64,000 nt of DNA, taken from NCBI GenBank assembly GCA_902771735.1, contig CACXXO010000009.1, forward strand, positions 1-64,000, given 5' to 3'. The DNA comes from an uncultured Bacteroidota bacterium. GTDB taxonomy: Bacteria > Bacteroidota > Bacteroidia > Bacteroidales > P3. Made by a program: the position numbers and the translations under genes. The notes under the pieces are model-generated. The model worked only from the letters and a program-made list of their open reading frames with translations, was not told the origin of the DNA and did not search any database. Shown piece after piece: positions 1 to 64,000 of the stretch; positions within the stretch are counted from its first letter, which is position 1, and each line of letters starts with the position of its first letter.

Positions 1-2
1 TG

Positions 3-524
3 TTCGTCGGTGTAGAGACGCGGCAGGCCGCGTCTCTACAGATTGGGTTTGAATGGGACGGTGGCAGTGGGGATGACGAGGTGTATGTCTACGCCTACTG
101 TCCCGAGCTGGAGGAGGGCGTCCTGTCGGCGCCGGCGTGGCGACGGATGAAGAGCGTGCAGCTGGCGTTGCCCGAGAGGTGGCAGGGGAAGGAGGTGCAT
201 CTCTACGGCTTCGCCGTGGATGAGGAGGGCGCTGCGAGCGCGACGGCCTACATAGGCTCTTTGTCGCCTGTAGAGACGCGGCAGGCCGCGTCTCTACACG
301 AAACGATAGATGCCGACGTCGACAGACTTGAGGCCGAGGAGGTTGAGAGGACTGAGAGAACGGAACCCCTCCCCTGCCCTTCCCGGAAGGAGAAGGCCAC
401 GCTGAGCAAGGACGGAAACCCGACAGGGAAAGAAAAAGCGATGCCCGGGGCATCGCTTCCAAAGATATCGTGGACGTCAGATTCCACTTTCTGCGGAGAT
501 TTTCGACGGCACGATGATTATTGA
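3..524 (+). CDS. DUF6266 family protein, 3' part (5' end outside window)
   Basis: The frame is open from the first bases of the window, so the gene begins upstream; a GTG at 81 is internal. Residues around YVYAYCPELEEGVLSAP and the later HLYGFAVDEEG and AYIGS match, in order, the last third of the complete DUF6266 protein at 50889-51542 (YLFVYCPDAKCGVLSAA, HVWGFTAGGG, TYIGS). Function of the family is unknown. Two copies of a 28-bp palindrome (12-39 and 270-297) lie inside the reading frame and both read VETRQAASL. The normal family end falls near residue AYIGS (about 255), so the remaining roughly 90 residues up to the stop at 524 are a tail without similarity, built partly from repeat DNA (the second palindrome and a CCTTCCCGGAAGG hairpin near 380). 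The gene may therefore be extended or decaying. It converges on the BspA-like gene 6 bp away. Confidence 0.7.
   Translation, partial: FVGVETRQAASLQIGFEWDGGSGDDEVYVYAYCPELEEGVLSAPAWRRMKSVQLALPERWQGKEVHLYGFAVDEEGAASATAYIGSLSPVETRQAASLHETIDADVDRLEAEEVERTERTEPLPCPSRKEKATLSKDGNPTGKEKAMPGASLPKISWTSDSTFCGDFRRHDDY
12..39. repeat. GAGACGCGGC palindrome, copy A
   Basis: A perfect inverted repeat with 13-bp arms (GTAGAGACGCGGC and its complement) around a central AG. It is inside the DUF6266 frame and reads VETRQAASL. Other copies are at 270-297, 30757-30778 and 48132-48149. Confidence 0.9.
270..297. repeat. GAGACGCGGC palindrome, copy B
   Basis: Identical over 28 bp to the copy at 12-39, in the same orientation and the same reading frame of the same gene. 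It sits just after the codons where the family normally ends. Confidence 0.9.
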
Positions 525-530
525 CGAATA

Positions 531-3500
531 TCAATTATCCTGCAGTTCGTTGGTGAAATCGATGGAGCCCTCGAAAACGGCGCCTCCCGGGAAGACGGCG
601 CGGATGATGTAGACACCCGTGGTCATGCGGAGAATGTGCTCCTCGGTGGAGTCGTAGAAGGTGGCGACGATATTATTCGCCTGGTCGAGAACTTCGATAC
701 GCTCTGCCGTCGGTTCCACATTGAAACTCAATTTGATATAGGAGCTGTCGGGGTGAGCCACCACCATGGAGAGATCCTCTTGCGAGAAGAGGCTGTCGCC
801 CACCATCTCCATGTGGATATGGATGGCGGTGTCGAAGTTGACGCCCACCGTGCAGGTGTCGAAGAGTTTATAATAGTCGTTGTTTGCATTTCTAAAGTTC
901 AACTCGAAGACATATTTCGCAGGCTCTGTAGGACTTACTACAGCACGTGTCAGCGTGGGGCAGGTGCCAGATTCGTCCATCGGGATATAGTATCCGTTGG
1001 GGTCGTCGGGGGCGGTCGTCAGTTCCACGCTGTCGCGACCGTCGTCGAAGACACGGTACCACTTATAGCCGTAGACGGTTGAGCCCTGGGGTGTGAAACG
1101 GTAGGCGGTTTCGGTCAGGTCGGAGGAGAAGAGGTTCTTTCCTTCCGGCCAGAAGGCTGCCGGTGAGCCAGGAACCACTCTGCCGTTCGAACTGGTCGGG
1201 TTGCTGCTGGGCATCTGAGGCTGTCCTGTGGCATTCTGAATGCCGATGATGCCATGGCCGCCATTCCAAGAGGTACAGGCCTGGCGTTGCTTGACATAGA
1301 CTTCGATGATGTTTGTTCCCTCGTAGCAGACAATCTGATAGCTGCTTCTTTTAGATGTGCAGCTGTACTGCGGAATGTTGTTCCACGAGCATACAATCTT
1401 GCGCATGGGGGAAGCATCCTGAATGCCGTAGTAGATGCCGTCGTTGCCGGAAACTTGGCTGTAGCTGGGATAGGTGTCTTCGTAGATGCCGTAGATGGCG
1501 TCGCGCATATAGTTCAGATTGCTCGGCGCTCCGCTCGTGTTGTCCGTCCACGGCAATCCCGCCGAGTAACTCCACGGACAACTCGGACCCGAACTCGTCG
1601 TATTCGTCACCGGCACTGGGCCAAAAGCCACCATGCCGTTGGCTCCCACAACGAAATGGGTTTTCTGGATACCGAAGAAATAAAACGGATAAGGAATCGT
1701 CGTCGTATAATTCGAGAAATTGTCGTCGGTAGAGATTGGCATTCTCGTCCCTGCATGGAAGGAGGTGTCGGCGGGGTTGTAGGGGATTTCGTCCACCGTA
1801 TACTGGCCGTTGAAGTGCTGCACGGGGATGTAGGGCATGCAGCTCAGTTCGATGGTCGGAGTGCTCAAAGTCACCACGGTGTCCCAACCTTGCGCGGCAA
1901 AGGCGGAGGTGTGGTCGTGTTTCTGTTTGATCTGCACTCCTAAGGCGGGGGAAGGAATGGCGGGCCAATGGTATTCGCCGCAGGACACAGAGGGCGAGGG
2001 GTCGCTGGAGCCGCTGGTGCTCCCCGTGAAGGTGAAGAGGGCCGTGAGGGTGCTGTCGGATGTTACGCTGATGGTGCGAGGGTTGTCGGTGTTGCCGTCG
2101 CTCCAGTGGTCGAATAGGTAACCGCTGTTGGCATAGGCGGTGATGGTAGCGGAGTTGTTGCCCCAGGTGGGTTCGGTGGTGACAGCGGCAGAACCCATAG
2201 TGCTGTCGGCACTATAGACAGATAATGAATATGGAAACAAATTTGTAAGTACAACATTGTCGATGGCGGCGGGGGGCTGGGTGCCGCTGACATTGTCGTT
2301 GCGCCAGAGGAAGACCAGCTTGTAGAGGCCGGGGGTGGTGACGGTAAACTCTTCGAAGTGGTTCTGCCAGTTCTCCTGGAGGTTCAGGCGATAGCTGCCA
2401 TCAAGGGCTATGGAGCCGGCCGGGAGGGCCGAGGTGTTGTTGAAGCCGCTATAGTTGCCAGCCGTCAACTGGACATCGATAGGCACGAGGGCTGCACGGA
2501 TGAAGTCGTAGGAGCTTTCTCCCTGGGCTTTCCAGTCATAGGTGCAGAAGTAGTTGCCGGCCGCAAGGTCGAAAGCGCGCGCAGCGAAGGAGTAGGATGT
2601 GGAGGTGATGGTGTAGGCGTTGGCGGCGCCGTCGTTGGTGATGTACAGGGAACGGCTGCCGCCATTGTTGACATTGTTGCCGACCATCCAGTAGTTGGCC
2701 TGGCTGCCATTGACGAGGTCCCAGCCGTTGACGCCGTCGAGCTCGAAGTTGCAGCTGTAAGGCACTGTGGCGGGAGAAGCAGCGAGAGTGGTGAAGGTGA
2801 CGTGGCGATAGACGATTTCGGTACCGCAGTCGGGATAGACATAGGCGTGCATAACGTTGTTGGCAGCGAGGTTCCTAACACGCGGACAGGAGGGAATGAC
2901 ATCCACAAAGATGTCGTCGACATAGGCATAGCTGTAGGAGTAGGTTTTGCCAGCATAGAGAGGCGGCACTTCGTCGTAGATGGCTATGTACTGGCCGTTG
3001 CCGGAGTAGTTGTTAAAACTATACTCATACTCGTGAATCGACGAGGCTGCCGCATCCTTCAGGTCGAGGGTGTCCATCGGGAAGAAGGTCGAGATGTCGG
3101 TGGGATCGGTCATCACGCCGATGACGAGGCGGGTGGTGTAATAGTCGGTGACGGTAGCATAGCGGCGCACCTTGAAGTTCAGCTGCAAGGTGTTGACAGG
3201 CTGCTGGAAGAGCGGGAGGGCGGCATAGCTAAAGACGGCGGTGGCAGTGGCCGACGAAGGATGGTAGGCATAGAAGTAGAGGCTGCGCTGACCGCTGACG
3301 GCATTGGATTCATAAGGATATGGGTAGGCTGTGGTGCTGTTGGTGCCTTTGGTCCAGCAGGGGCTGATGGGATTGTCGGAACCAGATTCATAGCTTTCGA
3401 AGTCCTCGGTGTAGGGAACAGGAAGGGGGCTGCATTTAGTACGGGCAGTGAGGCTATAGGCTCTGCCGGTGTCGCCAATGCCGCACAGACTGTACACGCG

Positions 3501-6500
3501 GATGGTATAGGGAGTGTTGGCTTCAAGCCCCGTGGCGGTATAGGCAGGAGCGTCCACTACGACAGAGGTGTCGCCTATGGTGACTCGCCAAGAAGTTTCG
3601 GTACCGCCGGGAGACCAAGTCAGGTTGATGCTGTTGTCGGTCGGGATGGCTGTCACATTGTTGACATGTGGGCAGCTATTGGTGTCAAGTACAACATTGT
3701 CTATGGCTGCGGGGGGCTGGGTGCCGACGCTACCGTCGTTGCGCCAGAGGAAGACCAACTTGTAGAGGCCGGGGGTGGTAATGGCAAACTCTTCGAGGTG
3801 GTTCTGCCAGTTCTCCTGGAGGTTCAGGCGATAGCTGCTATCAAGGGCTATGGAACCGGCCGGAACGGCCGAGGTGTTGTTGAAGCCGCTATAGTCGCCG
3901 GCCGTCAGCTGGACATCGATAGGCACAAGGGCTACTCGGATGAAGTCGTAGGAGCTTTCTCCCTGGGCCTTCCAGTCATAGGAACAGAAGTAGTTGCCGG
4001 CCGCAAGGGAGAAAGTGCGCGTGGCGAAGGAATAGGATGTGGAGGTGACGGTGTAGGCGTTGGTGGCGCCGTCGTTGGTGATGTACAGAGAACGGCTGCC
4101 GCCATTGTTGATGTCGTTGCCAACCATCCAGTAGTTGGCCTGGCCGTCATTGACGAGGTCCCAGCCGTTGACGCCGTCGAGCTCGAAGTCGCAGCTGTAA
4201 GGCACTGTGGCGGGAGAAGCAGCGAGAGTGGTGAAGGTGACGTGGCGATAGACGATTTCGGTACCGCAGTCGGGATAGACATAGGCGTGGGGGACAAAGT
4301 CGACAGCGTCGAACTCTATATTCCAACCGGTGTTGGCGTTGTCGGTCCAGGAGAGGGTGGCCGTGTTGCTCAAAACATTGCTGACAGCGAGGTTGTCGAC
4401 TGTGCGAATCTGAATGTTGGTGAAGTTGCTCCATCCATCGGCAGCCTGGTAGGAGGCGAGACTACCGCAGGGGACATAGACGGGAATGTCGGTGGGAACA
4501 TTGGAGAACACATTGTCCCCGAGTGCTGGAGGGGTTGTGGCAAGGGTTGTGATTTCCGTCAAGCCGGTGCAGTTGGTGAAGGCGGAGTTGCCAATAGAAG
4601 TGACGCTGCTGGGAATGGTAATGGACGAAAGCCTAAAGCAACGATCAAACGCTTCGTCACCAATAGAAGTGACAGTGTTGGGGATTACTGTATTCATGCA
4701 TCCTATAAACAGCTTATTTGAAGCCGTCTCAATAATGGCATTGCAGTTCTCACGGCTATCATAAACTTCGTTGCCGCTTTCTACTACTATAGAGGTGACG
4801 TTTCCAGACCAGCTAAAAGCATGTAAATCTATAGAAGTCACAGAACTGGGAATGGTTATTGAAGACAAACTGCTGCAACCCATAAGAATCCAATATTCCA
4901 ATTCCGTAATGGAATCAGGTAATGTTACCGATTCCAACCTGGGACTTTCTGCAAAGGCAGCAGCACCGATGGTTCTAACCGAATTGGGGATTGTGACTGA
5001 CGTAAGGCCTGTTTGACGGAAGGCCTCCATGTCAATGCTGGTTACCGAGTTGGGAATAGTGACAGAGGCCATTTGACCACAAGCGTGGAATGCAGAACGG
5101 CCTATGACGGTCACCGAGTTGGGAATGGTCACGGATGTCAAGCCACTTCCACAGAAGGTTCTAGTGTTTATTCTGGTCACCGAATTTGGGATGGTTACAG
5201 AAACCATATTACTGCACCCCTCAAAAGCATTATCGCCAATGCTACTCACGGTATTGGGGATAACCACCGAGGTCAGACCTGTACAACGAAAGAATGCCGA
5301 GTCACGAATCGAGGAAACCTTATATTTCACGCTATTAAGGGTGACGCTGTCGGGGATGACGAGGTCGCCGTTGAGGTCTGTGTATCGCGGATCGCAACTG
5401 GTCTGCCATGTTACTTGCGCATTCCCATTGATTATTCTGTAGTATAATATGTGTCCGCTAGGGCTTTCGGCATAATCGACAGCCTGAAGGGTCTCGAACA
5501 CAGCGGTGAGGGCGGTATCGCTAGAGACGGCGAGGGTGAAGGGATTGTCGGTGCTGACGGTAGCGCCGGATGCATCTTCCCAGCGGATGAAGCGAAAGCC
5601 ACAATTGGGAGTGGCGGTGATGGTGGCACTGTTGTCGGCGCAGGAGGGATCAGTGGTGACAGCGGCGGTGCCCATAGCATCATCGTTGCCACTTACCGAC
5701 ACCGTATAATTGAATACTTCTTGAATATTGGTAAACTGGCTCCATCCATCGGCAGCCCGGTAGTCGACGAGGCTGCCGCAGGGAACATAGACGGGGGTGT
5801 TTATGTCCATTCCGAAGAACGCCTGCTCACCTAACGTCGGCGGCACTTCAGCCTGGATATAGAGCTCGTTTAGATTGTAACATGCAAAAAGGGCGTAGTC
5901 GTCGATGAAAGATACCGATGCAGGAATTGTGAAGGAGGTGAAGTGACATCCGAAAAAGGTCTTTTTCCCCAAGGATGTGACGTCGGAGGGGATAACAGTA
6001 TTGTTGCTGCCTGCTATCAACGTGTTGGTCGATGTCTCAATGATTGCATTGCAGTTGTTTCTGCTATCATAATTGGGATTTCCTTCCGAAACTACGATTG
6101 AAGTAAGTCCGCCACATTCGCCAAATGCAGATTCTTCGATAGAAGTGATATTGTTGGGAATTGTCAAGGTGGTAAGAGCTGAACAACCTTGGAATGCATA
6201 TTTTTTGATGGTGGTGAGACTGCTAGAAAAGGAAATCGAGGCCAACGAGTAGCAGTTCAAGAAAGTTGCTTGTTCGATGACGGAAACACTACTGGGGATA
6301 TCAATGGAAGTAAGACCGGAAGCGTAGAATGCGTAGCTGCCTATGGAAACAACGCTCGTGGGAATTGTAATGGCGGTGAGGTTAACCAATCCTTCAAAAG
6401 CATTGTTTGATATTGCAGTAACGGAATTCGGTATGATGGTATTTTGGCAACCGCTGACAAGTACGTTTTCGGAAGATTTGATAATGGCGTTGCAGTTGTC

Positions 6501-7127
6501 TCGACTGTCATAAACAGGGTTGTTCTCGTCCACGGTTATAGAAGCCAGATTATGACAACTCGAAAAAATCCCGTATCCTATACTTGTCACGCTGGCTGGG
6601 ATAAAGATAGATGTAAGGTCATAGCATGCTGTAAAGGCCTCCCTGCCAATACTCGAGACGGTATTTGGAATTGTGAATGAGGATAACCTATTGCAGGAAA
6701 TGAAGGCTTCGTTTCCTATGTACGTTACAGCGCCGAGAATGTTGATTGATTCTATGTTGTAACAATTACTAAAAGCATCTGCGCCGATGATAGTAACGGA
6801 ACTGGGTACGGTTACTGAAGTTATGTCGCTACAGAATCCAAAAGCATTTGTTCCGATAGCCGTAACAGGATAGATTACATTATTGAACTCAACATTGTCG
6901 GGAATAGTAATGTCTCCCGTGGGACGGGTTGAATAATAGGGATAGCTGTTGGTTTGAGACGTTACAGTTACTGTGTTGTCCACAATGTTGTAATACAGCG
7001 TCTGGCCGCTGGGGGCGACGGCAGAGAAGTCGTAGGCCGAGGCCTCGGTGGGGATCGCCAGCAAGGTGGCCAAGATGGTGAAGACCAATGTCGAATGGTG
7101 AATGATAAAAGATAAATGATGGTTCAT
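531..7127 (-). CDS. BspA-like leucine-rich-repeat surface protein (2198 aa)
   Basis: Predicted secreted surface protein. Residues 1-32 form a signal peptide ending near EASA. Two blocks of treponema/BspA-type leucine-rich repeats (units of the form ITIPNSVTSIGDNAF) cover about residues 60-430 and 590-880, each introduced by a related lead-in (SGQTLYY..., SGHILYY...). InlB-B-like bacterial repeats (NCGFRFIRWED; FDHWSDGNTDNPR) lie near 475-550 and 1640-1710. Fn3-like segments occur near 920 and 1150. A segment of 201 residues is present twice, 947-1147 and 1427-1627, almost identical. The end (TGVYIIRAVFPGG) resembles the last strand of a T9SS type A sorting domain, but weakly. Such proteins bind host or matrix ligands in characterised cases; the ligand here is unknown. 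It is the last gene of the run starting with the carbamoylputrescine amidase, 28 bp after the protease gene. Confidence 0.85.
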   Translation of the reverse strand: MNHHLSFIIHHSTLVFTILATLLAIPTEASAYDFSAVAPSGQTLYYNIVDNTVTVTSQTNSYPYYSTRPTGDITIPDNVEFNNVIYPVTAIGTNAFGFCSDITSVTVPSSVTIIGADAFSNCYNIESINILGAVTYIGNEAFISCNRLSSFTIPNTVSSIGREAFTACYDLTSIFIPASVTSIGYGIFSSCHNLASITVDENNPVYDSRDNCNAIIKSSENVLVSGCQNTIIPNSVTAISNNAFEGLVNLTAITIPTSVVSIGSYAFYASGLTSIDIPSSVSVIEQATFLNCYSLASISFSSSLTTIKKYAFQGCSALTTLTIPNNITSIEESAFGECGGLTSIVVSEGNPNYDSRNNCNAIIETSTNTLIAGSNNTVIPSDVTSLGKKTFFGCHFTSFTIPASVSFIDDYALFACYNLNELYIQAEVPPTLGEQAFFGMDINTPVYVPCGSLVDYRAADGWSQFTNIQEVFNYTVSVSGNDDAMGTAAVTTDPSCADNSATITATPNCGFRFIRWEDASGATVSTDNPFTLAVSSDTALTAVFETLQAVDYAESPSGHILYYRIINGNAQVTWQTSCDPRYTDLNGDLVIPDSVTLNSVKYKVSSIRDSAFFRCTGLTSVVIPNTVSSIGDNAFEGCSNMVSVTIPNSVTRINTRTFCGSGLTSVTIPNSVTVIGRSAFHACGQMASVTIPNSVTSIDMEAFRQTGLTSVTIPNSVRTIGAAAFAESPRLESVTLPDSITELEYWILMGCSSLSSITIPSSVTSIDLHAFSWSGNVTSIVVESGNEVYDSRENCNAIIETASNKLFIGCMNTVIPNTVTSIGDEAFDRCFRLSSITIPSSVTSIGNSAFTNCTGLTEITTLATTPPALGDNVFSNVPTDIPVYVPCGSLASYQAADGWSNFTNIQIRTVDNLAVSNVLSNTATLSWTDNANTGWNIEFDAVDFVPHAYVYPDCGTEIVYRHVTFTTLAASPATVPYSCDFELDGVNGWDLVNDGQANYWMVGNDINNGGSRSLYITNDGATNAYTVTSTSYSFATRTFSLAAGNYFCSYDWKAQGESSYDFIRVALVPIDVQLTAGDYSGFNNTSAVPAGSIALDSSYRLNLQENWQNHLEEFAITTPGLYKLVFLWRNDGSVGTQPPAAIDNVVLDTNSCPHVNNVTAIPTDNSINLTWSPGGTETSWRVTIGDTSVVVDAPAYTATGLEANTPYTIRVYSLCGIGDTGRAYSLTARTKCSPLPVPYTEDFESYESGSDNPISPCWTKGTNSTTAYPYPYESNAVSGQRSLYFYAYHPSSATATAVFSYAALPLFQQPVNTLQLNFKVRRYATVTDYYTTRLVIGVMTDPTDISTFFPMDTLDLKDAAASSIHEYEYSFNNYSGNGQYIAIYDEVPPLYAGKTYSYSYAYVDDIFVDVIPSCPRVRNLAANNVMHAYVYPDCGTEIVYRHVTFTTLAASPATVPYSCNFELDGVNGWDLVNGSQANYWMVGNNVNNGGSRSLYITNDGAANAYTITSTSYSFAARAFDLAAGNYFCTYDWKAQGESSYDFIRAALVPIDVQLTAGNYSGFNNTSALPAGSIALDGSYRLNLQENWQNHFEEFTVTTPGLYKLVFLWRNDNVSGTQPPAAIDNVVLTNLFPYSLSVYSADSTMGSAAVTTEPTWGNNSATITAYANSGYLFDHWSDGNTDNPRTISVTSDSTLTALFTFTGSTSGSSDPSPSVSCGEYHWPAIPSPALGVQIKQKHDHTSAFAAQGWDTVVTLSTPTIELSCMPYIPVQHFNGQYTVDEIPYNPADTSFHAGTRMPISTDDNFSNYTTTIPYPFYFFGIQKTHFVVGANGMVAFGPVPVTNTTSSGPSCPWSYSAGLPWTDNTSGAPSNLNYMRDAIYGIYEDTYPSYSQVSGNDGIYYGIQDASPMRKIVCSWNNIPQYSCTSKRSSYQIVCYEGTNIIEVYVKQRQACTSWNGGHGIIGIQNATGQPQMPSSNPTSSNGRVVPGSPAAFWPEGKNLFSSDLTETAYRFTPQGSTVYGYKWYRVFDDGRDSVELTTAPDDPNGYYIPMDESGTCPTLTRAVVSPTEPAKYVFELNFRNANNDYYKLFDTCTVGVNFDTAIHIHMEMVGDSLFSQEDLSMVVAHPDSSYIKLSFNVEPTAERIEVLDQANNIVATFYDSTEEHILRMTTGVYIIRAVFPGGAVFEGSIDFTNELQDN
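2247..2849 (-). repeat. Intragenic 603-bp direct repeat, unit 2
   Basis: Nearly identical to 3687-4289; the offset is exactly 1440 bp (480 codons), so both units are in frame. It encodes a jelly-roll/MAM-like segment with landmarks YPDCGTEIVYRH, GVNGWDLVN and AAIDNVVL. Confidence 0.9.
3687..4289 (-). repeat. Intragenic 603-bp direct repeat, unit 1
   Basis: The first (N-terminal) unit of the in-frame duplication in the 2198-residue surface protein. It differs from 2247-2849 by scattered single-base changes only. Confidence 0.9.
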
Positions 7128-7155
7128 GCCTTTTATAATTCTATGTTCTACATGC

Positions 7156-8787
7156 TTATTTCTTGATTCCGTGGAGGAAGTCGAGGGCGCGGAGGAAGGG
7201 CTCGTCGATGTCTTTCATGACCTTGTAGTAGTATTCAATGCCAAAGAGGTCTTTGGCGATCTGGGCCTTAAGCATGAGTGCGAGGTAGCGGTCGGAGTGG
7301 GCGGTGCGTTCGGGTTCGGCGGCTTCTTTATCGGTGTCGCGGACGATGCCTTTCTCTATGGCGGCGGCGGCAAGTTGGGCGTCGAGGCCGAAGGTGTCGT
7401 AGTTCTCAAGGAAGAGTTCGAAGGTCTGCACCTTCGGGTCTTTCCGGTGGGCGTCGGCCCAGTTGAGCGGGAAGGTGTTGAGGAGGCCTTTGCCGCGGAG
7501 GGAGATGTAGTAGTCGGAGAGGCGCATGGTGTCGAGCGGGACAAAAATGTCGGGCATGATGCCGCCGCCGCCGAAGACGGTGCGGCCGTGGGCGGTGCGA
7601 TAGCGGAGGGAGTCGGGGAAATGGATGGAGTCGGCGTTGACAAGTTCGCCATGTTTATAGCGTTCGGAGATGTCGTCGCGATAGGCGTCGGAGCCTTTGT
7701 CGTAGGGGCGCTGGATGCAGCGGCCGGACGGGGTATAGTAGCGCGCCGTGGTGAGACGTATCTGACCGCCGTCGGAGAGGGGCATCATGCGTTGGACGAG
7801 ACCCTTGCCGAAAGAGCGGCGACCGATGAGTGTGCCGCGGTCCCAATCCTGGATGGCGCCGGAGACGATTTCGGAGGCAGAGGCGGAGCCTTCGTCGATG
7901 AGGATGACGAGGGGGTGTGGGTTTTCGCGGTCGGCGCGGAAGTGGCCGCGGCCGTTGGCGTTGAAGTTCTGGCGGGGAGTGCGACGGCCTTCCTGATAGA
8001 CGATGAGTTGGCCGCGGTCGAGGAATTCGTTGGCGAGGTTGCAGGCGATGTCGAGGAAGCCGCCGGAGTTGCCGCGGAGGTCGAGAATAAGGGAGAGCAT
8101 GCCTTGTTTTTTGAGAGATTTGAGGGCTTTGTTGAATTCGTCGACGGAGGTGCGGGCGAAGCGTGTGAGGCGGATGTAACCGATGGTGGAGTCGGCCATG
8201 AAGTAGGTGTCAACGGAGTAGATGGGGACTTTGTCGCGTGTGATCTCGAAGTTGTAGACAGTGCCCTGACGGAGGATGTCGAGGTTGACGACGGTGCCTT
8301 TTTTCCCACGGAGGTGGTTGAAGACGAACTGGTTGTTGATGGTGTCGCCGGTGGCGGGCTGGCGGTCGATGCGGATGATTTTGTCGCCTACCTGAAGGCC
8401 TACTTTCTCGGAGGGGCCACCGTCGATAACAGAGCCGACGACGATGGTGTCGGAGACGATTTGAAAGGAGATGCCGACGCCTTCGAAGTTGCCCTGGAGT
8501 GGCTCATTGGCTCGTTCAACGTCCTTGGCGGGGATGTAGACGCTATGGGGGTCGAGGGATTTGAGCATGGCGTTGATGGCGACGGCGGAGAGTTTATCCA
8601 TGTCGGGGTTCTCGGTGTAGTTGCCGTCGATGAGGGACATGACCTGGTCGACGCGGAGCTGGCCGGGGGTGACCGTGTCGGGGATGAAGGGGCGCTGGGC
8701 GTGCAGGGAATTGAGAATTGAGAACTGAGAATTGAGAATTATGCTGACGCAGAGCAATATTTTGATGATATGATTTTTTAGTAACAT
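7156..8787 (-). CDS. S41 family carboxy-terminal processing protease
   Basis: Periplasmic serine protease of the CtpA/Prc type that trims or degrades proteins from the C terminus. A signal peptide (hydrophobic core then LHAQ) is followed by a PDZ domain at about residues 95-180 (GVGISF, GDKIIRI) and the S41 catalytic domain. The Ser-Lys dyad is Ser303 in the GSASASE motif and Lys328 in SFGKGLVQ; their spacing of 25 matches the family. I chose ATG at 8787 because the longer frame begins with TTG. The signal-peptide core is encoded by tandem ATTCTCAATTCTCA-type repeats, as in the M28 peptidase at 30806-31738. It lies 22 bp after agmatine deiminase and 28 bp before the BspA-like gene, so it is probably co-transcribed with both. 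It could mature the surface protein, but that is inference from position only. Confidence 0.93.
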   Translation of the reverse strand: MLLKNHIIKILLCVSIILNSQFSILNSLHAQRPFIPDTVTPGQLRVDQVMSLIDGNYTENPDMDKLSAVAINAMLKSLDPHSVYIPAKDVERANEPLQGNFEGVGISFQIVSDTIVVGSVIDGGPSEKVGLQVGDKIIRIDRQPATGDTINNQFVFNHLRGKKGTVVNLDILRQGTVYNFEITRDKVPIYSVDTYFMADSTIGYIRLTRFARTSVDEFNKALKSLKKQGMLSLILDLRGNSGGFLDIACNLANEFLDRGQLIVYQEGRRTPRQNFNANGRGHFRADRENPHPLVILIDEGSASASEIVSGAIQDWDRGTLIGRRSFGKGLVQRMMPLSDGGQIRLTTARYYTPSGRCIQRPYDKGSDAYRDDISERYKHGELVNADSIHFPDSLRYRTAHGRTVFGGGGIMPDIFVPLDTMRLSDYYISLRGKGLLNTFPLNWADAHRKDPKVQTFELFLENYDTFGLDAQLAAAAIEKGIVRDTDKEAAEPERTAHSDRYLALMLKAQIAKDLFGIEYYYKVMKDIDEPFLRALDFLHGIKK

Positions 8788-8809
8788 TTTAATTTCCAAT
8801 TATCAATTT

Positions 8810-9853
8810 TCAATTATTCAGGGCGGGCATTTGCTGGGAGAGGCAGTGGAAGGAGCCGAGGCCCCAGATGATGTCGGTGGAATCGATGCCGATGATTTCG
8901 CGGTCGGGGAAGAGGGCCTCGAGGATGTAGGCAGCTTCGTTATCAGCGAGGCAGCGATAGGTGGGGAAGATGACTTTGTCGTTGGCGATGTAGAAGTTAG
9001 CATAGGATGCAGGAAGGCGTTGGTTGTCGTAGAAGACGAGGTCGGGCATGGGGAGTTCGACGATGGTGGGCTGTTTGCCATTGGCGAGGCGGCAGCGGTT
9101 GAGGATGCGAAGGTTGCGCTGGAGGGGTTCGTAGTTTTCGTCCCAGGCGTCGTTTTCGACGACGGTGACGATGGTGTCGGGGTTGACGAAGCGGGAGAGG
9201 TCGTCGACATGTCCGTCGGTGTCGTCTCCGACGATGCCGTCGGCGAGCCAGATGATGTTGTCAACACCGTAGTAGTTGCGGAGGTAGTCTTCAATCTGAT
9301 CCTGGTTGAGGTTGGGGTTGCGGTTGGGGTTGAGGAGGCACGAGGTGGTGGTGAGGAGGTCGCCGCAGCCGTTGACGTCGATGCTGCCGCCCTCCATCAC
9401 AATACCGGGCGAGAAGATGGACATGTCGGGCATGAGGTCGTGGATGCGCACAGGCACCTCGGTGTCAAGCTCGTAGGGGTATTTTCCGCCCCAGGCGTTA
9501 TGGTTCCAGTTGACAATGGCGCGGGATTTGCCGTCTTTGTTGAGGAGGAAGGCGGGGCCGTGGTCGCGACACCAGGCGTCGTTGCTGGGTATGAGGTGGA
9601 GACGGATGTTGTCCATGTTGGTGCCGATGGCCTGAAGTTCGTGGGCGACATGGTCGGCCATGGGTTGGTCGTCGACGTTGATATGGACTTGTTCGCTTTC
9701 GGCGAGGGTTTTGACGAAGAGGTAATAGGAGGGATAGATGGTTTCTATCTTTCCGGGCCAGGAGTCGGGGTTCTTGGGATAGGTGAGCCAGGTGGCCTCG
9801 TGGCGGGCCCATTCTGCGGGCATGAAATAGCCTTGTTTTTTGGGGGTGCTCAT
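8810..9853 (-). CDS. aguA: Agmatine deiminase
   Basis: Converts agmatine to N-carbamoylputrescine and ammonia in the cytoplasm. The 347-residue length is normal for the peptidyl-arginine-deiminase-like family. Key motifs are WCRDHGPAF near residue 92, MEGGSIDVNG near 155, GDDTDGHVDD near 210, and the catalytic Cys337 in SFHCLSQQ (family form G-x-x-H-C-x-T/S-Q-Q). It lies 27 bp after the gene for the next pathway enzyme, N-carbamoylputrescine amidase. Together the two make putrescine from agmatine without urea. No arginine decarboxylase is in the window, so agmatine must come from elsewhere in the cell or outside. Confidence 0.96.
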   Translation of the reverse strand: MSTPKKQGYFMPAEWARHEATWLTYPKNPDSWPGKIETIYPSYYLFVKTLAESEQVHINVDDQPMADHVAHELQAIGTNMDNIRLHLIPSNDAWCRDHGPAFLLNKDGKSRAIVNWNHNAWGGKYPYELDTEVPVRIHDLMPDMSIFSPGIVMEGGSIDVNGCGDLLTTTSCLLNPNRNPNLNQDQIEDYLRNYYGVDNIIWLADGIVGDDTDGHVDDLSRFVNPDTIVTVVENDAWDENYEPLQRNLRILNRCRLANGKQPTIVELPMPDLVFYDNQRLPASYANFYIANDKVIFPTYRCLADNEAAYILEALFPDREIIGIDSTDIIWGLGSFHCLSQQMPALNN

Positions 9854-9880
9854 TTTCAGTAAATAGTTAAAAGTTAATAG

Positions 9881-10765
9881 TTAGTCGATATAGCGTTTTG
9901 TGATGTCGCCATAGCTGTCAATGCGGCGGTCGCGGAGATAGGGCCAATGGCGACGGTAGTGGTCGGTTTGGTTGAGGTCGAGTTCTTCGACATGGAGTGC
10001 TTCCTCGAGGTGGGGAGCCTGATAGAGGATGCGGCCGAAGGCGTTGGTGATGAAACTGCCGCCCCAGAACTGCATTCCCCCTTCCCTACCCGTACGGTTG
10101 ACGGAGACGACGGGGACGCCGTTGGCAACAGCATGGGAGCGCTGAATAGTCTGCCAGGCATCGTACTGTTCGCGGTTGTCGTGTTCGTTCTGACGGACAT
10201 CCCAGCCAATGGCGGTGGGATAGAAGAGTATCTGGGCACCCATGAGGGCTGTGATGCGAGAAGCCTCGGGATACCATTGGTCCCAGCAGATGAGGACGCC
10301 GAGGGTGGCAAAGCGGGTATGAAAGACTTTGTAGCCGAGGTCTCCAGGGGTGAAATAGAACTTCTCGTAATAGCCGGGGTCGTCGGGGATGTGCATCTTG
10401 CGGTATTTGCCGAGGTAGGAGCCGTCGGCATCGATGACGGCGGTGGTGTTGTGGTAGAGCCCTTCGGCACGCTTTTCAAACATGGAGCAGACGATGACCA
10501 CCCCCAATTCTTTGGCGAGGGCCATGAAGTGCTGAGTGGTGGGTCCCTCGGGGATGGGTTCGGCAAGGGCGAAGTTCTCATAGCGCTCTTCGTCGCAGAA
10601 ATAAAGGGAGGCAAAAAGCTCCTGGAGGCAAATGATTTGCGCACCGTCGGCGGCAAGCTGACGAACTTTCTCTGTGTAGCGCTCGATGTTGGCGGCTTTG
10701 TCGGCCACGCAACTCATCTGGGCGATTCCAACTTTGACTTTGTTGACGAGATTTTCTTTTTTCAT
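9881..10765 (-). CDS. aguB: N-carbamoylputrescine amidase
   Basis: Hydrolyses N-carbamoylputrescine to putrescine, CO2 and ammonia. Nitrilase-superfamily fold with the Glu-Lys-Cys triad visible at Glu49 (CLQELF), Lys123 (YRKMHIP) and Cys160 (LICWDQWYPEA). I start at the ATG at 10765 (MKKENLVNKVKVGIAQ), which gives 294 residues, the usual length. A longer frame reaches 10852 but runs through a Bacteroidota-type promoter (-7 box at 10820-10827), so the extension is very unlikely to be translated. It is the first gene of a four-gene minus-strand run with aguA, the S41 protease and the BspA-like protein. Confidence 0.95.
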   Translation of the reverse strand: MKKENLVNKVKVGIAQMSCVADKAANIERYTEKVRQLAADGAQIICLQELFASLYFCDEERYENFALAEPIPEGPTTQHFMALAKELGVVIVCSMFEKRAEGLYHNTTAVIDADGSYLGKYRKMHIPDDPGYYEKFYFTPGDLGYKVFHTRFATLGVLICWDQWYPEASRITALMGAQILFYPTAIGWDVRQNEHDNREQYDAWQTIQRSHAVANGVPVVSVNRTGREGGMQFWGGSFITNAFGRILYQAPHLEEALHVEELDLNQTDHYRRHWPYLRDRRIDSYGDITKRYID

Positions 10766-10819
10766 AATGTGTTCTGTTCCCTTTTGGGGTAGATTTCCTT
10801 TGGGGTTAATTTGAAGATG

Positions 10820-10827
10820 CAAATTTA
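10820..10827 (-). promoter_or_regulatory. Promoter (-7 box) for the aguB operon
   Basis: On the minus strand this reads TAAATTTG followed by CA, matching TAnnTTTG. A weak -33 element (TATTG) lies about 24 bp upstream. The distance to the chosen aguB start (about 55 bp) is suitable. Confidence 0.6.
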
Positions 10828-10902
10828 CACAAAAATATTGATTCGCACGCACAATATTAATAAAATATAATATATATGTTTGACAAATAGATTGTTATGA
10901 AA

Positions 10903-10929
10903 TAAAAAAGCCCGCCGGAATGGCGGGCT
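10903..10929 (-). terminator. Rho-independent terminator after the S9 peptidase gene
   Basis: On the minus strand an AGCCCGCC / GGCGGGCT stem with a short loop is followed by a run of T (10904-10909 as A on the plus strand). It lies 57 bp after the stop of the gene at 10986 and ends the six-gene run that begins at 17061. Confidence 0.88.
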
Positions 10930-10985
10930 AAAGTATGAGTGATGAATGGTGTGCTATAGATTTGATATATGCTATAGAGGTGATG

Positions 10986-13109
10986 TTATTTTTTCAGCCA
11001 CTGGTCGAACCAGTCGATGAAGTTACGATGCCAAAGGAGGCTGTTCTGTGGACGGAGCACCCAGTGAGTCTCGTCGGGGAAGTAGAGGTAGCGGCTGGGG
11101 ATGCGGCGCAGCTGTGCGGCATTGTAGGCAGCCATACCCTGCGAAGCGACGATGCGGAAGTCGAATTCGGAGTGGATGACGCAGATGGGGGTGTTCCATT
11201 CACCGACGAAGAGGTGGGGCGAGTTGGAGAAGCCTTTCTTGATTTTGGGGTTCTTGTCGCGTTCCCAGTAGGGGCCGCCTATTTCCCAATTTTCGAACCA
11301 CATTTCCTCGGTCTCGAGGTACTGCTGCTCGAAGTTGAACATGCCGTTATGAGCCAGGAATGCTTTGAAGCGACGGCCTTCGTTGTAGCCCTTGACATCG
11401 TGGTTGTGGCCGGCGAGCCAATAGACACTGTAGCCACCGAAAGAGGCGCCGCAGGCACCAATGCGCTCACGGTCGATCTGCTTGAAGTTGTTGGCGAAAT
11501 AGTCGGTGGCGCTCATGTAATCCTGCATGCAGAGTCCGCCGTAGTCGCCGGAGATTTCCTCAAGCCACTCCATACCGAAGCCGGGAACGCCACGGCGGTT
11601 GGGGGCGATGATGAAGTAGCCAGCACCCGACATCACCTCGAAGTTCCAGCGAGTGCTCCAGAACTGGCTGACGATGCTCTGGGGACCGCCTTCGCAGAAG
11701 AGCAGTGCGGGATAGGTCTTGGTGGAATCGTAGTCGTAGGGATAGATGAGCCAGGTGAGCATCTCCTTGCCGTCGACAGTCTTCACCCAGTAAGGCTCGA
11801 CCTTGCCCATGCGCACCTGCGAGAGGATGTCGTCGTTGAAGGTGGTGAGCTGTTTGCCCTCGGCCTTGTCGTCGGTGAAGTTATAGGCATAGACGGTAGC
11901 GGGATACTGCATGGAAACCTGGTTGGCAAAGATGCGGTCGCCGTTCATCTCAAAACCATTGATGTCGTGTACACCGGCAGTAATCTGGCGCGGTTGATCG
12001 CCGCTCTCGAACTTGAAGTCGAAGATTTCCAGAGTGCCACGATACATGACAACTGCGGCAAGACTCTTGTCGTCGGCCGACCAGCGGATGTTGCTTACAC
12101 CGTAGTCGAATCCTTCGGTGAGGTCGGTTTTCTTGCCGGTAACGAGATCCATGACCATGAGGCGCTGTTTGTCGGCCTCATAGCCGTCACGTTCCATGCT
12201 CTCCCAAGCAATCATCTTGCCATCGTGGGAGAAGACGGGGTTCTGGTCGTAGCCCATGATGTCCTCGCTGATGTTGCGGGTCTCGCGGGTGGCGATGTCA
12301 TAAATATAAATGTCGCTGTTGGTGGAATGGGCATAGTCATAGCCGGTCTTCTTACGGCAGGTGTAAGCAACCAGCTTGCTGTCGGGACTGTAGTCGTACT
12401 GCTCCGTGCCACCCCAGGGGCGCATGGGGCTCTCGTAGGGTTCGCCGTCGAGAATGTCGACAGCCTTGTCCATATCGGCCTTGCCATTGGTCAGCGTGAC
12501 ATAATAGATGTGGGGAATCTCATCCACCCAGTTGTCCCAATGGCGATACATCAGGTCCTCGTTGATGCGTCCTGTGGTCTTGTCGAGTCCGGCGAAGAGT
12601 TTTCCCAGATGCTCGGGACGTTCAACAGGGATGGTGCTGATATATACCAGCGAGGAGCCGTCGGGAGCAATCTTGAAGCCTTCGAAGCCGCGCTCACACT
12701 CGGCAACCACTGTCTCCTGATGGTTATTGACATTTATGGAAAGAATCTGATTCCCCCGGCAGAACATAACAGTCTCGTCGTTGAACCACACGGGATTGAA
12801 CTCGGAGGCGGCGGTGGTGGTCAGTCGCGATGGTTCGCCACCATCGGTCGACATCAGATAGAGCTCCACATTGCCCTTGTTCTCTTCCATGCTGATGGCT
12901 TTCATGCCATAGACCAGCTGGCTGCCGTCGGGACTCACGTCATAGCCGGCCAACTGCCCCAGGCTCCACATCACTTCGGGGGTGAAGCGGCCGTCGGCAA
13001 CCGTTATCGGCTGTTTCTCGATGACATTCTGCTCATCGGTATCCTGTTTCTGGTTACACGCTGCCATGCAAAGGGCGGCAGCGGCCAAAGAAAATAGTGT
13101 TTTCTTCAT
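10986..13109 (-). CDS. S9 family prolyl-oligopeptidase-like lipoprotein (DPP5-like)
   Basis: A 707-residue serine peptidase of the S9 family, with an N-terminal lipobox (CMAAC, Cys18) that predicts an envelope lipoprotein. Residues 45-440 form the beta-propeller, with WD40-like units (YDYSPDSKLVAYT, PVFSHDGKMIAWE). The C-terminal alpha/beta hydrolase domain carries Ser556 (GASFGGYS), Asp650 (HSEFD) and His682 (DETHW). The closest well-known type is the dipeptidyl-peptidase 5 group of Porphyromonas, which removes dipeptides from peptide N termini for amino-acid feeding; exact specificity cannot be told from sequence. It follows a lipoprotein gene by 17 bp and is the last gene of its run. Confidence 0.93.
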   Translation of the reverse strand: MKKTLFSLAAAALCMAACNQKQDTDEQNVIEKQPITVADGRFTPEVMWSLGQLAGYDVSPDGSQLVYGMKAISMEENKGNVELYLMSTDGGEPSRLTTTAASEFNPVWFNDETVMFCRGNQILSINVNNHQETVVAECERGFEGFKIAPDGSSLVYISTIPVERPEHLGKLFAGLDKTTGRINEDLMYRHWDNWVDEIPHIYYVTLTNGKADMDKAVDILDGEPYESPMRPWGGTEQYDYSPDSKLVAYTCRKKTGYDYAHSTNSDIYIYDIATRETRNISEDIMGYDQNPVFSHDGKMIAWESMERDGYEADKQRLMVMDLVTGKKTDLTEGFDYGVSNIRWSADDKSLAAVVMYRGTLEIFDFKFESGDQPRQITAGVHDINGFEMNGDRIFANQVSMQYPATVYAYNFTDDKAEGKQLTTFNDDILSQVRMGKVEPYWVKTVDGKEMLTWLIYPYDYDSTKTYPALLFCEGGPQSIVSQFWSTRWNFEVMSGAGYFIIAPNRRGVPGFGMEWLEEISGDYGGLCMQDYMSATDYFANNFKQIDRERIGACGASFGGYSVYWLAGHNHDVKGYNEGRRFKAFLAHNGMFNFEQQYLETEEMWFENWEIGGPYWERDKNPKIKKGFSNSPHLFVGEWNTPICVIHSEFDFRIVASQGMAAYNAAQLRRIPSRYLYFPDETHWVLRPQNSLLWHRNFIDWFDQWLKK

Positions 13110-13126
13110 ATTCTGTCTTTTTTATT

Positions 13127-14005
13127 TTAATTCTCCGAGATTGGATTTGCCGCCTTGCTTTCGCGGAATGTCATCGGGGTGCGGATGTCGACACCATAAA
13201 AGTTGAATCCCTCGGGACCAGGCTCAACGATGTCGATATTCTGGGTGTTCAGCGGCAATGCCTGGAAAGTGAGCGAATAGACAAGCACGTCGTATCCACC
13301 ACGGTTGTGGGCAAAGTCAGTATATTCTGGATACACCGAGATTCCATCGGTTTTCACCAGTTTGAAATGTCTGCCGGTGGCGTTGTCGCGAATGAAGACG
13401 TCTGGATTGATGGCGAGACCTTTGTCATAGAGCGGACGGTGCTCGGGGGTGCGGGCACAATAGGAGAAATACACCTTGGTATTTTCTCTCTCAATCTCGA
13501 TTTTTTCAATGCTCACCACCTGTGCATAAGGCGAGCGGCGTTCCACATAGGGGAAGTCCAGCGACCGTGGTACCCTGGGTTTTGCCCAAGCGCCAGGGGT
13601 GTGCGCATCCTTTGGCTTGGAGGCTACTTTCTCTGCCTTCTCGCGCTGGAAATCCGACTCCACGGCATAGCACTTCATCCTTGCATTGAACGAGAAAGTC
13701 ATGCCGCCACCGGGAGTCCCCGTCTCTTTGGTTTTGCGGTTACGTATGTTGAACTGCTTGTAGAGAGGTGCTGCCGCGGTACCGTTGAGGGTGGCATAGT
13801 TGTAGGCTATACGCGTGCCTCCCTCCTCGTCCTGCATCGTCGCATCGGGTCGGCCGAATTCGTCAACTATCTCGTAATACGACTTGCCCATATAAATGGA
13901 CTCCAGGTCGGCATCGGCCGACACATATCGGCTGCCCCAGCATCCGGCAAAAAGCAGCGACACCAGCGCAACAACCCTCAGGGAGCTATGAACCGTGAAT
14001 CTCAT
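13127..14005 (-). CDS. Uncharacterised lipoprotein with BamE/SmpA-like start
   Basis: A 292-residue protein with a lipobox at LFAGC (Cys22). Residues 36-56 (IYMGKSYYEIVDEFGRPD) resemble the opening helix-turn of SmpA/OmlA-type domains, where a G-x-s-x-x-E/D-v-x-x-x-l-G-x-P pattern is typical. The middle (residues 110-160) is basic and probably flexible. The C-terminal half looks beta-rich (TKVYFSYCAR, GYDVLVYSLTFQALP). No enzyme motif is seen. It sits between the MORN protein (31 bp) and the S9 peptidase (17 bp), so it probably serves the envelope, but I cannot name a function. Confidence 0.8.
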   Translation of the reverse strand: MRFTVHSSLRVVALVSLLFAGCWGSRYVSADADLESIYMGKSYYEIVDEFGRPDATMQDEEGGTRIAYNYATLNGTAAAPLYKQFNIRNRKTKETGTPGGGMTFSFNARMKCYAVESDFQREKAEKVASKPKDAHTPGAWAKPRVPRSLDFPYVERRSPYAQVVSIEKIEIERENTKVYFSYCARTPEHRPLYDKGLAINPDVFIRDNATGRHFKLVKTDGISVYPEYTDFAHNRGGYDVLVYSLTFQALPLNTQNIDIVEPGPEGFNFYGVDIRTPMTFRESKAANPISEN

Positions 14006-14036
14006 CTTTCAAATTGTGTTTTATTATTCTTAATTC

Positions 14037-14666
14037 TTAATTCTCAACCAATTGTCCGGCATGGAAACGGCCTTTTATCAACTCGCCGTCGGTGCTGATA
14101 TAGGTACCCTCGCCTTCATACTGGTCGTTGAGCCAGCCGCCTTCATACGAGGCGCCGTCGCTCGACGTCATCTTTCCCTGACCCGTCATGTGGCCCTGGA
14201 CAAAACTGCCCACATAGCGGTCGCCGTTGGGCCAAGTGCGCACACCTTGTCCATGGAACAATCCGTTGAGGAACGGTCCCTCATAGCGCGACCCGTCGGG
14301 GAACAAGAGGTAGCCCGTACCGGTGCCCATGTCTGTCCAATCGCCTTCCATCACATTGCCGTTGTTGAAACGGAATGTACCGTGGCCCAATATGTTGCCT
14401 TTCTTGAAATGGCCCGTGTAGGAGTAGCCGGCAGCGGCGTAGGTGAACGTACCCTCGCCGTCGATGTCGCCCTTCTTCCAGTCGCCCTCATAGCGGTCGC
14501 CGTTGGCAAACACCATCAGGCCGTTGCCGTGGCGGCGCCCCTTGGCGTCGCGTTCTCCGGTATAGTAGGAACCATCCTTGTAGGTCGTCGTCTCTCTGAC
14601 CTGTGCCCAGCAGGAACTGCCCGCCATCAGCACCATCATCAGAACAATTGTCTGTCTCATTTTCAT
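14037..14666 (-). CDS. Secreted MORN-repeat protein
   Basis: A 209-residue protein: signal peptide (residues 1-22, ending SSCWAQ) followed by about eight MORN repeats of 20-23 residues, for example GDRYEGDWKKGDIDGEGTF and GDRYVGSFVQGHMTGQGK. MORN repeats form an extended beta sheet used for binding or spacing. In bacteria they often sit in the envelope without a known partner. The gene lies 39 bp after the glycosyltransferase and 31 bp before the lipoprotein gene in the same direction. Confidence 0.88.
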   Translation of the reverse strand: MKMRQTIVLMMVLMAGSSCWAQVRETTTYKDGSYYTGERDAKGRRHGNGLMVFANGDRYEGDWKKGDIDGEGTFTYAAAGYSYTGHFKKGNILGHGTFRFNNGNVMEGDWTDMGTGTGYLLFPDGSRYEGPFLNGLFHGQGVRTWPNGDRYVGSFVQGHMTGQGKMTSSDGASYEGGWLNDQYEGEGTYISTDGELIKGRFHAGQLVEN

Positions 14667-14705
14667 AGCCGTATCTTTTATTTTATATGTGTAATGCTTA
14701 TAATA

Positions 14706-15611
14706 TTAGTCTTTTTCATTTAATTTCTCGATAAAAAGACCCAATTTGTAAAAGCTGAATTGCTTCATCGAGATTGCCTTTCCGCTCACAAAATGGCTCT
14801 CCATCGGCGACTTGAACACCTTGTACAGCCAGTAGGTCACCTTCGTCAAGCCCATTCTCCTCACCGTGGCATAGGTGTTCAGCAACTTCACCGTGCGGCA
14901 GAACCGCTGGTCCTCCCACATGAACTTGTATATCCCCACCAGGCTCTCCACTCCCTGCACCGTCTTGTGGAGGAATTCGGCATTGCTCTCCACGTCGCCG
15001 TTCACCACAGGATTGTCGATGTGGAGTATCGGTATCTTGTTTTCCTCCAGCCTGTAGCCGAAGAGTGTGTCCTCGTGCCCATACTGGCTGATGCGCGGGT
15101 CGAACTTTATCTTTTCAAACACCGAACGGCGTATCATGAAGTTGTTCGTCATGAACGACTTGTAGGGGGTCTTCTTCCTCTCCTCCACACTCCGGCTCTC
15201 CACTTTCGTCCCATAGAGGTAGCGCAGGCGGTGCTGCTGGTCGTCGCCACGCTGGTCATACTCCCGCCCGCCGACAATCACGTCGCTCTTGTCCGACATG
15301 TGTTTCCTGTACTCCTTCAAGAAATTGTCCGGCACCACCGAATCGTTGTCCAGAAACAGAAGCCATTCCCCTTTCGTATGTTTCAGGAAAATATTGCGTA
15401 TCCTGGCACGGCCGATGTTCTCGCCCAGACGCAGATAGTGCGCCAGATCGCAGATACCGTTGTTCTGGGTCAGATAGTAGCCCGACGAGTGGTCGTCGAT
15501 GCACACAATCTCGAAGTCATCCTCCCCGTGCATCTGCTCTATCTGGGTCCTCAGCCGACGCACCAACGGATAGGCATAAAAATTATATATCGGTATACAA
15601 ATCGAAATCAT
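14706..15611 (-). CDS. Glycosyltransferase family 2
   Basis: A 301-residue GT-A fold enzyme that transfers a sugar from a nucleotide-sugar donor, probably for a surface glycan. The N terminus ISICIPIYNF is the usual GT2 start; CIDDHSSG near residue 36 and the metal-binding LDNDS near residue 92 follow, and the acceptor-side GHEDTLFGYRL (about residue 179) holds the catalytic acidic pair. No membrane segment is seen. Its ATG overlaps the stop of the metallo-hydrolase gene by 4 bp, so the two are translationally coupled. Donor and acceptor cannot be deduced. Confidence 0.9.
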   Translation of the reverse strand: MISICIPIYNFYAYPLVRRLRTQIEQMHGEDDFEIVCIDDHSSGYYLTQNNGICDLAHYLRLGENIGRARIRNIFLKHTKGEWLLFLDNDSVVPDNFLKEYRKHMSDKSDVIVGGREYDQRGDDQQHRLRYLYGTKVESRSVEERKKTPYKSFMTNNFMIRRSVFEKIKFDPRISQYGHEDTLFGYRLEENKIPILHIDNPVVNGDVESNAEFLHKTVQGVESLVGIYKFMWEDQRFCRTVKLLNTYATVRRMGLTKVTYWLYKVFKSPMESHFVSGKAISMKQFSFYKLGLFIEKLNEKD

Positions 15612-16369
15612 ACCTCAACCTCCAGATTGTCGTATGCCAGAAAAACTCCCTCCGGGAGCATCTTTTCCACCTCGGCATGCAGCCCCATCTCGTGGCTGAT
15701 ATGCGTCAGATAGGCGCGGCCGGGGTTCACCGTTTTTATTAGTTCCAATGCCTCGGGAAGCGAGAAATGCGAGAAGTGTTTCTCTTTCCTGAGTGCATTG
15801 ACAACCAACACTTTTACTCCATTTATCTTATCCAACTCTTGAGGCTCTATATGGTTCGCATCCGTGATGTAGGCCATCTCCCCGATGCGGTATCCCAAAA
15901 TGGGCAGGTCCTTGTGCATCGCCCTTATCGGCTCCACCTCAACCCCTGCGGCCACAAATGCGCCCTCCACCCTGTGAAGGTCGGCCTCGGGCAGCCCCGG
16001 AAATTCGTGATGGGCGAAAATATAGCCATAGTCGCGCTCTAAAGCGTGCTTGGCCTCGCCATTCAGGTAGACATCCATCTTCTTGTGTTGCACATAATTG
16101 AATGATCTCACATCATCCAATCCTGCAACATGGTCACGATGTGCATGCGTTACGAGTATCGCGTCCAACCGTTCCACCTTCTGCCTTAACATCTGCTGCC
16201 TGAAATCCGGCCCGATGTCGAACAGGATGTTTGCGCCGTTATCCAAAGTCAACAATGCCGAAGTGCGCAGCCTCCGGTCCCGTTCGTCGACCGAGCTGCA
16301 CACCCCGCAATGGCATGCTATCACCGGCACACCCTGCGATGTCCCCGTGCCCAAAAAAGTCAGTCTCAC
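15608..16369 (-). CDS. MBL-fold metallo-hydrolase (PhnP-like)
   Basis: A 254-residue metallo-beta-lactamase-fold hydrolase. It starts VRLTFLGTGTSQGVP, then a CHCGVC motif near 24-29 typical of the PhnP-type phosphodiesterase subgroup, then the metal site THAHRDHVAG near 93-102, and the distal His in LTHISHEMG. A longer frame to 16507 runs through the regulator gene and is not credible. The GTG at 16369 overlaps the regulator stop (TAGTG) and follows AAGGAG closely, so I chose it. Family members cleave cyclic phosphate or phosphodiester substrates. The substrate here is unknown. Confidence 0.88.
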   Translation of the reverse strand: MRLTFLGTGTSQGVPVIACHCGVCSSVDERDRRLRTSALLTLDNGANILFDIGPDFRQQMLRQKVERLDAILVTHAHRDHVAGLDDVRSFNYVQHKKMDVYLNGEAKHALERDYGYIFAHHEFPGLPEADLHRVEGAFVAAGVEVEPIRAMHKDLPILGYRIGEMAYITDANHIEPQELDKINGVKVLVVNALRKEKHFSHFSLPEALELIKTVNPGRAYLTHISHEMGLHAEVEKMLPEGVFLAYDNLEVEV

Positions 16370-17061
16370 TACTCCTTGTGCGACAGTTTGAACCCAACTC
16401 CGTGCACGTTGACAATCTCCACCGACGGGTCGGCCTTCAGGTATTTTCTCAACTTCGTGATATACACATCCATCGAGCGCGCTGCAAAATAGCTGTCGTC
16501 CTTCCAAATCTTCTGCAACGTCGTGTTGCGGTCAACCAGCTGGTTGAAATTCACTGCGAAGATTCTCAGGAGGTCGCACTCCTTGGCGGTCAGACGCTGC
16601 ACCTCGTCCCCAATCGTAAGGGTCTGATGCACATAGTCAAACACGAAGCCGCCAATCTTGAATACATTCTTGTCAGGACGGTCCTCGTTGAAACTGCGGC
16701 GCATCGTGGCGTTCAGACGTGCCAGCAGCTCTTCCATCGAGAACGGTTTGGTGATGTAGTCGTCGGCTCCCACCTCGAAACCCTTCAGCTTGTCTTCCTC
16801 CAGGTTCTTGGCGGTCAGGAAAATGATGGGTATCTTTTTATCCACCTTCCTGATTTCCTTGGCAACGGCGAAACCGTCTTTCAACGGCATCATCACATCG
16901 AAAATGCAGGCGTCCACATCCTCCGCGTCGAACGATGCAAGAGCCTCTTCGCCGTCCTTGGCCCAGACAACGGTATAACCCTTCTGTGTGAGATAGGCTT
17001 TCAGAATGGTACCCAGGTTGGGGTCGTCTTCAGCCACCAAAAGTTTTATTCCCAAATTCAT
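16369..17061 (-). CDS. OmpR-family response regulator, RprY-like
   Basis: A 230-residue response regulator. The receiver domain (1-120) has the acidic pocket at EDD (11-13), phospho-acceptor Asp55 (IFDVMMP), and Lys105 (TKPF). The winged-helix DNA-binding domain (135-228) ends VNVHGVGFKL, the typical OmpR form. The sequence resembles the RprY regulators of Bacteroidales, which act with the RprX histidine kinase in envelope and oxidative stress; no kinase gene is in the window, so the partner is elsewhere. It is first in a run of six genes of which several act in the envelope. Confidence 0.9.
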   Translation of the reverse strand: MNLGIKLLVAEDDPNLGTILKAYLTQKGYTVVWAKDGEEALASFDAEDVDACIFDVMMPLKDGFAVAKEIRKVDKKIPIIFLTAKNLEEDKLKGFEVGADDYITKPFSMEELLARLNATMRRSFNEDRPDKNVFKIGGFVFDYVHQTLTIGDEVQRLTAKECDLLRIFAVNFNQLVDRNTTLQKIWKDDSYFAARSMDVYITKLRKYLKADPSVEIVNVHGVGFKLSHKE

Positions 17062-17238
17062 AATCCTTATATATTTTAAGACTTTATTCTTTTGTATTGA
17101 GATAACACAAAAAATTGCATTTTATTGTATAGAATGTTAAATTTTTTATGTTAATTGAGATTTTTTTTCTCGAGCCATCCTCCCCGCACCTCCCTCCCGC
17201 CCCCTTGCCACCCTCTTGGTTGCATCGCCCTACCAATA

Positions 17239-17296
17239 CCCTACCAACGCCCTACCAACTCCTACCGTGGTAGGAGTTGGTAGGGCGTTGGTAGGG
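17239..17296. repeat. CTACC palindrome, copy 1 (58 bp, perfect)
   Basis: Perfect inverted repeat with 28-bp arms around a central GT. The core is CCAACTCCTACC-GT-GGTAGGAGTTGG. It lies 28 bp downstream of the stop of the HTH protein gene (17325). In RNA it would form a very stable hairpin. Related copies are at 30610-30700, 39653-39708 and 48021-48076. The remaining DNA between 17062 and 17238 is AT-rich with no gene that I can support. Confidence 0.95.
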
Positions 17297-17324
17297 CGAT
17301 GATAGGTAGTTAATACCTTGAGGG

Positions 17325-18470
17325 TCAGTCGAGGAGGGCTGATTGGTCGAGGGGGGTGTGGAGGACGCGCTGCCAGGCGGTTTTTAGCGCCGCCGCGTCG
17401 CGATAACCGCATTGGTGAGCCACCCGGTCGAGGAGGAGCGGGTCGTCCTGCGAGGCGGTGGCGAGGAGGGAGGAGGCGTGGTCGACACGAAGAGAGTCGA
17501 TGTAGTCGGAGAAATGGGCGCCGTGAATGTGGTAGAGGGCGTCGACGACCTGGTCCTGCGATACATGGAACTGTGTGGCGAGGGAGAAGACCGAGATGTC
17601 GGGGTCGCGGAAGTTGCCCTTCTCGATGAAGGCGGTGAGACGATGTCCGAGGGTGTCGAGGTTGTGTCGTGTCGAAGAGGAGGAGGTACGGGCTATGTCG
17701 AGGTTGAGACTCTCGGCGGAGTAACGGATGCGGAAGCTGAGGCCGCCCATGAGTAGCATGGCGGCACCTTCGACGACGCAAAAAATGATGACGGGCAAGA
17801 GGGGACGAGGCCGGTTGAAGGGGAAGATGATGTAAGAGATGATGATGGCGAGGCAGTTGACGGCGATTGAGGAGTAGAAGAGCATGGAGCGGCGCCGGTT
17901 GATGGCGTCGGCGGCGTGGTATTCGTCCACTTGCCGCTGGAAGTGGCGGATGGAGACGATGGTGTAGATGGCGACAAACACCACTTCGACGACGAGGACA
18001 ATCCAATAGAGATAGAAATGGACGGCGACGATGAGGTTGTAACGCCAGGAATTGGGCATGAACATCCAGGCAATGGCATCGGTGCCGCGGAAGATCCAGA
18101 GGCGGTACATGTCGGCTCCGCCAATGGCGACGGAGAGAGCCATGAGAAGTGCGAGGGAGAGCGCGGGGAGGATAAGGAGGCGCGCCATGCGCGAAACGCC
18201 CTGGGTGCGGGTAAGGGCGGTGACGGACATCTGTGTCATCGGGGGGACGGTGAGCGAGAGGAGCATGTAGAGGATGACCAAGATATACTCGCCCGCGAGG
18301 AAGGTGTTGAAGAAGGTGCTGTAGATGATGATGGAGAACCCGATGAGAAGGAGGGCGGTCATGATGAGCCACTGTCCGCCAAGGACACGGCGTTTGAAAA
18401 AGAGGGTGGCGAGGGGCCAGAAGAGGGCCGAGAGCCCAAGAATGAAATAGGCAAGCGATACGGATGTCAT
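17325..18470 (-). CDS. 7-TM protein with C-terminal AraC-type HTH domain
   Basis: A 381-residue protein with about seven hydrophobic segments within residues 5-245 (such as FILGLSALFWPLATLFF and ILVILYMLLSLTVP), followed by a cytoplasmic HTH_18-like domain from about 275 to 375 (DISVFSLATQFHVSQDQVV; VAHQCGYRDAAALKTAWQRV). This layout is a membrane-bound transcription regulator seen mainly in Bacteroidota, presumably sensing a signal in the membrane or periplasm. The gene follows a shorter 7-TM relative without an HTH by 50 bp. The palindrome copy 1 lies just after its stop. Ligand and targets are unknown. Confidence 0.82.
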   Translation of the reverse strand: MTSVSLAYFILGLSALFWPLATLFFKRRVLGGQWLIMTALLLIGFSIIIYSTFFNTFLAGEYILVILYMLLSLTVPPMTQMSVTALTRTQGVSRMARLLILPALSLALLMALSVAIGGADMYRLWIFRGTDAIAWMFMPNSWRYNLIVAVHFYLYWIVLVVEVVFVAIYTIVSIRHFQRQVDEYHAADAINRRRSMLFYSSIAVNCLAIIISYIIFPFNRPRPLLPVIIFCVVEGAAMLLMGGLSFRIRYSAESLNLDIARTSSSSTRHNLDTLGHRLTAFIEKGNFRDPDISVFSLATQFHVSQDQVVDALYHIHGAHFSDYIDSLRVDHASSLLATASQDDPLLLDRVAHQCGYRDAAALKTAWQRVLHTPLDQSALLD

Positions 18471-18520
18471 AGGTAAAGGTTTAATGGGTTAAGGGTCTAA
18501 AGGTCTATATGGGTGAGGGG

Positions 18521-19318
18521 TTATTGTTTGTTGATTCTCTGTTTGACGAGGTCAGCAAGATAGCGGGCGTCATAGTCCATGTGGTAGCAAAAACGTCCCG
18601 AGAGATACTGGACAACGGCGAAGAGGACAGCAACGGCGATGAGGATGTATTTGAAGTAGGGCGGCCGGAAGTCGACGGTGAGGATGGCGATGAGCGCCAG
18701 CGGGAAGAAAATCCAGCTAAGGACGGTGACCCAGCGGGTGTCGATTTTGGGAGCGTTGAGGTTCTCGGCATAGTAGGAGTTGAAGCGGCGCTGATAGAGG
18801 ATGGTTTTGCGCGAACTCATGACAATGAGGGTGCAACTCAGGATGAGGAAGACTGCGGGGTAGAGCCAGTGGTCCCAGAAAAGCATGAAGTTCCAGGCGC
18901 TGTCGCCCGGGATGAAGGACACATCCCCTTCCCTGATGGCGTAGCAGAGGATTTCGTAACGGCGCGGGCCGAGGACAAAGGCTCCTATGGTGAGGCCGAG
19001 GGTGAAAAGCAACGGAATGGAAAAGACCCGTCGCTGGTGGAGCGTGGCACCGCGGGGTTCAGTGAGGGAACAGATACCGATGTAATGCATCGGGGCACAT
19101 AACAAGGAAAGTGTCTCGAAGAGAAAGTCATAGATGAAGAGCGAGCCTGCGCGGCCACGGAAAAAGATTCCGAGGACAAGCATGGCAGTGCCTTCGAGAA
19201 GGAAGGTGAGGCTCTGGAGAAGCTGGTAGCGGATAAGCTGCTTTTTTAAAAGTACGGTGAAAAGTGCACAAAAGATAGACACCGCTGCAGGGAGGAATAG
19301 GATATAAGACCACTTCAT
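18521..19318 (-). CDS. 7-TM protein related to the neighbouring HTH regulator, no HTH
   Basis: A 265-residue protein with about seven membrane segments (first at residues 4-24, last at 225-243). It ends with a short basic tail (DARYLADLVKQRINKQ), roughly where the neighbour continues into its DNA-binding domain. Shared features include the opening ILFLPAAVSIF-type segment, a PMHYIGICSLTE loop comparable in position to PPMTQMSVTALTR, and the DHWLYPAVF segment comparable to YLYWIVLVV. It could be a truncated paralogue, a partner subunit, or a sensor for the other. No frameshifted HTH remnant was seen in the 50 bp that follow. Confidence 0.7.
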   Translation of the reverse strand: MKWSYILFLPAAVSIFCALFTVLLKKQLIRYQLLQSLTFLLEGTAMLVLGIFFRGRAGSLFIYDFLFETLSLLCAPMHYIGICSLTEPRGATLHQRRVFSIPLLFTLGLTIGAFVLGPRRYEILCYAIREGDVSFIPGDSAWNFMLFWDHWLYPAVFLILSCTLIVMSSRKTILYQRRFNSYYAENLNAPKIDTRWVTVLSWIFFPLALIAILTVDFRPPYFKYILIAVAVLFAVVQYLSGRFCYHMDYDARYLADLVKQRINKQ

Positions 19319-19347
19319 TTCGAAAACTGTTAATTGATAATTGAATT

Positions 19348-19364
19348 GCAGGCGAGACGCCTGC
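19348..19364. repeat. Short palindrome GCAGGCG-AGA-CGCCTGC
   Basis: A perfect 7-bp-arm hairpin with a 3-base loop in the 60-bp gap between ispG and the 7-TM gene, followed by GTACC. It is one copy of what looks like a third dispersed repeat type, but no second copy is seen in this window. Confidence 0.5.
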
Positions 19365-19378
19365 GTACCTATTGAAAA

Positions 19379-20509
19379 TTATTGATGGTCGGATTCGATG
19401 AAACGGACAAGCTCGTCGACGGCATCCTTCTGGTCGATGTCGCGCTTGACGATTTCTTTGCCTTTGTAGAGGGTGATTTTTCCGTGGCCGGAGCCCACAT
19501 AGCCGTAGTCGGCGTCGGCCATCTCGCCGGGGCCGTTGACGATGCAACCCATGACGCCAATCTTCACGCCCACCAGGTGGCGTGTCTTCTCTTTTATCTC
19601 CTTCAGGGCGCGCTGTATGTCATACTGCGTGCGGCCGCAGGAGGGGCAGGCGATGTACTCGGGCTGCGTGATGCGGGCGCCGACGGCCTGCAGGATGTCG
19701 TAGGCGATGGGCATCTCGGCCTCGGGGTCCTCGGTGAGGCTGACGCGCACAGTGTCGCCGATGCCGTCGAGCAGGAGGGCACCAATGCCGGCGGCGCTCT
19801 TGAGGCGGCCCTGCATGCCGTCGCCCGCCTCGGTGACGCCGAGGTGTATCGGGTAGTCCATGCCGAGGGCGTGCATCTTCTGCACGAAGAGGCGGGTGCT
19901 ATCGACCATCACCTTCACATTGCTGGCTTTCATAGAGAAGACGAGGTCGTGGTAGTCCTGTTCCTCGCAGACGCGGGCGAACTCGATGGCACTCTGCGCC
20001 ATACCCTCAGGCGTGTTGCCGTAGCGGCTCATGATGCGCTCGGACAGCGAGCCGTGGTTGGTGCCGATGCGCATGGCGGTGTGGTGCGCCTTGCAGATGT
20101 CGATGAGCGTGGCCATCCTCTCCCCTATCCGCTTCAGCTCGTCGTTGTATTCCTGCTCGGTGAACTCCAGCTTGCCGGTATTGCGGTCGGTGTAGTTACC
20201 AGGGTTGACGCGCACCTTCTCCACCAGCGTAGCGGCCACCTCGGCGGCCTTGGGGTTGAAGTGAATGTCGGCCACCAGCGGCACCTCGCAACCGTGCTTC
20301 AGCAGTTCCTCCTTGATGCGGCCGAGGTTCTCGGCGGCCTTCACGTCGGGCGCCGTGATGCGCACCAGCTCGCAGCCCGCCTCCACCATGCGGAGCGCCT
20401 GCTCCACGGTGGCGCGGGTGTCCATCGTGTCGGTGTTCGTCATGCTCTGCACGCGGACGGGTGCTCCCCCGCCCAACGTCAGTTTGCCTATATGTATCTG
20501 TCTGCTCAT
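19379..20509 (-). CDS. ispG: 4-hydroxy-3-methylbut-2-enyl diphosphate synthase (IspG), short form
   Basis: Reduces methylerythritol cyclodiphosphate to HMBDP in the MEP isoprenoid pathway, using a 4Fe-4S cluster. The TIM barrel covers residues 1-275 (VRVQSMTNTDT, VADIHFN, VRVNPGN, MKASN). The cluster ligands are Cys288 and Cys291 (ACPSCGRTQYD) and Cys322 (GVMGCIVNGPGEM), with catalytic Glu329. At 376 residues it is the bacterial two-domain length. Many Bacteroidota have a form of about 600 residues with an extra domain between barrel and cluster domain. That insert is absent: the barrel runs directly into ITQPEYIACPSC. Genes on both sides run in the same direction. Confidence 0.95.
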   Translation of the reverse strand: MSRQIHIGKLTLGGGAPVRVQSMTNTDTMDTRATVEQALRMVEAGCELVRITAPDVKAAENLGRIKEELLKHGCEVPLVADIHFNPKAAEVAATLVEKVRVNPGNYTDRNTGKLEFTEQEYNDELKRIGERMATLIDICKAHHTAMRIGTNHGSLSERIMSRYGNTPEGMAQSAIEFARVCEEQDYHDLVFSMKASNVKVMVDSTRLFVQKMHALGMDYPIHLGVTEAGDGMQGRLKSAAGIGALLLDGIGDTVRVSLTEDPEAEMPIAYDILQAVGARITQPEYIACPSCGRTQYDIQRALKEIKEKTRHLVGVKIGVMGCIVNGPGEMADADYGYVGSGHGKITLYKGKEIVKRDIDQKDAVDELVRFIESDHQ

Positions 20510-20559
20510 TGCTTGTTTATTTTTTTACAAAATCATAACGGCCTCTAATTACAAGGGGG

Positions 20560-21045
20560 TTATCTTGCGGAAATCTTCACTCCATTGATTTCCATTTTTT
20601 GAGTTGGAGCATTTGCTTCAAACTCAAAGTCTTTGTCCCAATCGGTCTCCACTATTTTAACCCCAGGGAAGACATGACGCTTGGGTTGCAATTTTATCGT
20701 GTAGGGCTCTGCGTTGGTTACTTTAACACGCTGCCAATAATGTTCAAAGCCAGCGTATGCCACCTCGATGTCATATACTCCAGCTTGCATTGATATCTCA
20801 AAGTTCCCGTTGATGTCAGTTGTATCAACCCAGTATATATAGCATCGGTCGCGCACATTTACCTTGGCAAATGGTATGGCACCTCCATTTGTGCTATCAA
20901 TCACGGTACCCTTGAATACCACACTGGGACGTTGTAAATCCACGTCTATCATCCGAACACCCGCCTCTGTTGTGTCCACGCTTTGCGCCGCGGCACCGAA
21001 ACCGAAGCCGCACAGCACGACGAGTGTCAAGATTGCTTTTTTCAT
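20560..21045 (-). CDS. Secreted CarboxypepD_reg-like domain protein
   Basis: A 161-residue protein with a signal peptide (1-20, ending AAAQS). Residues 42-115 form a carboxypeptidase-regulatory-like or peptidase-associated beta-sandwich: FKGTVIDSTNGGAIPFAKVNV, DTTDINGNFEISMQAG and YDIEVAYAGFEHYWQRV are the classic strands. In TonB-dependent receptors this domain is N-terminal, but here it stands alone. The C-terminal 45 residues are unrecognised. It lies 50 bp before ispG and 31 bp after the coiled-coil protein gene. Function unknown. Confidence 0.8.
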   Translation of the reverse strand: MKKAILTLVVLCGFGFGAAAQSVDTTEAGVRMIDVDLQRPSVVFKGTVIDSTNGGAIPFAKVNVRDRCYIYWVDTTDINGNFEISMQAGVYDIEVAYAGFEHYWQRVKVTNAEPYTIKLQPKRHVFPGVKIVETDWDKDFEFEANAPTQKMEINGVKISAR

Positions 21046-21076
21046 ATCATTAACGATTAAAGAAGCATCCGTACAA

Positions 21077-21439
21077 TTACGATATGCGGGCGATGGTTCT
21101 CTGCAGGCTCAGTACCTGGCTTTTCAACTGCTTTATCTGGTCCTGCAGGTTGGCGTTCTGGCTGCGGAGTTTGCGGTTCTCCTCAATAAGTTCGTACTGC
21201 GTCGGCTCGCGGTGTTCCTCTTTTGCGCGCTGCTCGGCACTCTGGCCGATGGTCTCGTCGTTGAACACCTGTCCCACCTTGCCTTGGTCGGCCATGCGGA
21301 TAAGCTCGTTGGGCGCAAACGGCATGTCGAAGCCGCTCTCGTCCTCGACATACACCATGCCGCCAGCCACTTTTTTCACCACTCCCCCGCCGATGGCGTT
21401 GAGGAACTTCACTTTGTCGCCTATTTCAAATTGTGCCAT
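21077..21439 (-). CDS. Small protein: DUF2027-like N-terminal domain plus coiled coil
   Basis: A 120-residue cytoplasmic protein. Residues 1-50 (FEIGDKVKFLNAIGGGVVKKV; VYVEDESGFDMPF) look like the small barrel at the start of DUF2027/Smr-type proteins of Bacteroidota, a KOW/Tudor-like fold. Residues 70-117 are a heptad-rich coiled coil (LIEENRKLRSQNANLQDQI). The Smr nuclease-like domain normally found after the DUF2027 start is missing. A minus-strand promoter lies at 21460-21467. It may act as a small adaptor, but no role is known. Confidence 0.72.
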   Translation of the reverse strand: MAQFEIGDKVKFLNAIGGGVVKKVAGGMVYVEDESGFDMPFAPNELIRMADQGKVGQVFNDETIGQSAEQRAKEEHREPTQYELIEENRKLRSQNANLQDQIKQLKSQVLSLQRTIARIS

Positions 21440-21459
21440 AATATACTTTTTTGCGAATG

Positions 21460-21467
21460 CAAAAATA
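21460..21467 (-). promoter_or_regulatory. Promoter (-7 box) for the 21439 gene
   Basis: On the minus strand TATTTTTG followed by CA. It is back to back with the plus-strand promoter at 21497-21527, so 21440-21553 is a divergent control region. Confidence 0.6.
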
Positions 21468-21496
21468 CGGATTTTTCACGACATACAGAAAAATAT

Positions 21497-21527
21497 TTTG
21501 CCACATGGCAGAAAGTTTGTAACTTTG
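21497..21527 (+). promoter_or_regulatory. Promoter for the 21554 lipoprotein
   Basis: TTTG at 21497-21500, a 19-bp spacer, then TAACTTTG at 21520-21527 followed by CA. This is a full match to the Bacteroidota -33/-7 pattern. Confidence 0.8.
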
Positions 21528-21553
21528 CATCATTAACAAAAATGACATAAAAG

Positions 21554-22069
21554 ATGAAAAAAGCCGCTTTTCTCACCACAACAATACTCTGCACTACATT
21601 GTTTTGCAGTTGTAGAATCACCGTATCGGTTACCAAAAACGACACCTTTGGCAACACATTGAAAGAGGTGGCCGAGGATTTGCAAAAAGAAGGGTTTTAT
21701 TTTGTAGGGAGCGACAACAGATTGTCGTATGAGCGCAACGCACCCGGATACTCTCTTTATTGGAATCCCGGCGCAGTGCGCGATCCTGTCACAGGACAGG
21801 AGAACCTCTATCCGCAAAGCGGCTTCGGCTTCGACAGGAAAGTGACCTACGACAAGGTAGACAAAGCCACTTTCTGCTTCACCGACAAGGAAGGCGACAC
21901 TTTGATCTTCACGGTGTCATACAAGCGTGGCGACTATTTCGTCGACGAAGTTGGCATTAGTGGCTGCGAAGTATCCAATCCTGCCCTCCAAGCCCACTTC
22001 TGCGGCGACTTCTCTCCCATCAGGAAACTCGACCAAATGGCCAAAGACACCATTGCGGTGTTCAAATAA
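21554..22069 (+). CDS. Uncharacterised lipoprotein
   Basis: A 171-residue predicted lipoprotein (lipobox LFCSC, Cys20). The mature part is soluble and beta-rich (KATFCFTDKEGDTLIFTVSYKR is the main core) with conserved-looking aromatic residues. No known domain is recognised. It has its own strong promoter at 21497-21527 and is one of only four plus-strand genes here. Its last 8 bp overlap the 3' end of mpl on the opposite strand. Confidence 0.8.
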   Translation: MKKAAFLTTTILCTTLFCSCRITVSVTKNDTFGNTLKEVAEDLQKEGFYFVGSDNRLSYERNAPGYSLYWNPGAVRDPVTGQENLYPQSGFGFDRKVTYDKVDKATFCFTDKEGDTLIFTVSYKRGDYFVDEVGISGCEVSNPALQAHFCGDFSPIRKLDQMAKDTIAVFK

Positions 22070-23411
22070 TTTCGTCGGCAAGAGCTGCAAAGTCGATGCC
22101 GTCGAAGTTGCCGCTACTCATCATCAGGAGGTTCTTATTGTCGTTATCTCGGAACAACGTTATAACGCAATCCACCAGCTTCTTGCTATCGGTGAAGATT
22201 TCCACATTCCCGCCGAAAGCCTTGCGTACCTCCTCGGGATCGAGAGGCGGCAGTTTCTTGAGTTGCAGTGCATGCTGGCTGAAATAGACATAGCGCACAT
22301 CGGCCTCGTCCATCGAGTGGGCATACTGCTGCAGGAACTCCTGCGTCAGCGAGCTGAAGGTGTGCAGTTCCATGCAGGCTACCAACTTGCGGTCGGGGTA
22401 CTGCTCACGCATGGCGTGGATGGTAGCGCGGAGCTTCGACGGCGCATGGGCGAAGTCCTTATAGACAGCGCAGGTGTCGCTCTTCTTCACCAGCTCAAGA
22501 CGTTTGCTGGCACCCTCAAAAGTGCTGATAGCCTCGTCGAACTGCTCGTCGGTGACTCCCACCTGACGGCAGGCCAATCGTGCGGCGGTGAGATTTAATA
22601 GATTGTGGTGGCCGAACACCTGCAACGCGGTATTGCCAATATAGGTAATGCCATTCTCCACACGGTGCTCCGGGCATACATACGGCAGCTTCTGTATGTC
22701 GGTGCGCTGGTTTTCAACAGCCACACGGTGTACCTCGGCATCCTCGTCGCAGTAAATCAGCGTACCCTTCGGTTCGATGAGGTTGATGAACTGCGCGAAC
22801 TGGTCGCGGTAGATGTCGAACGTCGGGAAGACATTGATGTGGTCCCACTCGATGCCGGTAATGATGGCCACATTGGGCTTGTAGAGGTGGAACTTGGGGC
22901 GGCGGTCGATGGGCGAGGTCAGGTACTCGTCGCCCTCGATGACCATCACCTTGGCGGTGTGGCTCAGGCGCACCATCACCTCGAAGCCCTTCAACTGCGC
23001 GCCAACCATATAGTCGGCCTCAATGCCGCAATGCGCCAGCACGTGCAGTATCATCGCCGTAGTAGTCGTCTTGCCGTGTGAGCCGCCCACCACGATGCGC
23101 AATTTGTCCTTCGATTGCTCATAGAGGTATTCGGGGTAGCTGTAAATCTTCAGTCCCAGTTCCTGTGCCCGCAGCAACTCGGGATTGTCGATGCGAGCGT
23201 GCATACCCAGCACCACAGCGTCGAGGTCTTTGGTTATTCTCTCCGGATGCCAGCCGAACTCTTCCGGCAGCAAGCCGTACTTCTCCAACCGACTCTTCGC
23301 CGGGTCGAATATCTCGTCATCGGAACCCGTGACGGTGATGCCCTTCTGACAGAGGGCTATGGCAAGATTGTGCATGGCGGAACCGCCTATAGCAATGAAA
23401 TGTACCTTCAT
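22062..23411 (-). CDS. mpl: UDP-N-acetylmuramate:L-alanyl-gamma-D-glutamyl-meso-DAP ligase
   Basis: Joins recycled tripeptide (L-Ala-D-Glu-meso-DAP) to UDP-MurNAc in peptidoglycan recycling. The 449 residues follow the Mur ligase order: N-terminal Rossmann domain (VHFIAIGGSAM), ATP loop GGSHGKTTTT at 109-118, central domain with VIEGDEYLTSP and ITGIEWDHINVF, and a C-terminal domain with YKDFAHAPSK. The start MKVHFIAIGGSAMHNLA and the DEYL form favour Mpl over MurC. Its ATG overlaps the stop of the HD protein gene by 4 bp, so they are coupled. It is the last gene of the run beginning with carbamate kinase. Confidence 0.93.
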   Translation of the reverse strand: MKVHFIAIGGSAMHNLAIALCQKGITVTGSDDEIFDPAKSRLEKYGLLPEEFGWHPERITKDLDAVVLGMHARIDNPELLRAQELGLKIYSYPEYLYEQSKDKLRIVVGGSHGKTTTTAMILHVLAHCGIEADYMVGAQLKGFEVMVRLSHTAKVMVIEGDEYLTSPIDRRPKFHLYKPNVAIITGIEWDHINVFPTFDIYRDQFAQFINLIEPKGTLIYCDEDAEVHRVAVENQRTDIQKLPYVCPEHRVENGITYIGNTALQVFGHHNLLNLTAARLACRQVGVTDEQFDEAISTFEGASKRLELVKKSDTCAVYKDFAHAPSKLRATIHAMREQYPDRKLVACMELHTFSSLTQEFLQQYAHSMDEADVRYVYFSQHALQLKKLPPLDPEEVRKAFGGNVEIFTDSKKLVDCVITLFRDNDNKNLLMMSSGNFDGIDFAALADEII

Positions 23412-24520
23412 AATTCTTTGGGATAAAAATGATAATATTTGGTTACTTGTTTCTCCAAGAAATGCCTGTCGAGCTGGTCGCTGGCCTCGCTGATGGGCAG
23501 GCAGCGGCCGTCCTTGTAGAGGACTTTTATCTCCTGGTCGTTAAAGTCGTAGCTACGGTTGGCCAATTTACCAGTGCCCTCGAAATAAGTCGAATGGATG
23601 TCTGTAAATGGCTCGTTGCTAAAACGTATAGCCGGCAGGCGGCGGTTGACCATATTCTTACATAAAGTGCTGAGTATCTCGTCGTCGCTGTGCTGCCAAT
23701 GCTTGACAGCCACCATGATGTCGTCGTCGTCCACCTCGGCGAAGCGGTCGAGGTCGAAGGTCGAAAGGCTGAAGGCGAAAGGAGAATGGTTCAACTCTTT
23801 TGCACGCCGAAGAATGGATAGCAGCAGCTGGTCGGCGGCAATGACGGTCTTGTGCATATACACTTGCCAGTACATCAGACGGCGGCTGATGATGAACTTC
23901 TCCACACTGTAGATACCTTTCTCGTCAATCACCAATTCATCATCATGCACATTAAGCATCGAGATGATGCGGTCGGTGCCCACGATGCCCTCGCTGACGC
24001 CGGTGAAGAACGAGTCGCGCCCAAGGTAGTCGAGGCGGTCCATATCAAGCTGGCTACTCACTAACTGATGCAGGAAGTGTTTGTGGTAACGATTGGCAAA
24101 GATGGAAATAGCAAGGTCGAGAGTTCCTTCCATCTCCTGATTGATGCGCTGCATCATGAGAAGTGTGATTTCCTCATGGGGTAGGTCGATGAGTAGACGC
24201 TCGGTGGTGTGGGAGAATGGGCCGTGGCCAATGTCGTGGAGGAGGATGGCGAGCTTGGCGCCACATATTTCTTCGTCGGTGATGGGAACGCCTTTGGAAC
24301 GAAGGACGTCGAGGGCACGTCCCATAAGATTGAGTGCTCCGAGCATGTGGGAGAAACGGGTGTGGGTGGCTCCGGGATAGACAAGGGAAGTGAGTCCGAG
24401 CTGCTTGATGCGGCGCTGCCTCTGAAAGAAAGGATGTTCGATGACTTGGAGTATGACGGGATCGTCGATGGTAAGGAAACCGTCGTAGACCGGGTCATTG
24501 ATAATTTTGCGTTTGGGCAT
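23408..24520 (-). CDS. HD-domain phosphohydrolase (dNTPase-like)
   Basis: A 370-residue HD superfamily enzyme. The metal site is seen as RFSHMLG (first His), ILLHDIGHGPFSHTTE (HD plus the following His) and SQLDMDRLDYLGRDSF (distal Asp). This order is that of the SAMHD1/dGTPase-like group, which removes triphosphate from deoxynucleotides. I start at ATG 24520 (MPKRKIINDPVY); the longer frame starts at GTG 24535. It is 18 bp after the ATP-grasp gene and overlaps mpl. Confidence 0.9.
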   Translation of the reverse strand: MPKRKIINDPVYDGFLTIDDPVILQVIEHPFFQRQRRIKQLGLTSLVYPGATHTRFSHMLGALNLMGRALDVLRSKGVPITDEEICGAKLAILLHDIGHGPFSHTTERLLIDLPHEEITLLMMQRINQEMEGTLDLAISIFANRYHKHFLHQLVSSQLDMDRLDYLGRDSFFTGVSEGIVGTDRIISMLNVHDDELVIDEKGIYSVEKFIISRRLMYWQVYMHKTVIAADQLLLSILRRAKELNHSPFAFSLSTFDLDRFAEVDDDDIMVAVKHWQHSDDEILSTLCKNMVNRRLPAIRFSNEPFTDIHSTYFEGTGKLANRSYDFNDQEIKVLYKDGRCLPISEASDQLDRHFLEKQVTKYYHFYPKEL

Positions 24521-24538
24521 AGGTTTAACAATCACAGG

Positions 24539-25600
24539 TTAATGGTTTATGATGGAGGTGATGACTTCGTCGGTGAAGGAACCGAGAGGCGTTTGCCCGG
24601 TGAAATGAAAGAAATAGGTGGTAAATCCGCCAAGGTTGTATTCGATGAGTATGGGGCGGAGGGAGGGGTCGACAGTGATGTCGAAGGCAATGAGATGATG
24701 GTCAGTGATGCGTAAAGAGGCATCAAGGGCAAGGTCGACAATGGACTGCCAGGCCGGGACGAATAGTTTTTCTTCGCCGAGGTCGACACCGTTCCACTGC
24801 GAGGAGCGCTCGCCGTAGCGAGCAATGAATGTGGAGCCTAAGCGACCGGTGACAGGGTCGATTGCGACGAAGCGTCCACCAGCGCTGATGTTGTCGACAT
24901 GAGAGCCTGCAGGTCCTACACGAAGGATGGCAGCGGTGACATGCGGCCGGCTGTCGACGACAGAACGATAGACAGCGAGTCGGACAGTGCTGACGGCCGT
25001 GGGGCTAAGACGGGCAAAGAAGGGGTGCTGGACAATTCCCTGCTGGAGGTTCCAGTTGGCGGCATAGCGCATCATGAAGATATCGGAAAGGATAGTGCCG
25101 TCAGCGGCAACATATCGGTCGCCGCAACGGTCGAAGCGAAGTATGCCGTCACCGCAGGAAGCGTCGAGAGAGGGCTTGAGAAACAGAGTTTGATAAGGAC
25201 AGTCGCTCAAAGGGACGAGTTGTTGGACGGGGCCACCGTTTTTGCGCATGGCAACAGTGGCAGGAAGTATGGAGGGATCAAGGAAGGAGGCGAAGTTGTT
25301 CTTGTCCTCATAGAGGTCCCACAAGGCAGGGGGATTAAGATACCGCTCTACAATGTCGTGCATGATGTCCTCGGGAATGATGTTGCTGTCGGCTCCGCAA
25401 TAACGGGAGAAGAGGCGGTAGGAATAAGGTTCAACGAGTGGGGAGAGTTGGCGCCACTTGGCGACATAGGACTCCTCGCCCTGGACTCTCCGGTTGGGGA
25501 AACCGTTGTGGTGCAAGAGCCATCGATAGTGGCGACGATAGAGGAGGTGGCTATAAAGCCGATGTCCAAGGAGGGTCCTTATGAGTGGCTTGAGAATCAC
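24539..25600 (-). CDS. Sugar-transfer associated ATP-grasp protein
   Basis: A 353-residue protein matching the sugar-transfer associated ATP-grasp family: basic N-terminal region, FLKPSLDASCGDGILRF around residue 140 as the ATP-grasp lysine and glycine loop, STVRLAVYRS and ISAGGRFVAIDP in the middle, and the metal-binding end FDITVDPSLRPILIEYN. Relatives are found in capsule and exopolysaccharide loci and are thought to modify or ligate a glycan group. It lies 9 bp after the porin-like gene and 18 bp before the HD gene. No other glycan gene is near, so its substrate is unclear. Confidence 0.82.
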   Translation of the reverse strand: MILKPLIRTLLGHRLYSHLLYRRHYRWLLHHNGFPNRRVQGEESYVAKWRQLSPLVEPYSYRLFSRYCGADSNIIPEDIMHDIVERYLNPPALWDLYEDKNNFASFLDPSILPATVAMRKNGGPVQQLVPLSDCPYQTLFLKPSLDASCGDGILRFDRCGDRYVAADGTILSDIFMMRYAANWNLQQGIVQHPFFARLSPTAVSTVRLAVYRSVVDSRPHVTAAILRVGPAGSHVDNISAGGRFVAIDPVTGRLGSTFIARYGERSSQWNGVDLGEEKLFVPAWQSIVDLALDASLRITDHHLIAFDITVDPSLRPILIEYNLGGFTTYFFHFTGQTPLGSFTDEVITSIINH

Positions 25601-25609
25601 TGGAAAAAA

Positions 25610-26899
25610 TCAGAAGTTATATTTGACAAGGGCACAAAGACGATGATTGAAGATACCATTGAGGTTGGCATTAGCGGTGCCGTCGGATGCGAGATTGCCA
25701 TAGTAGGCAGCGGTGGCTTCATATTCGATACCGAAGTTGAAGGATTCAAGGTTGTAGCTGACCGAGGGGGCAAGACGGACAACACTGTGGAGGTGGGTGA
25801 ATTCCTCGCCACCCTTCATGTATATATGGTAACTGTTTGTGGCGGGATCGAGCCAGAGGTCCTCCCCTGCCCCGAGATTCTGCATGTATCCGAGGAAGAG
25901 GTTATAGCGTACTTTTGAACCGAAAGCAATGTTAATATAGCCGATAGCGGCACGAAGGGGCGCATAGTTCCACGAACCGTCGCTGTTGACGGAGGTGACG
26001 CCGTAGCCCACGAGCTGGTTCAGGTGGCTGGTGTTTTGGGCAAGAAGGGCGCGGAATTTGACGCTCAGATCCTTGGTAACATATTGTGCATAGAGCGTCG
26101 GGGTGAACGAGCTGACGGTTTCGTTGACCTTCTTGGTGACACCACCCACCAAAGCATGGGTGCGAGGGCGAAGGCTCTGTATGTCGACACCTATCTGGGC
26201 ATACCAAGGTCCCTGCTTGAAGTTGAATCCAAGGAACACTTCGGGAATCAGTGAGTTGTTGGCGAAGTCTATGCTGTTGGTGCTCGTCGGGTCGCTGGCA
26301 GACTTCGGGCCGTTGTTCATGTATTGCAGCTGCCAAAGCAGCGCGGCGGTGTAGCCGAAAGAACCCAGATACATGGAAGCGCGTACCTGCGGCGTGCGAC
26401 TGTGGGGACGGAATGGCGCACCAGCGGCCATACCCAACACCTCGGGCATGATGTCGCCACTCAGAGGGTGCCAGTCCTGACCCACGAGCAATTCCGCATT
26501 CCACACACTTTGTTCGGCTCTTAGTTTTAAATAGGCCAAACGCAGACGCAACACCATGTTGTTGGTGCCGAAGCCACCGAAGTCGCCTTCCAGCTTTCCA
26601 CTGCTCTTCACTTGTCCAAAACTGGGACCTGTGATATTTAAACCAAAACGCGAAGTCAACGCCTGCAGCTGCATCGATGACACAGCGTTCAGGTCCTCAC
26701 TATGGTCTTCGTTCCACTTCTCGTCGAAGGGAATCATGTTGTACTCACCACCGACGACAGTATAGGTCTTGCGGCTGTCGAAAGTGAGGTAGTTGCGCAC
26801 AAAGCCGTAAAGCTTCACAGATACCTTATTAGTGTCCTGCGCCTGAACAAAAGGCAGCGATACGGAAAGCATCGCTGCCATAAGAACTATTTTCTTCAT
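25610..26899 (-). CDS. Outer-membrane beta-barrel protein (porin-like)
   Basis: A 429-residue protein with a signal peptide (MKKIVLMAAMLSVSLPFVQAQ) followed by alternating strands typical of a porin (VSVKLYGFVRNYLTFD; LRLRLAYLKLRA; NLFLGYMQNLG) and a terminal aromatic residue (ALVKYNF) as in barrels inserted by BAM. The frame extends to 27154 but the extra 85 residues overlap the transporter gene in another frame and are not real; the ATG at 26899 overlaps the transporter stop by 4 bp. Its place in the carbamate kinase/transporter operon suggests it brings the same substrate across the outer membrane, which is inference. Confidence 0.83.
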   Translation of the reverse strand: MKKIVLMAAMLSVSLPFVQAQDTNKVSVKLYGFVRNYLTFDSRKTYTVVGGEYNMIPFDEKWNEDHSEDLNAVSSMQLQALTSRFGLNITGPSFGQVKSSGKLEGDFGGFGTNNMVLRLRLAYLKLRAEQSVWNAELLVGQDWHPLSGDIMPEVLGMAAGAPFRPHSRTPQVRASMYLGSFGYTAALLWQLQYMNNGPKSASDPTSTNSIDFANNSLIPEVFLGFNFKQGPWYAQIGVDIQSLRPRTHALVGGVTKKVNETVSSFTPTLYAQYVTKDLSVKFRALLAQNTSHLNQLVGYGVTSVNSDGSWNYAPLRAAIGYINIAFGSKVRYNLFLGYMQNLGAGEDLWLDPATNSYHIYMKGGEEFTHLHSVVRLAPSVSYNLESFNFGIEYEATAAYYGNLASDGTANANLNGIFNHRLCALVKYNF

Positions 26900-28074
26900 G
26901 CCATCAAAACCAATAGTTGCGCGGAGAAGATGCGCAGGAACATCGTCAAGGGATAGACAGTGGCATAGCCGGTGTTGGGCAGCTTGCAGCCCTCGGGAGC
27001 CACGGTGTTGGCAAAAGCCAGCGTCGGCGGGTCGGTGTGGCTGCCGCCAATGAAGCCCATGAGGGTGTAGTAGTTCATCTTCAGCACGATGCGGCCGAAA
27101 CCGGCCACCAGCAACGGCGGCACCATGGTGATGATGACACCGTAGACAACCCACATATAGTGAACGCTGACATTGGCCACAAAATCACCTCCAGCGCCCA
27201 GACCCACTGCGGCGAGGAAAAGGGCGATGCCCACTTCGCGCATCATGTGGACACCTTGACCATCAGTGAAGTCGGTGCCATACCAGCCCTTCTTCACACC
27301 CAGCCAACCTGCCACCAGGGCCACCACGAGGGGACCGCCGGCAAGACCCAGTTTCACCGGAGCCTTCATGCCCACAGGAATGGGAATGGAGCCCAGAACG
27401 ATGCCGAGGGCGATAATGACGAAGATCGGTATCAGCAGGATGCCGCCCTTTTTAATGTTCTTCCCAGTCTGGACGGTAGAGCCGGTAAAGTCAGCCATAC
27501 TTGTCGGTTCTGCAGCCAGATTCCTCGGCCGCAGGATGATACAAGCGACAATCATGCCAACCACTGCCAACGGGTAGGTCAGCGCATAGCCTGTAGCCAG
27601 TCGACCGGCTCCCCCCTCGATGCCGAGGTCGCCCACAGCGGCCTGTGCGGCCGAGAGGCCAGGCGTATTGGTGATGGCTCCCGTATAGACACCCGCCATG
27701 TCGGTCAACTCCTGATTAGCCATCTTGGCGATGAGCACCGTGATGCCCACGCCAAGGGCTACATTGACCAAGGCCATGATGTTCATCGACAGGCCACCTT
27801 TCTTGAACGACTTGAAGAATCCGGGTCCCACCTGCAGGCCTACACCCGTAACAAAGAGTATCAGGCCAAACTCCTTGAGGACATGCAGCATGTCGTGGTT
27901 AAGGCTAACACCACAGGCACTCAGGGCTATACCCACGAAGAGTACCCATGTGATGCCCAGCGTGATGCCGCGCACCTTCAGCTTGCCCAGCAGCAAACCT
28001 GCAAAGATGGAGATGGCCAGCATCAACACTGTGCTGGCCACTCCACTACCTGTAAACAGATTAGTAAACCACAT
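26896..28074 (-). CDS. AspT/YidE-type membrane exchanger, compact form
   Basis: A 392-residue inner-membrane protein with about ten hydrophobic segments. It has two copies of the AspT/YidE-YbjL duplication domain, recognised by the paired signatures GVYTGAITNTPGLSAAQ near residue 128 and LMGFIGGSHTDPPTLAF near residue 345. AspT exchanges aspartate for alanine and usually has RCK/TrkA-C domains between the halves and a length near 550. These are missing here: the halves are joined by a short linker. It is 2 bp after ornithine carbamoyltransferase. An amino-acid exchange role, for instance ornithine for citrulline or another substrate of the run, is possible but unproved. Confidence 0.82.
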   Translation of the reverse strand: MWFTNLFTGSGVASTVLMLAISIFAGLLLGKLKVRGITLGITWVLFVGIALSACGVSLNHDMLHVLKEFGLILFVTGVGLQVGPGFFKSFKKGGLSMNIMALVNVALGVGITVLIAKMANQELTDMAGVYTGAITNTPGLSAAQAAVGDLGIEGGAGRLATGYALTYPLAVVGMIVACIILRPRNLAAEPTSMADFTGSTVQTGKNIKKGGILLIPIFVIIALGIVLGSIPIPVGMKAPVKLGLAGGPLVVALVAGWLGVKKGWYGTDFTDGQGVHMMREVGIALFLAAVGLGAGGDFVANVSVHYMWVVYGVIITMVPPLLVAGFGRIVLKMNYYTLMGFIGGSHTDPPTLAFANTVAPEGCKLPNTGYATVYPLTMFLRIFSAQLLVLMA

Positions 28075-28076
28075 AA

Positions 28077-29078
28077 TTAATCACCTAAGGTGGCAACCAT
28101 GACGGCTTTAATCGTGTGCATACGGTTCTCGGCCTCGTCGAAGACGATGCTGTTCTCGCTCTCGAAGACCTCCTCGGTGACCTCGATGCCGTTCAGGCCG
28201 AACTTCTCGTTCACATCGCGGCCGGCTTTGGTCTCAAGGTTGTGGTAGGCGGGCAGGCAGTGCATGAATTTGCACTTCGGGTTGCCGGTCTTCTTCATCA
28301 GGGCGGCGTTGACCTGGTAGGGCATCAGCATCTTGATGCGCTCTTTCCACACGCTGTCGGGTTCGCCCATCGACACCCAGATGTCGGTGTAGATGAAGTC
28401 GAGGCCCTTCACGCCCTTCTCGACGTCGTCGGTGACGGTGAGCTTGGCACCGGTCTCCTTGGCGATCTCCTGGCACTTCTTGACCAGCTCCTTGGCGGGC
28501 TGCAGTTTCTTGGGGGCGATGATGCGGATGTCCATACCCATCTTCACGCCGCCGACCATCAGGCTGTTACCCATGTTGTAGCGGGCATCGCCAATGTAGG
28601 CAAACTTCACCTGGTTGAGAGGCTTGTCGGTGTGCTCCTGAATGGTCAGGAAGTCGGCCAGGATCTGGGTGGGGTGAGCCTCAGCGGTGAGACCGTTCCA
28701 CACGGGCACGCCGGCGTATTTGGCCAGCTCCTCGACGGTGGCCTGGTCAAAGCCACGGTACTCGATGCCGTCGAACATGCGACCCAGCACGCGGGCGGTG
28801 TCCTTCATGCTCTCCTTGATGCCGATCTGGCTGCCGGTGGGACCGAGATAGGTCACGTGGGCACCCTGGTCGTGGGCACCAACCTCAAAGGCGCAGCGGG
28901 TGCGGGTCGAGGTCTTCTCGAAGATAAGGGCAATGTTCTTGCCTTTCAGACGGGGCTGCTCGCAGCCGGCATACTTGGCGCGCTTCAGGTCGCGGGCCAG
29001 GTCAAGCAGATAGTTGAGCTCCTTCGGCGAAAAGTCGAGGATCTTCAGGAAATTGCGGTTTCTTAAATTGTAAGCCAT
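28077..29078 (-). CDS. Ornithine carbamoyltransferase
   Basis: Interconverts ornithine plus carbamoyl phosphate and citrulline plus phosphate. 333 residues. The carbamoyl-phosphate site is STRTR at 57-61, with HPTQILAD near 135; the ornithine site is DIWVSMGEP near 232 and HCLP at 273-276. Length and sequence resemble the catabolic (ArcB) or E. coli-like ArgF group. The neighbouring carbamate kinase argues for the catabolic direction, giving carbamoyl phosphate that yields ATP. It is 12 bp after a small membrane protein gene and 2 bp before the exchanger. No arginine deiminase is in the window. Confidence 0.95.
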
Positions 29079-29090
29079 GTTGTTATTGTT

Positions 29091-29540
29091 TTAAAATGTT
29101 AATAAATCTTCTTTTTTTATCTCTTCATAGATATTCTTGCGAGTCCGGAAATACAAAAACCATCCGATGGCACTGATTGTCAAGCCTACGATGCCAACAA
29201 TCAGATTGTCGATGCCTCCCGGCCAGTGCATTATCTTAAACAGCAAGCCCATGATGGCCACTGCCAGCGAGATGCCGGTGAGCAGCATGGCAAACTTCCA
29301 TAGCCCACGACCTCTCTCATCGGGACAGGGAAAAAGCCGACCAAGGAATAGCGCCACGATAGACAGCGTGCCCATACCAATGATGAGCAAAGTATTTCCT
29401 TGCTGCAAACCCCGTAATTTCAGCACCAATGCGACCAGCGTAAGCACAACGGCCATCAAAGCCAACTTCTTCATGAAAGGCTTAAACTGGGGCGAACTGG
29501 TAATCTGATCTAACGGAGATGCCATAAACCTTAAACCCAT
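29091..29540 (-). CDS. Small membrane protein with GldL-like motif
   Basis: A 149-residue protein with four predicted membrane segments (26-43, 50-68, 82-102, 112-130). The stretch GLLFKIMHWPGG resembles the conserved FKIxHWPG segment near the N terminus of GldL-type and related Bacteroidota membrane proteins. No motor domain follows, so it is not GldL itself. The ATG at 29540 directly follows the carbamate kinase stop; an in-frame ATG at 29525 is an alternative. Placed between two arginine/citrulline catabolic genes, it may be an accessory factor, but its role is unknown. Confidence 0.75.
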   Translation of the reverse strand: MGLRFMASPLDQITSSPQFKPFMKKLALMAVVLTLVALVLKLRGLQQGNTLLIIGMGTLSIVALFLGRLFPCPDERGRGLWKFAMLLTGISLAVAIMGLLFKIMHWPGGIDNLIVGIVGLTISAIGWFLYFRTRKNIYEEIKKEDLLTF

Positions 29541-30476
29541 TTATCTCACTATGCGGGTGCCGCAGCTGGGATTGTCCAACTGGCCAGCCTCGGTGATGAT
29601 GCACTCCTTGCCGCCATGCTCGACAAACATGATGGCGGCTCTCACCTTGGGAGCCATCGAGCCTTCGGCAAACTGACCCTCTTCAAGGTACTGCTTGGCC
29701 TGGGCCACAGTGATGGTATCGAGCGCCTGCTCGTTCTCCTTGCGGAAGTTGATATATACCTTGGGCACATCGGTGAGGATGTAGAACTCGTCGGCGCCAA
29801 TCTCTACGGCGCAGAGGGCGCTGGCAAGGTCCTTGTCGATAACGGCCTCGACACCACGCACATAGTCACTCTCCTCCACCACAGGGATGCCGCCGCCACC
29901 CACGGTGACGACGATGTGGCCGGCCGTAGCCAACTGCTTCACAATCTTGATATTGTTGATGCGCACAGGCTTCGGCGAGGCCACCACCTTGCGCCATCCG
30001 TTACCCTTCGGGTCCTCCTTGTACTTCGCACCCGTCTCGCGGGCAAACTCTTCGGCCTGCTCCTTGGTATAGTAGGGTCCCACAGGCTTGGTGGGGTTCT
30101 GGAACATGGGGTCGAGTTTGTTGACAGCCACCTGGGTCACCAGGGTCACCACATCGCGCTGGATGTCGTTGCGGGCCATCACGTTGCGGAGACCCATCTC
30201 GATGAGATAGGCAATGGAGCCCTGCGTCTCGGCGACACAGAAGTCCATCGGCATGGCCTCCACACCCGTCAGCTTGCCGGCCTCGTGCTGCAACATCACG
30301 TTGCCCACCTGCGGGCCATTTCCATGCCCGATAACGATATTATAGTTCCGCTTCAGCAGTGCGCAGAGACTCTCACAAGTGTTCTCCACATTCTCAATCT
30401 GCTCGCGATAAGTGCCTTTCTGGCCGCTTCGCAGGAGCGCATTCCCCCCGAAAGCAACAACAGCTAACTTTCTCAT
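29541..30476 (-). CDS. arcC: Carbamate kinase
   Basis: Makes ATP from carbamoyl phosphate and ADP, the last step of citrulline/arginine catabolism. 311 residues with family landmarks AFGGNALL (5-12), VIGHGNGPQVGN (48-59), TVGGGGIPVVEE near 213 and a C-terminal MAPKVRAAI segment. It is the first gene of an eight-gene minus run: small membrane protein, ornithine carbamoyltransferase, AspT-like exchanger, porin-like protein, ATP-grasp protein, HD protein, Mpl, with gaps of 18 bp or less or overlaps. A good promoter lies at 30537-30568. Confidence 0.95.
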   Translation of the reverse strand: MRKLAVVAFGGNALLRSGQKGTYREQIENVENTCESLCALLKRNYNIVIGHGNGPQVGNVMLQHEAGKLTGVEAMPMDFCVAETQGSIAYLIEMGLRNVMARNDIQRDVVTLVTQVAVNKLDPMFQNPTKPVGPYYTKEQAEEFARETGAKYKEDPKGNGWRKVVASPKPVRINNIKIVKQLATAGHIVVTVGGGGIPVVEESDYVRGVEAVIDKDLASALCAVEIGADEFYILTDVPKVYINFRKENEQALDTITVAQAKQYLEEGQFAEGSMAPKVRAAIMFVEHGGKECIITEAGQLDNPSCGTRIVR

Positions 30477-30517
30477 TCTATCCTATTTTCTTTATTTTCA
30501 GGTTATTAATACACTAT

Positions 30518-30530
30518 CCACCTCTGGTGG
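30518..30530. promoter_or_regulatory. Possible operator CCACC-TCT-GGTGG at the arcC transcription start
   Basis: A 5-bp-arm inverted repeat placed just downstream of the -7 box, where a bound protein would block transcription start. A similar TTTTCCACC...GGTGG element is at 34052-34061 near another promoter. Only two cases, so this is tentative. Confidence 0.3.
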
Positions 30531-30536
30531 AAAATG

Positions 30537-30568
30537 CAAAAGTACGAAAAAAAAATGACATCCCGCAA
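30537..30568 (-). promoter_or_regulatory. Promoter for the arcC operon
   Basis: On the minus strand TACTTTTG at 30537-30544 (followed by CA) and a -33 TTG at 30566-30568, separated by about 21 bp. Confidence 0.75.
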
Positions 30569-30609
30569 TAAATTATTGTTTTATTATAAATATATGGTAG
30601 CCCCGAACC

Positions 30610-30700
30610 ACCTACCATCACCCTACCATCCCCCTACCAACACCCTACCAACTCCTACCGTGGTAGGAGTTGGTTAGGAGATGGTAGGGCGTTGGTAACT
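30610..30700. repeat. CTACC palindrome, copy 2 (imperfect)
   Basis: Same centre as copy 1 (ACTCCTACC-GT-GGTAGGAGT); the first 13 bp of each arm pair perfectly, then the right arm has an extra base and substitutions. The left arm carries more CCTACC repeats than any other copy. It is about 105 bp after the M28 peptidase stop (30806). The gap 30477-30805 otherwise holds the arcC promoter and palindrome copy C; no gene is seen. Confidence 0.85.
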
Positions 30701-30756
30701 GGTTTATAGGTATTTGTACGCAAGCGTACCGAAAGCCGTTTTCGACCCATTCTGTA

Positions 30757-30778
30757 GAGACGCGGCCTGCCGCGTCTC
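30757..30778. repeat. GAGACGCGGC palindrome, copy C (opposite orientation)
   Basis: 10-bp arms around a central CT, the reverse of the AG centre in copies A and B. A partial second copy (GCCTGCCGCATCTC) follows at 30787-30800. It sits between palindrome copy 2 and the M28 peptidase stop. Confidence 0.85.
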
Positions 30779-30805
30779 CCTCCTCAGCCTGCCGCATCTC
30801 CGCGT

Positions 30806-31738
30806 TTAAAGGTGTTCAAGAAAACTCTTCAAAAGGGTCATGAAGTTCATGTAATTGCCTAATCCACAGCCATCGCAGGTGTCGGTGGGGCTGTGGTAGC
30901 CGCCGTAGGGGCCTCCGAGGGTGTAGATGAAGATGGCGGGGCAATCCTGGCTGAGGTAGTAGTGGTCGCTGTTGCGCGCGTTGTCGCGGCGGCCGATCTT
31001 GGCGGCGTAGTGGCGCTGCTCGTTCAGCTGTTCCAGCAGGTCGACATAGGGCTTGGTCTCCTTGGCGTTGGCATTGACCACCATCAGTCCCTCGTCGCCG
31101 CCGCAGAAGAGGTCGATATTGACCAACAGCTTGACTTTGTTCATCTTGATGAGCGGCATGTCGGCAAAATAGCCGCTGCCGATGAGGCCGCTCTCCTCGC
31201 CGCCGAAGAAGAGGAAGACGTAGGTGTAGCGGCCGCGCTGCTGGTTGCACATCCGGGCCAGGTCGAGGACGGCGGCGGTACCGCTGGCATTGTCGTGGGC
31301 ACCGAAGAAGATGGTGTCACCGTGCATGCCAAGGTGCTCATAGTGAGCCGTAAAGACAATCATCGAGTCCGTCTCACCGGGAATGTATCCGCAGACATTC
31401 TGCGAGCGGTAGCCGGCCTTCACAATGGGCGGCCGTGAGGTGGTGTTGGGGAAGCGGAAATACTGGAAGAATTCGTCCTTGGCGCCAATGCCGCGTGCCC
31501 CCACACTCACACCCGGCAAGGGTTTCACGCCCAGCGCACGAAGTTCCTGTCGCAGGTATTCGGCGGCGATGGAGTCGCCACGGTGCTGCATGCCGCGCCC
31601 ATACATCTCCGGCGACGACAGGTCGCGGATAATGCGGCGAGCATAGCTGCTGTCCTGAGCGGTGGCTGAATTGAAAATTGAAAATTGAAAATTGAGAATT
31701 ATGCCGATAACCAGCAGTAGTTTTGTTATGCATGCCAT
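30806..31738 (-). CDS. M28 family metallopeptidase, secreted
   Basis: A 310-residue zinc aminopeptidase-like protein. Metal-binding landmarks: TAHYEHLGMHGD (first His), GAHDNASGTAAVLDLA (bridging Asp) and FFGGEESGLIGS (catalytic and metal Glu pair), then a later Asp in LVNIDLF and His near the end (GYHSPTDTCD). I start at the ATG at 31738, which gives a good signal peptide (MACITKLLLVIGIIL... ending ATAQ); the frame is open to 31867 but the upstream part overlaps the promoter at 31814-31821. The signal-peptide core ILNFQFSIFN is encoded by tandem AAAATTG repeats. It is probably an envelope or secreted aminopeptidase. Confidence 0.9.
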   Translation of the reverse strand: MACITKLLLVIGIILNFQFSIFNSATAQDSSYARRIIRDLSSPEMYGRGMQHRGDSIAAEYLRQELRALGVKPLPGVSVGARGIGAKDEFFQYFRFPNTTSRPPIVKAGYRSQNVCGYIPGETDSMIVFTAHYEHLGMHGDTIFFGAHDNASGTAAVLDLARMCNQQRGRYTYVFLFFGGEESGLIGSGYFADMPLIKMNKVKLLVNIDLFCGGDEGLMVVNANAKETKPYVDLLEQLNEQRHYAAKIGRRDNARNSDHYYLSQDCPAIFIYTLGGPYGGYHSPTDTCDGCGLGNYMNFMTLLKSFLEHL

Positions 31739-31813
31739 ATTGTTATGGCTGTCTGTCGGATGGTCAATTATTTGCATGATACAAGTCTTTCTATCGTTAT
31801 ATAATTCAAAATG

Positions 31814-31821
31814 CAAAGATA
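31814..31821 (-). promoter_or_regulatory. Promoter (-7 box) for the M28 peptidase gene
   Basis: On the minus strand TATCTTTG followed by CA, about 75 bp before the chosen start. A TTTCG at the expected distance could serve as a weak -33 element. Confidence 0.65.
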
Positions 31822-31898
31822 CACAATTTTTCACTTTTGCGAAAGCGGATTTTACATTATTTCTCACTTTTTGTTTTGAAAAGTGAATTACCTTTGGA

Positions 31899-32801
31899 TT
31901 AGACTTTCCAATGCCATTTCACATCTTCACATCGGAACTCCACTTGGCGCTTGCAGTCGGGACATACTGACATGTGTCCAATATAAGAGATGCCCGTTTC
32001 CGGGTCGGGCTTCGATTCAAAATGGATCCATTTCAGTTCATGACTCAATTTCCCACACTCCATACAGAACATACCTCCTCCATTATAATATTGGGTATCA
32101 ACGTTCCCCAGCCAAGGTTCTATTTCCTCCCATTCAAACGGAGTGCTACTCGGCGAAAAACAATATCTGCCCCAAACAATAGCATGCCTGGCGATACGGT
32201 CCACTTTCCCATTCGCATTTGTGCGGATATAAAAGACTGAACGCAATATGCTATTTTTATTATCGGGGAAATACCACTCCGTCAACATGCCATATCGCTC
32301 ACTGGCTATCAATGACACCTGCCTATCCTCTCCGGGATGGAAAACGCTTGTAAACCATTCATAAGCTTCTTCTTTTCCTTGTCTGCATTTTCTATCCATA
32401 AAATTAACAAGAACAACATTGTCATCAAGCATCGGATAGAAAAGGCCAAAATCTCGTTGTTTGGAAGCTGTGTAAAACGCCTGCTGCGCTTTGCTCAGAA
32501 AGGTATTCTTTTGTTTTGAAATAACCTTGTGCAAACGAATTGGCTTGGGCAATAGTTGAATATGCATGTCTGGATGGCTTAGTGCCCTATTGCACCATTC
32601 CAATGCTCCTTTCTCATCTTTGTCACAACCAATCCCATAATAAAGACGATAAGCCAAATCAGCCTGAGCCAATAATACATTATAATCTGCTGCTTGCCGA
32701 AGCAATTCAAGCCCTTTTTTATATTGTCCTATGTTCCTTTGGGGACTATCCAACAAATGACTTGCTTTCACCCAAAGATCTCTCCTATCCGTCTTTTCCA
32801 T
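31899..32801 (-). CDS. Sel1-like / NTF2-like / zinc-ribbon protein
   Basis: A 300-residue cytoplasmic protein with a mixed layout. Residues 25-75 look like one or two Sel1 repeats (LLAQADLAYRLYYGIGCDKD). Residues 100-215 resemble an NTF2/SnoaL-like fold (QQAFYTASKQRDFGLFYPML; SLIASERYGMLTEWYF). The C-terminal part has two cysteine pairs, Cys246/Cys249 (CMEC) and Cys280/Cys283 (CPDC), typical of a zinc ribbon. I know no named family with this combination. ATG 32801 is used because the longer frame starts at TTG. The gene is clearly more AT-rich than its neighbours and opens an AT-rich stretch to about 34.5 kb, suggesting acquisition from another source. Confidence 0.72.
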   Translation of the reverse strand: MEKTDRRDLWVKASHLLDSPQRNIGQYKKGLELLRQAADYNVLLAQADLAYRLYYGIGCDKDEKGALEWCNRALSHPDMHIQLLPKPIRLHKVISKQKNTFLSKAQQAFYTASKQRDFGLFYPMLDDNVVLVNFMDRKCRQGKEEAYEWFTSVFHPGEDRQVSLIASERYGMLTEWYFPDNKNSILRSVFYIRTNANGKVDRIARHAIVWGRYCFSPSSTPFEWEEIEPWLGNVDTQYYNGGGMFCMECGKLSHELKWIHFESKPDPETGISYIGHMSVCPDCKRQVEFRCEDVKWHWKV

Positions 32802-32831
32802 GTTATGATACAATTAATTGGATATTCCTCA

Positions 32832-33473
32832 TTAATATCCCATTACGTCATCAACTATGTTTTGAGGATAGTTCATTATTAACACGCTAGGAGTTTCATC
32901 TGTCATTGCCATAAATGTCCAATTTTTTCCCTTGTTATGAGAGACCCCGAGTGTCAAACTCGGCGATATAGTATGTAAATAAACCAAAGAGTCATTTTTA
33001 TAGCCTTCCATCCTTCCGTGAACTCCAAACACGTATAAATAATCCTCATTATATACCACCTTTCTCAGAATATCACCGACATACAAACTAACATATATAC
33101 CGGCCTCCTCCAGTTTCGACAACTTTTCATTATGGTCAGCAGAAACTTCAGACAAGAATTCATCTAGAATTTCCTCATCACTATACAACGGATAATACTT
33201 CTTAAAATAAGTTATCGATTCTCTGTAAAAAAATCTTTTCACCTCACTTACATTGCCTTTTATCAAAGCTTGATCATAAGTTTTGTGTTGTGCAATTAAG
33301 TTTTCCTCTGCTTTATTTAAAGGAGAATAATCGGATCCTTCCCCTAATTCCCACCCAGTTGGAACATTCACACCAATACCTGTATCAGTTTCCAAATCTT
33401 GTTTTCCATTGCCACTATTATTGCATGCACTTAGCGACATGAACATTACAAATAAATAGACTATTCTTTTCAT
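32832..33473 (-). CDS. Uncharacterised lipoprotein in AT-rich region
   Basis: A 213-residue predicted lipoprotein (MKRIVYLFVMFMSLSACNN, Cys17). After an acidic linker comes a helical segment (AEENLIAQHKTYDQALIKG), then an alpha/beta region. DETPSVLIMNYPQNIVD lies close to the C terminus. No known domain recognised. It is 30 bp upstream of the Sel1/zinc-ribbon gene and follows a 60-residue membrane protein; all three are AT-rich and may be one transferred unit. Confidence 0.72.
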   Translation of the reverse strand: MKRIVYLFVMFMSLSACNNSGNGKQDLETDTGIGVNVPTGWELGEGSDYSPLNKAEENLIAQHKTYDQALIKGNVSEVKRFFYRESITYFKKYYPLYSDEEILDEFLSEVSADHNEKLSKLEEAGIYVSLYVGDILRKVVYNEDYLYVFGVHGRMEGYKNDSLVYLHTISPSLTLGVSHNKGKNWTFMAMTDETPSVLIMNYPQNIVDDVMGY

Positions 33474-33478
33474 AGTAA

Positions 33479-33661
33479 TTATATAAAGAAAAACCATAGA
33501 ATACCTTTAATCTCGGCCCATATTGGACCCAGAAAAACAATCTTCAAAACAGAATCCCATTCTTTACATAAATCAATAAAAAAGATGACAGTCATAATCT
33601 GACTAACAATCAGGTAACAAACTAATGCAATTCCCCAAAAGGAAGTTTTTTTCTCGCTCAT
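33479..33661 (-). CDS. Possible 60-residue membrane protein
   Basis: Two hydrophobic stretches (residues 9-28 and 39-60) separated by a short acidic loop (DLCKEWDS). It ends 5 bp before the lipoprotein start and could be the first cistron of that transcript. Its codons give no strong support either way and the C terminus is very hydrophobic, so it may be a chance frame. Confidence 0.45.
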   Translation of the reverse strand: MSEKKTSFWGIALVCYLIVSQIMTVIFFIDLCKEWDSVLKIVFLGPIWAEIKGILWFFFI

Positions 33662-33786
33662 AGATTTAGATTTTTTTATTTATATTTGATTTTAATCGGT
33701 TTTTTCAATTATATTTTTAACTCTTCACCTTCTTTTTTTATATAAAAGAAAAAGGACGTGGAATTATTCTTTTGTGCTCCTTATTT

Positions 33787-33903
33787 GTCGTAGTGGCTCT
33801 GGACTGCCATGTGTATTAATAAGGTGCGAATAATTCACGCCCAAGGCGTGAACTCCCGCGAGCTTATTCTCATACACAATGGAATTGTCCAGATTCCTAC
33901 GAC
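33787..33903 (-). ncRNA. Structured RNA candidate, rod-like, possibly 6S-type
   Basis: Nested inverted repeats form one long rod: GTCGTAG/CTACGAC (33787-33793 with 33897-33903), TCTGGAC/GTCCAGA, CCATGTGTAT with ATACAC-A-ATGG, AATAAG/CTTATT, then an internal bubble of 10 bases per side (33824-33833 and 33853-33862), and a perfect TTCACGCC-CAA-GGCGTGAA end hairpin (33834-33852). A rod with a central bubble is the shape of 6S RNA. A strong minus-strand promoter lies at 34011-34042, so I favour the minus strand; the plus strand has only a weak box (TTCTTTTG) just before the rod. It could also be a leader element of the genes that follow. Confidence 0.55.
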
Positions 33904-34010
33904 GAGAACTATGGGCGGTTAGCTCAATATGATTGCTCTATCTTTTTTTACATGTTTCTATTTGTTTAAATTGCTACAGCAATAGTTGTTTCCTATTGGT
34001 TTCCAAACTG

Positions 34011-34042
34011 CAAAATTACGAATAAAATTCCAATCCACCAAA
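34011..34042 (-). promoter_or_regulatory. Promoter in the 33.7-34.5 kb non-coding region
   Basis: Minus-strand TAATTTTG at 34011-34018 followed by CA, 20-bp spacer, TTTG at 34039-34042. It is a near-ideal Bacteroidota promoter about 350 bp before any candidate start codon, supporting an RNA gene at 33787-33903 or a long leader. Confidence 0.75.
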
Positions 34043-34127
34043 AAAACTTTGCCACCGGTGGAAAACAGACAACCGTTTCAGGAAAAGGGCATAAAAATGT
34101 CAACCAAAATCAGGAAAAGACAACCAG

Positions 34128-34294
34128 CGTTTCAGTTGTTTCAGTTTCAGTTCGAAATTTGAAGGTCGGTTGTTTTTCTATCTTTTCCTCTATATCATAT
34201 AACTATCTAATAATAAATATTATATATAGAATAACTAAAAAAAAGAAAAAAAGACACCCTTCAAAAAACAACTGAAACAACTGAAACTGAAACG
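34128..34294. repeat. Inverted TTTCAG repeat clusters around an AT-rich core
   Basis: 34128-34152 carries CGTTTCAGTTGTTTCAG and a further TTTCAG; 34267-34294 carries the complementary units in reshuffled order (AACTGAAAC... ending CTGAAACG). The 115 bp between are very AT-rich. No coding frame is seen between 33662 and 34516 apart from the RNA candidate and these repeats. Confidence 0.6.
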
Positions 34295-34410
34295 CCCAAT
34301 TCTCTCGAAGTTCAGCTAAAAAGCAGATTATCAGATTGCGACCGTAGTAGAGCAAACTGCTGTGGATCTAATTAACGACTAATAATACGATAATTCGTGT
34401 TAAAGAAAGA

Positions 34411-34443
34411 GTCAACTCTGTGTCAACCCCGAGTCAACTCCGA
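34411..34443. repeat. Three tandem 11-bp repeats, GTCAAC(T/C)C...
   Basis: GTCAACTCTGT, GTCAACCCCGA and GTCAACTCCGA start at 34411, 34422 and 34433, an exact 11-bp period, close to one DNA turn. It could be a protein-binding array. The nearest gene (transporter) ends at 34517 on the minus strand. Confidence 0.65.
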
Positions 34444-34516
34444 GAAATTAACATTTGTCCAAAAAATCTTAACATTCAAACAATGTACTGCGTCAGCTTC
34501 GAGTAATTGGTCCTAG

Positions 34517-35923
34517 TCAAAATCCCGGCAGGTTGAGCCAGAGGGTGGGCAGCATCAGGAGGAAGCCGATGGCGATGAGGGCGAGGATAAATTTCCAGAC
34601 CCATTTGAGCCAGGTGCCGTAGGGGATACGGGCCATGCCGAGGACGCCGATGAGGACTCCGCTGGTGGGGGTGAGCATGTTGGTGAATCCGTCGCCGAAC
34701 TGGAAGGCCAGGACCGTGGTCTGGCGCGAGACATCCATCAGGTCGGCGAACTGCGCCATGATGGGCATAGTGAGGGCCGCCTTGGCCGAGCCACTGGGCA
34801 TCACGACGTTGAGCAGGGTCTGGAAGAGATACATCACGCCGAGCGAGGCCACCTCGCCCAGCTGCGAGAGCGAGCGCGTGAGTCCGTAGAGGATGGTGTC
34901 GATAATGTGGCCGTCCTTGAGGATGAAGATGATGCCGCTGGCTAGTCCCACCACCAAGGCGGCGGAGAGGATGTCCTTGCAGCCGGCAAGGAAGAGCTTG
35001 GCAATGTCGTCGGCACCCTGTTTATCTACAATGCCACAAAGGATACCCATGGCGAGGAAGAGGGCCGAAATCTCGGTGATGTACCAGCCGAATTCCAGCA
35101 CACCCACCACCAAGGCGACGATGGTGAGCAGGAGGATGACGAGGATGATGCCCTGACGGACGGTGAGGGTAGACTGGGCGGAAGATTCCACACGCTGGCG
35201 CCAGTAGTCGTCGAGTTTGTAGACGGGACTGCGCTCGGGCTTGGCCTTCACCCTGTGGGCGTACCACAGAACGAAGGCGATGCCTACGACAGTCAATACC
35301 ACCCAGCAGAAGACCCTGTACTCGAGTCCTGAGAAGAGCGGCAGGTCGGCGATGCCCTGGGCGATGCCTATGGTGAAGGGGTTGAGCATGGCACCCGCAA
35401 AGCCCACATGGGCAGCAACATAGCACATGCAGACACCTACCAATGAGTCATATCCCATCTGGATGGCCAGCGGGATGAAGACCACCACGAAGGCGATGGT
35501 CTCCTCGCTCATGCCGAAGATGGCTCCAAAGAGACTGAACAATATCATCACCAGCGTGATGATAATATTTTCCACACCGAGTTTCTGTATCAACTTATAG
35601 CGGCTCAGCCGTCGGATTCTCCTCAGAAACGACATGACGCCGACGTCGATGGCGTGGCTGTTGTTGAGAATCCAGAAAGCGCCGCCGACCATTAGGATGA
35701 AGATAATGATGTCGGCCTTGTCGACAAAGCCGTTGAAGAACGCCGAGAAGATCTGCCAGGTCTGTGGGGCGCGGTCGACATAGTGGAACGAGCCGTTGAC
35801 CACCACCTCGCGCCCACCCACGGTCTCACGGAGGAACTCGCCAGCGGGAATGAACCACGTCATGACCGCCGCCAACACAATGAGGGCGAAGACGATGGTG
35901 AAGGTATGGGGAATCTTTTTCAA
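34517..35923 (-). CDS. YfcC/ArcD-family (DcuC-like) membrane transporter
   Basis: A 468-residue transporter with about 12 membrane segments. The start PHTFTIVFALIVLAAVMTWFIPAGEF and the half-end motif QTLLNVVMPSGSAKAALTMP are signatures of the DcuC-like C4-dicarboxylate anaerobic carrier fold, YfcC branch, often annotated as basic amino-acid or arginine/ornithine antiporters. An arginine or ornithine role would fit the catabolic genes at 28-30 kb, but this gene is in a separate run, 15 bp after the CYTH gene, so the substrate is open. Confidence 0.88.
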   Translation of the reverse strand: MKKIPHTFTIVFALIVLAAVMTWFIPAGEFLRETVGGREVVVNGSFHYVDRAPQTWQIFSAFFNGFVDKADIIIFILMVGGAFWILNNSHAIDVGVMSFLRRIRRLSRYKLIQKLGVENIIITLVMILFSLFGAIFGMSEETIAFVVVFIPLAIQMGYDSLVGVCMCYVAAHVGFAGAMLNPFTIGIAQGIADLPLFSGLEYRVFCWVVLTVVGIAFVLWYAHRVKAKPERSPVYKLDDYWRQRVESSAQSTLTVRQGIILVILLLTIVALVVGVLEFGWYITEISALFLAMGILCGIVDKQGADDIAKLFLAGCKDILSAALVVGLASGIIFILKDGHIIDTILYGLTRSLSQLGEVASLGVMYLFQTLLNVVMPSGSAKAALTMPIMAQFADLMDVSRQTTVLAFQFGDGFTNMLTPTSGVLIGVLGMARIPYGTWLKWVWKFILALIAIGFLLMLPTLWLNLPGF

Positions 35924-35938
35924 GTTAAGAGATAAAAG

Positions 35939-36397
35939 TTAAGAGTTATGGGCGAGGTAACTATTGCGGTAACGGGGGTCTTCGCTGACATCCTGGCCGA
36001 ACCATGTCGGAGGGACGAAGGCGTCGGCGGCATCGACAGAAGGGAATTCAACTTCAACAAGGAGCAAGCCTTCATAGCGACCGTGGAAGATGTCCAGCTC
36101 GGCGGTATAGTCACCGACGGGAATGCGGTAGCGGGTCTTCTCCACCATGCTGCCGTCACACTTAGCTTTCAGACGGGCGTAGGAGTCGGGCGACATGGCG
36201 AACTCCTCCTCACGGTTGACGATGGCGGAGGTGGCGGAACGCACCTTCTCCTTGACGGTGAGGATAAAAGAATCGCCCATCCTGCGGATACGCAGGGTGG
36301 GCGATGTGCATAAATATCCTTGTTCTATCTCCTCATGAGGACAGGAATCCAAATTCTCAGGAAGAGAACTTACAAGATATTTCCGTTCTATCTCCAT
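35939..36397 (-). CDS. CYTH domain protein (triphosphate tunnel metalloenzyme)
   Basis: A 152-residue protein with the defining E-x-E-x-K start (MEIERKYLV), further tunnel residues LRIRRMGDSFILTVK, EKTRYRIPVGDYTAELDIF and LLLVEVEFPS. Small single-domain members hydrolyse inorganic triphosphate or thiamine triphosphate; adenylate cyclase activity is less likely. The ATG shares one base with the stop of purC (TGATG), showing translational coupling. Confidence 0.9.
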   Translation of the reverse strand: MEIERKYLVSSLPENLDSCPHEEIEQGYLCTSPTLRIRRMGDSFILTVKEKVRSATSAIVNREEEFAMSPDSYARLKAKCDGSMVEKTRYRIPVGDYTAELDIFHGRYEGLLLVEVEFPSVDAADAFVPPTWFGQDVSEDPRYRNSYLAHNS

Positions 36398-37344
36398 CAG
36401 AGGGTGGCAAGATAGTTGGTGACGTTTTTCTCGATGCGGGCGGCGACATCGGCGCAGTCGTCGGCCTTCTGGAATTTCTCACCGGTGATGTGCTCATAGA
36501 GCTCTATGTAACGGTCGGAGATGGAGTTGACGATTTCCTCGGTCATCTCGGGCACCTTCTGGCCTTCCTTGCCCTGGAAGCCGTTGTCCATGAGCCATTC
36601 GCGGACAAACTCCTTACTGAGCTGGCGCTGGTGCTCGCCCTTGGCGAGGCGCTCCTCGTAGCCGTCGGCATAGAAATAGCGGCTGCTGTCGGGAGTGTGA
36701 ATCTCGTCGATGAGGTAAATCTTGCCGTCGCGCTTGCCGAATTCGTACTTGGTGTCGACCAGGATGAGACCTTTCTGGGCAGCCATCTCGGTGCCGCGCT
36801 GGAAGAGAGCCAGTGCGTAACGCTCAAGCTGGTCGTAATCCTCCTTGCTGACGAGGCCGGTGCGGATAATCTCCTCGCGGCTGATGTTCTCGTCGTGTCC
36901 CTCGTCGGCCTTAGTGGTGGGGGTAACGATGGGTGTGGGGAACTTCTGGTTCTCGACCATGCCTTCGGGCAGCTGGACACCGCAGAGGGTGCGGGCACCG
37001 GCCTTGTATTCGCGCCAGGCGCTACCGGCGAGGTATCCACGCACAATCATCTCCACACGGAAGCCCTCGCACTTGAGGCCCACGGTAACCATGGGGTCGG
37101 GGGTGGCGAGTTTCCAGTTGGGCAGGATGTCGGCGGTGGCATCGAGGAACTTGGCGGCAATCTGGTTCAGCACCTGTCCTTTGTAGGGGATGCCTTTCGG
37201 CAAAACAACGTCGAAGGCCGAGATGCGGTCGCTGACCACCATGGCCATATACTTGTCGTCGATGTTGTACACATCGCGCACTTTGCCCACATAGAGGCTT
37301 TTCTGCTTCGGGAAATTGAAGTTGGTTTTTACGATTGCGTTCAT
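36397..37344 (-). CDS. purC: Phosphoribosylaminoimidazole-succinocarboxamide synthase
   Basis: SAICAR synthase of purine synthesis; joins aspartate to CAIR using ATP. 315 residues from ATG 37344, the longer yeast-like form. Landmarks: [14 protein letters not shown] (ATP loop), [39 protein letters not shown] and [13 protein letters not shown]. The frame can extend to 37353, but TAATATG at the rsmD stop makes 37344 the natural start. It lies between rsmD and the CYTH gene. Confidence 0.96.
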
Positions 37345-37345
37345 A

Positions 37346-37891
37346 TTATTCATCTAATTTATTTGCAAAGAAAGTGAAGTTGACCTTGCCGTAATTGCGG
37401 TGCTGCCAAAAATGGGGGTGTTCGGCGAAATCATATTCGCGCGGATGCTCGAGGATGAAGATGCCGTCGTCGGTAAGCACCTGGCGTTCAAAGACAAGGT
37501 CGGGCAGCTTGTCCAACCCCTCGATGGCATAGGGCGGGTCGGCAAAGACGATGTCGAACTTGCGGTTGGCTCGCTTCAGGAGGTCGAAGACATCGGCGCG
37601 AACCACATGCAGGTTCTTCAGGTCAAGACGCGAAGCCTCGCTTTTGACATACTCCGTGCAGGCATTGTTGATGTCGATGGCTGTGACCTCGCGCACACCG
37701 CGCGAGATGAACTCCACAGCCACGGCGCCGGTGCCGGTGAAGAGGTCCATCACGGAACAATCCTCATAATCGACATAGTTGTTGAGGATATTGAAGAGAC
37801 CCTCGCGCGCCATGTCGGTGGTGGGGCGCACGGGCAGGTTGGCAGGAGGATTGAGTCGACGACCTTTGAGGCTTCCGGAGATGATTCGCAT
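37346..37891 (-). CDS. rsmD: 16S rRNA (guanine966-N2)-methyltransferase
   Basis: A 181-residue SAM-dependent methyltransferase for G966 of 16S rRNA. It starts [13 protein letters not shown], has the SAM motif [28 protein letters not shown], and the catalytic DPPY (FADPPYAI), then [10 protein letters not shown]. It stands 26 bp after the DUF3822 gene, a pairing found often in Bacteroidales. Confidence 0.95.
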
Positions 37892-37917
37892 TAAAGGTTA
37901 AGTTTAAAGGTTAACAT

Positions 37918-38733
37918 TTAAAGAATCAAAGCATTTTTATAGGTATGGAGTGTCTTGAAGGCGGGATTGAGGAAGGATGTGTGGGTACCGGTATAGAGCG
38001 ATGCCACGGGGAAATAAGGACGCAGGAGGGCAAAACGCTCGCGTCCCACCTCGCCGCACATCAACAACTCGGTGTTGGTATTTTCCAGACCGAAACTCTT
38101 CAGCACCTCGACGGTATGGAACTGTGCCTCACTGTCGGAGCCGAAAGACACGGTATTGCCGTAGGTATAACGGCCGTCGCGGAAGGCGGCGAAATCGATG
38201 ACGTCCACTCTCCAATGGGTGACCAGCAAAGGATGCTGCATGCTGCGTTGCTCCAAACCCATGGTTGCCAACTTGACGTGCTGGTTGATCACCGACAGAC
38301 CGGGCAAAGCCACTTTGAAAGCCGTTGCCAACGACTCGGAAGCCACATAGACCGCCGTGGAGCCCAACTGTTTGCACGGTGTGGCCATAACGGTAGCGGC
38401 CGAACTGCCCACCAGCTTCAGATATTGGCGGTTGGCCGAGGGCGAATAGAGCTCGTCGGGCACCCATACGTTCTCGTCGCTCAGCACTATGAGTTCCATC
38501 GAGGCGTAGCCCAACGGACGGATACCCACGGAGGCAAAGAAAGCTTTGACGTCGGCCATCACGCCGGTCATCGACGTGGCATGCATGCCCTCTGCCTCGC
38601 CAAAGGTGAGGAGCACGCCCGAGAGGCTCACTTCCGAAAAAGAAAATCCATTTGACCGAAGGCAAATGGACAATCTTTTTTCGCTGGAAGCAAACTCTTT
38701 CTCGGTAACTATCAGAGTTTTGCAGCGATACAT
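37918..38733 (-). CDS. DUF3822 family protein
   Basis: A 271-residue protein placed directly before rsmD, where DUF3822 proteins of Bacteroidota usually are. The fold looks like two actin/hexokinase-like halves (FSEVSLSGVLLTFGEA; LLVTHWRVDVIDFAAFRDGRYTYGNT; LLMCGEV). No catalytic motif is evident and no function is established. The final residues FKTLHTYKNALIL may be a conserved tail. Confidence 0.82.
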   Translation of the reverse strand: MYRCKTLIVTEKEFASSEKRLSICLRSNGFSFSEVSLSGVLLTFGEAEGMHATSMTGVMADVKAFFASVGIRPLGYASMELIVLSDENVWVPDELYSPSANRQYLKLVGSSAATVMATPCKQLGSTAVYVASESLATAFKVALPGLSVINQHVKLATMGLEQRSMQHPLLVTHWRVDVIDFAAFRDGRYTYGNTVSFGSDSEAQFHTVEVLKSFGLENTNTELLMCGEVGRERFALLRPYFPVASLYTGTHTSFLNPAFKTLHTYKNALIL

Positions 38734-38741
38734 ATTAATTA

Positions 38742-39443
38742 TTATTCAAAGTTACCATCGGTGACAGCCTGGGTCATGTCGCCAACTTTCCAACCGGCGT
38801 AGCGGTCCTTGACCTCATGGATCTCAGCAATCTTGTTGACGACCAACTGATTGTCAAGGTCTTTCAGCAGCACCTCGAGAGGCACCTTGCATTCGAAGAC
38901 GGCAACCATGAAACCACTCTTCTCAAGCTGGCCAGCCTGGAGCTCGAACTCGTTCTTCTCTCCCTTGGGATAGGGGACATAACGGAGGTTCTTGATTTCT
39001 TCGTCGGTGAGTTGGCGCTTCTTGCCGGTGGCGGCATCGATGATGGGCAGTTTGCCATCCTCGCGGAGTTTGGCGATGGGGTTCACCAACACTTCGCCAC
39101 GGGTAATCCAGCCGTTCTTGACGGCCTCGCTCTCAGGGACCTCGTTGATGTCGACGTCGGCGGGGATGCGGTCGCGGTTAATCTGCTTGCTGACCACTTT
39201 CATGCTGTCTTCGGTCATCAGGCGGTTGATGAGGGTGTCGAAGCTGCCAGTGTAAGTGCCATAGGTCAGCTTGTAGGCTTCTTCGAGAGTGCGGATAGAT
39301 TTGAGTTTCTCGGCGCAGGCATCACGACGGTGGGTATACTCGTCGGCAAAACGCATGGGCTTCTGAATGCTGTTGTAGACCAAGTAGGCCAAACCGACAA
39401 TGACGACGGCCAGCACAATCTGAATGATAGTTCTAACTTTCAT
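38742..39443 (-). CDS. Membrane-anchored periplasmic protein, unknown function
   Basis: A 233-residue protein with one N-terminal membrane segment (residues 5-24, IIQIVLAVVIVGLAYLVYN) and a soluble, charged remainder with helical (EYTHRRDACAEKLKSIRTLEEAYKLTYG) and mixed regions. The helix after the membrane segment resembles the start of pilin-like proteins (long helix with aromatic ITYG/TYGTYTG end), but no prepilin cleavage site is seen. Its promoter is at 39491-39520. It is the first gene of a six-gene run with DUF3822, rsmD, purC, CYTH and the transporter. Confidence 0.75.
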   Translation of the reverse strand: MKVRTIIQIVLAVVIVGLAYLVYNSIQKPMRFADEYTHRRDACAEKLKSIRTLEEAYKLTYGTYTGSFDTLINRLMTEDSMKVVSKQINRDRIPADVDINEVPESEAVKNGWITRGEVLVNPIAKLREDGKLPIIDAATGKKRQLTDEEIKNLRYVPYPKGEKNEFELQAGQLEKSGFMVAVFECKVPLEVLLKDLDNQLVVNKIAEIHEVKDRYAGWKVGDMTQAVTDGNFE

Positions 39444-39490
39444 ATTGTTATATACTTTTTTGTTTCTCTTTTATAATATAAATTCGAGTG

Positions 39491-39520
39491 CAAAGATACG
39501 AAAAAATTGCCAAACTGCAA
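39491..39520 (-). promoter_or_regulatory. Promoter for the 39443-34517 gene run
   Basis: Minus-strand TATCTTTG at 39491-39498 followed by CA; -33 TTG at 39518-39520; 19-bp spacer. Confidence 0.75.
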
Positions 39521-39652
39521 TCATAAACTTATAAAAATTTTGTACAGTACCTGCCAATCGCAATACAACAGACAATGAATCAGCGATTTGACCATTGTAT
39601 TTTTTATTACCGACGACGAAGTGGGAAAGTCGTCCGAACGACCTATCAAATA

Positions 39653-39708
39653 CCTGTCAACGCCCTACCAACTCCTACCGTGGTAGGAGTTGGTAGGGCG
39701 TTGACAGG
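39653..39708. repeat. CTACC palindrome, copy 3 (56 bp, perfect)
   Basis: 27-bp perfect arms around GT at 39680-39681. Compared with copy 1 the outer part is CCTGTCAACG on the left and CGTTGACAGG on the right, so both arms changed together and pairing is kept. It lies about 110 bp after the yebC stop. Confidence 0.95.
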
Positions 39709-39764
39709 GTGTTCGTAGGCAGATAATACTGACCTACAGCCTATTAAACCCATACAAACAGCAA

Positions 39765-39798
39765 AAGCGGCACTTAACCATTTGGTTAAGTGCCGCTT
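39765..39798 (-). terminator. Hairpin terminator after yebC
   Basis: Perfect 15-bp stem (AAGCGGCACTTAACC) with a 4-base loop, 20 bp after the yebC stop. On the minus strand it is followed by TTTTGC, a short T run, so it may terminate only partly. The gap 39444-39817 also holds the 39491 promoter and palindrome copy 3; no gene. Confidence 0.75.
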
Positions 39799-39817
39799 AG
39801 ATGGTAAAAAAGCCAAT

Positions 39818-40528
39818 TTAGGCCATGTTGTGGAAAACGTTGACAACGTCGTCGTCGTTCTCGAGGCGCTCGAGGAGGCCGTTGACGTCTTCCTGTTCCT
39901 CATCGGAGAGCTCGCGCACTGTGAGCGGAATGCGTTCAAACTTGAAGCTCTTGATTTCAAGCCCCTTGTCTTCGAGAAATTTGGAGATGGGACCATAGTT
40001 GGCAAAGTCGGCGTAGATGAGGATTTCGTCCTCATCGCGGAACACCTCGTCGATGTCGCAGTCGATGAGTTCGAGTTCGAGCTCGTCCATATCGATGTCG
40101 TCGCGCCAGGCAACGACAAAGGAGCATTTACGCTCAAAGAGGAAATCGTTCATGCCCATGGTGCCCAACTCACCTTTGCCGCGGACGAAGGCTGCACGGA
40201 GGTTGGCGACGGTGCGTGTGGGGTTGTCGGTGGCGGTTTCGACGACGATAGCTACGCCATGGGGGCCTTTGCCGTCGTAGACAACCTCTTTGTAGGCCGA
40301 CTTGTCCTTTTCTGTGGCACGCTTGATGGCGCGCTCGACATTTTCCTTGGGCATCGACTCGCTCTTGGCGGTCTGCATGAGCAGGCGGAGACGGAGGTTG
40401 CTCGAGGGGTCGGGGCCGCCGGCGAGGACAGCCAGCTCGATTTCTTTGCCAATCTTGGTGAAGGTGCGGGCCATATGGCCCCAACGTTTCAATTTTCTTG
40501 CTTTGCGATATTCAAATGCGCGACCCAT
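39818..40528 (-). CDS. YebC/PmpR family protein
   Basis: A 236-residue YebC family protein (start MGRAFEYRKARKLKRWGHMARTF is cut in the family form; GGPDPSSNLRLR, MPKENVERAIKRA, YDGKGPHGVAIVVE, TDNPTRTVANLR, ELGTMGMNDFLFERK and FERIPL are further hallmarks). Members act as transcription regulators or, in recent work, as factors that help ribosomes through difficult peptides. It is the last gene of a minus run that begins at 45267, followed by a hairpin and palindrome copy 3. Confidence 0.94.
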   Translation of the reverse strand: MGRAFEYRKARKLKRWGHMARTFTKIGKEIELAVLAGGPDPSSNLRLRLLMQTAKSESMPKENVERAIKRATEKDKSAYKEVVYDGKGPHGVAIVVETATDNPTRTVANLRAAFVRGKGELGTMGMNDFLFERKCSFVVAWRDDIDMDELELELIDCDIDEVFRDEDEILIYADFANYGPISKFLEDKGLEIKSFKFERIPLTVRELSDEEQEDVNGLLERLENDDDVVNVFHNMA

Positions 40529-40543
40529 AGTATAAATGTTTTT

Positions 40544-42232
40544 TTAATTTAATTGTTTCTTTAAATAATCGGTACATGCCTCAAAGGTGGGGAAGGTGTG
40601 TTCTTGCGGAACGATGTCGGGGATGAGGTTCATCTTGGTGAGCATGTACAAAGGCTGCGGCTGGATGATGGTCATGAGCACCTGTGCGCCGCGAGCCTGG
40701 ATATCCTTGATGGCTTCCTCCATTGCGTAGAGACCGCTTTGGTCCATAAAGGAGACGAGGCGCATGCGGATGATGACGATTTTGGCGTCGGCGGGGACAG
40801 TCTGCATCACCTCCTTGAACTTGTTGATGGTGCCGAAGAAGATGGGTCCGTTCAGACGCTGGATGTAGATCTTGTGCGCCACGGCGTCGGGCATGCCGCC
40901 CTCGTCAGCCCAAGGGCTTTCCTTGTCGAAGTTGGTCATTTCCTGGCTGCTGTAGCCACCTTCGACGAGGTCGGAGGCGCGTTTCATGAAGAGCACGCAA
41001 GCGATGACCATGCCAATGCCGACAGCTGTGAGGAGGTCGACGAAGACAGTGATGAAGAAGACGGCAATGAGCACCACTGCGTCGGCACGCGGAATCTTGA
41101 CGAGGTCCTTGAAGCCTTTGAAGTCGATGATGCCCCAACCCACGGTGAGCAGGATACCGGCGAGGACCGACAGCGGCACATACTTGACCACGGAACCCAG
41201 GCCAAGCATGATGGCCAGCAGCAAAACGGCATGCACCATGCCAGAGAGTTGGGTGCGGCCACCGCTCTTGACATTGACGACGGTGCGCATGGTGGCGCCG
41301 GCGCCGGGCAAACCGCAGAAGAGGCCGGCCACAGCATTGCCTATGCCCTGCCCTATCAGCTCCCGGTTGCTGTTGTGCTTGGTCTTGGTGATATTGTCGG
41401 CCACAACAGAGGTGAGCAGCGTATCGATGGAGCCAAGGCCTGCGAGGGTAAGTCCGGGGATAATGGCAGCGGTGATGATGGCGCCCCAGTCGAGGCCTGC
41501 CAACGTCACAGCACTATTAGCAAAGAAAGGCATGGGGAGTCCCGAGGGTATCTCGCCGATGGTGGGCACATCTTTCATATCGATGAAGAGCGACACCACA
41601 GTGACCACGATAAGGGCCACGAGAGTCGAGGGTACTTTCTTGGTAACCAAAGGGAAGAGGTAGATGATTGCCACAGTGGCGAGACCCAGCAGCAACGCCG
41701 TTACCGACAGGCTGCCGAAAGCCTCGGGGAGTCCGGCCAGAAGATTGATCATAGAGCCGCTGCCACTCTTGCCCACCAGGGGATAAAGCTGTTGCAGGAT
41801 GATGATGACGCCGATGCCGCTCATGAAACCGCTCAATACGGGATATGGGATGTAGCGTACATACTTGCCCAACTTGATGAGACCGAAAAGAATCTGGAAC
41901 AGGCCGCAGAAGATGCCGGCCAGGGCCATGCTAACCAACACGGCGGAGAGGCTGCCGCCAGGAGCCGTGAATGCTCCGGTGACCAAGGTGGCGGTGATGA
42001 CCGTCATGGGACCCGTGGGGCCACTGATTTGCGAATGTGTACCACCGAACATGGCAGCGAAGAAACCCAGCAGTGTGGCACCCACCAAGCCGGCATAGGC
42101 GCCCAACGAAGCCCCTTCGGCACCAATGCCGCTGAAAGCCTGAATGCCGAAAGCCAACGCCAACGGTAACGCGACGATGCCAGCAGTCACTCCACCGAAC
42201 AAATCGCCTTTCAAATTGTTGAACTTTATCAT
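40544..42232 (-). CDS. SulP family anion transporter with STAS domain
   Basis: A 562-residue SulP/SLC26 transporter. The N-terminal GGVTAGIVALPLALAFGIQ and THSQISGPTGPMTVI segments line the substrate site; about 12-14 membrane segments run to residue 420. The cytoplasmic STAS domain (residues about 445-555) includes GPIFFGTINKF and MRLVSFMDQSGLYAM. SulP proteins move sulfate, bicarbonate or organic anions. The ComB gene nearby acts on a sulfonate, so a sulfur-containing anion is possible here, but not shown. It is 15 bp upstream of yebC. Confidence 0.93.
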   Translation of the reverse strand: MIKFNNLKGDLFGGVTAGIVALPLALAFGIQAFSGIGAEGASLGAYAGLVGATLLGFFAAMFGGTHSQISGPTGPMTVITATLVTGAFTAPGGSLSAVLVSMALAGIFCGLFQILFGLIKLGKYVRYIPYPVLSGFMSGIGVIIILQQLYPLVGKSGSGSMINLLAGLPEAFGSLSVTALLLGLATVAIIYLFPLVTKKVPSTLVALIVVTVVSLFIDMKDVPTIGEIPSGLPMPFFANSAVTLAGLDWGAIITAAIIPGLTLAGLGSIDTLLTSVVADNITKTKHNSNRELIGQGIGNAVAGLFCGLPGAGATMRTVVNVKSGGRTQLSGMVHAVLLLAIMLGLGSVVKYVPLSVLAGILLTVGWGIIDFKGFKDLVKIPRADAVVLIAVFFITVFVDLLTAVGIGMVIACVLFMKRASDLVEGGYSSQEMTNFDKESPWADEGGMPDAVAHKIYIQRLNGPIFFGTINKFKEVMQTVPADAKIVIIRMRLVSFMDQSGLYAMEEAIKDIQARGAQVLMTIIQPQPLYMLTKMNLIPDIVPQEHTFPTFEACTDYLKKQLN

Positions 42233-42262
42233 AACTATTATCTTTTAAATCTTATCTATTAT

Positions 42263-42904
42263 CTAATCAAGGACCCAATACACCAGCGTGGTACTCAGTA
42301 TTCCCAATCCCGCGCCGGCAAGCACGTCGCCGGCCCAATGGCGGTTGTTGTAGATACGCATCACTCCCACCAACGTGGCGACGGCATAGCCAGCCACCGC
42401 AATCCAGGGATATTCCTTGCCATATTCCCGGCGCAGTATCTCGGCACCCACAAAAGCCGTGAATGTATGTCCACTGGGAAAGCTGTTCTTTGTCGAGTTG
42501 TCGGGGCGTTCCTTGGCGAAACCGTATTTGAAGGCATTGAGCCAGCCGGCACCCAGCAGGTAACTACCGCCTTCAAGAAGCAACAGATGCTTGAAGTCGT
42601 GACGGCCCTTCATCCCGCAAAGGTTGAGCACTGCGGGAGTGATGGCCGGGAGATACTGCAGCTGGTTGTCGAAAGAAAGTTTTGGCGGGTTGTGATACAC
42701 CACTTCATCCCTGAGGTGAACAGCCCAATTGTTGACATCGGGCTGATAGGCTGCCAACAATCCCAACCCTATCAGCCCCGTGGAAGTAGCCGCCATGGTA
42801 ATGTTCTCGCAAAGCGTGGAACGGTTGCCCGTCGTGTCCCACTGTGCCCTCGCGGGCATCAGGGTGCAAAATGCAAGCATCACTATGACAAGCCTTTTCT
42901 TCAT
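42263..42904 (-). CDS. PAP2-superfamily membrane phosphatase
   Basis: A 213-residue protein with a signal peptide (MKKRLVIVMLAFCTLMPARAQ) and the three PAP2 motifs: KYGFAKERPDN, FPSGHTFTAF and NRHWAGDVLAGAG. It probably dephosphorylates a lipid phosphate such as undecaprenyl diphosphate or a lipid A precursor. The frame runs up to 43060 but the part before 42904 overlaps comB in another frame; ATG 42904 overlaps the comB stop by 4 bp. Confidence 0.92.
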   Translation of the reverse strand: MKKRLVIVMLAFCTLMPARAQWDTTGNRSTLCENITMAATSTGLIGLGLLAAYQPDVNNWAVHLRDEVVYHNPPKLSFDNQLQYLPAITPAVLNLCGMKGRHDFKHLLLLEGGSYLLGAGWLNAFKYGFAKERPDNSTKNSFPSGHTFTAFVGAEILRREYGKEYPWIAVAGYAVATLVGVMRIYNNRHWAGDVLAGAGLGILSTTLVYWVLD

Positions 42905-43593
42905 ATCGAGAGTTTTCCGTCTTTCAACACCGGTACCACAGGGCAGGTGTTGAGTTTGAATGCAAATTCTATGTCGGCTTGGGCGCCAAAGCCCTGCAGA
43001 CGATGCACATGAGAAGCGTCGCGACAGTAGTCGAAAGGATTCCGTTCGGCCTGCTTCCACAAGGCCAACGCCATGTGGGCGGCATCACCGAAGCCCTCCC
43101 CCACTCTGTCGATGATGGCGCCAGCCACCAAAGTGTCCTCTATGCAAAAGTCGTTCTGCCAACCACTGCACAGCAGCACCGTGTCCCGGTTCTCCTGCCG
43201 CAGTCTTTCACACAGAGCATCGATATTGGCGAAAGCTCCCACCAGCGTCAGTGAAGCGTCGGCACCGCGCAGGATGCTCACCGTGCCGTTGGTGGTGCTG
43301 TAGGCCAGGCGCACACCACTCATGTCCTTGCTCATGTATTCCGTGGGCGAATTGCCGTAGTCCGAGCCCTGCAGTTTCTTACCCCCACGCTCGGCAGCCA
43401 GCGAATAGCCCAACTGGCGGTATCCCGCCAAAGCCTCCAGGCTGTCCAGCGGCACCACTTCGCAACACCCCGCCTGGAAGGCGGCACAGACAGCCGTGGT
43501 GGCACGCAGCACATCAATGGCCACGGTGATATGGTTATCCCGAATGATTCGATGAGGATAAAGAGCCGGCGTGAGCGATACTTCGATTTTCAT
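42901..43593 (-). CDS. comB: 2-phosphosulfolactate phosphatase
   Basis: A 230-residue ComB family protein. Landmarks: VAIDVLRATTAVCAAF near residues 25-40, AAERGGKKLQGSDYGNSP, AYSTTNGTVSI and LCSGWQNDFCIEDTL with the metal-site acidic residues. ComB removes phosphate from 2-phosphosulfolactate to yield sulfolactate, known from coenzyme M synthesis in archaea and from many bacteria where its role is less clear. No other coenzyme M genes are seen. It overlaps the PAP2 gene and lies in a run that includes a SulP transporter. Confidence 0.92.
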   Translation of the reverse strand: MKIEVSLTPALYPHRIIRDNHITVAIDVLRATTAVCAAFQAGCCEVVPLDSLEALAGYRQLGYSLAAERGGKKLQGSDYGNSPTEYMSKDMSGVRLAYSTTNGTVSILRGADASLTLVGAFANIDALCERLRQENRDTVLLCSGWQNDFCIEDTLVAGAIIDRVGEGFGDAAHMALALWKQAERNPFDYCRDASHVHRLQGFGAQADIEFAFKLNTCPVVPVLKDGKLSI

Positions 43594-43606
43594 GTCTCGT
43601 GGAAGT

Positions 43607-44389
43607 TCAGTCTTGTTCGGTCAACTCGGTATACATCTCGCTCTGCTGCATCTGCACACTGCCGTCGGGGAAAATGACGAGGTTGAAATACTCGGGATGC
43701 GAACGAATGTATCGTTCGGTGCTGTGCTCGCGGGCACGCTTGCCGGCAGGCAGGTCTTTGAGGACATATTTGTTCAGAGTCTCCACCAGGCGGCAACGTT
43801 GAGCAGTCTCCAGGTCGCAGCCATATTTCAAAGCGAAAGCCTCGTCGTCACGCAACGGCAGCGGGTTCCCCTTGAAGTCGGTGGGAAGAATCTTTTTTGC
43901 GGCTACAGAGACATGCAACAACTCATTGTTGCTCACCGTCGAGCGCAACACATACTCTGCCTCCACGGTCCAACTGTTCGATGTATTGGCCCATTTGTAA
44001 ATGGTGATGAAGAGTATGGCGTCGATGCCGAGGACACTTTTGTAGTCGCTGATATCCTCGTTACGAAGTTGCTTTCCTGTGCGCCATTCAGTGGCTGCAA
44101 TCTGGGCCGACGCCAACGGCCCCGGCACATAGTAGCCGTTGTATACCAGCGGGTCGGTGGCGGTGAGGAAGAGCTGTTGGGCCGCGATGTTGAGCGAGAG
44201 GTTGTAGAGAGAGTCTTCGGGAGTGCGGAGGGCCATACGGGGCGAAAGATCGTTGAGCGGCGCCACATAAATCACCGTCGGACGCTCCTTGTAGATGTCG
44301 CTGTACGACTCGAGTTTCTTCTCGCTCTTGCACGACACCGTCAGCAGCATCAACGCCGACATCACCATTATGGACACGTTCTTCCTCAT
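43607..44389 (-). CDS. DUF799 (GNA1162-like) lipoprotein
   Basis: A 260-residue lipoprotein (lipobox TVSC, Cys20) matching the DUF799/GNA1162 family, with VIYVAPLNDLSPRMAL and GYYVPGPLASAQIAA near residues 40-115. The family is related to TolB-like N-terminal folds and is found with DUF4810 and CsgG-like proteins in an outer-membrane-associated set. It overlaps the DUF4810 gene by 4 bp. The C-terminal 40 residues (SHPEYFNLVIFPDGS) are less conserved. Confidence 0.85.
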   Translation of the reverse strand: MRKNVSIMVMSALMLLTVSCKSEKKLESYSDIYKERPTVIYVAPLNDLSPRMALRTPEDSLYNLSLNIAAQQLFLTATDPLVYNGYYVPGPLASAQIAATEWRTGKQLRNEDISDYKSVLGIDAILFITIYKWANTSNSWTVEAEYVLRSTVSNNELLHVSVAAKKILPTDFKGNPLPLRDDEAFALKYGCDLETAQRCRLVETLNKYVLKDLPAGKRAREHSTERYIRSHPEYFNLVIFPDGSVQMQQSEMYTELTEQD

Positions 44390-45267
44390 TGCTTGTTTTT
44401 CTTTGCTTCCTCGCGGGCTTTCTTTTCGGCCTCGCGAGCAGCCTCCTTGGCTTTCTTCTCTTCTTTGCGCTGTGCCGCCTTCTGCTTGCGGTCGGCCTCG
44501 CGCTGTGCCTCGCGGGCTTTCTTCTCGGCCTTGCGGGCCTGTTCCTTCTCTTTCTTGGCCTGCTCCCGGTCGGCCTTGGCCTGGTTGCGGGCATCGATGA
44601 CAGCCTGCTTGGCGGCGGCTATCGAGTCGGCCACCGCTTGCTGTCTCAGGGCCTCCTCGGCCTGCTGTTTTTCCAGCATCTGACGTTTTTCAGTGGCAGA
44701 AAGCTCGATGGGTATCTTCACTGAGTCGATGGGGGTCTGCTTGCTGATCCAGGCCGTGTCGGTGCTGTCGATCACCGGAGCCACATAAGGCAAGGGTTGT
44801 AAAGCTTTCAGCGAGTCGTAGGCCCACTCGGCGAGTTGCGCCATATTGGCTGTATCGCCATAGGGCGACGACAGTGTATCGTCGAGCATGTCGGGCATCA
44901 GGCGCTGTTTGATTCTATACACCAGCCCGCGGCTCTCGGGGAAAGCCCTGACCTCGGCGTTGAGCATGCGGCAGGCGGTACCGGTATGTCCCATCAGGGC
45001 CAGTGTGACGCCATATTCGACATACATGCCGGGGTGCAACGTGTCGGCATAAATAGCCTTGTTGAGCGCCTCGCCATAGGAAGTGGCCAAGGCGTGCAGG
45101 CCTCCATAGGTGGGGAATGTCTGGTAGTTCAACACTTCGGCTCTCGGCATACCCACATATTCACCCGAGCATCCTTCCAAAAAGAAGAATGCAAAGACAA
45201 GAATGAAGAATCGGCTGGCGCGATGAGCCAGCGATTCCTTGCCCGACCATATAAACCAATTCTTCAT
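44386..45267 (-). CDS. DUF4810 lipoprotein with long charged coiled-coil tail
   Basis: A 293-residue lipoprotein (lipobox LEGC, Cys33) with a DUF4810 domain at residues about 50-120 (YGEALNKAIYADTLHPGMYVEYGVTLALMG). Residues 190-293 form one uninterrupted Lys/Glu/Ala/Arg-rich helix (EKEQARKAEKKAREAQRE), a tail probably spanning or binding the cell wall. DUF4810 and DUF799 genes are usually preceded by a CsgG-like gene; here rnpB lies 33 bp upstream and no CsgG gene is in the window. Confidence 0.85.
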   Translation of the reverse strand: MKNWFIWSGKESLAHRASRFFILVFAFFFLEGCSGEYVGMPRAEVLNYQTFPTYGGLHALATSYGEALNKAIYADTLHPGMYVEYGVTLALMGHTGTACRMLNAEVRAFPESRGLVYRIKQRLMPDMLDDTLSSPYGDTANMAQLAEWAYDSLKALQPLPYVAPVIDSTDTAWISKQTPIDSVKIPIELSATEKRQMLEKQQAEEALRQQAVADSIAAAKQAVIDARNQAKADREQAKKEKEQARKAEKKAREAQREADRKQKAAQRKEEKKAKEAAREAEKKAREEAKKNKQ

Positions 45268-45299
45268 TCTTTATTCCACATTCTTTATTTCAAAAAAAA

Positions 45300-45674
45300 A
45301 TAGCATGGGTCTGTAAGCCGGGTTCTGTCGTGTTCTATCATCAATCTATGACCGCCGTCACCGACGGCCTCTATCAACCTACCCCCCAATAATGCAGGCG
45401 AGCCTGCCCGCTGCCCGAAGGCTTATTGGTATATTTGGTCTTTCAGCCCATGAGGCTTGCCATCGTGCGCGTCACCGCGTCACGTCGTGGGCTCTTACCC
45501 CGCGTTTTCACCCTTGCCTTTTTTATTCTCGAAAGGCGGTTTCTTTTCTGTGGCGCTTTCTGTAGCCCTGCCCTTACGGACAAAACCCCTTCCCGTTAGG
45601 AAGCATGGTGGCTCGAGCTGCCCGGACTTTCCTCTCGGCATCGCTGCCCAGCGATAGAACGGCCCTTGCTATTT
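45300..45674 (-). ncRNA. rnpB: RNase P RNA
   Basis: Catalytic RNA of RNase P, which removes tRNA 5' leaders. On the minus strand the conserved 5' element GAGGAAAGTCCGGGC appears near 45640 and the 3' element ACAGAACCCGGCTTACAGA near 45315-45330. The ends pair as P1 (ATAGCAAGGG with CCCATGCTAT) and are followed by a T run (A at 45292-45300 on the plus strand), which would terminate it. A -7 box is at 45682-45689. Small ORFs within it are not genes. Confidence 0.96.
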
Positions 45675-45681
45675 TGGGATG

Positions 45682-45689
45682 CAAAAATA
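45682..45689 (-). promoter_or_regulatory. Promoter (-7 box) for rnpB
   Basis: Minus-strand TATTTTTG followed by CA, 8 bp before the inferred RNA 5' end. Confidence 0.7.
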
Positions 45690-45821
45690 CGAATTTTTCT
45701 TCAATTATAAAGCGAAAAGTGATATTCAACCCACAACTTATTGATAGTCAGCCGGGCTCTTTCTTCGAAAGGGTCCGGCCGATTGTTTTATTTTTTCTAT
45801 TCTCAATTCCTATTTTCCATT

Positions 45822-46643
45822 TTAGCGTATGATGGTCACAGTGCCTCTCTCTTGACAGGCACGACCGTCGGTGTCGCGATATTTGGCCACCCACACATAG
45901 GCGCCCTGCGGCATGGCGGTGCCGTTGCTTGTGCCGTCCCACTCAAACGACGGGTTCTCGCTCTTGAACACCTGGCGTCCGCCACGGTTGTAGATATAGA
46001 TATGGAAGTCGCTGACGGCAGAGTTGAACTTGAGCTTGAAGCGGCGGTTCTCGTCAACTTCGCCGTTGGGGACAATGACATTGGGTGCCCACATCAGGTT
46101 GTCGGTATGCTCCACGGGTCCTTTCGCCACGCCGGCATTCTCTCCGGCCGAGGCCTCGGTCACCGGTACCTCGGCTGCTGCGGGCTCTTCGTCCAAGACG
46201 GCAAGCGTTTGCGGCTCGGCAGCGGCAGTCTTGGCAGGGGCGCTCGGCGAGACACTGGGCTGCACAATCGCAGCCGCCGTCGTTGTCATCCCATTCTCTT
46301 CTGCCGGTTTCGCTTCGGCCGCTACCGAGGGAGTCTCCACCGGGCGGACGCTGCAGTTGGGGACCTCTTCCTTGAAGGAAACAACCTCCACATCGGGCTT
46401 CTTCTGAATCGAGTCCCGACTTGCAACCTGCTGCACGGCAGGAGCCTCAGCCGCCTTGGCCACCGTTGCCTGCGGCGCTGCCTCGGGTTCTCTGCCCGTA
46501 GCGGCCAGCACCACGACGACACCCACCACGCACAACGCGACAAATTCGCCTCCGATACGCATCCAGCGGCGACGCACCAGGCGTTTCTCTATCTTCTCAT
46601 AGAGGCCCTCGTCGGGCTGCACTTTGTATTCTTTCAGATTCAT
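45822..46643 (-). CDS. Membrane-anchored protein with CHU_C/T9SS type B-like C-terminal domain
   Basis: A 273-residue protein. Residues 1-28 are cytoplasmic and basic, 29-50 form a membrane segment (IGGEFVALCVVGVVVVLAATG), 51-185 are a Pro/Ala/Glu-rich linker, and 190-273 are a beta-sandwich with the gliding-motility-associated C-terminal pattern (APNVIVPNGEVDENRRF, VSDFHIYIYNRGGRQVF, FEWDGTSNG, PQGAYVWVAKY). It is 13 bp after an ECF sigma factor gene, so it may be its anti-sigma factor or a cell-surface output. A T9SS-type domain behind a non-cleaved anchor is unusual. Confidence 0.78.
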   Translation of the reverse strand: MNLKEYKVQPDEGLYEKIEKRLVRRRWMRIGGEFVALCVVGVVVVLAATGREPEAAPQATVAKAAEAPAVQQVASRDSIQKKPDVEVVSFKEEVPNCSVRPVETPSVAAEAKPAEENGMTTTAAAIVQPSVSPSAPAKTAAAEPQTLAVLDEEPAAAEVPVTEASAGENAGVAKGPVEHTDNLMWAPNVIVPNGEVDENRRFKLKFNSAVSDFHIYIYNRGGRQVFKSENPSFEWDGTSNGTAMPQGAYVWVAKYRDTDGRACQERGTVTIIR

Positions 46644-46656
46644 TTCGTTATATATT

Positions 46657-47169
46657 TCATTTCGTTAGCATATCTCTCAACATTCGCTTCGCCCGCGACA
46701 TCAACGTCCTCACATTGCCCACCGATGTCTTCAGCCGTGCGGCGGCCTCCTCTTCGGTCAACTCCTCCACTTCCAGCATGTTGAACACCGCTCTGGGACG
46801 CGGCGGAAGCAGCTGCAGTTTCATCACCACCTCTTCTCCGGCAAAAGTGTCGGGCTGGAACACCTCAGGTTCCGTCACCATCTCTTCGATATATTCCGTC
46901 CGCTTGGCACGTTTGCAGCGGTTGATACATTCGTTGACCATCACCTGATACACCCAGGCCATCACCTTCGAGGGGTCCCTCAACTTCCCGATGCCTTCAT
47001 ACACCTTGATATATCCCTCCTGCATCAGATCCTGCGCCGCATCGCGGTCGTGGCTGTAGCGCATACACACTCCCATGGCCATGGGTGCCGTCAGATCATA
47101 GAGCCGCTTCATCGCCCGGCGCTCGCGGTTCTTACATCCCTCGACCAGTTGTGTATATTCTTCGCTCAT
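46657..47169 (-). CDS. ECF-type RNA polymerase sigma factor
   Basis: A 170-residue sigma-70 family factor. Region 2 is at residues 20-90 (RRLYDLTAPMAMGVCMRY is close to the usual start; DAAQDLMQEGYIKVYEGI, VMAWVYQVMVNECINR) and region 4 at 115-165 (LPPRPRAVFNMLEVEELTEEE; TSVGNVRTLMSRAKRMLRD). Region 3 is absent, as in ECF factors. It is paired with the membrane-anchored T9SS-domain protein, which may control it. Confidence 0.93.
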   Translation of the reverse strand: MSEEYTQLVEGCKNRERRAMKRLYDLTAPMAMGVCMRYSHDRDAAQDLMQEGYIKVYEGIGKLRDPSKVMAWVYQVMVNECINRCKRAKRTEYIEEMVTEPEVFQPDTFAGEEVVMKLQLLPPRPRAVFNMLEVEELTEEEAAARLKTSVGNVRTLMSRAKRMLRDMLTK

Positions 47170-47288
47170 TTATCTTTATAGACACAATAGCGTGCCGGAA
47201 ATTTCATCATTAACAAAATTTAACAGTCCATGCAGGCAATACCAACGTAAACTACACGGAAACAAAACACCCCGGACAACAGTCACCC

Positions 47289-48002
47289 CTACACTGCCGA
47301 CAGGCCGACAATCACCGCCGCGCCGTCGACCACACGGAATTTCACCTCTCTGTCGCCAAACAGCATGCCGTATTCCCGCCCGGGGTCGTCCTGATAGTGC
47401 GGCCGGGGATCCTGGGCCAAGGCTTTCCTCAGCGCATCGGCCTCGCCATCAGGCATTCCCGACAAGCATCCTTCCGGATCGCTCACCGTCAGCAACTCGC
47501 GCGGTGCCTCGGCGGCAAACCCGCTGCGGGCGTCCTCATGGCTGTCGGCATAGGCGACATAGGGCTTGATGTCGAAAATGGGCGTACCGTCGACGAGGTC
47601 GGCGCCGGCCACCGTGAGCACAGGCCCGAGCCCCGGCTCCGTGCCGACATGCAACAGCCTCACCGACGACAAGCCTATGGGATTGGGTCTGAAGGGACTC
47701 CGCGAGGCGAAGACCCCCACCCTTTTGTTGCCGCCCAGGCGCGGCGGACGCACCGTGGGACTCCAAGACTCCTCAGTTTTTATACTCTTGGACTTTTCAT
47801 CTTTTTGACCATTTAAATGGAACCCCCAGAGGAGCCACACAAAGTCGAAACCCTCCAGTCCGCGGACCGCCTCCGCCACCCTGTATCCGGGTTCGAAAAC
47901 CACCCTGCAGGGCACCTCTAAGAGCCCTGCCTGACGCGGAACACCGAATTTCGTCTTAAACGGCGTCTCAATGTGTGCTATTTGCTTAAGTTCGAGTACC
48001 AT
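47289..48002 (-). CDS. trmO: tRNA (N6-threonylcarbamoyladenosine37-N6)-methyltransferase (TrmO)
   Basis: Methylates t6A37 in tRNA with SAM. The start MVLELKQIAHIETPFKTKFGVPRQ is the family opening; later RPPRLGGNKRVGVFASRSPFRPNPIGLSSV and GTPIFDIKPYVAYADS are the core. 237 residues from ATG 48002; five extra codons up to 48017 are only repeat DNA next to palindrome copy 4. The C-terminal third is the additional domain ending VVDGAAVIVGLSAV. Confidence 0.93.
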   Translation of the reverse strand: MVLELKQIAHIETPFKTKFGVPRQAGLLEVPCRVVFEPGYRVAEAVRGLEGFDFVWLLWGFHLNGQKDEKSKSIKTEESWSPTVRPPRLGGNKRVGVFASRSPFRPNPIGLSSVRLLHVGTEPGLGPVLTVAGADLVDGTPIFDIKPYVAYADSHEDARSGFAAEAPRELLTVSDPEGCLSGMPDGEADALRKALAQDPRPHYQDDPGREYGMLFGDREVKFRVVDGAAVIVGLSAV

Positions 48003-48020
48003 ACATCTACCTACCATCTA

Positions 48021-48076
48021 CCTACCAACACCCTACCAACTCCTACCATGGTAGGAGTTGGTAGGGTGTTGGTAGG
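48021..48076. repeat. CTACC palindrome, copy 4 (56 bp, perfect)
   Basis: 27-bp arms and a self-complementary AT centre (CTACCATGGTAG). Compared with copy 1 the arms have CAACACCC on the left and GGGTGTTG on the right instead of CAACGCCC/GGGCGTTG, a paired change that keeps the stem. It is between the TrmO start and the reductase stop, with palindrome copy D 55 bp to the right, as copy C accompanies copy 2. Confidence 0.95.
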
Positions 48077-48131
48077 GGGTTGGTAGGGGGTTTATATTAA
48101 CATTATTCCTTTCATTTGTCCTCTTCCGGGA

Positions 48132-48149
48132 GACGCGGCAGGCCGCGTC
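48132..48149. repeat. GAGACGCGGC palindrome, copy D
   Basis: 8-bp arms (GACGCGGC) around AG. It lies 11 bp after the reductase stop (48160). Confidence 0.75.
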
Positions 48150-48159
48150 ACAGGTGGGG

Positions 48160-49182
48160 TTATTTTGCCCTGTTTTTCCAGAAGGTCATGAAATCGTCCT
48201 TGTTGCGGACCAGCAGGTTGGGGGTGTCGAGGCCGTAGGGGCATTTCTGGACACACTGGTTGCAATGGAGGCAGCCGTCGATTTTTTCCATCTCGTGAAG
48301 CCATTCCTCTGTGAGGTAGACGCTGTGGGGGGCGCGGCGGAGGAAGAGCGACATGCGGTTGCAGTCCTGAATCTGGATGCCGGCGGGGCACGGCTGGCAG
48401 TAGCCGCAACCCCGGCAGAAGTCGCCGCTGAGCTCGCGACGGTCTTTCTCTATCACCTCCTGCATCGCGGGTGTGAGACGCGGCGGGTTGTCCTGGTAGG
48501 AGAGCCACTCGTCGAGCTCGCTCTCTTTCTGGATACCCCAGATGGGGGCCACGTGGGGATACTGGGCCAGGAAGGCATAGGCCACGGCGGAATGGGTGAT
48601 GAGGCCGCCGCTGAGGCCTTTCATGGCTATGAAGCCCATATTGGCCTGGCGCGTGCGCTCCACAATGTCGAGGTCGGCGTCGGAGGCCAGGTAGGAGAAG
48701 GGGTATTGGAGGGTCTCGTAGAGGCCGCTCTCGATGGCCTCGACGGCCACAAACTGGCGGTGGTTGGTGATGCCGACATGCAGCACCTTGCCTTGACGAA
48801 CAGCCTCCTGCATGGCCTCATAGAGGCCGGAGCCGTCGCCGGGCTTGGGGCAGAACGAGGGGTTGTGGAACTGGTAGAGGTCCACATAGTCGGTCTTGAG
48901 GAGGCGAAGGCTGGTCTCGAGGTCGCGCCAGAAGGCGTCGGCGGTGGTGGCGCCGGTCTTGGTGCTGATGACAACCTCCTTGCGGCGGCCCTGGAGGGCC
49001 ACGCCGAGTTTTTCTTCGCTGTCGGTATAGAAACGGGCGGTGTCGAAATAGTACATGCCGCCGTCGAGGGCACGGCGCACGAGGCGCACGGCGTCGGCCT
49101 CGCTGATGCGCTGGATGGGCAGGGCGCCGAAGCCGTTGCGCGGCACCACGAGTCCGCTGCGTCCGAGGGTGATGGTTTCCAT
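48160..49182 (-). CDS. Aldo/keto reductase with C-terminal 4Fe-4S ferredoxin domain
   Basis: A 340-residue fusion. Residues 1-245 are an aldo/keto reductase barrel: FGALPIQRI, GMYYFDTARFYTDSEEKLG (active Asp and Tyr), VVISTKTG (Lys), LYQFHNPS (His). Residues 255-320 hold two cysteine groups, CRGCGYCQPCP and CLHCNQCVQKCPYGLDTP, a ferredoxin-like pair. Such fusions are widespread in anaerobes and act as oxidoreductases of unknown substrate. Two palindromes follow the stop. Confidence 0.93.
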   Translation of the reverse strand: METITLGRSGLVVPRNGFGALPIQRISEADAVRLVRRALDGGMYYFDTARFYTDSEEKLGVALQGRRKEVVISTKTGATTADAFWRDLETSLRLLKTDYVDLYQFHNPSFCPKPGDGSGLYEAMQEAVRQGKVLHVGITNHRQFVAVEAIESGLYETLQYPFSYLASDADLDIVERTRQANMGFIAMKGLSGGLITHSAVAYAFLAQYPHVAPIWGIQKESELDEWLSYQDNPPRLTPAMQEVIEKDRRELSGDFCRGCGYCQPCPAGIQIQDCNRMSLFLRRAPHSVYLTEEWLHEMEKIDGCLHCNQCVQKCPYGLDTPNLLVRNKDDFMTFWKNRAK

Positions 49183-49267
49183 GATGAATCGGTTTTTTTC
49201 GTTATAACGCTATTAACGATAATATTAATGATTTATTATATATATTAATGAAAGGGCAAGCAAAAAA

Positions 49268-50017
49268 TCAACATGCTTTGGGGGTGCGGGGGATGATGCT
49301 GAGGAGCCAGCGCTGCTGCTCCACGCTGCGGAGGATGCCGTGTTCGAGGCGGCTGTAGGTGAAGGCACGTCCTTGGCGGTCGACAAAGAGGCTGGCGGCG
49401 GTGACCCAGCAGCCCGGGGCGCCGTCGGCGACACGCACCAGGGGCTCGCGACCGCCGAGCATGGCGGCGACCCAGAAATGGAGTGCGTTCTGTCCGCGGA
49501 GCCACCGTGCCGTGCGGCGGCGCCGCACGGGGTCCTCGCCAGGGAGCAGGTAGCCCAGCCCCTGCCGCAGGTCGCGCGCCACATCGCCATGCTGCTCCAC
49601 ATAGCTCTCGGCGACGAGGCGCAGCACCATCTCCTCGACGGCTGCTGCGCTGTCGTCGTCGACGGCGCGGGCGGCGGCAAAACGTAGGTCGGCATACACG
49701 GCGCCGGCCTGCCACCCCTTGTTTTTCGACACACCGGAATGACAATTTCGCACCGGCCGGTCGTCGTAGGCAGCACGGCGACGGAGGAAGGTGTCGAGGC
49801 GGTCGACCTGGTCGAGGCAGGCGTTGCCGAAGGCCAGGTCGCAGTGGTGCTCGGTGGCCTGAAGGAGGATATGTCGCTGCTCGCCATAGTCCTTGCCGGC
49901 ATCGACGAGGCTCTGGCACAGCGCCGCCGCCAGGACGGCGCCGTCCCGGAAGGTGGCGGCATCGAGGTGGATGCCGCAGTCGCGCTTCAACCAGTCTATC
50001 AGTAACATAATCTTCAT
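49268..50017 (-). CDS. Unrecognised protein, about 249 residues
   Basis: I do not recognise this protein. I start at ATG 50017 (MKIMLLIDWLKRDCGIHL), or ATG 50008 three codons on, because a promoter at 50050-50080 rules out most of the frame up to 50500. The sequence is largely helical and Arg/Ala-rich with a high number of charged residues (RDLRQGLGYLLPGEDPVRRRR), then a shorter mixed end (VRVADGAPGCWVTAASLFVDRQGR) that may form a small beta unit. No membrane segment or signal peptide. It is divergent from the HTH gene at 50216, with both promoters in the 200-bp space between them. Confidence 0.65.
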   Translation of the reverse strand: MKIMLLIDWLKRDCGIHLDAATFRDGAVLAAALCQSLVDAGKDYGEQRHILLQATEHHCDLAFGNACLDQVDRLDTFLRRRAAYDDRPVRNCHSGVSKNKGWQAGAVYADLRFAAARAVDDDSAAAVEEMVLRLVAESYVEQHGDVARDLRQGLGYLLPGEDPVRRRRTARWLRGQNALHFWVAAMLGGREPLVRVADGAPGCWVTAASLFVDRQGRAFTYSRLEHGILRSVEQQRWLLSIIPRTPKAC

Positions 50018-50049
50018 ACCCACCCTTTGGAGGAAAGGTTTCCAATGTG

Positions 50050-50080
50050 CAAAGATAGAAAATAAAACACAATAATGCAA
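50050..50080 (-). promoter_or_regulatory. Promoter for the 50017 gene
   Basis: Minus-strand TATCTTTG at 50050-50057 followed by CA; -33 TTG at 50078-50080; 20-bp spacer. The start codon is about 33 bp beyond the -7 box. Confidence 0.75.
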
Positions 50081-50175
50081 CCAAAATATCATCATAATAA
50101 CACCAAAACGACACCATCGACCCCACCGGTATGACACCTCTCCTGCCCCACCCCGCCGGACAACGGTATAGGGAG

Positions 50176-50183
50176 TACTTTTG
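50176..50183 (+). promoter_or_regulatory. Possible -7 box for the HTH gene
   Basis: TACTTTTG followed by CC, 33 bp before the ATG; no clear -33 element. Confidence 0.45.
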
Positions 50184-50215
50184 CCGCCGTAAACCCAAAA
50201 AGAAAGGAGAAAAAA

Positions 50216-50662
50216 ATGACAAAAGAAGCTTTGCAGGAGATCCTGCATGTATTGGAACTGGACTACGAGGCTGAACCTACGCTGGTCTATGTCTTCTATG
50301 CCACGCCCGACGGACGTGTGAACAACTTCAGCATCAGCGTGCGCCACGGCAGCACGATGAGCCGCAAGAAACTGGAAGAGCTGATGCGCCGCGAGTACCC
50401 AGCCACACGCGAGGGCACGGTGGTAGCCGTGGAGAAGCCCACAGACTGGCGTCCCATGGTGGAGTGGCTCGATACCGCCGAGGTCTGCCGTCTGCTGCAC
50501 ATCTCGAGAAAGACACTCTGGAAATGGACACGGAACGGGATGCTGACGCCGTCGAAGGTCAACAACGGACGTGTCTACTTCGACCGCAAGGAGATTGACA
50601 GGATGATACAGTCAAACGCCATCTGCGAAAACGGCCGACTCGACAAGACGGCAAAGAGGTAA
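50216..50662 (+). CDS. Helix-turn-helix (excisionase/MerR-like) protein
   Basis: A 148-residue protein. Residues 85-140 form a helix-turn-helix of the HTH_17 type (LDTAEVCRLLHISRKTLWKW; NNGRVYFDRKEIDRMI). The N-terminal half (residues 1-75) is an alpha/beta domain without clear relatives. A strong ribosome site (AAAGGAG, 6 bp before the ATG) is unusual for this phylum. It precedes the full DUF6266 gene by 226 bp on the same strand and may regulate it or act on nearby DNA; no transposase or integrase is near. Confidence 0.82.
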   Translation: MTKEALQEILHVLELDYEAEPTLVYVFYATPDGRVNNFSISVRHGSTMSRKKLEELMRREYPATREGTVVAVEKPTDWRPMVEWLDTAEVCRLLHISRKTLWKWTRNGMLTPSKVNNGRVYFDRKEIDRMIQSNAICENGRLDKTAKR

Positions 50663-50670
50663 AGTTTTTC

Positions 50671-50723
50671 AACGGCGAATTATGCGAATGACGCGAATTA
50701 AAAGATTCGTATAATTCGCCGTT
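50671..50723. repeat. Inverted repeat AACGGCGAATTAT... between the HTH and DUF6266 genes
   Basis: The arms AACGGCGAATTATGCGAA and TTCGTATAATTCGCCGTT pair almost perfectly around a 17-bp centre that itself repeats GCGAATT. It may be a small repeat element or a hairpin after the HTH gene. Between 50724 and 50888 a second weak pairing (GTTACC with GGTAAC near 50765-50805) lies in the DUF6266 leader. Confidence 0.75.
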
Positions 50724-50888
50724 CCAAAGAAAGGAGAACAGCCGTGTCACCATCCGTTACTTCATGTTACCTTTCGGGGAAAGCTGTTTACTTTTTGCAG
50801 GGTAACACCTTTCGGACCGTATATTGTCATTGTCGTCGCGACCGACAAAACAAACAAAATTATTAACCTTTTAAAAACATTAAAAATT

Positions 50889-51542
50889 ATGGCAACAATC
50901 AATCGTGGAATTCTTGATGGTTTCTTTGGTAAAGTGGGCACCGTTGTGGGCTCGTTCTGGAAAGGCATCCCTGTGATGCGCGCCTATGTCCGTCGCATCC
51001 GAGACCGCAAAGCCACCCCCCAGCAGCTCGTCCGGGTCCGCTTCGCGACACTCGCCCAGCTGGCCTCGTCCTTCATGGCAGCCATCAACATCGGCCTGCG
51101 CAACGCCGCGGCCAAAAGCAAGAAAACCGAGAGCAACATCTTCATCGACAAGAACTGGGATGCCGTGCAGGCCTCGAATGTCGACTCGGTGAATGTGGGC
51201 TATTCCGACCTGGTGGTGGCCCACGGCTCGCTGACGGGAGTGCAGTTCGGAGCGCCGCAGTTCGACACGCCGCAGACGGTCGAGGTATCGTATGAGACCA
51301 ATGAGGAGTGCGCCAAAACGACCCTCGACGACCTGGTGTACCTCTTCGTCTACTGTCCCGATGCCAAGTGCGGTGTCCTGTCGGCCGCTACCAAGCGCAG
51401 CGACAAGAACATCAGCACCCTGGTGCCCACCTATTGGAACGGCATGAAGGTTCATGTCTGGGGGTTCACCGCCGGCGGCGGCATCGACAACCTGGGAGCC
51501 ATGAGCAACAGCACCTACATTGGCAGCGGCAACATCGGCTGA
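50889..51542 (+). CDS. DUF6266 family protein (complete)
   Basis: A 217-residue protein. The N-terminal third is basic and holds the best conserved family part: IPVMRAYVRRIRDRKATPQQL and VRVRFATLAQLASSF. The middle and C-terminal parts are beta-rich (YSDLVVAHGSLTGVQF; DLVYLFVYCPDAKCGVLS; MKVHVWGFTAGGG), ending STYIGSGNIG. No signal peptide. Function is not known. A related partial copy is at the window start. Both face a BspA-like surface protein gene on the opposite strand. A terminator-like hairpin lies at 51601-51626. Confidence 0.85.
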   Translation: MATINRGILDGFFGKVGTVVGSFWKGIPVMRAYVRRIRDRKATPQQLVRVRFATLAQLASSFMAAINIGLRNAAAKSKKTESNIFIDKNWDAVQASNVDSVNVGYSDLVVAHGSLTGVQFGAPQFDTPQTVEVSYETNEECAKTTLDDLVYLFVYCPDAKCGVLSAATKRSDKNISTLVPTYWNGMKVHVWGFTAGGGIDNLGAMSNSTYIGSGNIG

Positions 51543-51600
51543 TGGGTTTCAGGTGGGTCCATCCCCACCCCTCCCGGAGGGGGAGGCATCCACCAACAAG

Positions 51601-51626
51601 AAAGGGCGCCTGTCCGGGCGCCCTTT
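51601..51626. terminator. Bidirectional terminator between DUF6266 and BspA-like genes
   Basis: AAAGGGCGCC-(6)-GGCGCCCTTT, a perfect 10-bp stem with A before and T after. It lies 59 bp after the plus-strand stop and 25 bp after the minus-strand stop. A second GC-rich hairpin (CCCCTCC-CGG-AGGGGG) is just before it at about 51574-51590. Confidence 0.8.
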
Positions 51627-51650
51627 CATTGATATTAGCGTATGGTCGTT

Positions 51651-54600
51651 TTAGCGAACGACAACGACTTTGCGGGTGAGGAGGTTGCCAACCTGGACCA
51701 TATAGGTGCCGGAGGTGGGCACGTCGATGACAAGCGAGGAGCTGTTGTCGGTCTTGCTCATGAGGAGACGACCGTTGACGTCGAAGAGTTTCACTTCGAG
51801 ACCGGCGGCCTCGTTGACAACAATCTGTCCGCGATTGACAAGCACCTCGATGTTGCTGATGACAATAGGATCGAGATCGTGACCGAAACGGCCGAAGGGA
51901 TCCTGACGGGCGAAGTCGTATTCGTCGACGCTTCCGCACTCGCTCCATTCAACCATGAGAGCGGTGAGGGTAATGTTGTTGCCGTCGGTGTAGATGTAGG
52001 GGTTCTGGAAGATGGTGTCGGTGCCGTCGTACCAGCCGAGGAAAGCCCAGCCGGGCTGAATCTCGTTGAGGACAATAGTGGCAGTCTGGCCATTATCGAC
52101 CTGGGCAGTCTCGTGGACCTCGTAGTTGTTACCAACCAGAGTCTTGACACCATACTCGGTGGAGGTGCCGTCCTCGCTGAGGACAACATTCACGGTGTAG
52201 CTGGTGGGAACAATCTCGAAGTAGGCGGTCAGGTCAGGATTGACACCCAGAATGTCGATAAACTCGAAGGTGCGGTCGGCTTGGGTGTTGCCATCGCTCC
52301 AGCGCACGAAGCGGTAGATCTGCGGGTTGGTGCTGACGGCATGGATCTCGGCGACCTCGCCATAGTAGTAGCGGCTGGTGGAGAGGTGCTCGTTGGGAGT
52401 GGTGGAGAGGCAGGTGTAGGCGGTACCCATGGTCTCGTTGTTGGAGGAGACGGTGATGCGGGCGGTGCGGTCCATCAGGGTGCGCTCGTCCTCATAGGTG
52501 ACCGAGACATTGTCGACAGCGGCGGCGGGAGCCACGATGTCGTCGTCATCGTCGACGCTCCAGAAGAAGGCCAGACGATACCAGCCAGCTTCCTCGATGC
52601 GGATGATGCGCTCCTTGTACTGCCAATCGTCGTTCGTAGGATCGAGACCGTAGAGACTGTCGGCCACGAGGATGAGGCCGGGAGTATGAGGATTGAGGTC
52701 GATGTAGTTGCCATCCTCCTTGAAGAGGCCAGCGCTGAGATAGTCGTCGCTTTCGCCGGCGACCATGTAGTTGAAGCGGATACGATAGTACCCCTCGTCG
52801 AACTTGAGTTCGGTGTAGATAGAAGCGTCGGAGGCGGCATCATAGGTGTTGTGGACACCGTTGTCGTTGGAGACATAGAGGCCCTTGCCGTTGCGGCCGA
52901 AGTAGGAGGCGTCGCCGATGACCCACTGGTTGGCACCGGTGGTGGGGCTATACCAGCTGGCGTTGTCCTCGGGGGAGTTGAAGTCGAAGTATTCGGCCAC
53001 CACCTCGGAGGCGCTGGGCGAGCGGCCCCAGATGGGCGAAATGGTCATGTCGTCGGTGGTAAGGGTTATGGTGCGGGGGTTGTCGGTGTTGCCGTCGCTC
53101 CAGGACTGGAAGATGTTGTAGGCGCCGGGAGTGGCAGCGATGGTGTAGGCGTAGGCCACGGAGTTGCAGGTGGGGGCATTGGTGACAGCCACCATACCGC
53201 CGGGACGCTGCACCACGATGAGCTGAGGCATGTTGCCACCAATGATGTGGGTGAAGCCGGCCCAGGTCATGTTCTCGACATAGTCGGCGCAAGGCACCGA
53301 GACGGTAACCTCATCCTTGTTCACCGACTGGAAGGCAGCGGGATGGACATTGGCGGGCACGCCAAGGAGGTCGATGCGCTGCAAGTTGGTCAGACGGTAG
53401 AAAGCGCTGCTGTCGATGGTGGTGACAGTGGCGGGGATGGTGATATGGGTGATGAGGGTGTCGAAGAAGAAGGCGAAGGCATTGATGTTGGTGGTGCCAT
53501 CAGGGATGTCAAGTTCGGTAAGGATAGTGCCGTTGAGAGCCAGGTTGCGCGAACGCGACATGGGCTGGGCATTGGCGTTGTCGAACTCGATAGCCAGCCA
53601 GTCGGCGAGGGTGCCGTTGAAGCTGGTGAGGACGATATTGTTGGAGTTCTTGAAGCAGTCGGTGCCGAAGGAGGCGTTGCCGGCGTTGAGGGTGACGAAG
53701 TGGAGAGCGGTCATGCCAGAGAAAGCCTGAGCGCCCACGGTGGTCACCGAGGCGGGAACCTCGAGGTTATAGATGTTGCTGCAGCCGTTGAAGGCATAGC
53801 TGCCGATGGTGGTGACACCGGCGGGGAACTCAACACCCGTCAGCGAGGAGCAACCCTGGAAGAGGCCCTCGGGGATGGTGGTGAGACCAGCGGGGAGGGT
53901 CACGGAGGTCAGCGAGGAGCAGTTGTGGAAGGCATAGGTACCGAGGTTGGTGATACCGTCGTGCAGGGTAACCGAGGTCAGGGCAGTGCAGCCGTCGAAG
54001 ACATAGTTGCCGATGGAGGTGACACCTGCGGGGATAGTGATGTCGGTGAGGCTGGTGCAGTTGCGGAAGGCAGCGTTGGCGATAGCGGTGACCGACGAGG
54101 GGATGGTGACGGTGGTGATGCGGCTGCGGTAGGCCTCGATGACACCGGTGACGGTGGTGCGGAGCACGTCGTCGTCATAGGTCAGGTAGTCCTGCATGTC
54201 GGGGTTCTCGGCCACGAAGAAGCAGGCGGTGACGGTGGTGTCGGAGGTGATGGTGACGGTGAGGCTGGGGTTGATGCTGAGAATCGAGGTGCCCGACATC
54301 CAAGCCACGAAGGTGTAGTTGGGGTTGGTACCGGCGTGGGCATAGAGGGTGACAACCTCGCCGTCGGCATATTCACCGGCTGCATTGACGGGCTCCACAT
54401 GGATATTGGGGTCGTTGGCGGGGTTGGTGTTGACGGTCAGCAGGTGCTGAGTAGTCTCGTGGAAGACGGCCTGCACGGTGACATCGGAGGAGATGTTCTC
54501 GATGCGGCAGGTGGCGTTGGTGTTGTCCACGCCGTTGACGACCCACTTCTGGAAGCGCCAGCCGGGGACTTCGTCGTAGTTGATGACGACGGTGCTACCT

Positions 54601-56465
54601 TCGGCGATGCCGGTGGTGGTGCCGGGGATGACAGAGAGCTGGTCGGAACGGATGGAGCCGCTGCCGGTGACGGAGGTGGTGACGCTGTAGTAGCGGGTCA
54701 TGGCCTCCATCTGGGCGGTGAGCTCGGTGTTGGCGTTGATGGTGAAGGTGTAGGGGTTCTGGGTGGAGACCTCAGTGTTGGTACCGGCGATGGTCCAACG
54801 GAGGAAGGTGTAGGAGTTGTGGTCGTAGGTGGCTTCGACGGTCACAGGAGCGCCGCTCGTGTAAGAGCCATTGCCGGTGAGGGTCACCGCAGCGTTGGCG
54901 GGGTTCTTGTAGAGCGCCACGGTGTAGACCGGAGTGTAGACGGGCTCGAGGGTGATGTCGTCGGTCAAAGTGCCCTCGTAGGGGTTGACATTGGCGTTGG
55001 GATCTGCGACGCCGTTGACCATCCAGTGCGAGAAGACATGGTTGGCGAGGTTGTCGGCGGTGACAGAGTAGGTGGTATTGTGGTCGTAGCGGCCGCCGTG
55101 GGGCGTAGTGCTGGCGTTGGTGAGGGTGGCATTGGTGAGGCCGATGGTGTGGGTGGCGATGAAGTTGGCCACTATATTATTATAGTTCTTATTAATACTA
55201 TTAATAGTGTAGGGGTTGACCGTGGAGGAGAAGTCGCCGGACCAGTTGGTGAAGCGGTAGCCGTCGTTGGCGGTGGCGGTCAGCACGGGACTGGAACCAG
55301 CGTTGTAAGTGCCCGCGCCGTTGGCGCCGGTGATATTGACGCTACCGGCGACATCGGGATTGACGGTAGCAGCGATGGTGTAGGGCTCGTGGTGGAACTT
55401 GGCCGTAAGGGTACGGTTGCGGTTCACGAAGGAGATGGTGTAGCTCGTAGAGGTGGTAATCTGATGGTCGCTCTCGTCGTACCAGCCATCGAAGACCCAG
55501 TTGGCAGCGGGGGCAGTGGCATAGGTGAACGCGTTACCCACCTGGATGGAAGTGGAGGGGTTGGGGGTCTTGGTGCTGGCGGCCTCGGAGGGGTCGTAGA
55601 CAGCCGACATGGTGTAGGAGTCGCTGGCGTTGGCGAAGTTGGCGGTATAGGTGCGGTCGCCAGCGCCGTCGGGCAGGGTGAATGTGTAAACGGCATCAGT
55701 GCTGACAAGTTCGTCGTTATAGAACCAACCAGCGAAGCTATACTGAGAGCTGGTGGGAGTAGCCGTCAGCGTGAGCTGCGTACGCTCCGCGATAGTCAGA
55801 GAAGAGTTGCTGGTATTGTGCTCATAATCCTCAATCTGGACAGTACCGCGAGAGAGGTTGTTGGAAGCCACCATGATGGTACGGTCCTGAGGGATGTAGC
55901 GGAAAATAGCGTTATAGGTAAGGTCGGACTGAATATTGGCGACCGTAATCGAAGGTGTAGTACCTTGTTCCACACCAGCCAATTCCCAATGATCAAAAGC
56001 ATAGGGATTCGCAGGAATAGCCGTTATCACAGGATTCTCTCCTGCCAATTTCGAACCTGTACCTTGAACAACACAGACGGAGTCGGCTCCAAGGGGCAAA
56101 ATATTGGCAGAAAGATTATATCTAACCTGTTGTACCTCATAAACAACATACAATTCAGCATTAGATGTAATCGTAAACACATAGTTTGGCGTGCTACACA
56201 CCTCGTCACCATCACCATTAAGCCATACTATAAACTCATATCCAGGATTTGCCACAGCAGTCAATGAAACTGTAGCACCGGAAGCATAAGGACTATTATT
56301 TCCTGTGACATAACCTCTTTCCGGTGTCATATCAAGCGTGGCATAATCAATGGCATATGTGGTAACAGTATACTGAGCTTGTACACCAGAAAATGAGAAT
56401 AGCAATCCTGCAGCAATTAAACATTTTGCTATTTTTTCAAAAAAAAGGAGTCTTTTTGTTTTCAT
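51651..56465 (-). CDS. BspA-like surface protein with T9SS sorting domain (1604 aa)
   Basis: A secreted multidomain protein. Signal peptide 1-30 (ending GVQAQ). From about 35 to 700 there are repeated InlB-B-type bacterial repeats of 70-80 residues (GYEFIVWLNGDGDEV; YSFAGWFYNDELV; HVFSHWMVNGVAD). From 779 to 1062 BspA-type leucine-rich repeats follow (TIPSSVTAIANAAFRNC). After more repeats and a jelly-roll-like part (YYRIRFNYMVAGESDDY), residues 1530-1604 form a T9SS type A sorting domain: VLVNRGQIVVNEAAGLEV, LFDVNGRLLMSK, SGTYMVQVGNLLTRKVVVV. It is the last of a three-gene run, 14 bp after the fimbrillin-like gene. Confidence 0.9.
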   Translation of the reverse strand: MKTKRLLFFEKIAKCLIAAGLLFSFSGVQAQYTVTTYAIDYATLDMTPERGYVTGNNSPYASGATVSLTAVANPGYEFIVWLNGDGDEVCSTPNYVFTITSNAELYVVYEVQQVRYNLSANILPLGADSVCVVQGTGSKLAGENPVITAIPANPYAFDHWELAGVEQGTTPSITVANIQSDLTYNAIFRYIPQDRTIMVASNNLSRGTVQIEDYEHNTSNSSLTIAERTQLTLTATPTSSQYSFAGWFYNDELVSTDAVYTFTLPDGAGDRTYTANFANASDSYTMSAVYDPSEAASTKTPNPSTSIQVGNAFTYATAPAANWVFDGWYDESDHQITTSTSYTISFVNRNRTLTAKFHHEPYTIAATVNPDVAGSVNITGANGAGTYNAGSSPVLTATANDGYRFTNWSGDFSSTVNPYTINSINKNYNNIVANFIATHTIGLTNATLTNASTTPHGGRYDHNTTYSVTADNLANHVFSHWMVNGVADPNANVNPYEGTLTDDITLEPVYTPVYTVALYKNPANAAVTLTGNGSYTSGAPVTVEATYDHNSYTFLRWTIAGTNTEVSTQNPYTFTINANTELTAQMEAMTRYYSVTTSVTGSGSIRSDQLSVIPGTTTGIAEGSTVVINYDEVPGWRFQKWVVNGVDNTNATCRIENISSDVTVQAVFHETTQHLLTVNTNPANDPNIHVEPVNAAGEYADGEVVTLYAHAGTNPNYTFVAWMSGTSILSINPSLTVTITSDTTVTACFFVAENPDMQDYLTYDDDVLRTTVTGVIEAYRSRITTVTIPSSVTAIANAAFRNCTSLTDITIPAGVTSIGNYVFDGCTALTSVTLHDGITNLGTYAFHNCSSLTSVTLPAGLTTIPEGLFQGCSSLTGVEFPAGVTTIGSYAFNGCSNIYNLEVPASVTTVGAQAFSGMTALHFVTLNAGNASFGTDCFKNSNNIVLTSFNGTLADWLAIEFDNANAQPMSRSRNLALNGTILTELDIPDGTTNINAFAFFFDTLITHITIPATVTTIDSSAFYRLTNLQRIDLLGVPANVHPAAFQSVNKDEVTVSVPCADYVENMTWAGFTHIIGGNMPQLIVVQRPGGMVAVTNAPTCNSVAYAYTIAATPGAYNIFQSWSDGNTDNPRTITLTTDDMTISPIWGRSPSASEVVAEYFDFNSPEDNASWYSPTTGANQWVIGDASYFGRNGKGLYVSNDNGVHNTYDAASDASIYTELKFDEGYYRIRFNYMVAGESDDYLSAGLFKEDGNYIDLNPHTPGLILVADSLYGLDPTNDDWQYKERIIRIEEAGWYRLAFFWSVDDDDDIVAPAAAVDNVSVTYEDERTLMDRTARITVSSNNETMGTAYTCLSTTPNEHLSTSRYYYGEVAEIHAVSTNPQIYRFVRWSDGNTQADRTFEFIDILGVNPDLTAYFEIVPTSYTVNVVLSEDGTSTEYGVKTLVGNNYEVHETAQVDNGQTATIVLNEIQPGWAFLGWYDGTDTIFQNPYIYTDGNNITLTALMVEWSECGSVDEYDFARQDPFGRFGHDLDPIVISNIEVLVNRGQIVVNEAAGLEVKLFDVNGRLLMSKTDNSSSLVIDVPTSGTYMVQVGNLLTRKVVVVR

Positions 56466-56479
56466 ATCTATTAGTTTTT

Positions 56480-58168
56480 TTATTGGATTTCAATAACTAA
56501 ACGAACTGCCTGTCCTTGTTGTAATTGGTACTGTCCTGTGCTACATGTCGAACCATTAAAAAACTGCGAATAGGCACGGTTTTTCCCTAAAGCAGCAGTT
56601 CCAATCGACGATGACCAGTAATAGCCACAATCGGTATTGTTAACAGTGGTTTCAGTTCGATTTCCAGTAGCAGGAATGAAAATTGCGCCAGCTGCTTCTA
56701 AAGCATCCCACTCACTCGCAGTATACGAATTAGTCGTATATCCACCAGCGGATCCAGCAGTAAACGAAGGCCCTGATGGTAACTTTTCGGCATAATTCCA
56801 AGGAGCTCCAACCTCATCGTAGTCGGGAAGAAGAACAACTCCTTTGTAAGTACCGGCTATCGTTGCAAAAGCAACTTTTCCAGATCTGCCCATCAAATAC
56901 GACCATTCGTCCTTTGTTAGAGTTCTCCAATTTTCAGTCGTAACAAGGGTACTTCCATAATAAATACCCGGAGAACTCTTAATAAACCTTCCCCAATCGG
57001 AATTCGTACCATTTATATTACCATTAAAGTAGTCGCTATTTGTAGAAGAAGTCGAATTAGGAGCATAGGCGTTTTGTCCATTGTTAAAACCACTTGTTGC
57101 GTAGCCAAACAAATCAAACCACGAACCATTAACAGTAATATTTGTGCTATTACTACTACCGATAACATCATATTGATGATCGGCAAATCTCCATTTATAA
57201 ACATATGTCGATCCAGAGCGGTATCTCTGTGCCTGTAAATTACCAGCAGAGAACAAAACTTCTTTATTATCTTCAACCAAGAATGAGCAACTCGAAACGC
57301 CATTATCAGTAAAAGGAGAAACACGGGAAGTACCCAAAGTATAAACATAACCTTTCCTCAGCTCTACTGGAGCCTGGGTTCTATGCTGTACGGTTGTGCT
57401 ACCATCATTCCACTCCAAATAGAGGGTGGTGGTCACGCTGCTGCCTTCGATAGGAATGGCCACATACCAGTAATCATCCTCGCCCGTGGTTGAAGGATTG
57501 CTGTAACGCATATTCAAGAATTGGCCATAACCACTGGAGGTCACACCGGTCAAATAGTTGGTATTAGTACCAGCGGAAAGGTTTCTATTAGTGACATTGA
57601 TGGTACCCTGCTTGGGAATTGTATTGGCATCAAAACCCACTTTGACATAGTTGTATGATGCACCGGCACCCCGGGTATTGAGGCGGAGGATGGCACAGGC
57701 AGGCTTAAGGGTGATGACATAATCGCCATTATTTTCAGCAACACCGCCCAGGACTATTTTGTTGTGTTGGGAATCTCCAAGGTTTGCATTCAAATTGTAG
57801 TGATAGGTGCCGGCGTTAGAATCGAAAGCACTGACAGCACCATCGGCATAAGCCACGTAGAAAATATGTTTATCGATTCCTTTAACGGGCTCACCATCAT
57901 TACTATTAGCATACCAGATACCCCCATCTTTATTCAACGTGAAGACATGACCATTGATATAAATCTCGTCATCTTCTTCATAGATAAGGCTGGAGGCTAT
58001 GTCGGTATACTGCAGATAGACCTTAGTGCCGTTTTCATCGATAAACTGAGGAACTTCCACTTTGAACCTGTTGGCAGAGTAGATCGGGGTGTCGGCTTCC
58101 TGTTTGTCGCACGAGACGGCAAAAAGGCAGGCGAGAGAAGCTAATAAAGCAATACGGATTTTTTTCAT
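56480..58168 (-). CDS. Fimbrillin-like / FISUMP-domain lipoprotein
   Basis: A 562-residue lipoprotein (lipobox FAVSC, Cys20). Residues 30-280 resemble Mfa-like/fimbrillin domains: EEDDEIYINGHVFTL, HIFYVAYADG, LKPACAILRLN. Residues 290-562 resemble the Fibrobacter-type major paralogous domain: VEDNKEVLFSAGNLQ, WRTLTKDEWSYLMGR, GIFIPATGNRT-like AIFIPATGNR, YYWSSSIG. A ribosome site AAAGGAG precedes the ATG. It is 40 bp after the small protein gene and 14 bp before the BspA-like gene. It may be a surface adhesin or a pilus-tip type component. Confidence 0.85.
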   Translation of the reverse strand: MKKIRIALLASLACLFAVSCDKQEADTPIYSANRFKVEVPQFIDENGTKVYLQYTDIASSLIYEEDDEIYINGHVFTLNKDGGIWYANSNDGEPVKGIDKHIFYVAYADGAVSAFDSNAGTYHYNLNANLGDSQHNKIVLGGVAENNGDYVITLKPACAILRLNTRGAGASYNYVKVGFDANTIPKQGTINVTNRNLSAGTNTNYLTGVTSSGYGQFLNMRYSNPSTTGEDDYWYVAIPIEGSSVTTTLYLEWNDGSTTVQHRTQAPVELRKGYVYTLGTSRVSPFTDNGVSSCSFLVEDNKEVLFSAGNLQAQRYRSGSTYVYKWRFADHQYDVIGSSNSTNITVNGSWFDLFGYATSGFNNGQNAYAPNSTSSTNSDYFNGNINGTNSDWGRFIKSSPGIYYGSTLVTTENWRTLTKDEWSYLMGRSGKVAFATIAGTYKGVVLLPDYDEVGAPWNYAEKLPSGPSFTAGSAGGYTTNSYTASEWDALEAAGAIFIPATGNRTETTVNNTDCGYYWSSSIGTAALGKNRAYSQFFNGSTCSTGQYQLQQGQAVRLVIEIQ

Positions 58169-58208
58169 ATCGTAAATTCTCCTTTCTTTTCGCTATTAGA
58201 CCATGAGA

Positions 58209-58475
58209 TTAGAACCAGCCGCCGTTGGCATACTGCCAAGCGCTGCTGCTGCCGGCATCAGACATATCGACATTACCATTCATGCTGCTGGCGACTACAT
58301 TTCCATCGTCTGTCTGACCCATTTGCATTTGAATCACTTCATTGGTAATATAACTATCAATAGTCTGTTGCGCCTGGATAAGAAGGGGGTTGTCGGAGCC
58401 AGCGAACCCTTTTTCCGTGCGGAATTCCACCACAGTGAGCTGTGGCGCCACATAAATCTTTTGATTTTTTTTCAT
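58209..58475 (-). CDS. Small protein of a Bacteroidota family with YVAP-VVEFRTEKGF start
   Basis: An 88-residue protein (ATG 58475; a longer frame to 58490 adds five residues). The start KKNQKIYVAPQLTVVEFRTEKGFAGS is a form often seen in short Bacteroidota proteins encoded next to surface-protein genes, followed by a Gln/Asn/Ser/Asp-rich acidic tail that ends in WQYANGGWF. It has no signal peptide. It is the first gene of the operon with the fimbrillin-like and BspA-like genes. The two-part look (conserved leader, variable tail) is reminiscent of a peptide precursor, but no maturation enzyme is near. Confidence 0.68.
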   Translation of the reverse strand: MKKNQKIYVAPQLTVVEFRTEKGFAGSDNPLLIQAQQTIDSYITNEVIQMQMGQTDDGNVVASSMNGNVDMSDAGSSSAWQYANGGWF

Positions 58476-58565
58476 ATCGTTTTTTATCATTTATTTCCTA
58501 ATTATACTATAAATCAATACAATACATCTATCGAACACACTATGTGCCTATAGTTATACTTGATG

Positions 58566-58573
58566 CAAAGATA
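58566..58573 (-). promoter_or_regulatory. Promoter (-7 box) for the 58475 surface operon
   Basis: Minus-strand TATCTTTG followed by CA, about 90 bp before the start; the leader is AT-rich. The rest of 58490-58768 contains a C-rich hairpin (CCTACCCCTCC...GGAGGAGTAGG, about 58726-58749) just after feoB and no gene. Confidence 0.65.
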
Positions 58574-58768
58574 CAAAGAATTATTGACATGGCGAAAATT
58601 TTTATCAACAGCGGTGGAAATTAACAATTTTTAAACATGAAGACCTACGGGCATTAGCCCTTCCTTCCATCCCTTCTATGAGGGGACGGCTGACATGTGG
58701 AATGGGAAAGCAAGAATACCTGTCGCCTACCCCTCCGAGGAGGAGTAGGATGACACAGGCTAAAAGCT

Positions 58769-60811
58769 TTAGAATATAAGATTTATCAGGAAGGCGACGA
58801 GCCAGGCGAGGAGGATGGAATTGACGACGGAGAAGGCAGCCCACCCACGGCCAATCTCGCGACGGAGGGTGGCGATGGTGGCGATGCATGGGAAATAGAG
58901 CAGGACGAACATCATGAACCCGAAAGCTGTGGCAGGAGTGAAGACATGCTGCTCGCGGAGGGTGGTGGCTAAATTGTCGGGCGACTGGGCATCTGCATCA
59001 TCAAGTACCTGAGTTGCCCCATCCGTTTGGTCGGCCTGATTTCCAGGCACTTCGTGATAGAGGATAGCCATGGTGCTGACGATAGCTTCCTTGGCAGGGA
59101 GGCCTGTGAGGATGCAAACATTCATCTTCCAGTCGAAGCCCAAAGGAGACATAACAGGATCCATGGCACGTCCGATTTGGGCGAGATAGCTGTTGTCGAG
59201 GGCGGCAGGGGCATTGGTATCGTTCAAGGAGGACTGCTGTTCCGGGCGAGGGAAATAGCTGAGAGCCCAGATGACAACAGACGCCAGGAGGATGACGGTG
59301 GAAATCTTCTTCAGGTAGTCGGCACAACGTTCCCAAATATGCATGCCGGTGTTGCGGGCTGTGGGGCGCCGGAAGGCCGGCAACTCGCTGACATAGTCTT
59401 CATCGCGGTCCTTGCGGAAGAAGGGCGTGTGTTTCATGATGAGGGCGAAGAGGATGGAGAGGACGATGCCAACGAGATAGAGCGATATCATGACCAGCGC
59501 CTTATAGGCCGGGAAGAAGGCTGAGACAAGCAACAAGTAGACCGGCAGGCGCGCCGAGCAACTCATGAAAGGTATCATGAGCATGGTGAGGGTGCGGTCC
59601 TTGCGGTTCTGGATATCGCGGGCGGCCATGATGGCCGGCACATTGCAACCGAAGCCCACGAGCATGGGGATGAAGGAGCGGCCGTGGAGACCGACACGGT
59701 GCATGATGCCGTCCATGAGGTAGGCAGCGCGTGCCATATAGCCCACATCCTCGAGGATGGAGAGGAAGAAGAATAGGATGACGATGTTGGGGAGGAAAGC
59801 GAGGACGGCCCCGACGCCCTGGACGACGCCGTCGACAAGCATGGAGGAGAACCACCCGTCAGGCAGCACTCCCGAGAGCCATGAACAAAGGGCGTCGATA
59901 CCGGCTTGGATCCAGTCCTGCGGATAGGCACCCAGAGTGAAGGTGCACTCGAAAACGACGAAGAGGACAGCCACCAGGATGGGGAAACCGAGGAGACGGT
60001 TGGTGAGGACGGCGTCGATGCGTTGCTGTAGGGTGTGGTCGCTGTCATCACCGCTGTGAGTGAGGGCCGCGGCAAGGGCACCGCTGACGTAGCCATGGCG
60101 GGCCTCGTGGATGATCTCCCCAGGTGAGTGTTTGAGTTCGGCGACAAGGTGGGCGCATTCGCGTTCAACGAGGTTTTTGAGATTCTCATAACAAGGGTCG
60201 TCGGCGAAGAGCGGGAGTGTCTCGGCGGGCCGCTCAAGGAGTCGGATGGCAAGATAGCGCTTGGAAGAGTGGACAAAAGCCTGGGTGGACGGTTGACTGG
60301 GAGACAATTTGACCGAGTGGTGGGCAAGAAAATTGATGATACGTTTGACGGAGTGCATGACATCCTGACCATAGTCGACATGGACATGGCGAAGGACCTC
60401 CACCCTACCCTCGGCAGCGCTTACCACCTTGTCGGCAAGGTCGTCAACCCCTTCGCCGGTAAGTGGAGAAACGATACGTGCGAGGACACCCATCTGGTGT
60501 TCAAGGCTGGATATGTCGAGGGAATGGCCGGTGGCAAGGAGCTGGTCGTATTTAGTGAATGCCAGGATAATCCGGCGATGCATGTCGATGAGCTGGGGTG
60601 TGAAGACGAGGCTTTCGTCGAGGTCGGTACAGTCGACCGTTTGGAGGATGATATCGGGGTCGATAGACTCCACTTCCTCGCAGTCGTGAACCTCGGTCCA
60701 CAGAATTTCGATGCCGTCGGCACGACGGGAGACAGCTGCTTCCAAGGCCTGGCATATGGTTGACTTTCCACTACTTGCGCTTCCTACAATAGCTACTTTA
60801 TATTGCTTCAT
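58769..60811 (-). CDS. feoB: Ferrous iron transporter FeoB with shortened G domain
   Basis: A 680-residue FeoB-type Fe2+ transporter. The N-terminal G domain has the ATP/GTP loop GSASSGKST (10-18) and a G4-like TKYD (86-89), but the stretch with switch I and the G3 motif DxPG, normally about 30-40 residues, is missing: the loop leads directly to DIILQTVDCTDLDES. The membrane part is normal, with two Gate-type segments (LVGFGCNVPAIMAARDI; FMSCSARLPVYLLL; ILTGLPAKEAIVSTM). There is no FeoA domain or gene beside it. A promoter is at 60830-60837. It is monocistronic. Confidence 0.92.
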   Translation of the reverse strand: MKQYKVAIVGSASSGKSTICQALEAAVSRRADGIEILWTEVHDCEEVESIDPDIILQTVDCTDLDESLVFTPQLIDMHRRIILAFTKYDQLLATGHSLDISSLEHQMGVLARIVSPLTGEGVDDLADKVVSAAEGRVEVLRHVHVDYGQDVMHSVKRIINFLAHHSVKLSPSQPSTQAFVHSSKRYLAIRLLERPAETLPLFADDPCYENLKNLVERECAHLVAELKHSPGEIIHEARHGYVSGALAAALTHSGDDSDHTLQQRIDAVLTNRLLGFPILVAVLFVVFECTFTLGAYPQDWIQAGIDALCSWLSGVLPDGWFSSMLVDGVVQGVGAVLAFLPNIVILFFFLSILEDVGYMARAAYLMDGIMHRVGLHGRSFIPMLVGFGCNVPAIMAARDIQNRKDRTLTMLMIPFMSCSARLPVYLLLVSAFFPAYKALVMISLYLVGIVLSILFALIMKHTPFFRKDRDEDYVSELPAFRRPTARNTGMHIWERCADYLKKISTVILLASVVIWALSYFPRPEQQSSLNDTNAPAALDNSYLAQIGRAMDPVMSPLGFDWKMNVCILTGLPAKEAIVSTMAILYHEVPGNQADQTDGATQVLDDADAQSPDNLATTLREQHVFTPATAFGFMMFVLLYFPCIATIATLRREIGRGWAAFSVVNSILLAWLVAFLINLIF

Positions 60812-60829
60812 ACAGTTGATTTAGTGGTG

Positions 60830-60837
60830 CAAAGATA
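60830..60837 (-). promoter_or_regulatory. Promoter (-7 box) for feoB
   Basis: Minus-strand TATCTTTG followed by CA, 19 bp before the ATG, directly after the terminator of the preceding gene. No Fur-like box was recognised. Confidence 0.7.
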
Positions 60838-60839
60838 GT

Positions 60840-60869
60840 AAAAAATTGGCGACCCGTAGGGTCACCAAT
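60840..60869 (-). terminator. Terminator after the threonine aldolase gene
   Basis: Minus strand: ATTGGTGACCC-TAC-GGGTCGCCAAT (one G-U pair) followed by TTTTTT. 24 bp after the stop at 60893. Confidence 0.85.
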
Positions 60870-60892
60870 TGTGGTGATTTTTTCTATAGGTT

Positions 60893-61915
60893 TTAGGAAA
60901 GTAGGCGTTTCAGGGCTGCAACAAAGTTGCGGATATCATCTTCTGTGGTGTCGAAAGAGCACATCCAGCGGACGACATTGGAGGCCTCGTCCCAATCATA
61001 GAAGAAATACTCTTTTTGCAGGGCGTGCCAGATGTCGGCCGGGAGCTGAACAAAGACGCTGTTGACTTGGACGGGGTACATCACCTTGACGCCCAAGGCA
61101 CATACCTCACGGTAGAGCAACTGCGCCATAGCGTTGCTGTGCTCGGCGTTGCGGCGCCAGAGGTCCGTGGTGAGATAGGCCTCGAACTGGGCCGCCATGA
61201 ATCGCATCTTGCTGCAGAGCTGAGTCATCTGTTTGCGACGGTATTTCATGTCTATGTCGAGCGTGGGATTCAGTATCACGCAGCTTTCGCCCATCAGTAG
61301 GCCATTCTTGGTACCACCGAACGAGAGACAGTCGACGCCGAGGTCGGTGGTCATCTCCTTGAAAGAGCAGTTCAGGGACACAGCGGCATTGGCCAGACGG
61401 GCGCCATCCATGTGGAGAAACATATTATATGAGTGGGCCAGGTCGGCGAGGGCACGGATTTCGCCGAGGGTATAGAGGGTACCGAGTTCGGTGCTCTGGG
61501 TAATGCTGATGGCACGGGGCTGCGAGTGATGCTCGAAACCGAAGCCATGGAGACGTGTCTTGACAAGTTCAGGAGTAAGCTTGCCGTCAGGGGTATCTAC
61601 GGTCAGCAACCGGCAGCCCACGACACGCTGCGGGGCACCACATTCGTCGACATTGATATGTGCAGTCTCGGCGCACACCACAGCTTCGTGGGAACGGCAC
61701 ATGGCGTCGATAGAAAGAACGTTGGCCCCCGTACCATTGAAGACAAAATAGACCTTGGCCTGCGGGCCGAAGCAGTCACGGAAAAGAGCTTCCGTGCGAG
61801 CACACCATTCGTCATCGCCATAGGCCAGAGCATGGTCGGTATTCGCATCGGCGATGGCTTTAAATATTTCCGGGCTTATGCCCGAGTGATTATCTGAACC
61901 GAATCCTCGTTTCAT
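60893..61915 (-). CDS. Low-specificity L-threonine aldolase (PLP enzyme)
   Basis: A 340-residue beta-eliminating-lyase family enzyme that splits threonine or allo-threonine to glycine and acetaldehyde. FGSDNHSGISPEI (start), AYGDDEWCARTEALF, FVFNGTGANVLSI, HINVDECGAP, LHMDGARLANA (Asp for the PLP nitrogen) and SFGGTKNGLL (PLP lysine) are all present. 24 bp after rho, so it may be co-transcribed with it. Confidence 0.93.
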   Translation of the reverse strand: MKRGFGSDNHSGISPEIFKAIADANTDHALAYGDDEWCARTEALFRDCFGPQAKVYFVFNGTGANVLSIDAMCRSHEAVVCAETAHINVDECGAPQRVVGCRLLTVDTPDGKLTPELVKTRLHGFGFEHHSQPRAISITQSTELGTLYTLGEIRALADLAHSYNMFLHMDGARLANAAVSLNCSFKEMTTDLGVDCLSFGGTKNGLLMGESCVILNPTLDIDMKYRRKQMTQLCSKMRFMAAQFEAYLTTDLWRRNAEHSNAMAQLLYREVCALGVKVMYPVQVNSVFVQLPADIWHALQKEYFFYDWDEASNVVRWMCSFDTTEDDIRNFVAALKRLLS

Positions 61916-61939
61916 AATCTTTCATTTAGGGCTTTTTTT

Positions 61940-63829
61940 TTATTTATCCATGGTGTAGAGGAACTCCTCGTTGTTGCTGGTGTTGACCATTTGTTTTTTC
62001 AGGAATTCCATGGCCTCGATGGGAGTGAGGTCTGTGAGGTGGTTGCGGAGCACGAGCGTACGGCCAAGAATCTCCGGCTGGACCAGCAGGTCGTCACGAC
62101 GGGTGGAGGAAGCGGTGAGGTCGATGGCAGGATAGATGCGTTTGTTAGCAAGTTTTCTATCCAACTGAAGTTCCATGTTGCCTGTACCTTTGAACTCCTC
62201 GAAGATGACGTCATCCATCTTTGAGCCGGTTTCGGTGAGGGCGGTGGCAATGATGGTCAGGGAGCCACCATTCTCAATCTTACGGGCGGCGCCAAAGAAA
62301 CGCTTGGGTTTCTGGAGAGCATTGGCCTCTACACCTCCGGAAAGCACTTTCCCGGAAGCGGGCTGCACGGTATTGTAGGCTCTGGCAAGACGGGTGAGTG
62401 AGTCGAGCACGATGACAACATCGTGTCCGCATTCGGTGAGACGTTTGGCTTTTTCAAGGACAATGTTGGCGATGCGTACATGACGGTCGGCAGGCTCATC
62501 GAAGGTGGAGGCTATGACCTCTGCCTTGACGGAACGCTGCATATCTGTAACCTCCTCGGGGCGCTCGTCGATGAGGAGAACCATGAGGTAGACCTCCGGG
62601 TGATTGAAAGCGATGGCATTAGCCACCTCCTTGAGCAGCGTGGTCTTACCTGTCTTTGGCTGTGCCACAATGAGGCCGCGCTGACCTTTTCCAATGGGAG
62701 TAAAAAGGTCGATGATACGGGTGGAGAGTGTTTCCTGGGGATGACCCGTAAGTTTGAACTTCTGGTTAGGGAAGAGCGGAGTCATGCTCTCGAAAGGAAT
62801 GCGGTCGCGGATGCGATCTGGCGGAAGACCATTGATCTCCAGTATCTTTACCATGGGGAAGAATTTGTCGCCCTCACGTGGCGGGCGAACGCGGCAACGG
62901 ATGGTGTCGCCGGTCTTGAGGCCGTAGTTGCGAATCTGCTGCGGCGAGACATATATGTCATCTGGGGAGGTGAGATAGTTATAGTCGGAGGAACGGAGGA
63001 ATCCATAACCATCGGGAACCATTTCGAGAACGCCCTCGGCCTCGATGACACCCTCCTGTTCGAAACGGTATTCACGACGGGGCTCAGCTTTTTCGTTCCT
63101 TTCTGTCTTGTCGGAAACGCCCGAGGATTCGGAGGAGACAGAGGAATCCTGGTTTTGATTTTTTGCAGAAGGCTGAGAGGGCTCTACAACGGGAGTCTGA
63201 GGCTGTTCCTGCTTGGAGTCAGCCTGCTGCGCCTGGGCATTTTTCTTGGGACGTCCACGTTTCTTTTTGACAGGCTGCTCTGCCTGGGCGACAGTCTCGT
63301 CATGAGCGGAAGCCTCGGAGGCCATTACACGCGGAGCATCCTCTGCCCTGGCCTCGGTGGCAGGAGTGGCTGTAGGCGACGGCGTTTCCTCTCGGTTTAC
63401 ATTACGGAAGAGCGGACGTCCCATAGGGCTCAGTACCTCAGGCACCTCGGGCACCGTGGGCAATTCGAAAGAAGACAGTTGGATATTAAAATCCTTGTAA
63501 TCGGGCGTCTCCGAGGAAGCCTCGGCATGCTGCGCCTCTTCCACTGGGGCTACAGGTTGGGAGTTGTGTTTCTTACGACTGTTATGCAACTCGGGATTTT
63601 TCATCGTCGATTCGGCCAACAACCTGGGTTTCATATGTTGACGTTTGCGACTTTCGCCCGACATCTGCGGCTGGACAACCTGAGAATCGGGATTAGTGGC
63701 CTGATGGTCCAAAATTTTGTAGATGAGTTCTTGCGCATCGAGGCGCGTAGCTTTGGCAATGCCCATTTCTTTCGCAATATCTATGAGTTCAATCTGGGCC
63801 TTGGCAGTAAGTTCTGACTTGCTATACAT
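61940..63829 (-). CDS. rho: Transcription termination factor Rho with long disordered insert
   Basis: Hexameric RNA helicase that ends transcription. Rho_N helix bundle at 1-44 ([18 protein letters not shown]). Residues 45-255 are a disordered insert rich in Pro, Glu, Ser and Gln, with an AT-hook-like [10 protein letters not shown] at 188-197. RNA-binding OB fold at 260-335 ([20 protein letters not shown]). Motor domain with P-loop [10 protein letters not shown] near 390-399, [12 protein letters not shown], and [11 protein letters not shown]. Inserts of this kind occur in gut Bacteroidota Rho and, in Bacteroides thetaiotaomicron, have been linked to condensate formation. 629 residues. Confidence 0.96.
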
Positions 63830-63952
63830 TTGAATATATTGATACGTTGATAAGTTGAAACGTTAATAAGACAATGGGGAAAAACAATAAAACACTGATT
63901 GTCAAAATACCGCTCAAAGAAAAACACTCTCACTCCTCTGGTTTTGACGATG

Positions 63953-63960
63953 CAAAAATA
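63953..63960 (-). promoter_or_regulatory. Promoter (-7 box) for rho
   Basis: Minus-strand TATTTTTG followed by CA, about 120 bp upstream of the rho ATG. The leader has no further gene; the last 170 bp of the window are otherwise non-coding. Confidence 0.6.
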
Positions 63961-64000
63961 AGGCTTTTTTTTCAATTAAAAGAAAAAAATTGAAAAAAAT

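Follow-up and report, generated by a model that had tools for sequence, protein, structure and literature searches.

Four long palindromes lie between the genes of the 64,000-nucleotide stretch of Bacteroidales DNA analysed here (the window), and they raise the question of what kind of element they are and why the chromosome should carry them. An earlier note had described them as a dispersed palindrome with arms much longer than those of ordinary terminators, and on this point our analysis agrees. When the arms were remeasured all four palindromes were found to be real and where the note had placed them, with the long perfect arms and two-base centre that it ascribed to three of the four exactly at its coordinates; in the fourth, element 2, the arms continue imperfectly past the perfect part and the outer units are imperfect (Table 1). 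The bit scores in the table are those of matches to a covariance model, which missed the possible fifth array. The 12-mer half-site occurs 20 times in the window at up to two mismatches, 8 times without any, where 4.7 occurrences would be expected; none of 100 shuffles reaches 20. Searching the whole window against Rfam at gathering thresholds gave a sole match, to the class A RNase P RNA, whose gene is at 45298-45670 on the minus strand (243.5 bits, complete model match); the elements match no known RNA family in that search. A separate 16-bp perfect hairpin at 39765-39798 (AAGCGGCACTTAACCA), some 60 bp beyond element 3, is probably an ordinary terminator, and the match that it gave (39745-39817, 27.5 bits) was dropped before the spacing test described below.

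Table 1. Palindromic elements and a further periodic array in the window
Feature	Position	Strand	Core or word	Centre	Perfect arms	Score	Remarks
Element 1	17223..17312	.	core 17255-17280	GT	17239-17296 (28 bp)	105.4 bits	11-bp-unit dyad
Element 2	30616..30705	.	core 30648-30673	GT	30647-30674 (13 bp)	90.8 bits	
Element 3	39636..39725	.	core 39668-39693	GT	39653-39708 (27 bp)	98.7 bits	
Element 4	48004..48093	.	core 48036-48061	AT	48021-48076 (27 bp)	105.6 bits	
Possible fifth, weaker period-11 array	34401..34444	.	CCGAG-type word GTGTCAACCCCGAGTCAACTCCGAG				lag-11 match at 23/33 positions; left out of the spacing test

The genome-wide search that the note had proposed takes the family far beyond the four copies of the window. 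With up to three mismatches the 26-bp core is found at 116 sites in the 2.29 Mb draft source genome (37 contigs, 96% complete), where a reversed control pattern of the core gave none. Nor is the palindrome an artefact of a single assembly, since among the matches listed the exact core recurs in separately named assemblies titled RUG156, RUG429, RUG153, UBA2939, RGIG4993, RUG14564 and RUG11969. The titles of these exact-core assemblies are Bacteroidales or Bacteroidetes and one names the roe deer rumen; RUG presumably also denotes rumen assemblies. In a comparison of 41 genomes the core was counted 116 times in the source genome, 121 in G021, 26 in G007, 17 in G002, twice each in G013 and G014 and once in G022, and was absent from the other 18 of the 24 congeners and from all 16 genomes of other genera. 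The covariance model has matches in 27 of 59 congeners. A phage origin was considered and rejected, the exact core being found in no stretch of the viral collection.

Overlaying 48 perfect-core copies from the source genome without gaps revealed a unit of 11 bp, roughly CCAACNCCCTA, that is oriented towards the centre on both sides, with conservation declining outward across about 50–60 bp. In the 697 kb of source contigs read whole there are 58 elements, of which 46 retain the core at no more than 3/24 mismatches. The centre is purine–pyrimidine in all 46 (GT 20, AC 15, AT 9, GC 2), and the perfect arms most often end at 27 or 28 bp (14/46) and are longer in only two. The core is invariant in the covariance model because the model was built from perfect-core copies, 50 of the 130 distinct ones. 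At the unconserved N position (columns 27 and 64), however, the two sides are paired in 38 of the 50 sequences, with four pair types. The covariation score over the 38 tested pairs is 0.113, compared with 0.085 (sd 0.006) in shuffles and 0.034–0.057 in slid versions, changes on both sides occur at 16 pairs (48/500 shuffles reach as many) and further pair types are no more numerous than in shuffles (314/500 have as many); two of the five covariation measures are unexceptional, and kinship among the sequences can inflate the others. Pairing where the sequence has no preference indicates that a strand folds at some stage or that one arm serves as template for correcting the other.

Beside some arrays, usually on one side, there is an outer box, CTTAGTATCAGGCAGTTA, whose direction along contig C1 is not constant. 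It scores at least 14/19, a value to which shuffles rarely get, in 19/98 cases in the source genome, 13/80 in relatives, 5/10 in G062, 1/24 in G044, 1/3 in G015 and 0/21 in G011. From roughly 49 kb to 153 kb of source C1 several elements carry, where others have TAGG, a word of CGG type (GTCGGAGTTGG, TACGGAGTTGG), so that words vary along one chromosome. The period-11 arrays at C1:3760 and C1:178437 have a CCTTCTATAAC-type word and stand outside the CTACC family.

The same array design is built from other words in the congeners: AGTAGGNGTTG and TTGTTCTTCGA in G044, GTCGGAGTTGT, ACGGTAGTATT, GGTAAGTCGTT and others in G011, and GACGGAGGTGA and GTCAATACTAG in G062. Three of the seven congeners sampled have clear period-11 arrays of other words and a further three have weaker ones; several arrays in G062, G015 and G020 are direct repeats without a palindrome. 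A word-free scan of source C1 and C2 over lags 6–23 found 26 sites at lag 11, 8 at its harmonic, lag 22, 9 at lag 7 and 5 at lag 9, with none at lags 8, 10 or 12. Lag 11 is also prominent in G044 (12 sites, the next lag having 2, lag 22 aside), G062 (7, next 2) and G011 (11, next 6); it is not clearly above other lags in the unfiltered scan of G020 (2), G004 (3) and G015 (1), and the 17.9 kb of G017 gave no lag-11 sites. A looser, filtered scan gave 5 lag-11 sites in G004 and 4 in G015 against at most 2 at lags 12–20; because this filter by its design removes lags of 10 and below, the controls are the unfiltered scan and lags of at least 12. In a further scan at a looser threshold there are 58 lag-11 sites in the 697 kb of source and 49 in 610 kb of congeners, and other lags rise in the source as well (19 at lag 12, 17 at 21, 15 at 18, 12 at 15 and 8 at 10). 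Sampling of 16 other genera in the order, 325 kb in all (2.4–40 kb per outgroup genome), gave no lag-11 sites.

Some arrays appear layered. In G044, six of the 12 arrays are near-identical TTGTTCTTCGA palindromes, some of them flanked by 11-mers of another type (e.g. TCAAGTCCGTATCAACACCG), and one array in G011 mixes two words. This suggests that new words enter arrays at the centre. In the source, C/(C+G) at the diagnostic column is 5/137, 7/105 and 5/40 for units 1–3 and 15/27 for unit 4, an outward layering that is suggestive only because unit 4 overlaps an outer box. On contig C4 of G011, at 9947, 36486, 57192, 96586 and 132788, are near-identical, almost perfect palindromes of about 110 bp with sharp ends (CCTCCGCCATTTT...AAAATGGCGGAGG), one end being altered at 96586; these suggest the recent spread of one word family.

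Within the window all four elements sit between two minus-strand genes, element 4 directly upstream of the predicted start of the gene at 47289-48002 (minus strand). The earlier note had taken from this that each copy lies 3' of a minus-strand gene. That is true of the four, but 50 of the 52 predicted genes in the window are on the minus strand and the rule reflects this; over the 58 elements, the flanking genes are tandem for 28, convergent for 7 and divergent for 23. What does hold widely is the avoidance of genes. None of 79 distinct copies in the source genome lies within a gene predicted by the dicodon script written for this analysis (38 tandem, 28 divergent and 11 convergent intergenic regions, and 2 contig edges), and all 58 elements are intergenic in 697 kb with a coding fraction of 90%. 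Taking the intergenic regions of at least 100 bp, 28/106 tandem, 7/18 convergent and 23/48 divergent ones are occupied. Two congener arrays, at G011 84690 and G015 67556, overlap predicted genes.

The elements are also evenly spaced. The set used consists of matches to the covariance model of at least 30 bits on 697 kb of contigs that were chosen rather than random. C2, C12, C13 (60 of 60.7 kb), C16 and C21 were taken because listed copies are dense there, and C1 because its first 116 kb was without listed copies, the whole reading then giving seven; the window completes the set, and C4–C8, C10 and others are outside the set. The 51 within-contig gaps between the 58 elements average 10,680 bp (sd 4,282, minimum 4,403, maximum 23,779), a coefficient of variation (CV) of 0.40. 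Random placement in intergenic regions of at least 100 bp, weighted by length, gives an average CV of 0.90, and none of 5000 placements was as low as 0.40; about 12 gaps below 4 kb would be expected at random and none was seen. With placement restricted to regions of at least 150, 200, 250 or 300 bp the P values for CV are 0, 0, 0.00075 and 0.00375 (4000 draws each), so the distribution of intergenic DNA does not account for the regularity. Before the test three period-11 sites that the model set does not contain (C1:3760, C1:178437 and window 34400) had been dropped. Adding window 34400 would bring the smallest gap to about 3.8 kb and adding C1:3760 the largest to about 35 kb. On other contigs there is no gap below 6 kb among the matches listed, where weaker copies may be missed.

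Even spacing is seen, within the stretches read, in five of the six genomes tested including the source. The arrays of G044 (n=12, CV 0.39, P 0.0006), G011 (n=15, CV 0.28, 0/5000 random placements as regular), G062 (n=8, CV 0.26, P 0.0076) and G004 (n=5, CV 0.30, P 0.0094) are regular, and in G015, from which one A-rich site (9655) was removed ahead of the test, the spacing is not significant (n=6, CV 0.59, P 0.19). About six words could be told apart by eye in G011, and all 14 of its neighbour gaps (4.0–13.9 kb) join arrays with different labels, one of them mixed. The spacing therefore seems to act across words, and in G044 too arrays of different words are spaced from each other.

That different words can occupy one place is seen most clearly upstream of dnaA, where the source has an element about 600 bp away. 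We examined 30 dnaA loci (source included), drawn from 38 genomes of the genus with a DnaA match. Nine of them (G000, G002, G003, G004, G007, G008, G009, G021 and G022) have a period-11 array 495–690 bp upstream of the predicted dnaA start, a weaker tenth array is found at 225 bp in G053, and in 20 the flank read contains no array; a further A+T-rich match in G003 at a stricter setting was left uncounted. About six words are represented in the nine, the CTACC type in four and CCGTACCAATT in G003, CTACGGGTTTA in G008, GCCGTAGGAAA in G022, TTAGGATATGC in G009 and GGTAGGTATCT in G004 in the others. Partial Y1_Tnp-like domains (model positions 27–121) lie within about 2 kb of dnaA at G002:C3:74588 and G021:C32:25057; the Y1_Tnp-like matches have near-identical scores (compare G061:C46:1597 and G071:C3:158735), and the source has none above cut-off.

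Relatives with the same core mostly carry it at the same positions. For conserved adjacent gene pairs at 78 exact-core loci of named genomes the element is in both genomes in 23 cases, in the relative only in 2, in the source only in 1 and in neither in 38, the figure of 23 being inflated because these loci and 40 of the source loci used were selected for carrying an element. When source flanks were projected onto relatives an exact core was no more than 350 bp from where it was expected in 53/59 cases and was missing in 6/59, several of the projections being redundant (one genome under two names, or several source loci on one relative locus). Many flanks have diverged while the core is identical, in an ungapped comparison for which core identity was the selection rule. 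At larger distances synteny with G044, G062 and G004 offers too few informative gene pairs. Three adjacencies with an element in either genome were informative, one shared (G062) and two occupied in the source only (G062 and G004).

An explanation has to start from what is directly observed, namely the anatomy of the arrays and the covariation of their arms, intergenic placement, even spacing, positions shared among same-word relatives and different words upstream of dnaA. The account we prefer, at rather less than even confidence, is that the elements are chromosome-organising DNA sites, inverted 11-bp iteron arrays bound by a predicted, fast-evolving protein that anchors, bridges or partitions the nucleoid. 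Such a DNA-level site is favoured by the even, domain-scale spacing, the intergenic placement, the fixed near-helical period and the homogeneity of words within a genome. Arrays of inverted units, about one per helix turn, would be set between genes roughly every 10 kb; an oligomerising, sequence-specific DNA-binding protein would load on the iterons and, once loaded, would act on the nucleoid at the scale of topological domains. The protein's preferred word may drift between species, with the arrays switching word in concert, while the period would persist through the change and so would position where it can be compared. That 46/58 source elements have one core argues for a sequence-specific binder, and that the period is fixed and the word free argues for helical phasing or curvature. 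Intrinsic curvature may add an effect of its own, as a plectoneme pin. In a wedge-model estimate the 44-bp halves of the source elements are deflected by 51 degrees, compared with 25 when base-shuffled and 34 for other intergenic DNA, and the values against base-shuffled sequence are 56 and 31 in G044, 39 and 30 in G011 and 58 and 32 in G062. This support is tempered since any near-helical period partly raises curvature and the difference in G011 is small. Published work fits such a scale and period: diffusible supercoils move within 10 kb domains (PMC3420936), an 11-bp period is commonly linked to negatively supercoiled DNA (PMC4132750) and plectonemes are pinned by DNA curvature (PMC6301789).

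Several observations weaken this organising role. The spacing in G015 is not significant, lag 11 is weak in G004, G015 and G020, 20 of the 30 dnaA loci have no array, two of the three informative distant adjacencies are occupied in the source only and 6/59 projections are empty. The spacing evidence itself is tempered by the choice of contigs, most of them rich in listed copies. With several words in one genome there would have to be several binding proteins, or one of relaxed specificity, and the pairing of the arms at an unconserved position means that a strand is folded at some stage, for which plain double-strand binding has no need. A broader form of the proposal, in which 11-bp arrays resembling satellites mark the chromosome throughout the genus at intervals of about 10 kb and exchange their word per species from the centre outward with positions and period kept, seems to us a possibility on the doubtful side. 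The array design across species may nevertheless point to an unrecognised chromosome-marking system; in the literature searched, which covered few subscription journals, we met no account of 11-bp arrays that are evenly spaced and differ in word between species.

Among the rivals the strongest is that the elements form a mobile family subject to target immunity, a property known from Mu, Tn3 and Tn7, since such a family would also yield even spacing and homogeneous words. Selfish, MITE-like palindromes would spread in each genome and be kept apart by immunity, with new families entering or replacing older arrays. The word homogeneity of 46/58 elements, the near-identical copies of the G011 ACGGTAGTATT family with its sharp ends and of the G044 TTGTTCTTCGA family and the 6/59 flank projections onto relatives without an element are all as expected, and it is possible that some word families, such as ACGGTAGTATT in G011, are mobile. 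As a general account we consider it somewhat unlikely, because same-word relatives mostly share positions (23, 2 and 1), no target-site duplication was seen by eye in the G011 copies, different words occupy one place upstream of dnaA and the 11-bp period is common to all families read. A search for the Y1 family found no Y1 transposase in G000 or G044. The earlier note's report of no RAYT in the window extends to the 96%-complete draft genome, which has no Y1_Tnp match above cut-off (best 17.6 bits against 23). Y1_Tnp is present in 40/59 congeners, including the core-rich G002, G007, G021, G051 and G061, and absent from the array-rich G000 and G044; scattered in this way, its presence or absence does not track the arrays. 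On both grounds a RAYT/REP origin was rejected as a sufficient account. Absence of Y1_Tnp alone is not decisive, as CGTC REPs, repeats of which occur in some Bacteroidetes, are likewise without a dedicated transposase according to PMC3733652. The note's analogy with mobile or REP/BIME elements is insufficient in view of the mostly shared positions, the regular spacing and the same architecture with other words elsewhere.

Alternatively, the DNA might act through structure, a curved 11-bp-periodic array pinning a plectoneme at domain scale and perhaps extruding a cruciform with no dedicated protein. The free word and fixed period, the predicted curvature above base-shuffled sequence in the source, G044, G011 and G062, the spacing of about 10 kb and the long palindromes with a two-base centre would all suit this, yet it leaves unexplained both the single core of 46/58 source elements and the purine–pyrimidine centre in 46/46, and we think it unlikely. 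Less likely again is that the elements insulate transcription units, as two-way and perhaps Rho-dependent terminators or as RNA-processing hairpins at operon ends. By eye the centre-ward unit is C-rich and G-poor in the source, G062 and one G011 family, and mismatches in the transcript sense are G–U in 53 cases and A–C in 34, which as an RNA-level signature falls short of significance (P 0.053). Several words are not C-rich, however, several arrays have no palindrome, divergent regions are occupied more often than tandem ones and insulators would not predict even spacing. An intrinsic terminator, a G+C-rich hairpin and T run after a gene 3' end, is disfavoured because no T run adjoins the stem in the four window copies and 23/58 elements are divergent. 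The words might instead be tags of self DNA that mark kin, and species-specific words on a common architecture do recall the uptake-sequence dialects of PMC3630211, but with about one multi-unit array per 10 kb this is very improbable.

Returning to chromosome-organising sites, whether bacterial topological domains have fixed boundaries encoded in sequence is a long-standing question, and discrete arrays about 10 kb apart with a near-helical period and natural word replacement would allow a direct test. If true, they would also be a bacterial example of concerted, species-specific turnover in a chromosome-wide set of sites, which is known mainly from eukaryotic satellites. Should the arrays prove selfish, the rule that spaces them would still be a striking case of target immunity.

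Among known systems REP/BIME elements (GTAG and CGTC families, PMC3733652) are similar in being many short intergenic palindromes, and the CTACC word contains GTAG; the arrays differ in their 11-bp units, even spacing and lack of a RAYT in the genome. REP/BIME elements are placed mainly downstream of coding sequence between tandem or convergent genes, whereas 23/58 arrays are between divergent genes. GTAG lies within the CTACC-type unit, and so occurs in the stem as well as in the outer units to either side of it, with no separate tag seen at one end; GACGGAGGTGA and TTGTTCTTCGA are among several words without it. MITEs are likewise palindromic, non-coding and homogeneous in word, but here relatives mostly share positions, the ends of the CTACC family are fuzzy and the spacing is even. 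The 11-bp periodicity of genomes, tied to supercoiling or protein sites in PMC1242344 and PMC4132750, has the same period but is a whole-genome statistical bias, as opposed to discrete, evenly spaced and strongly repeated arrays. Sites with a dedicated protein offer a further comparison. matS and parS are dispersed palindromes bound by such a protein, their single-site words being limited to a domain or to the origin region; the elements here, for which protein binding would be a prediction, form arrays that recur about every 10 kb in the contigs read. The parC locus of plasmid R1, one of the iteron centromeres, has direct 11-bp repeats in opposed sets within one array. Source C1 and C2 have direct repeats of this parC-like kind, the 26 sites at lag 11 standing against no more than 9 at each of the remaining lags between 6 and 23, but here a chromosome carries more than a hundred arrays. 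A change of word would be in keeping with adaptor proteins that co-evolve and, were words indeed replaced from species to species, the arrays would be a bacterial parallel to fast-evolving, layered centromeric satellites and their co-evolving binding proteins.
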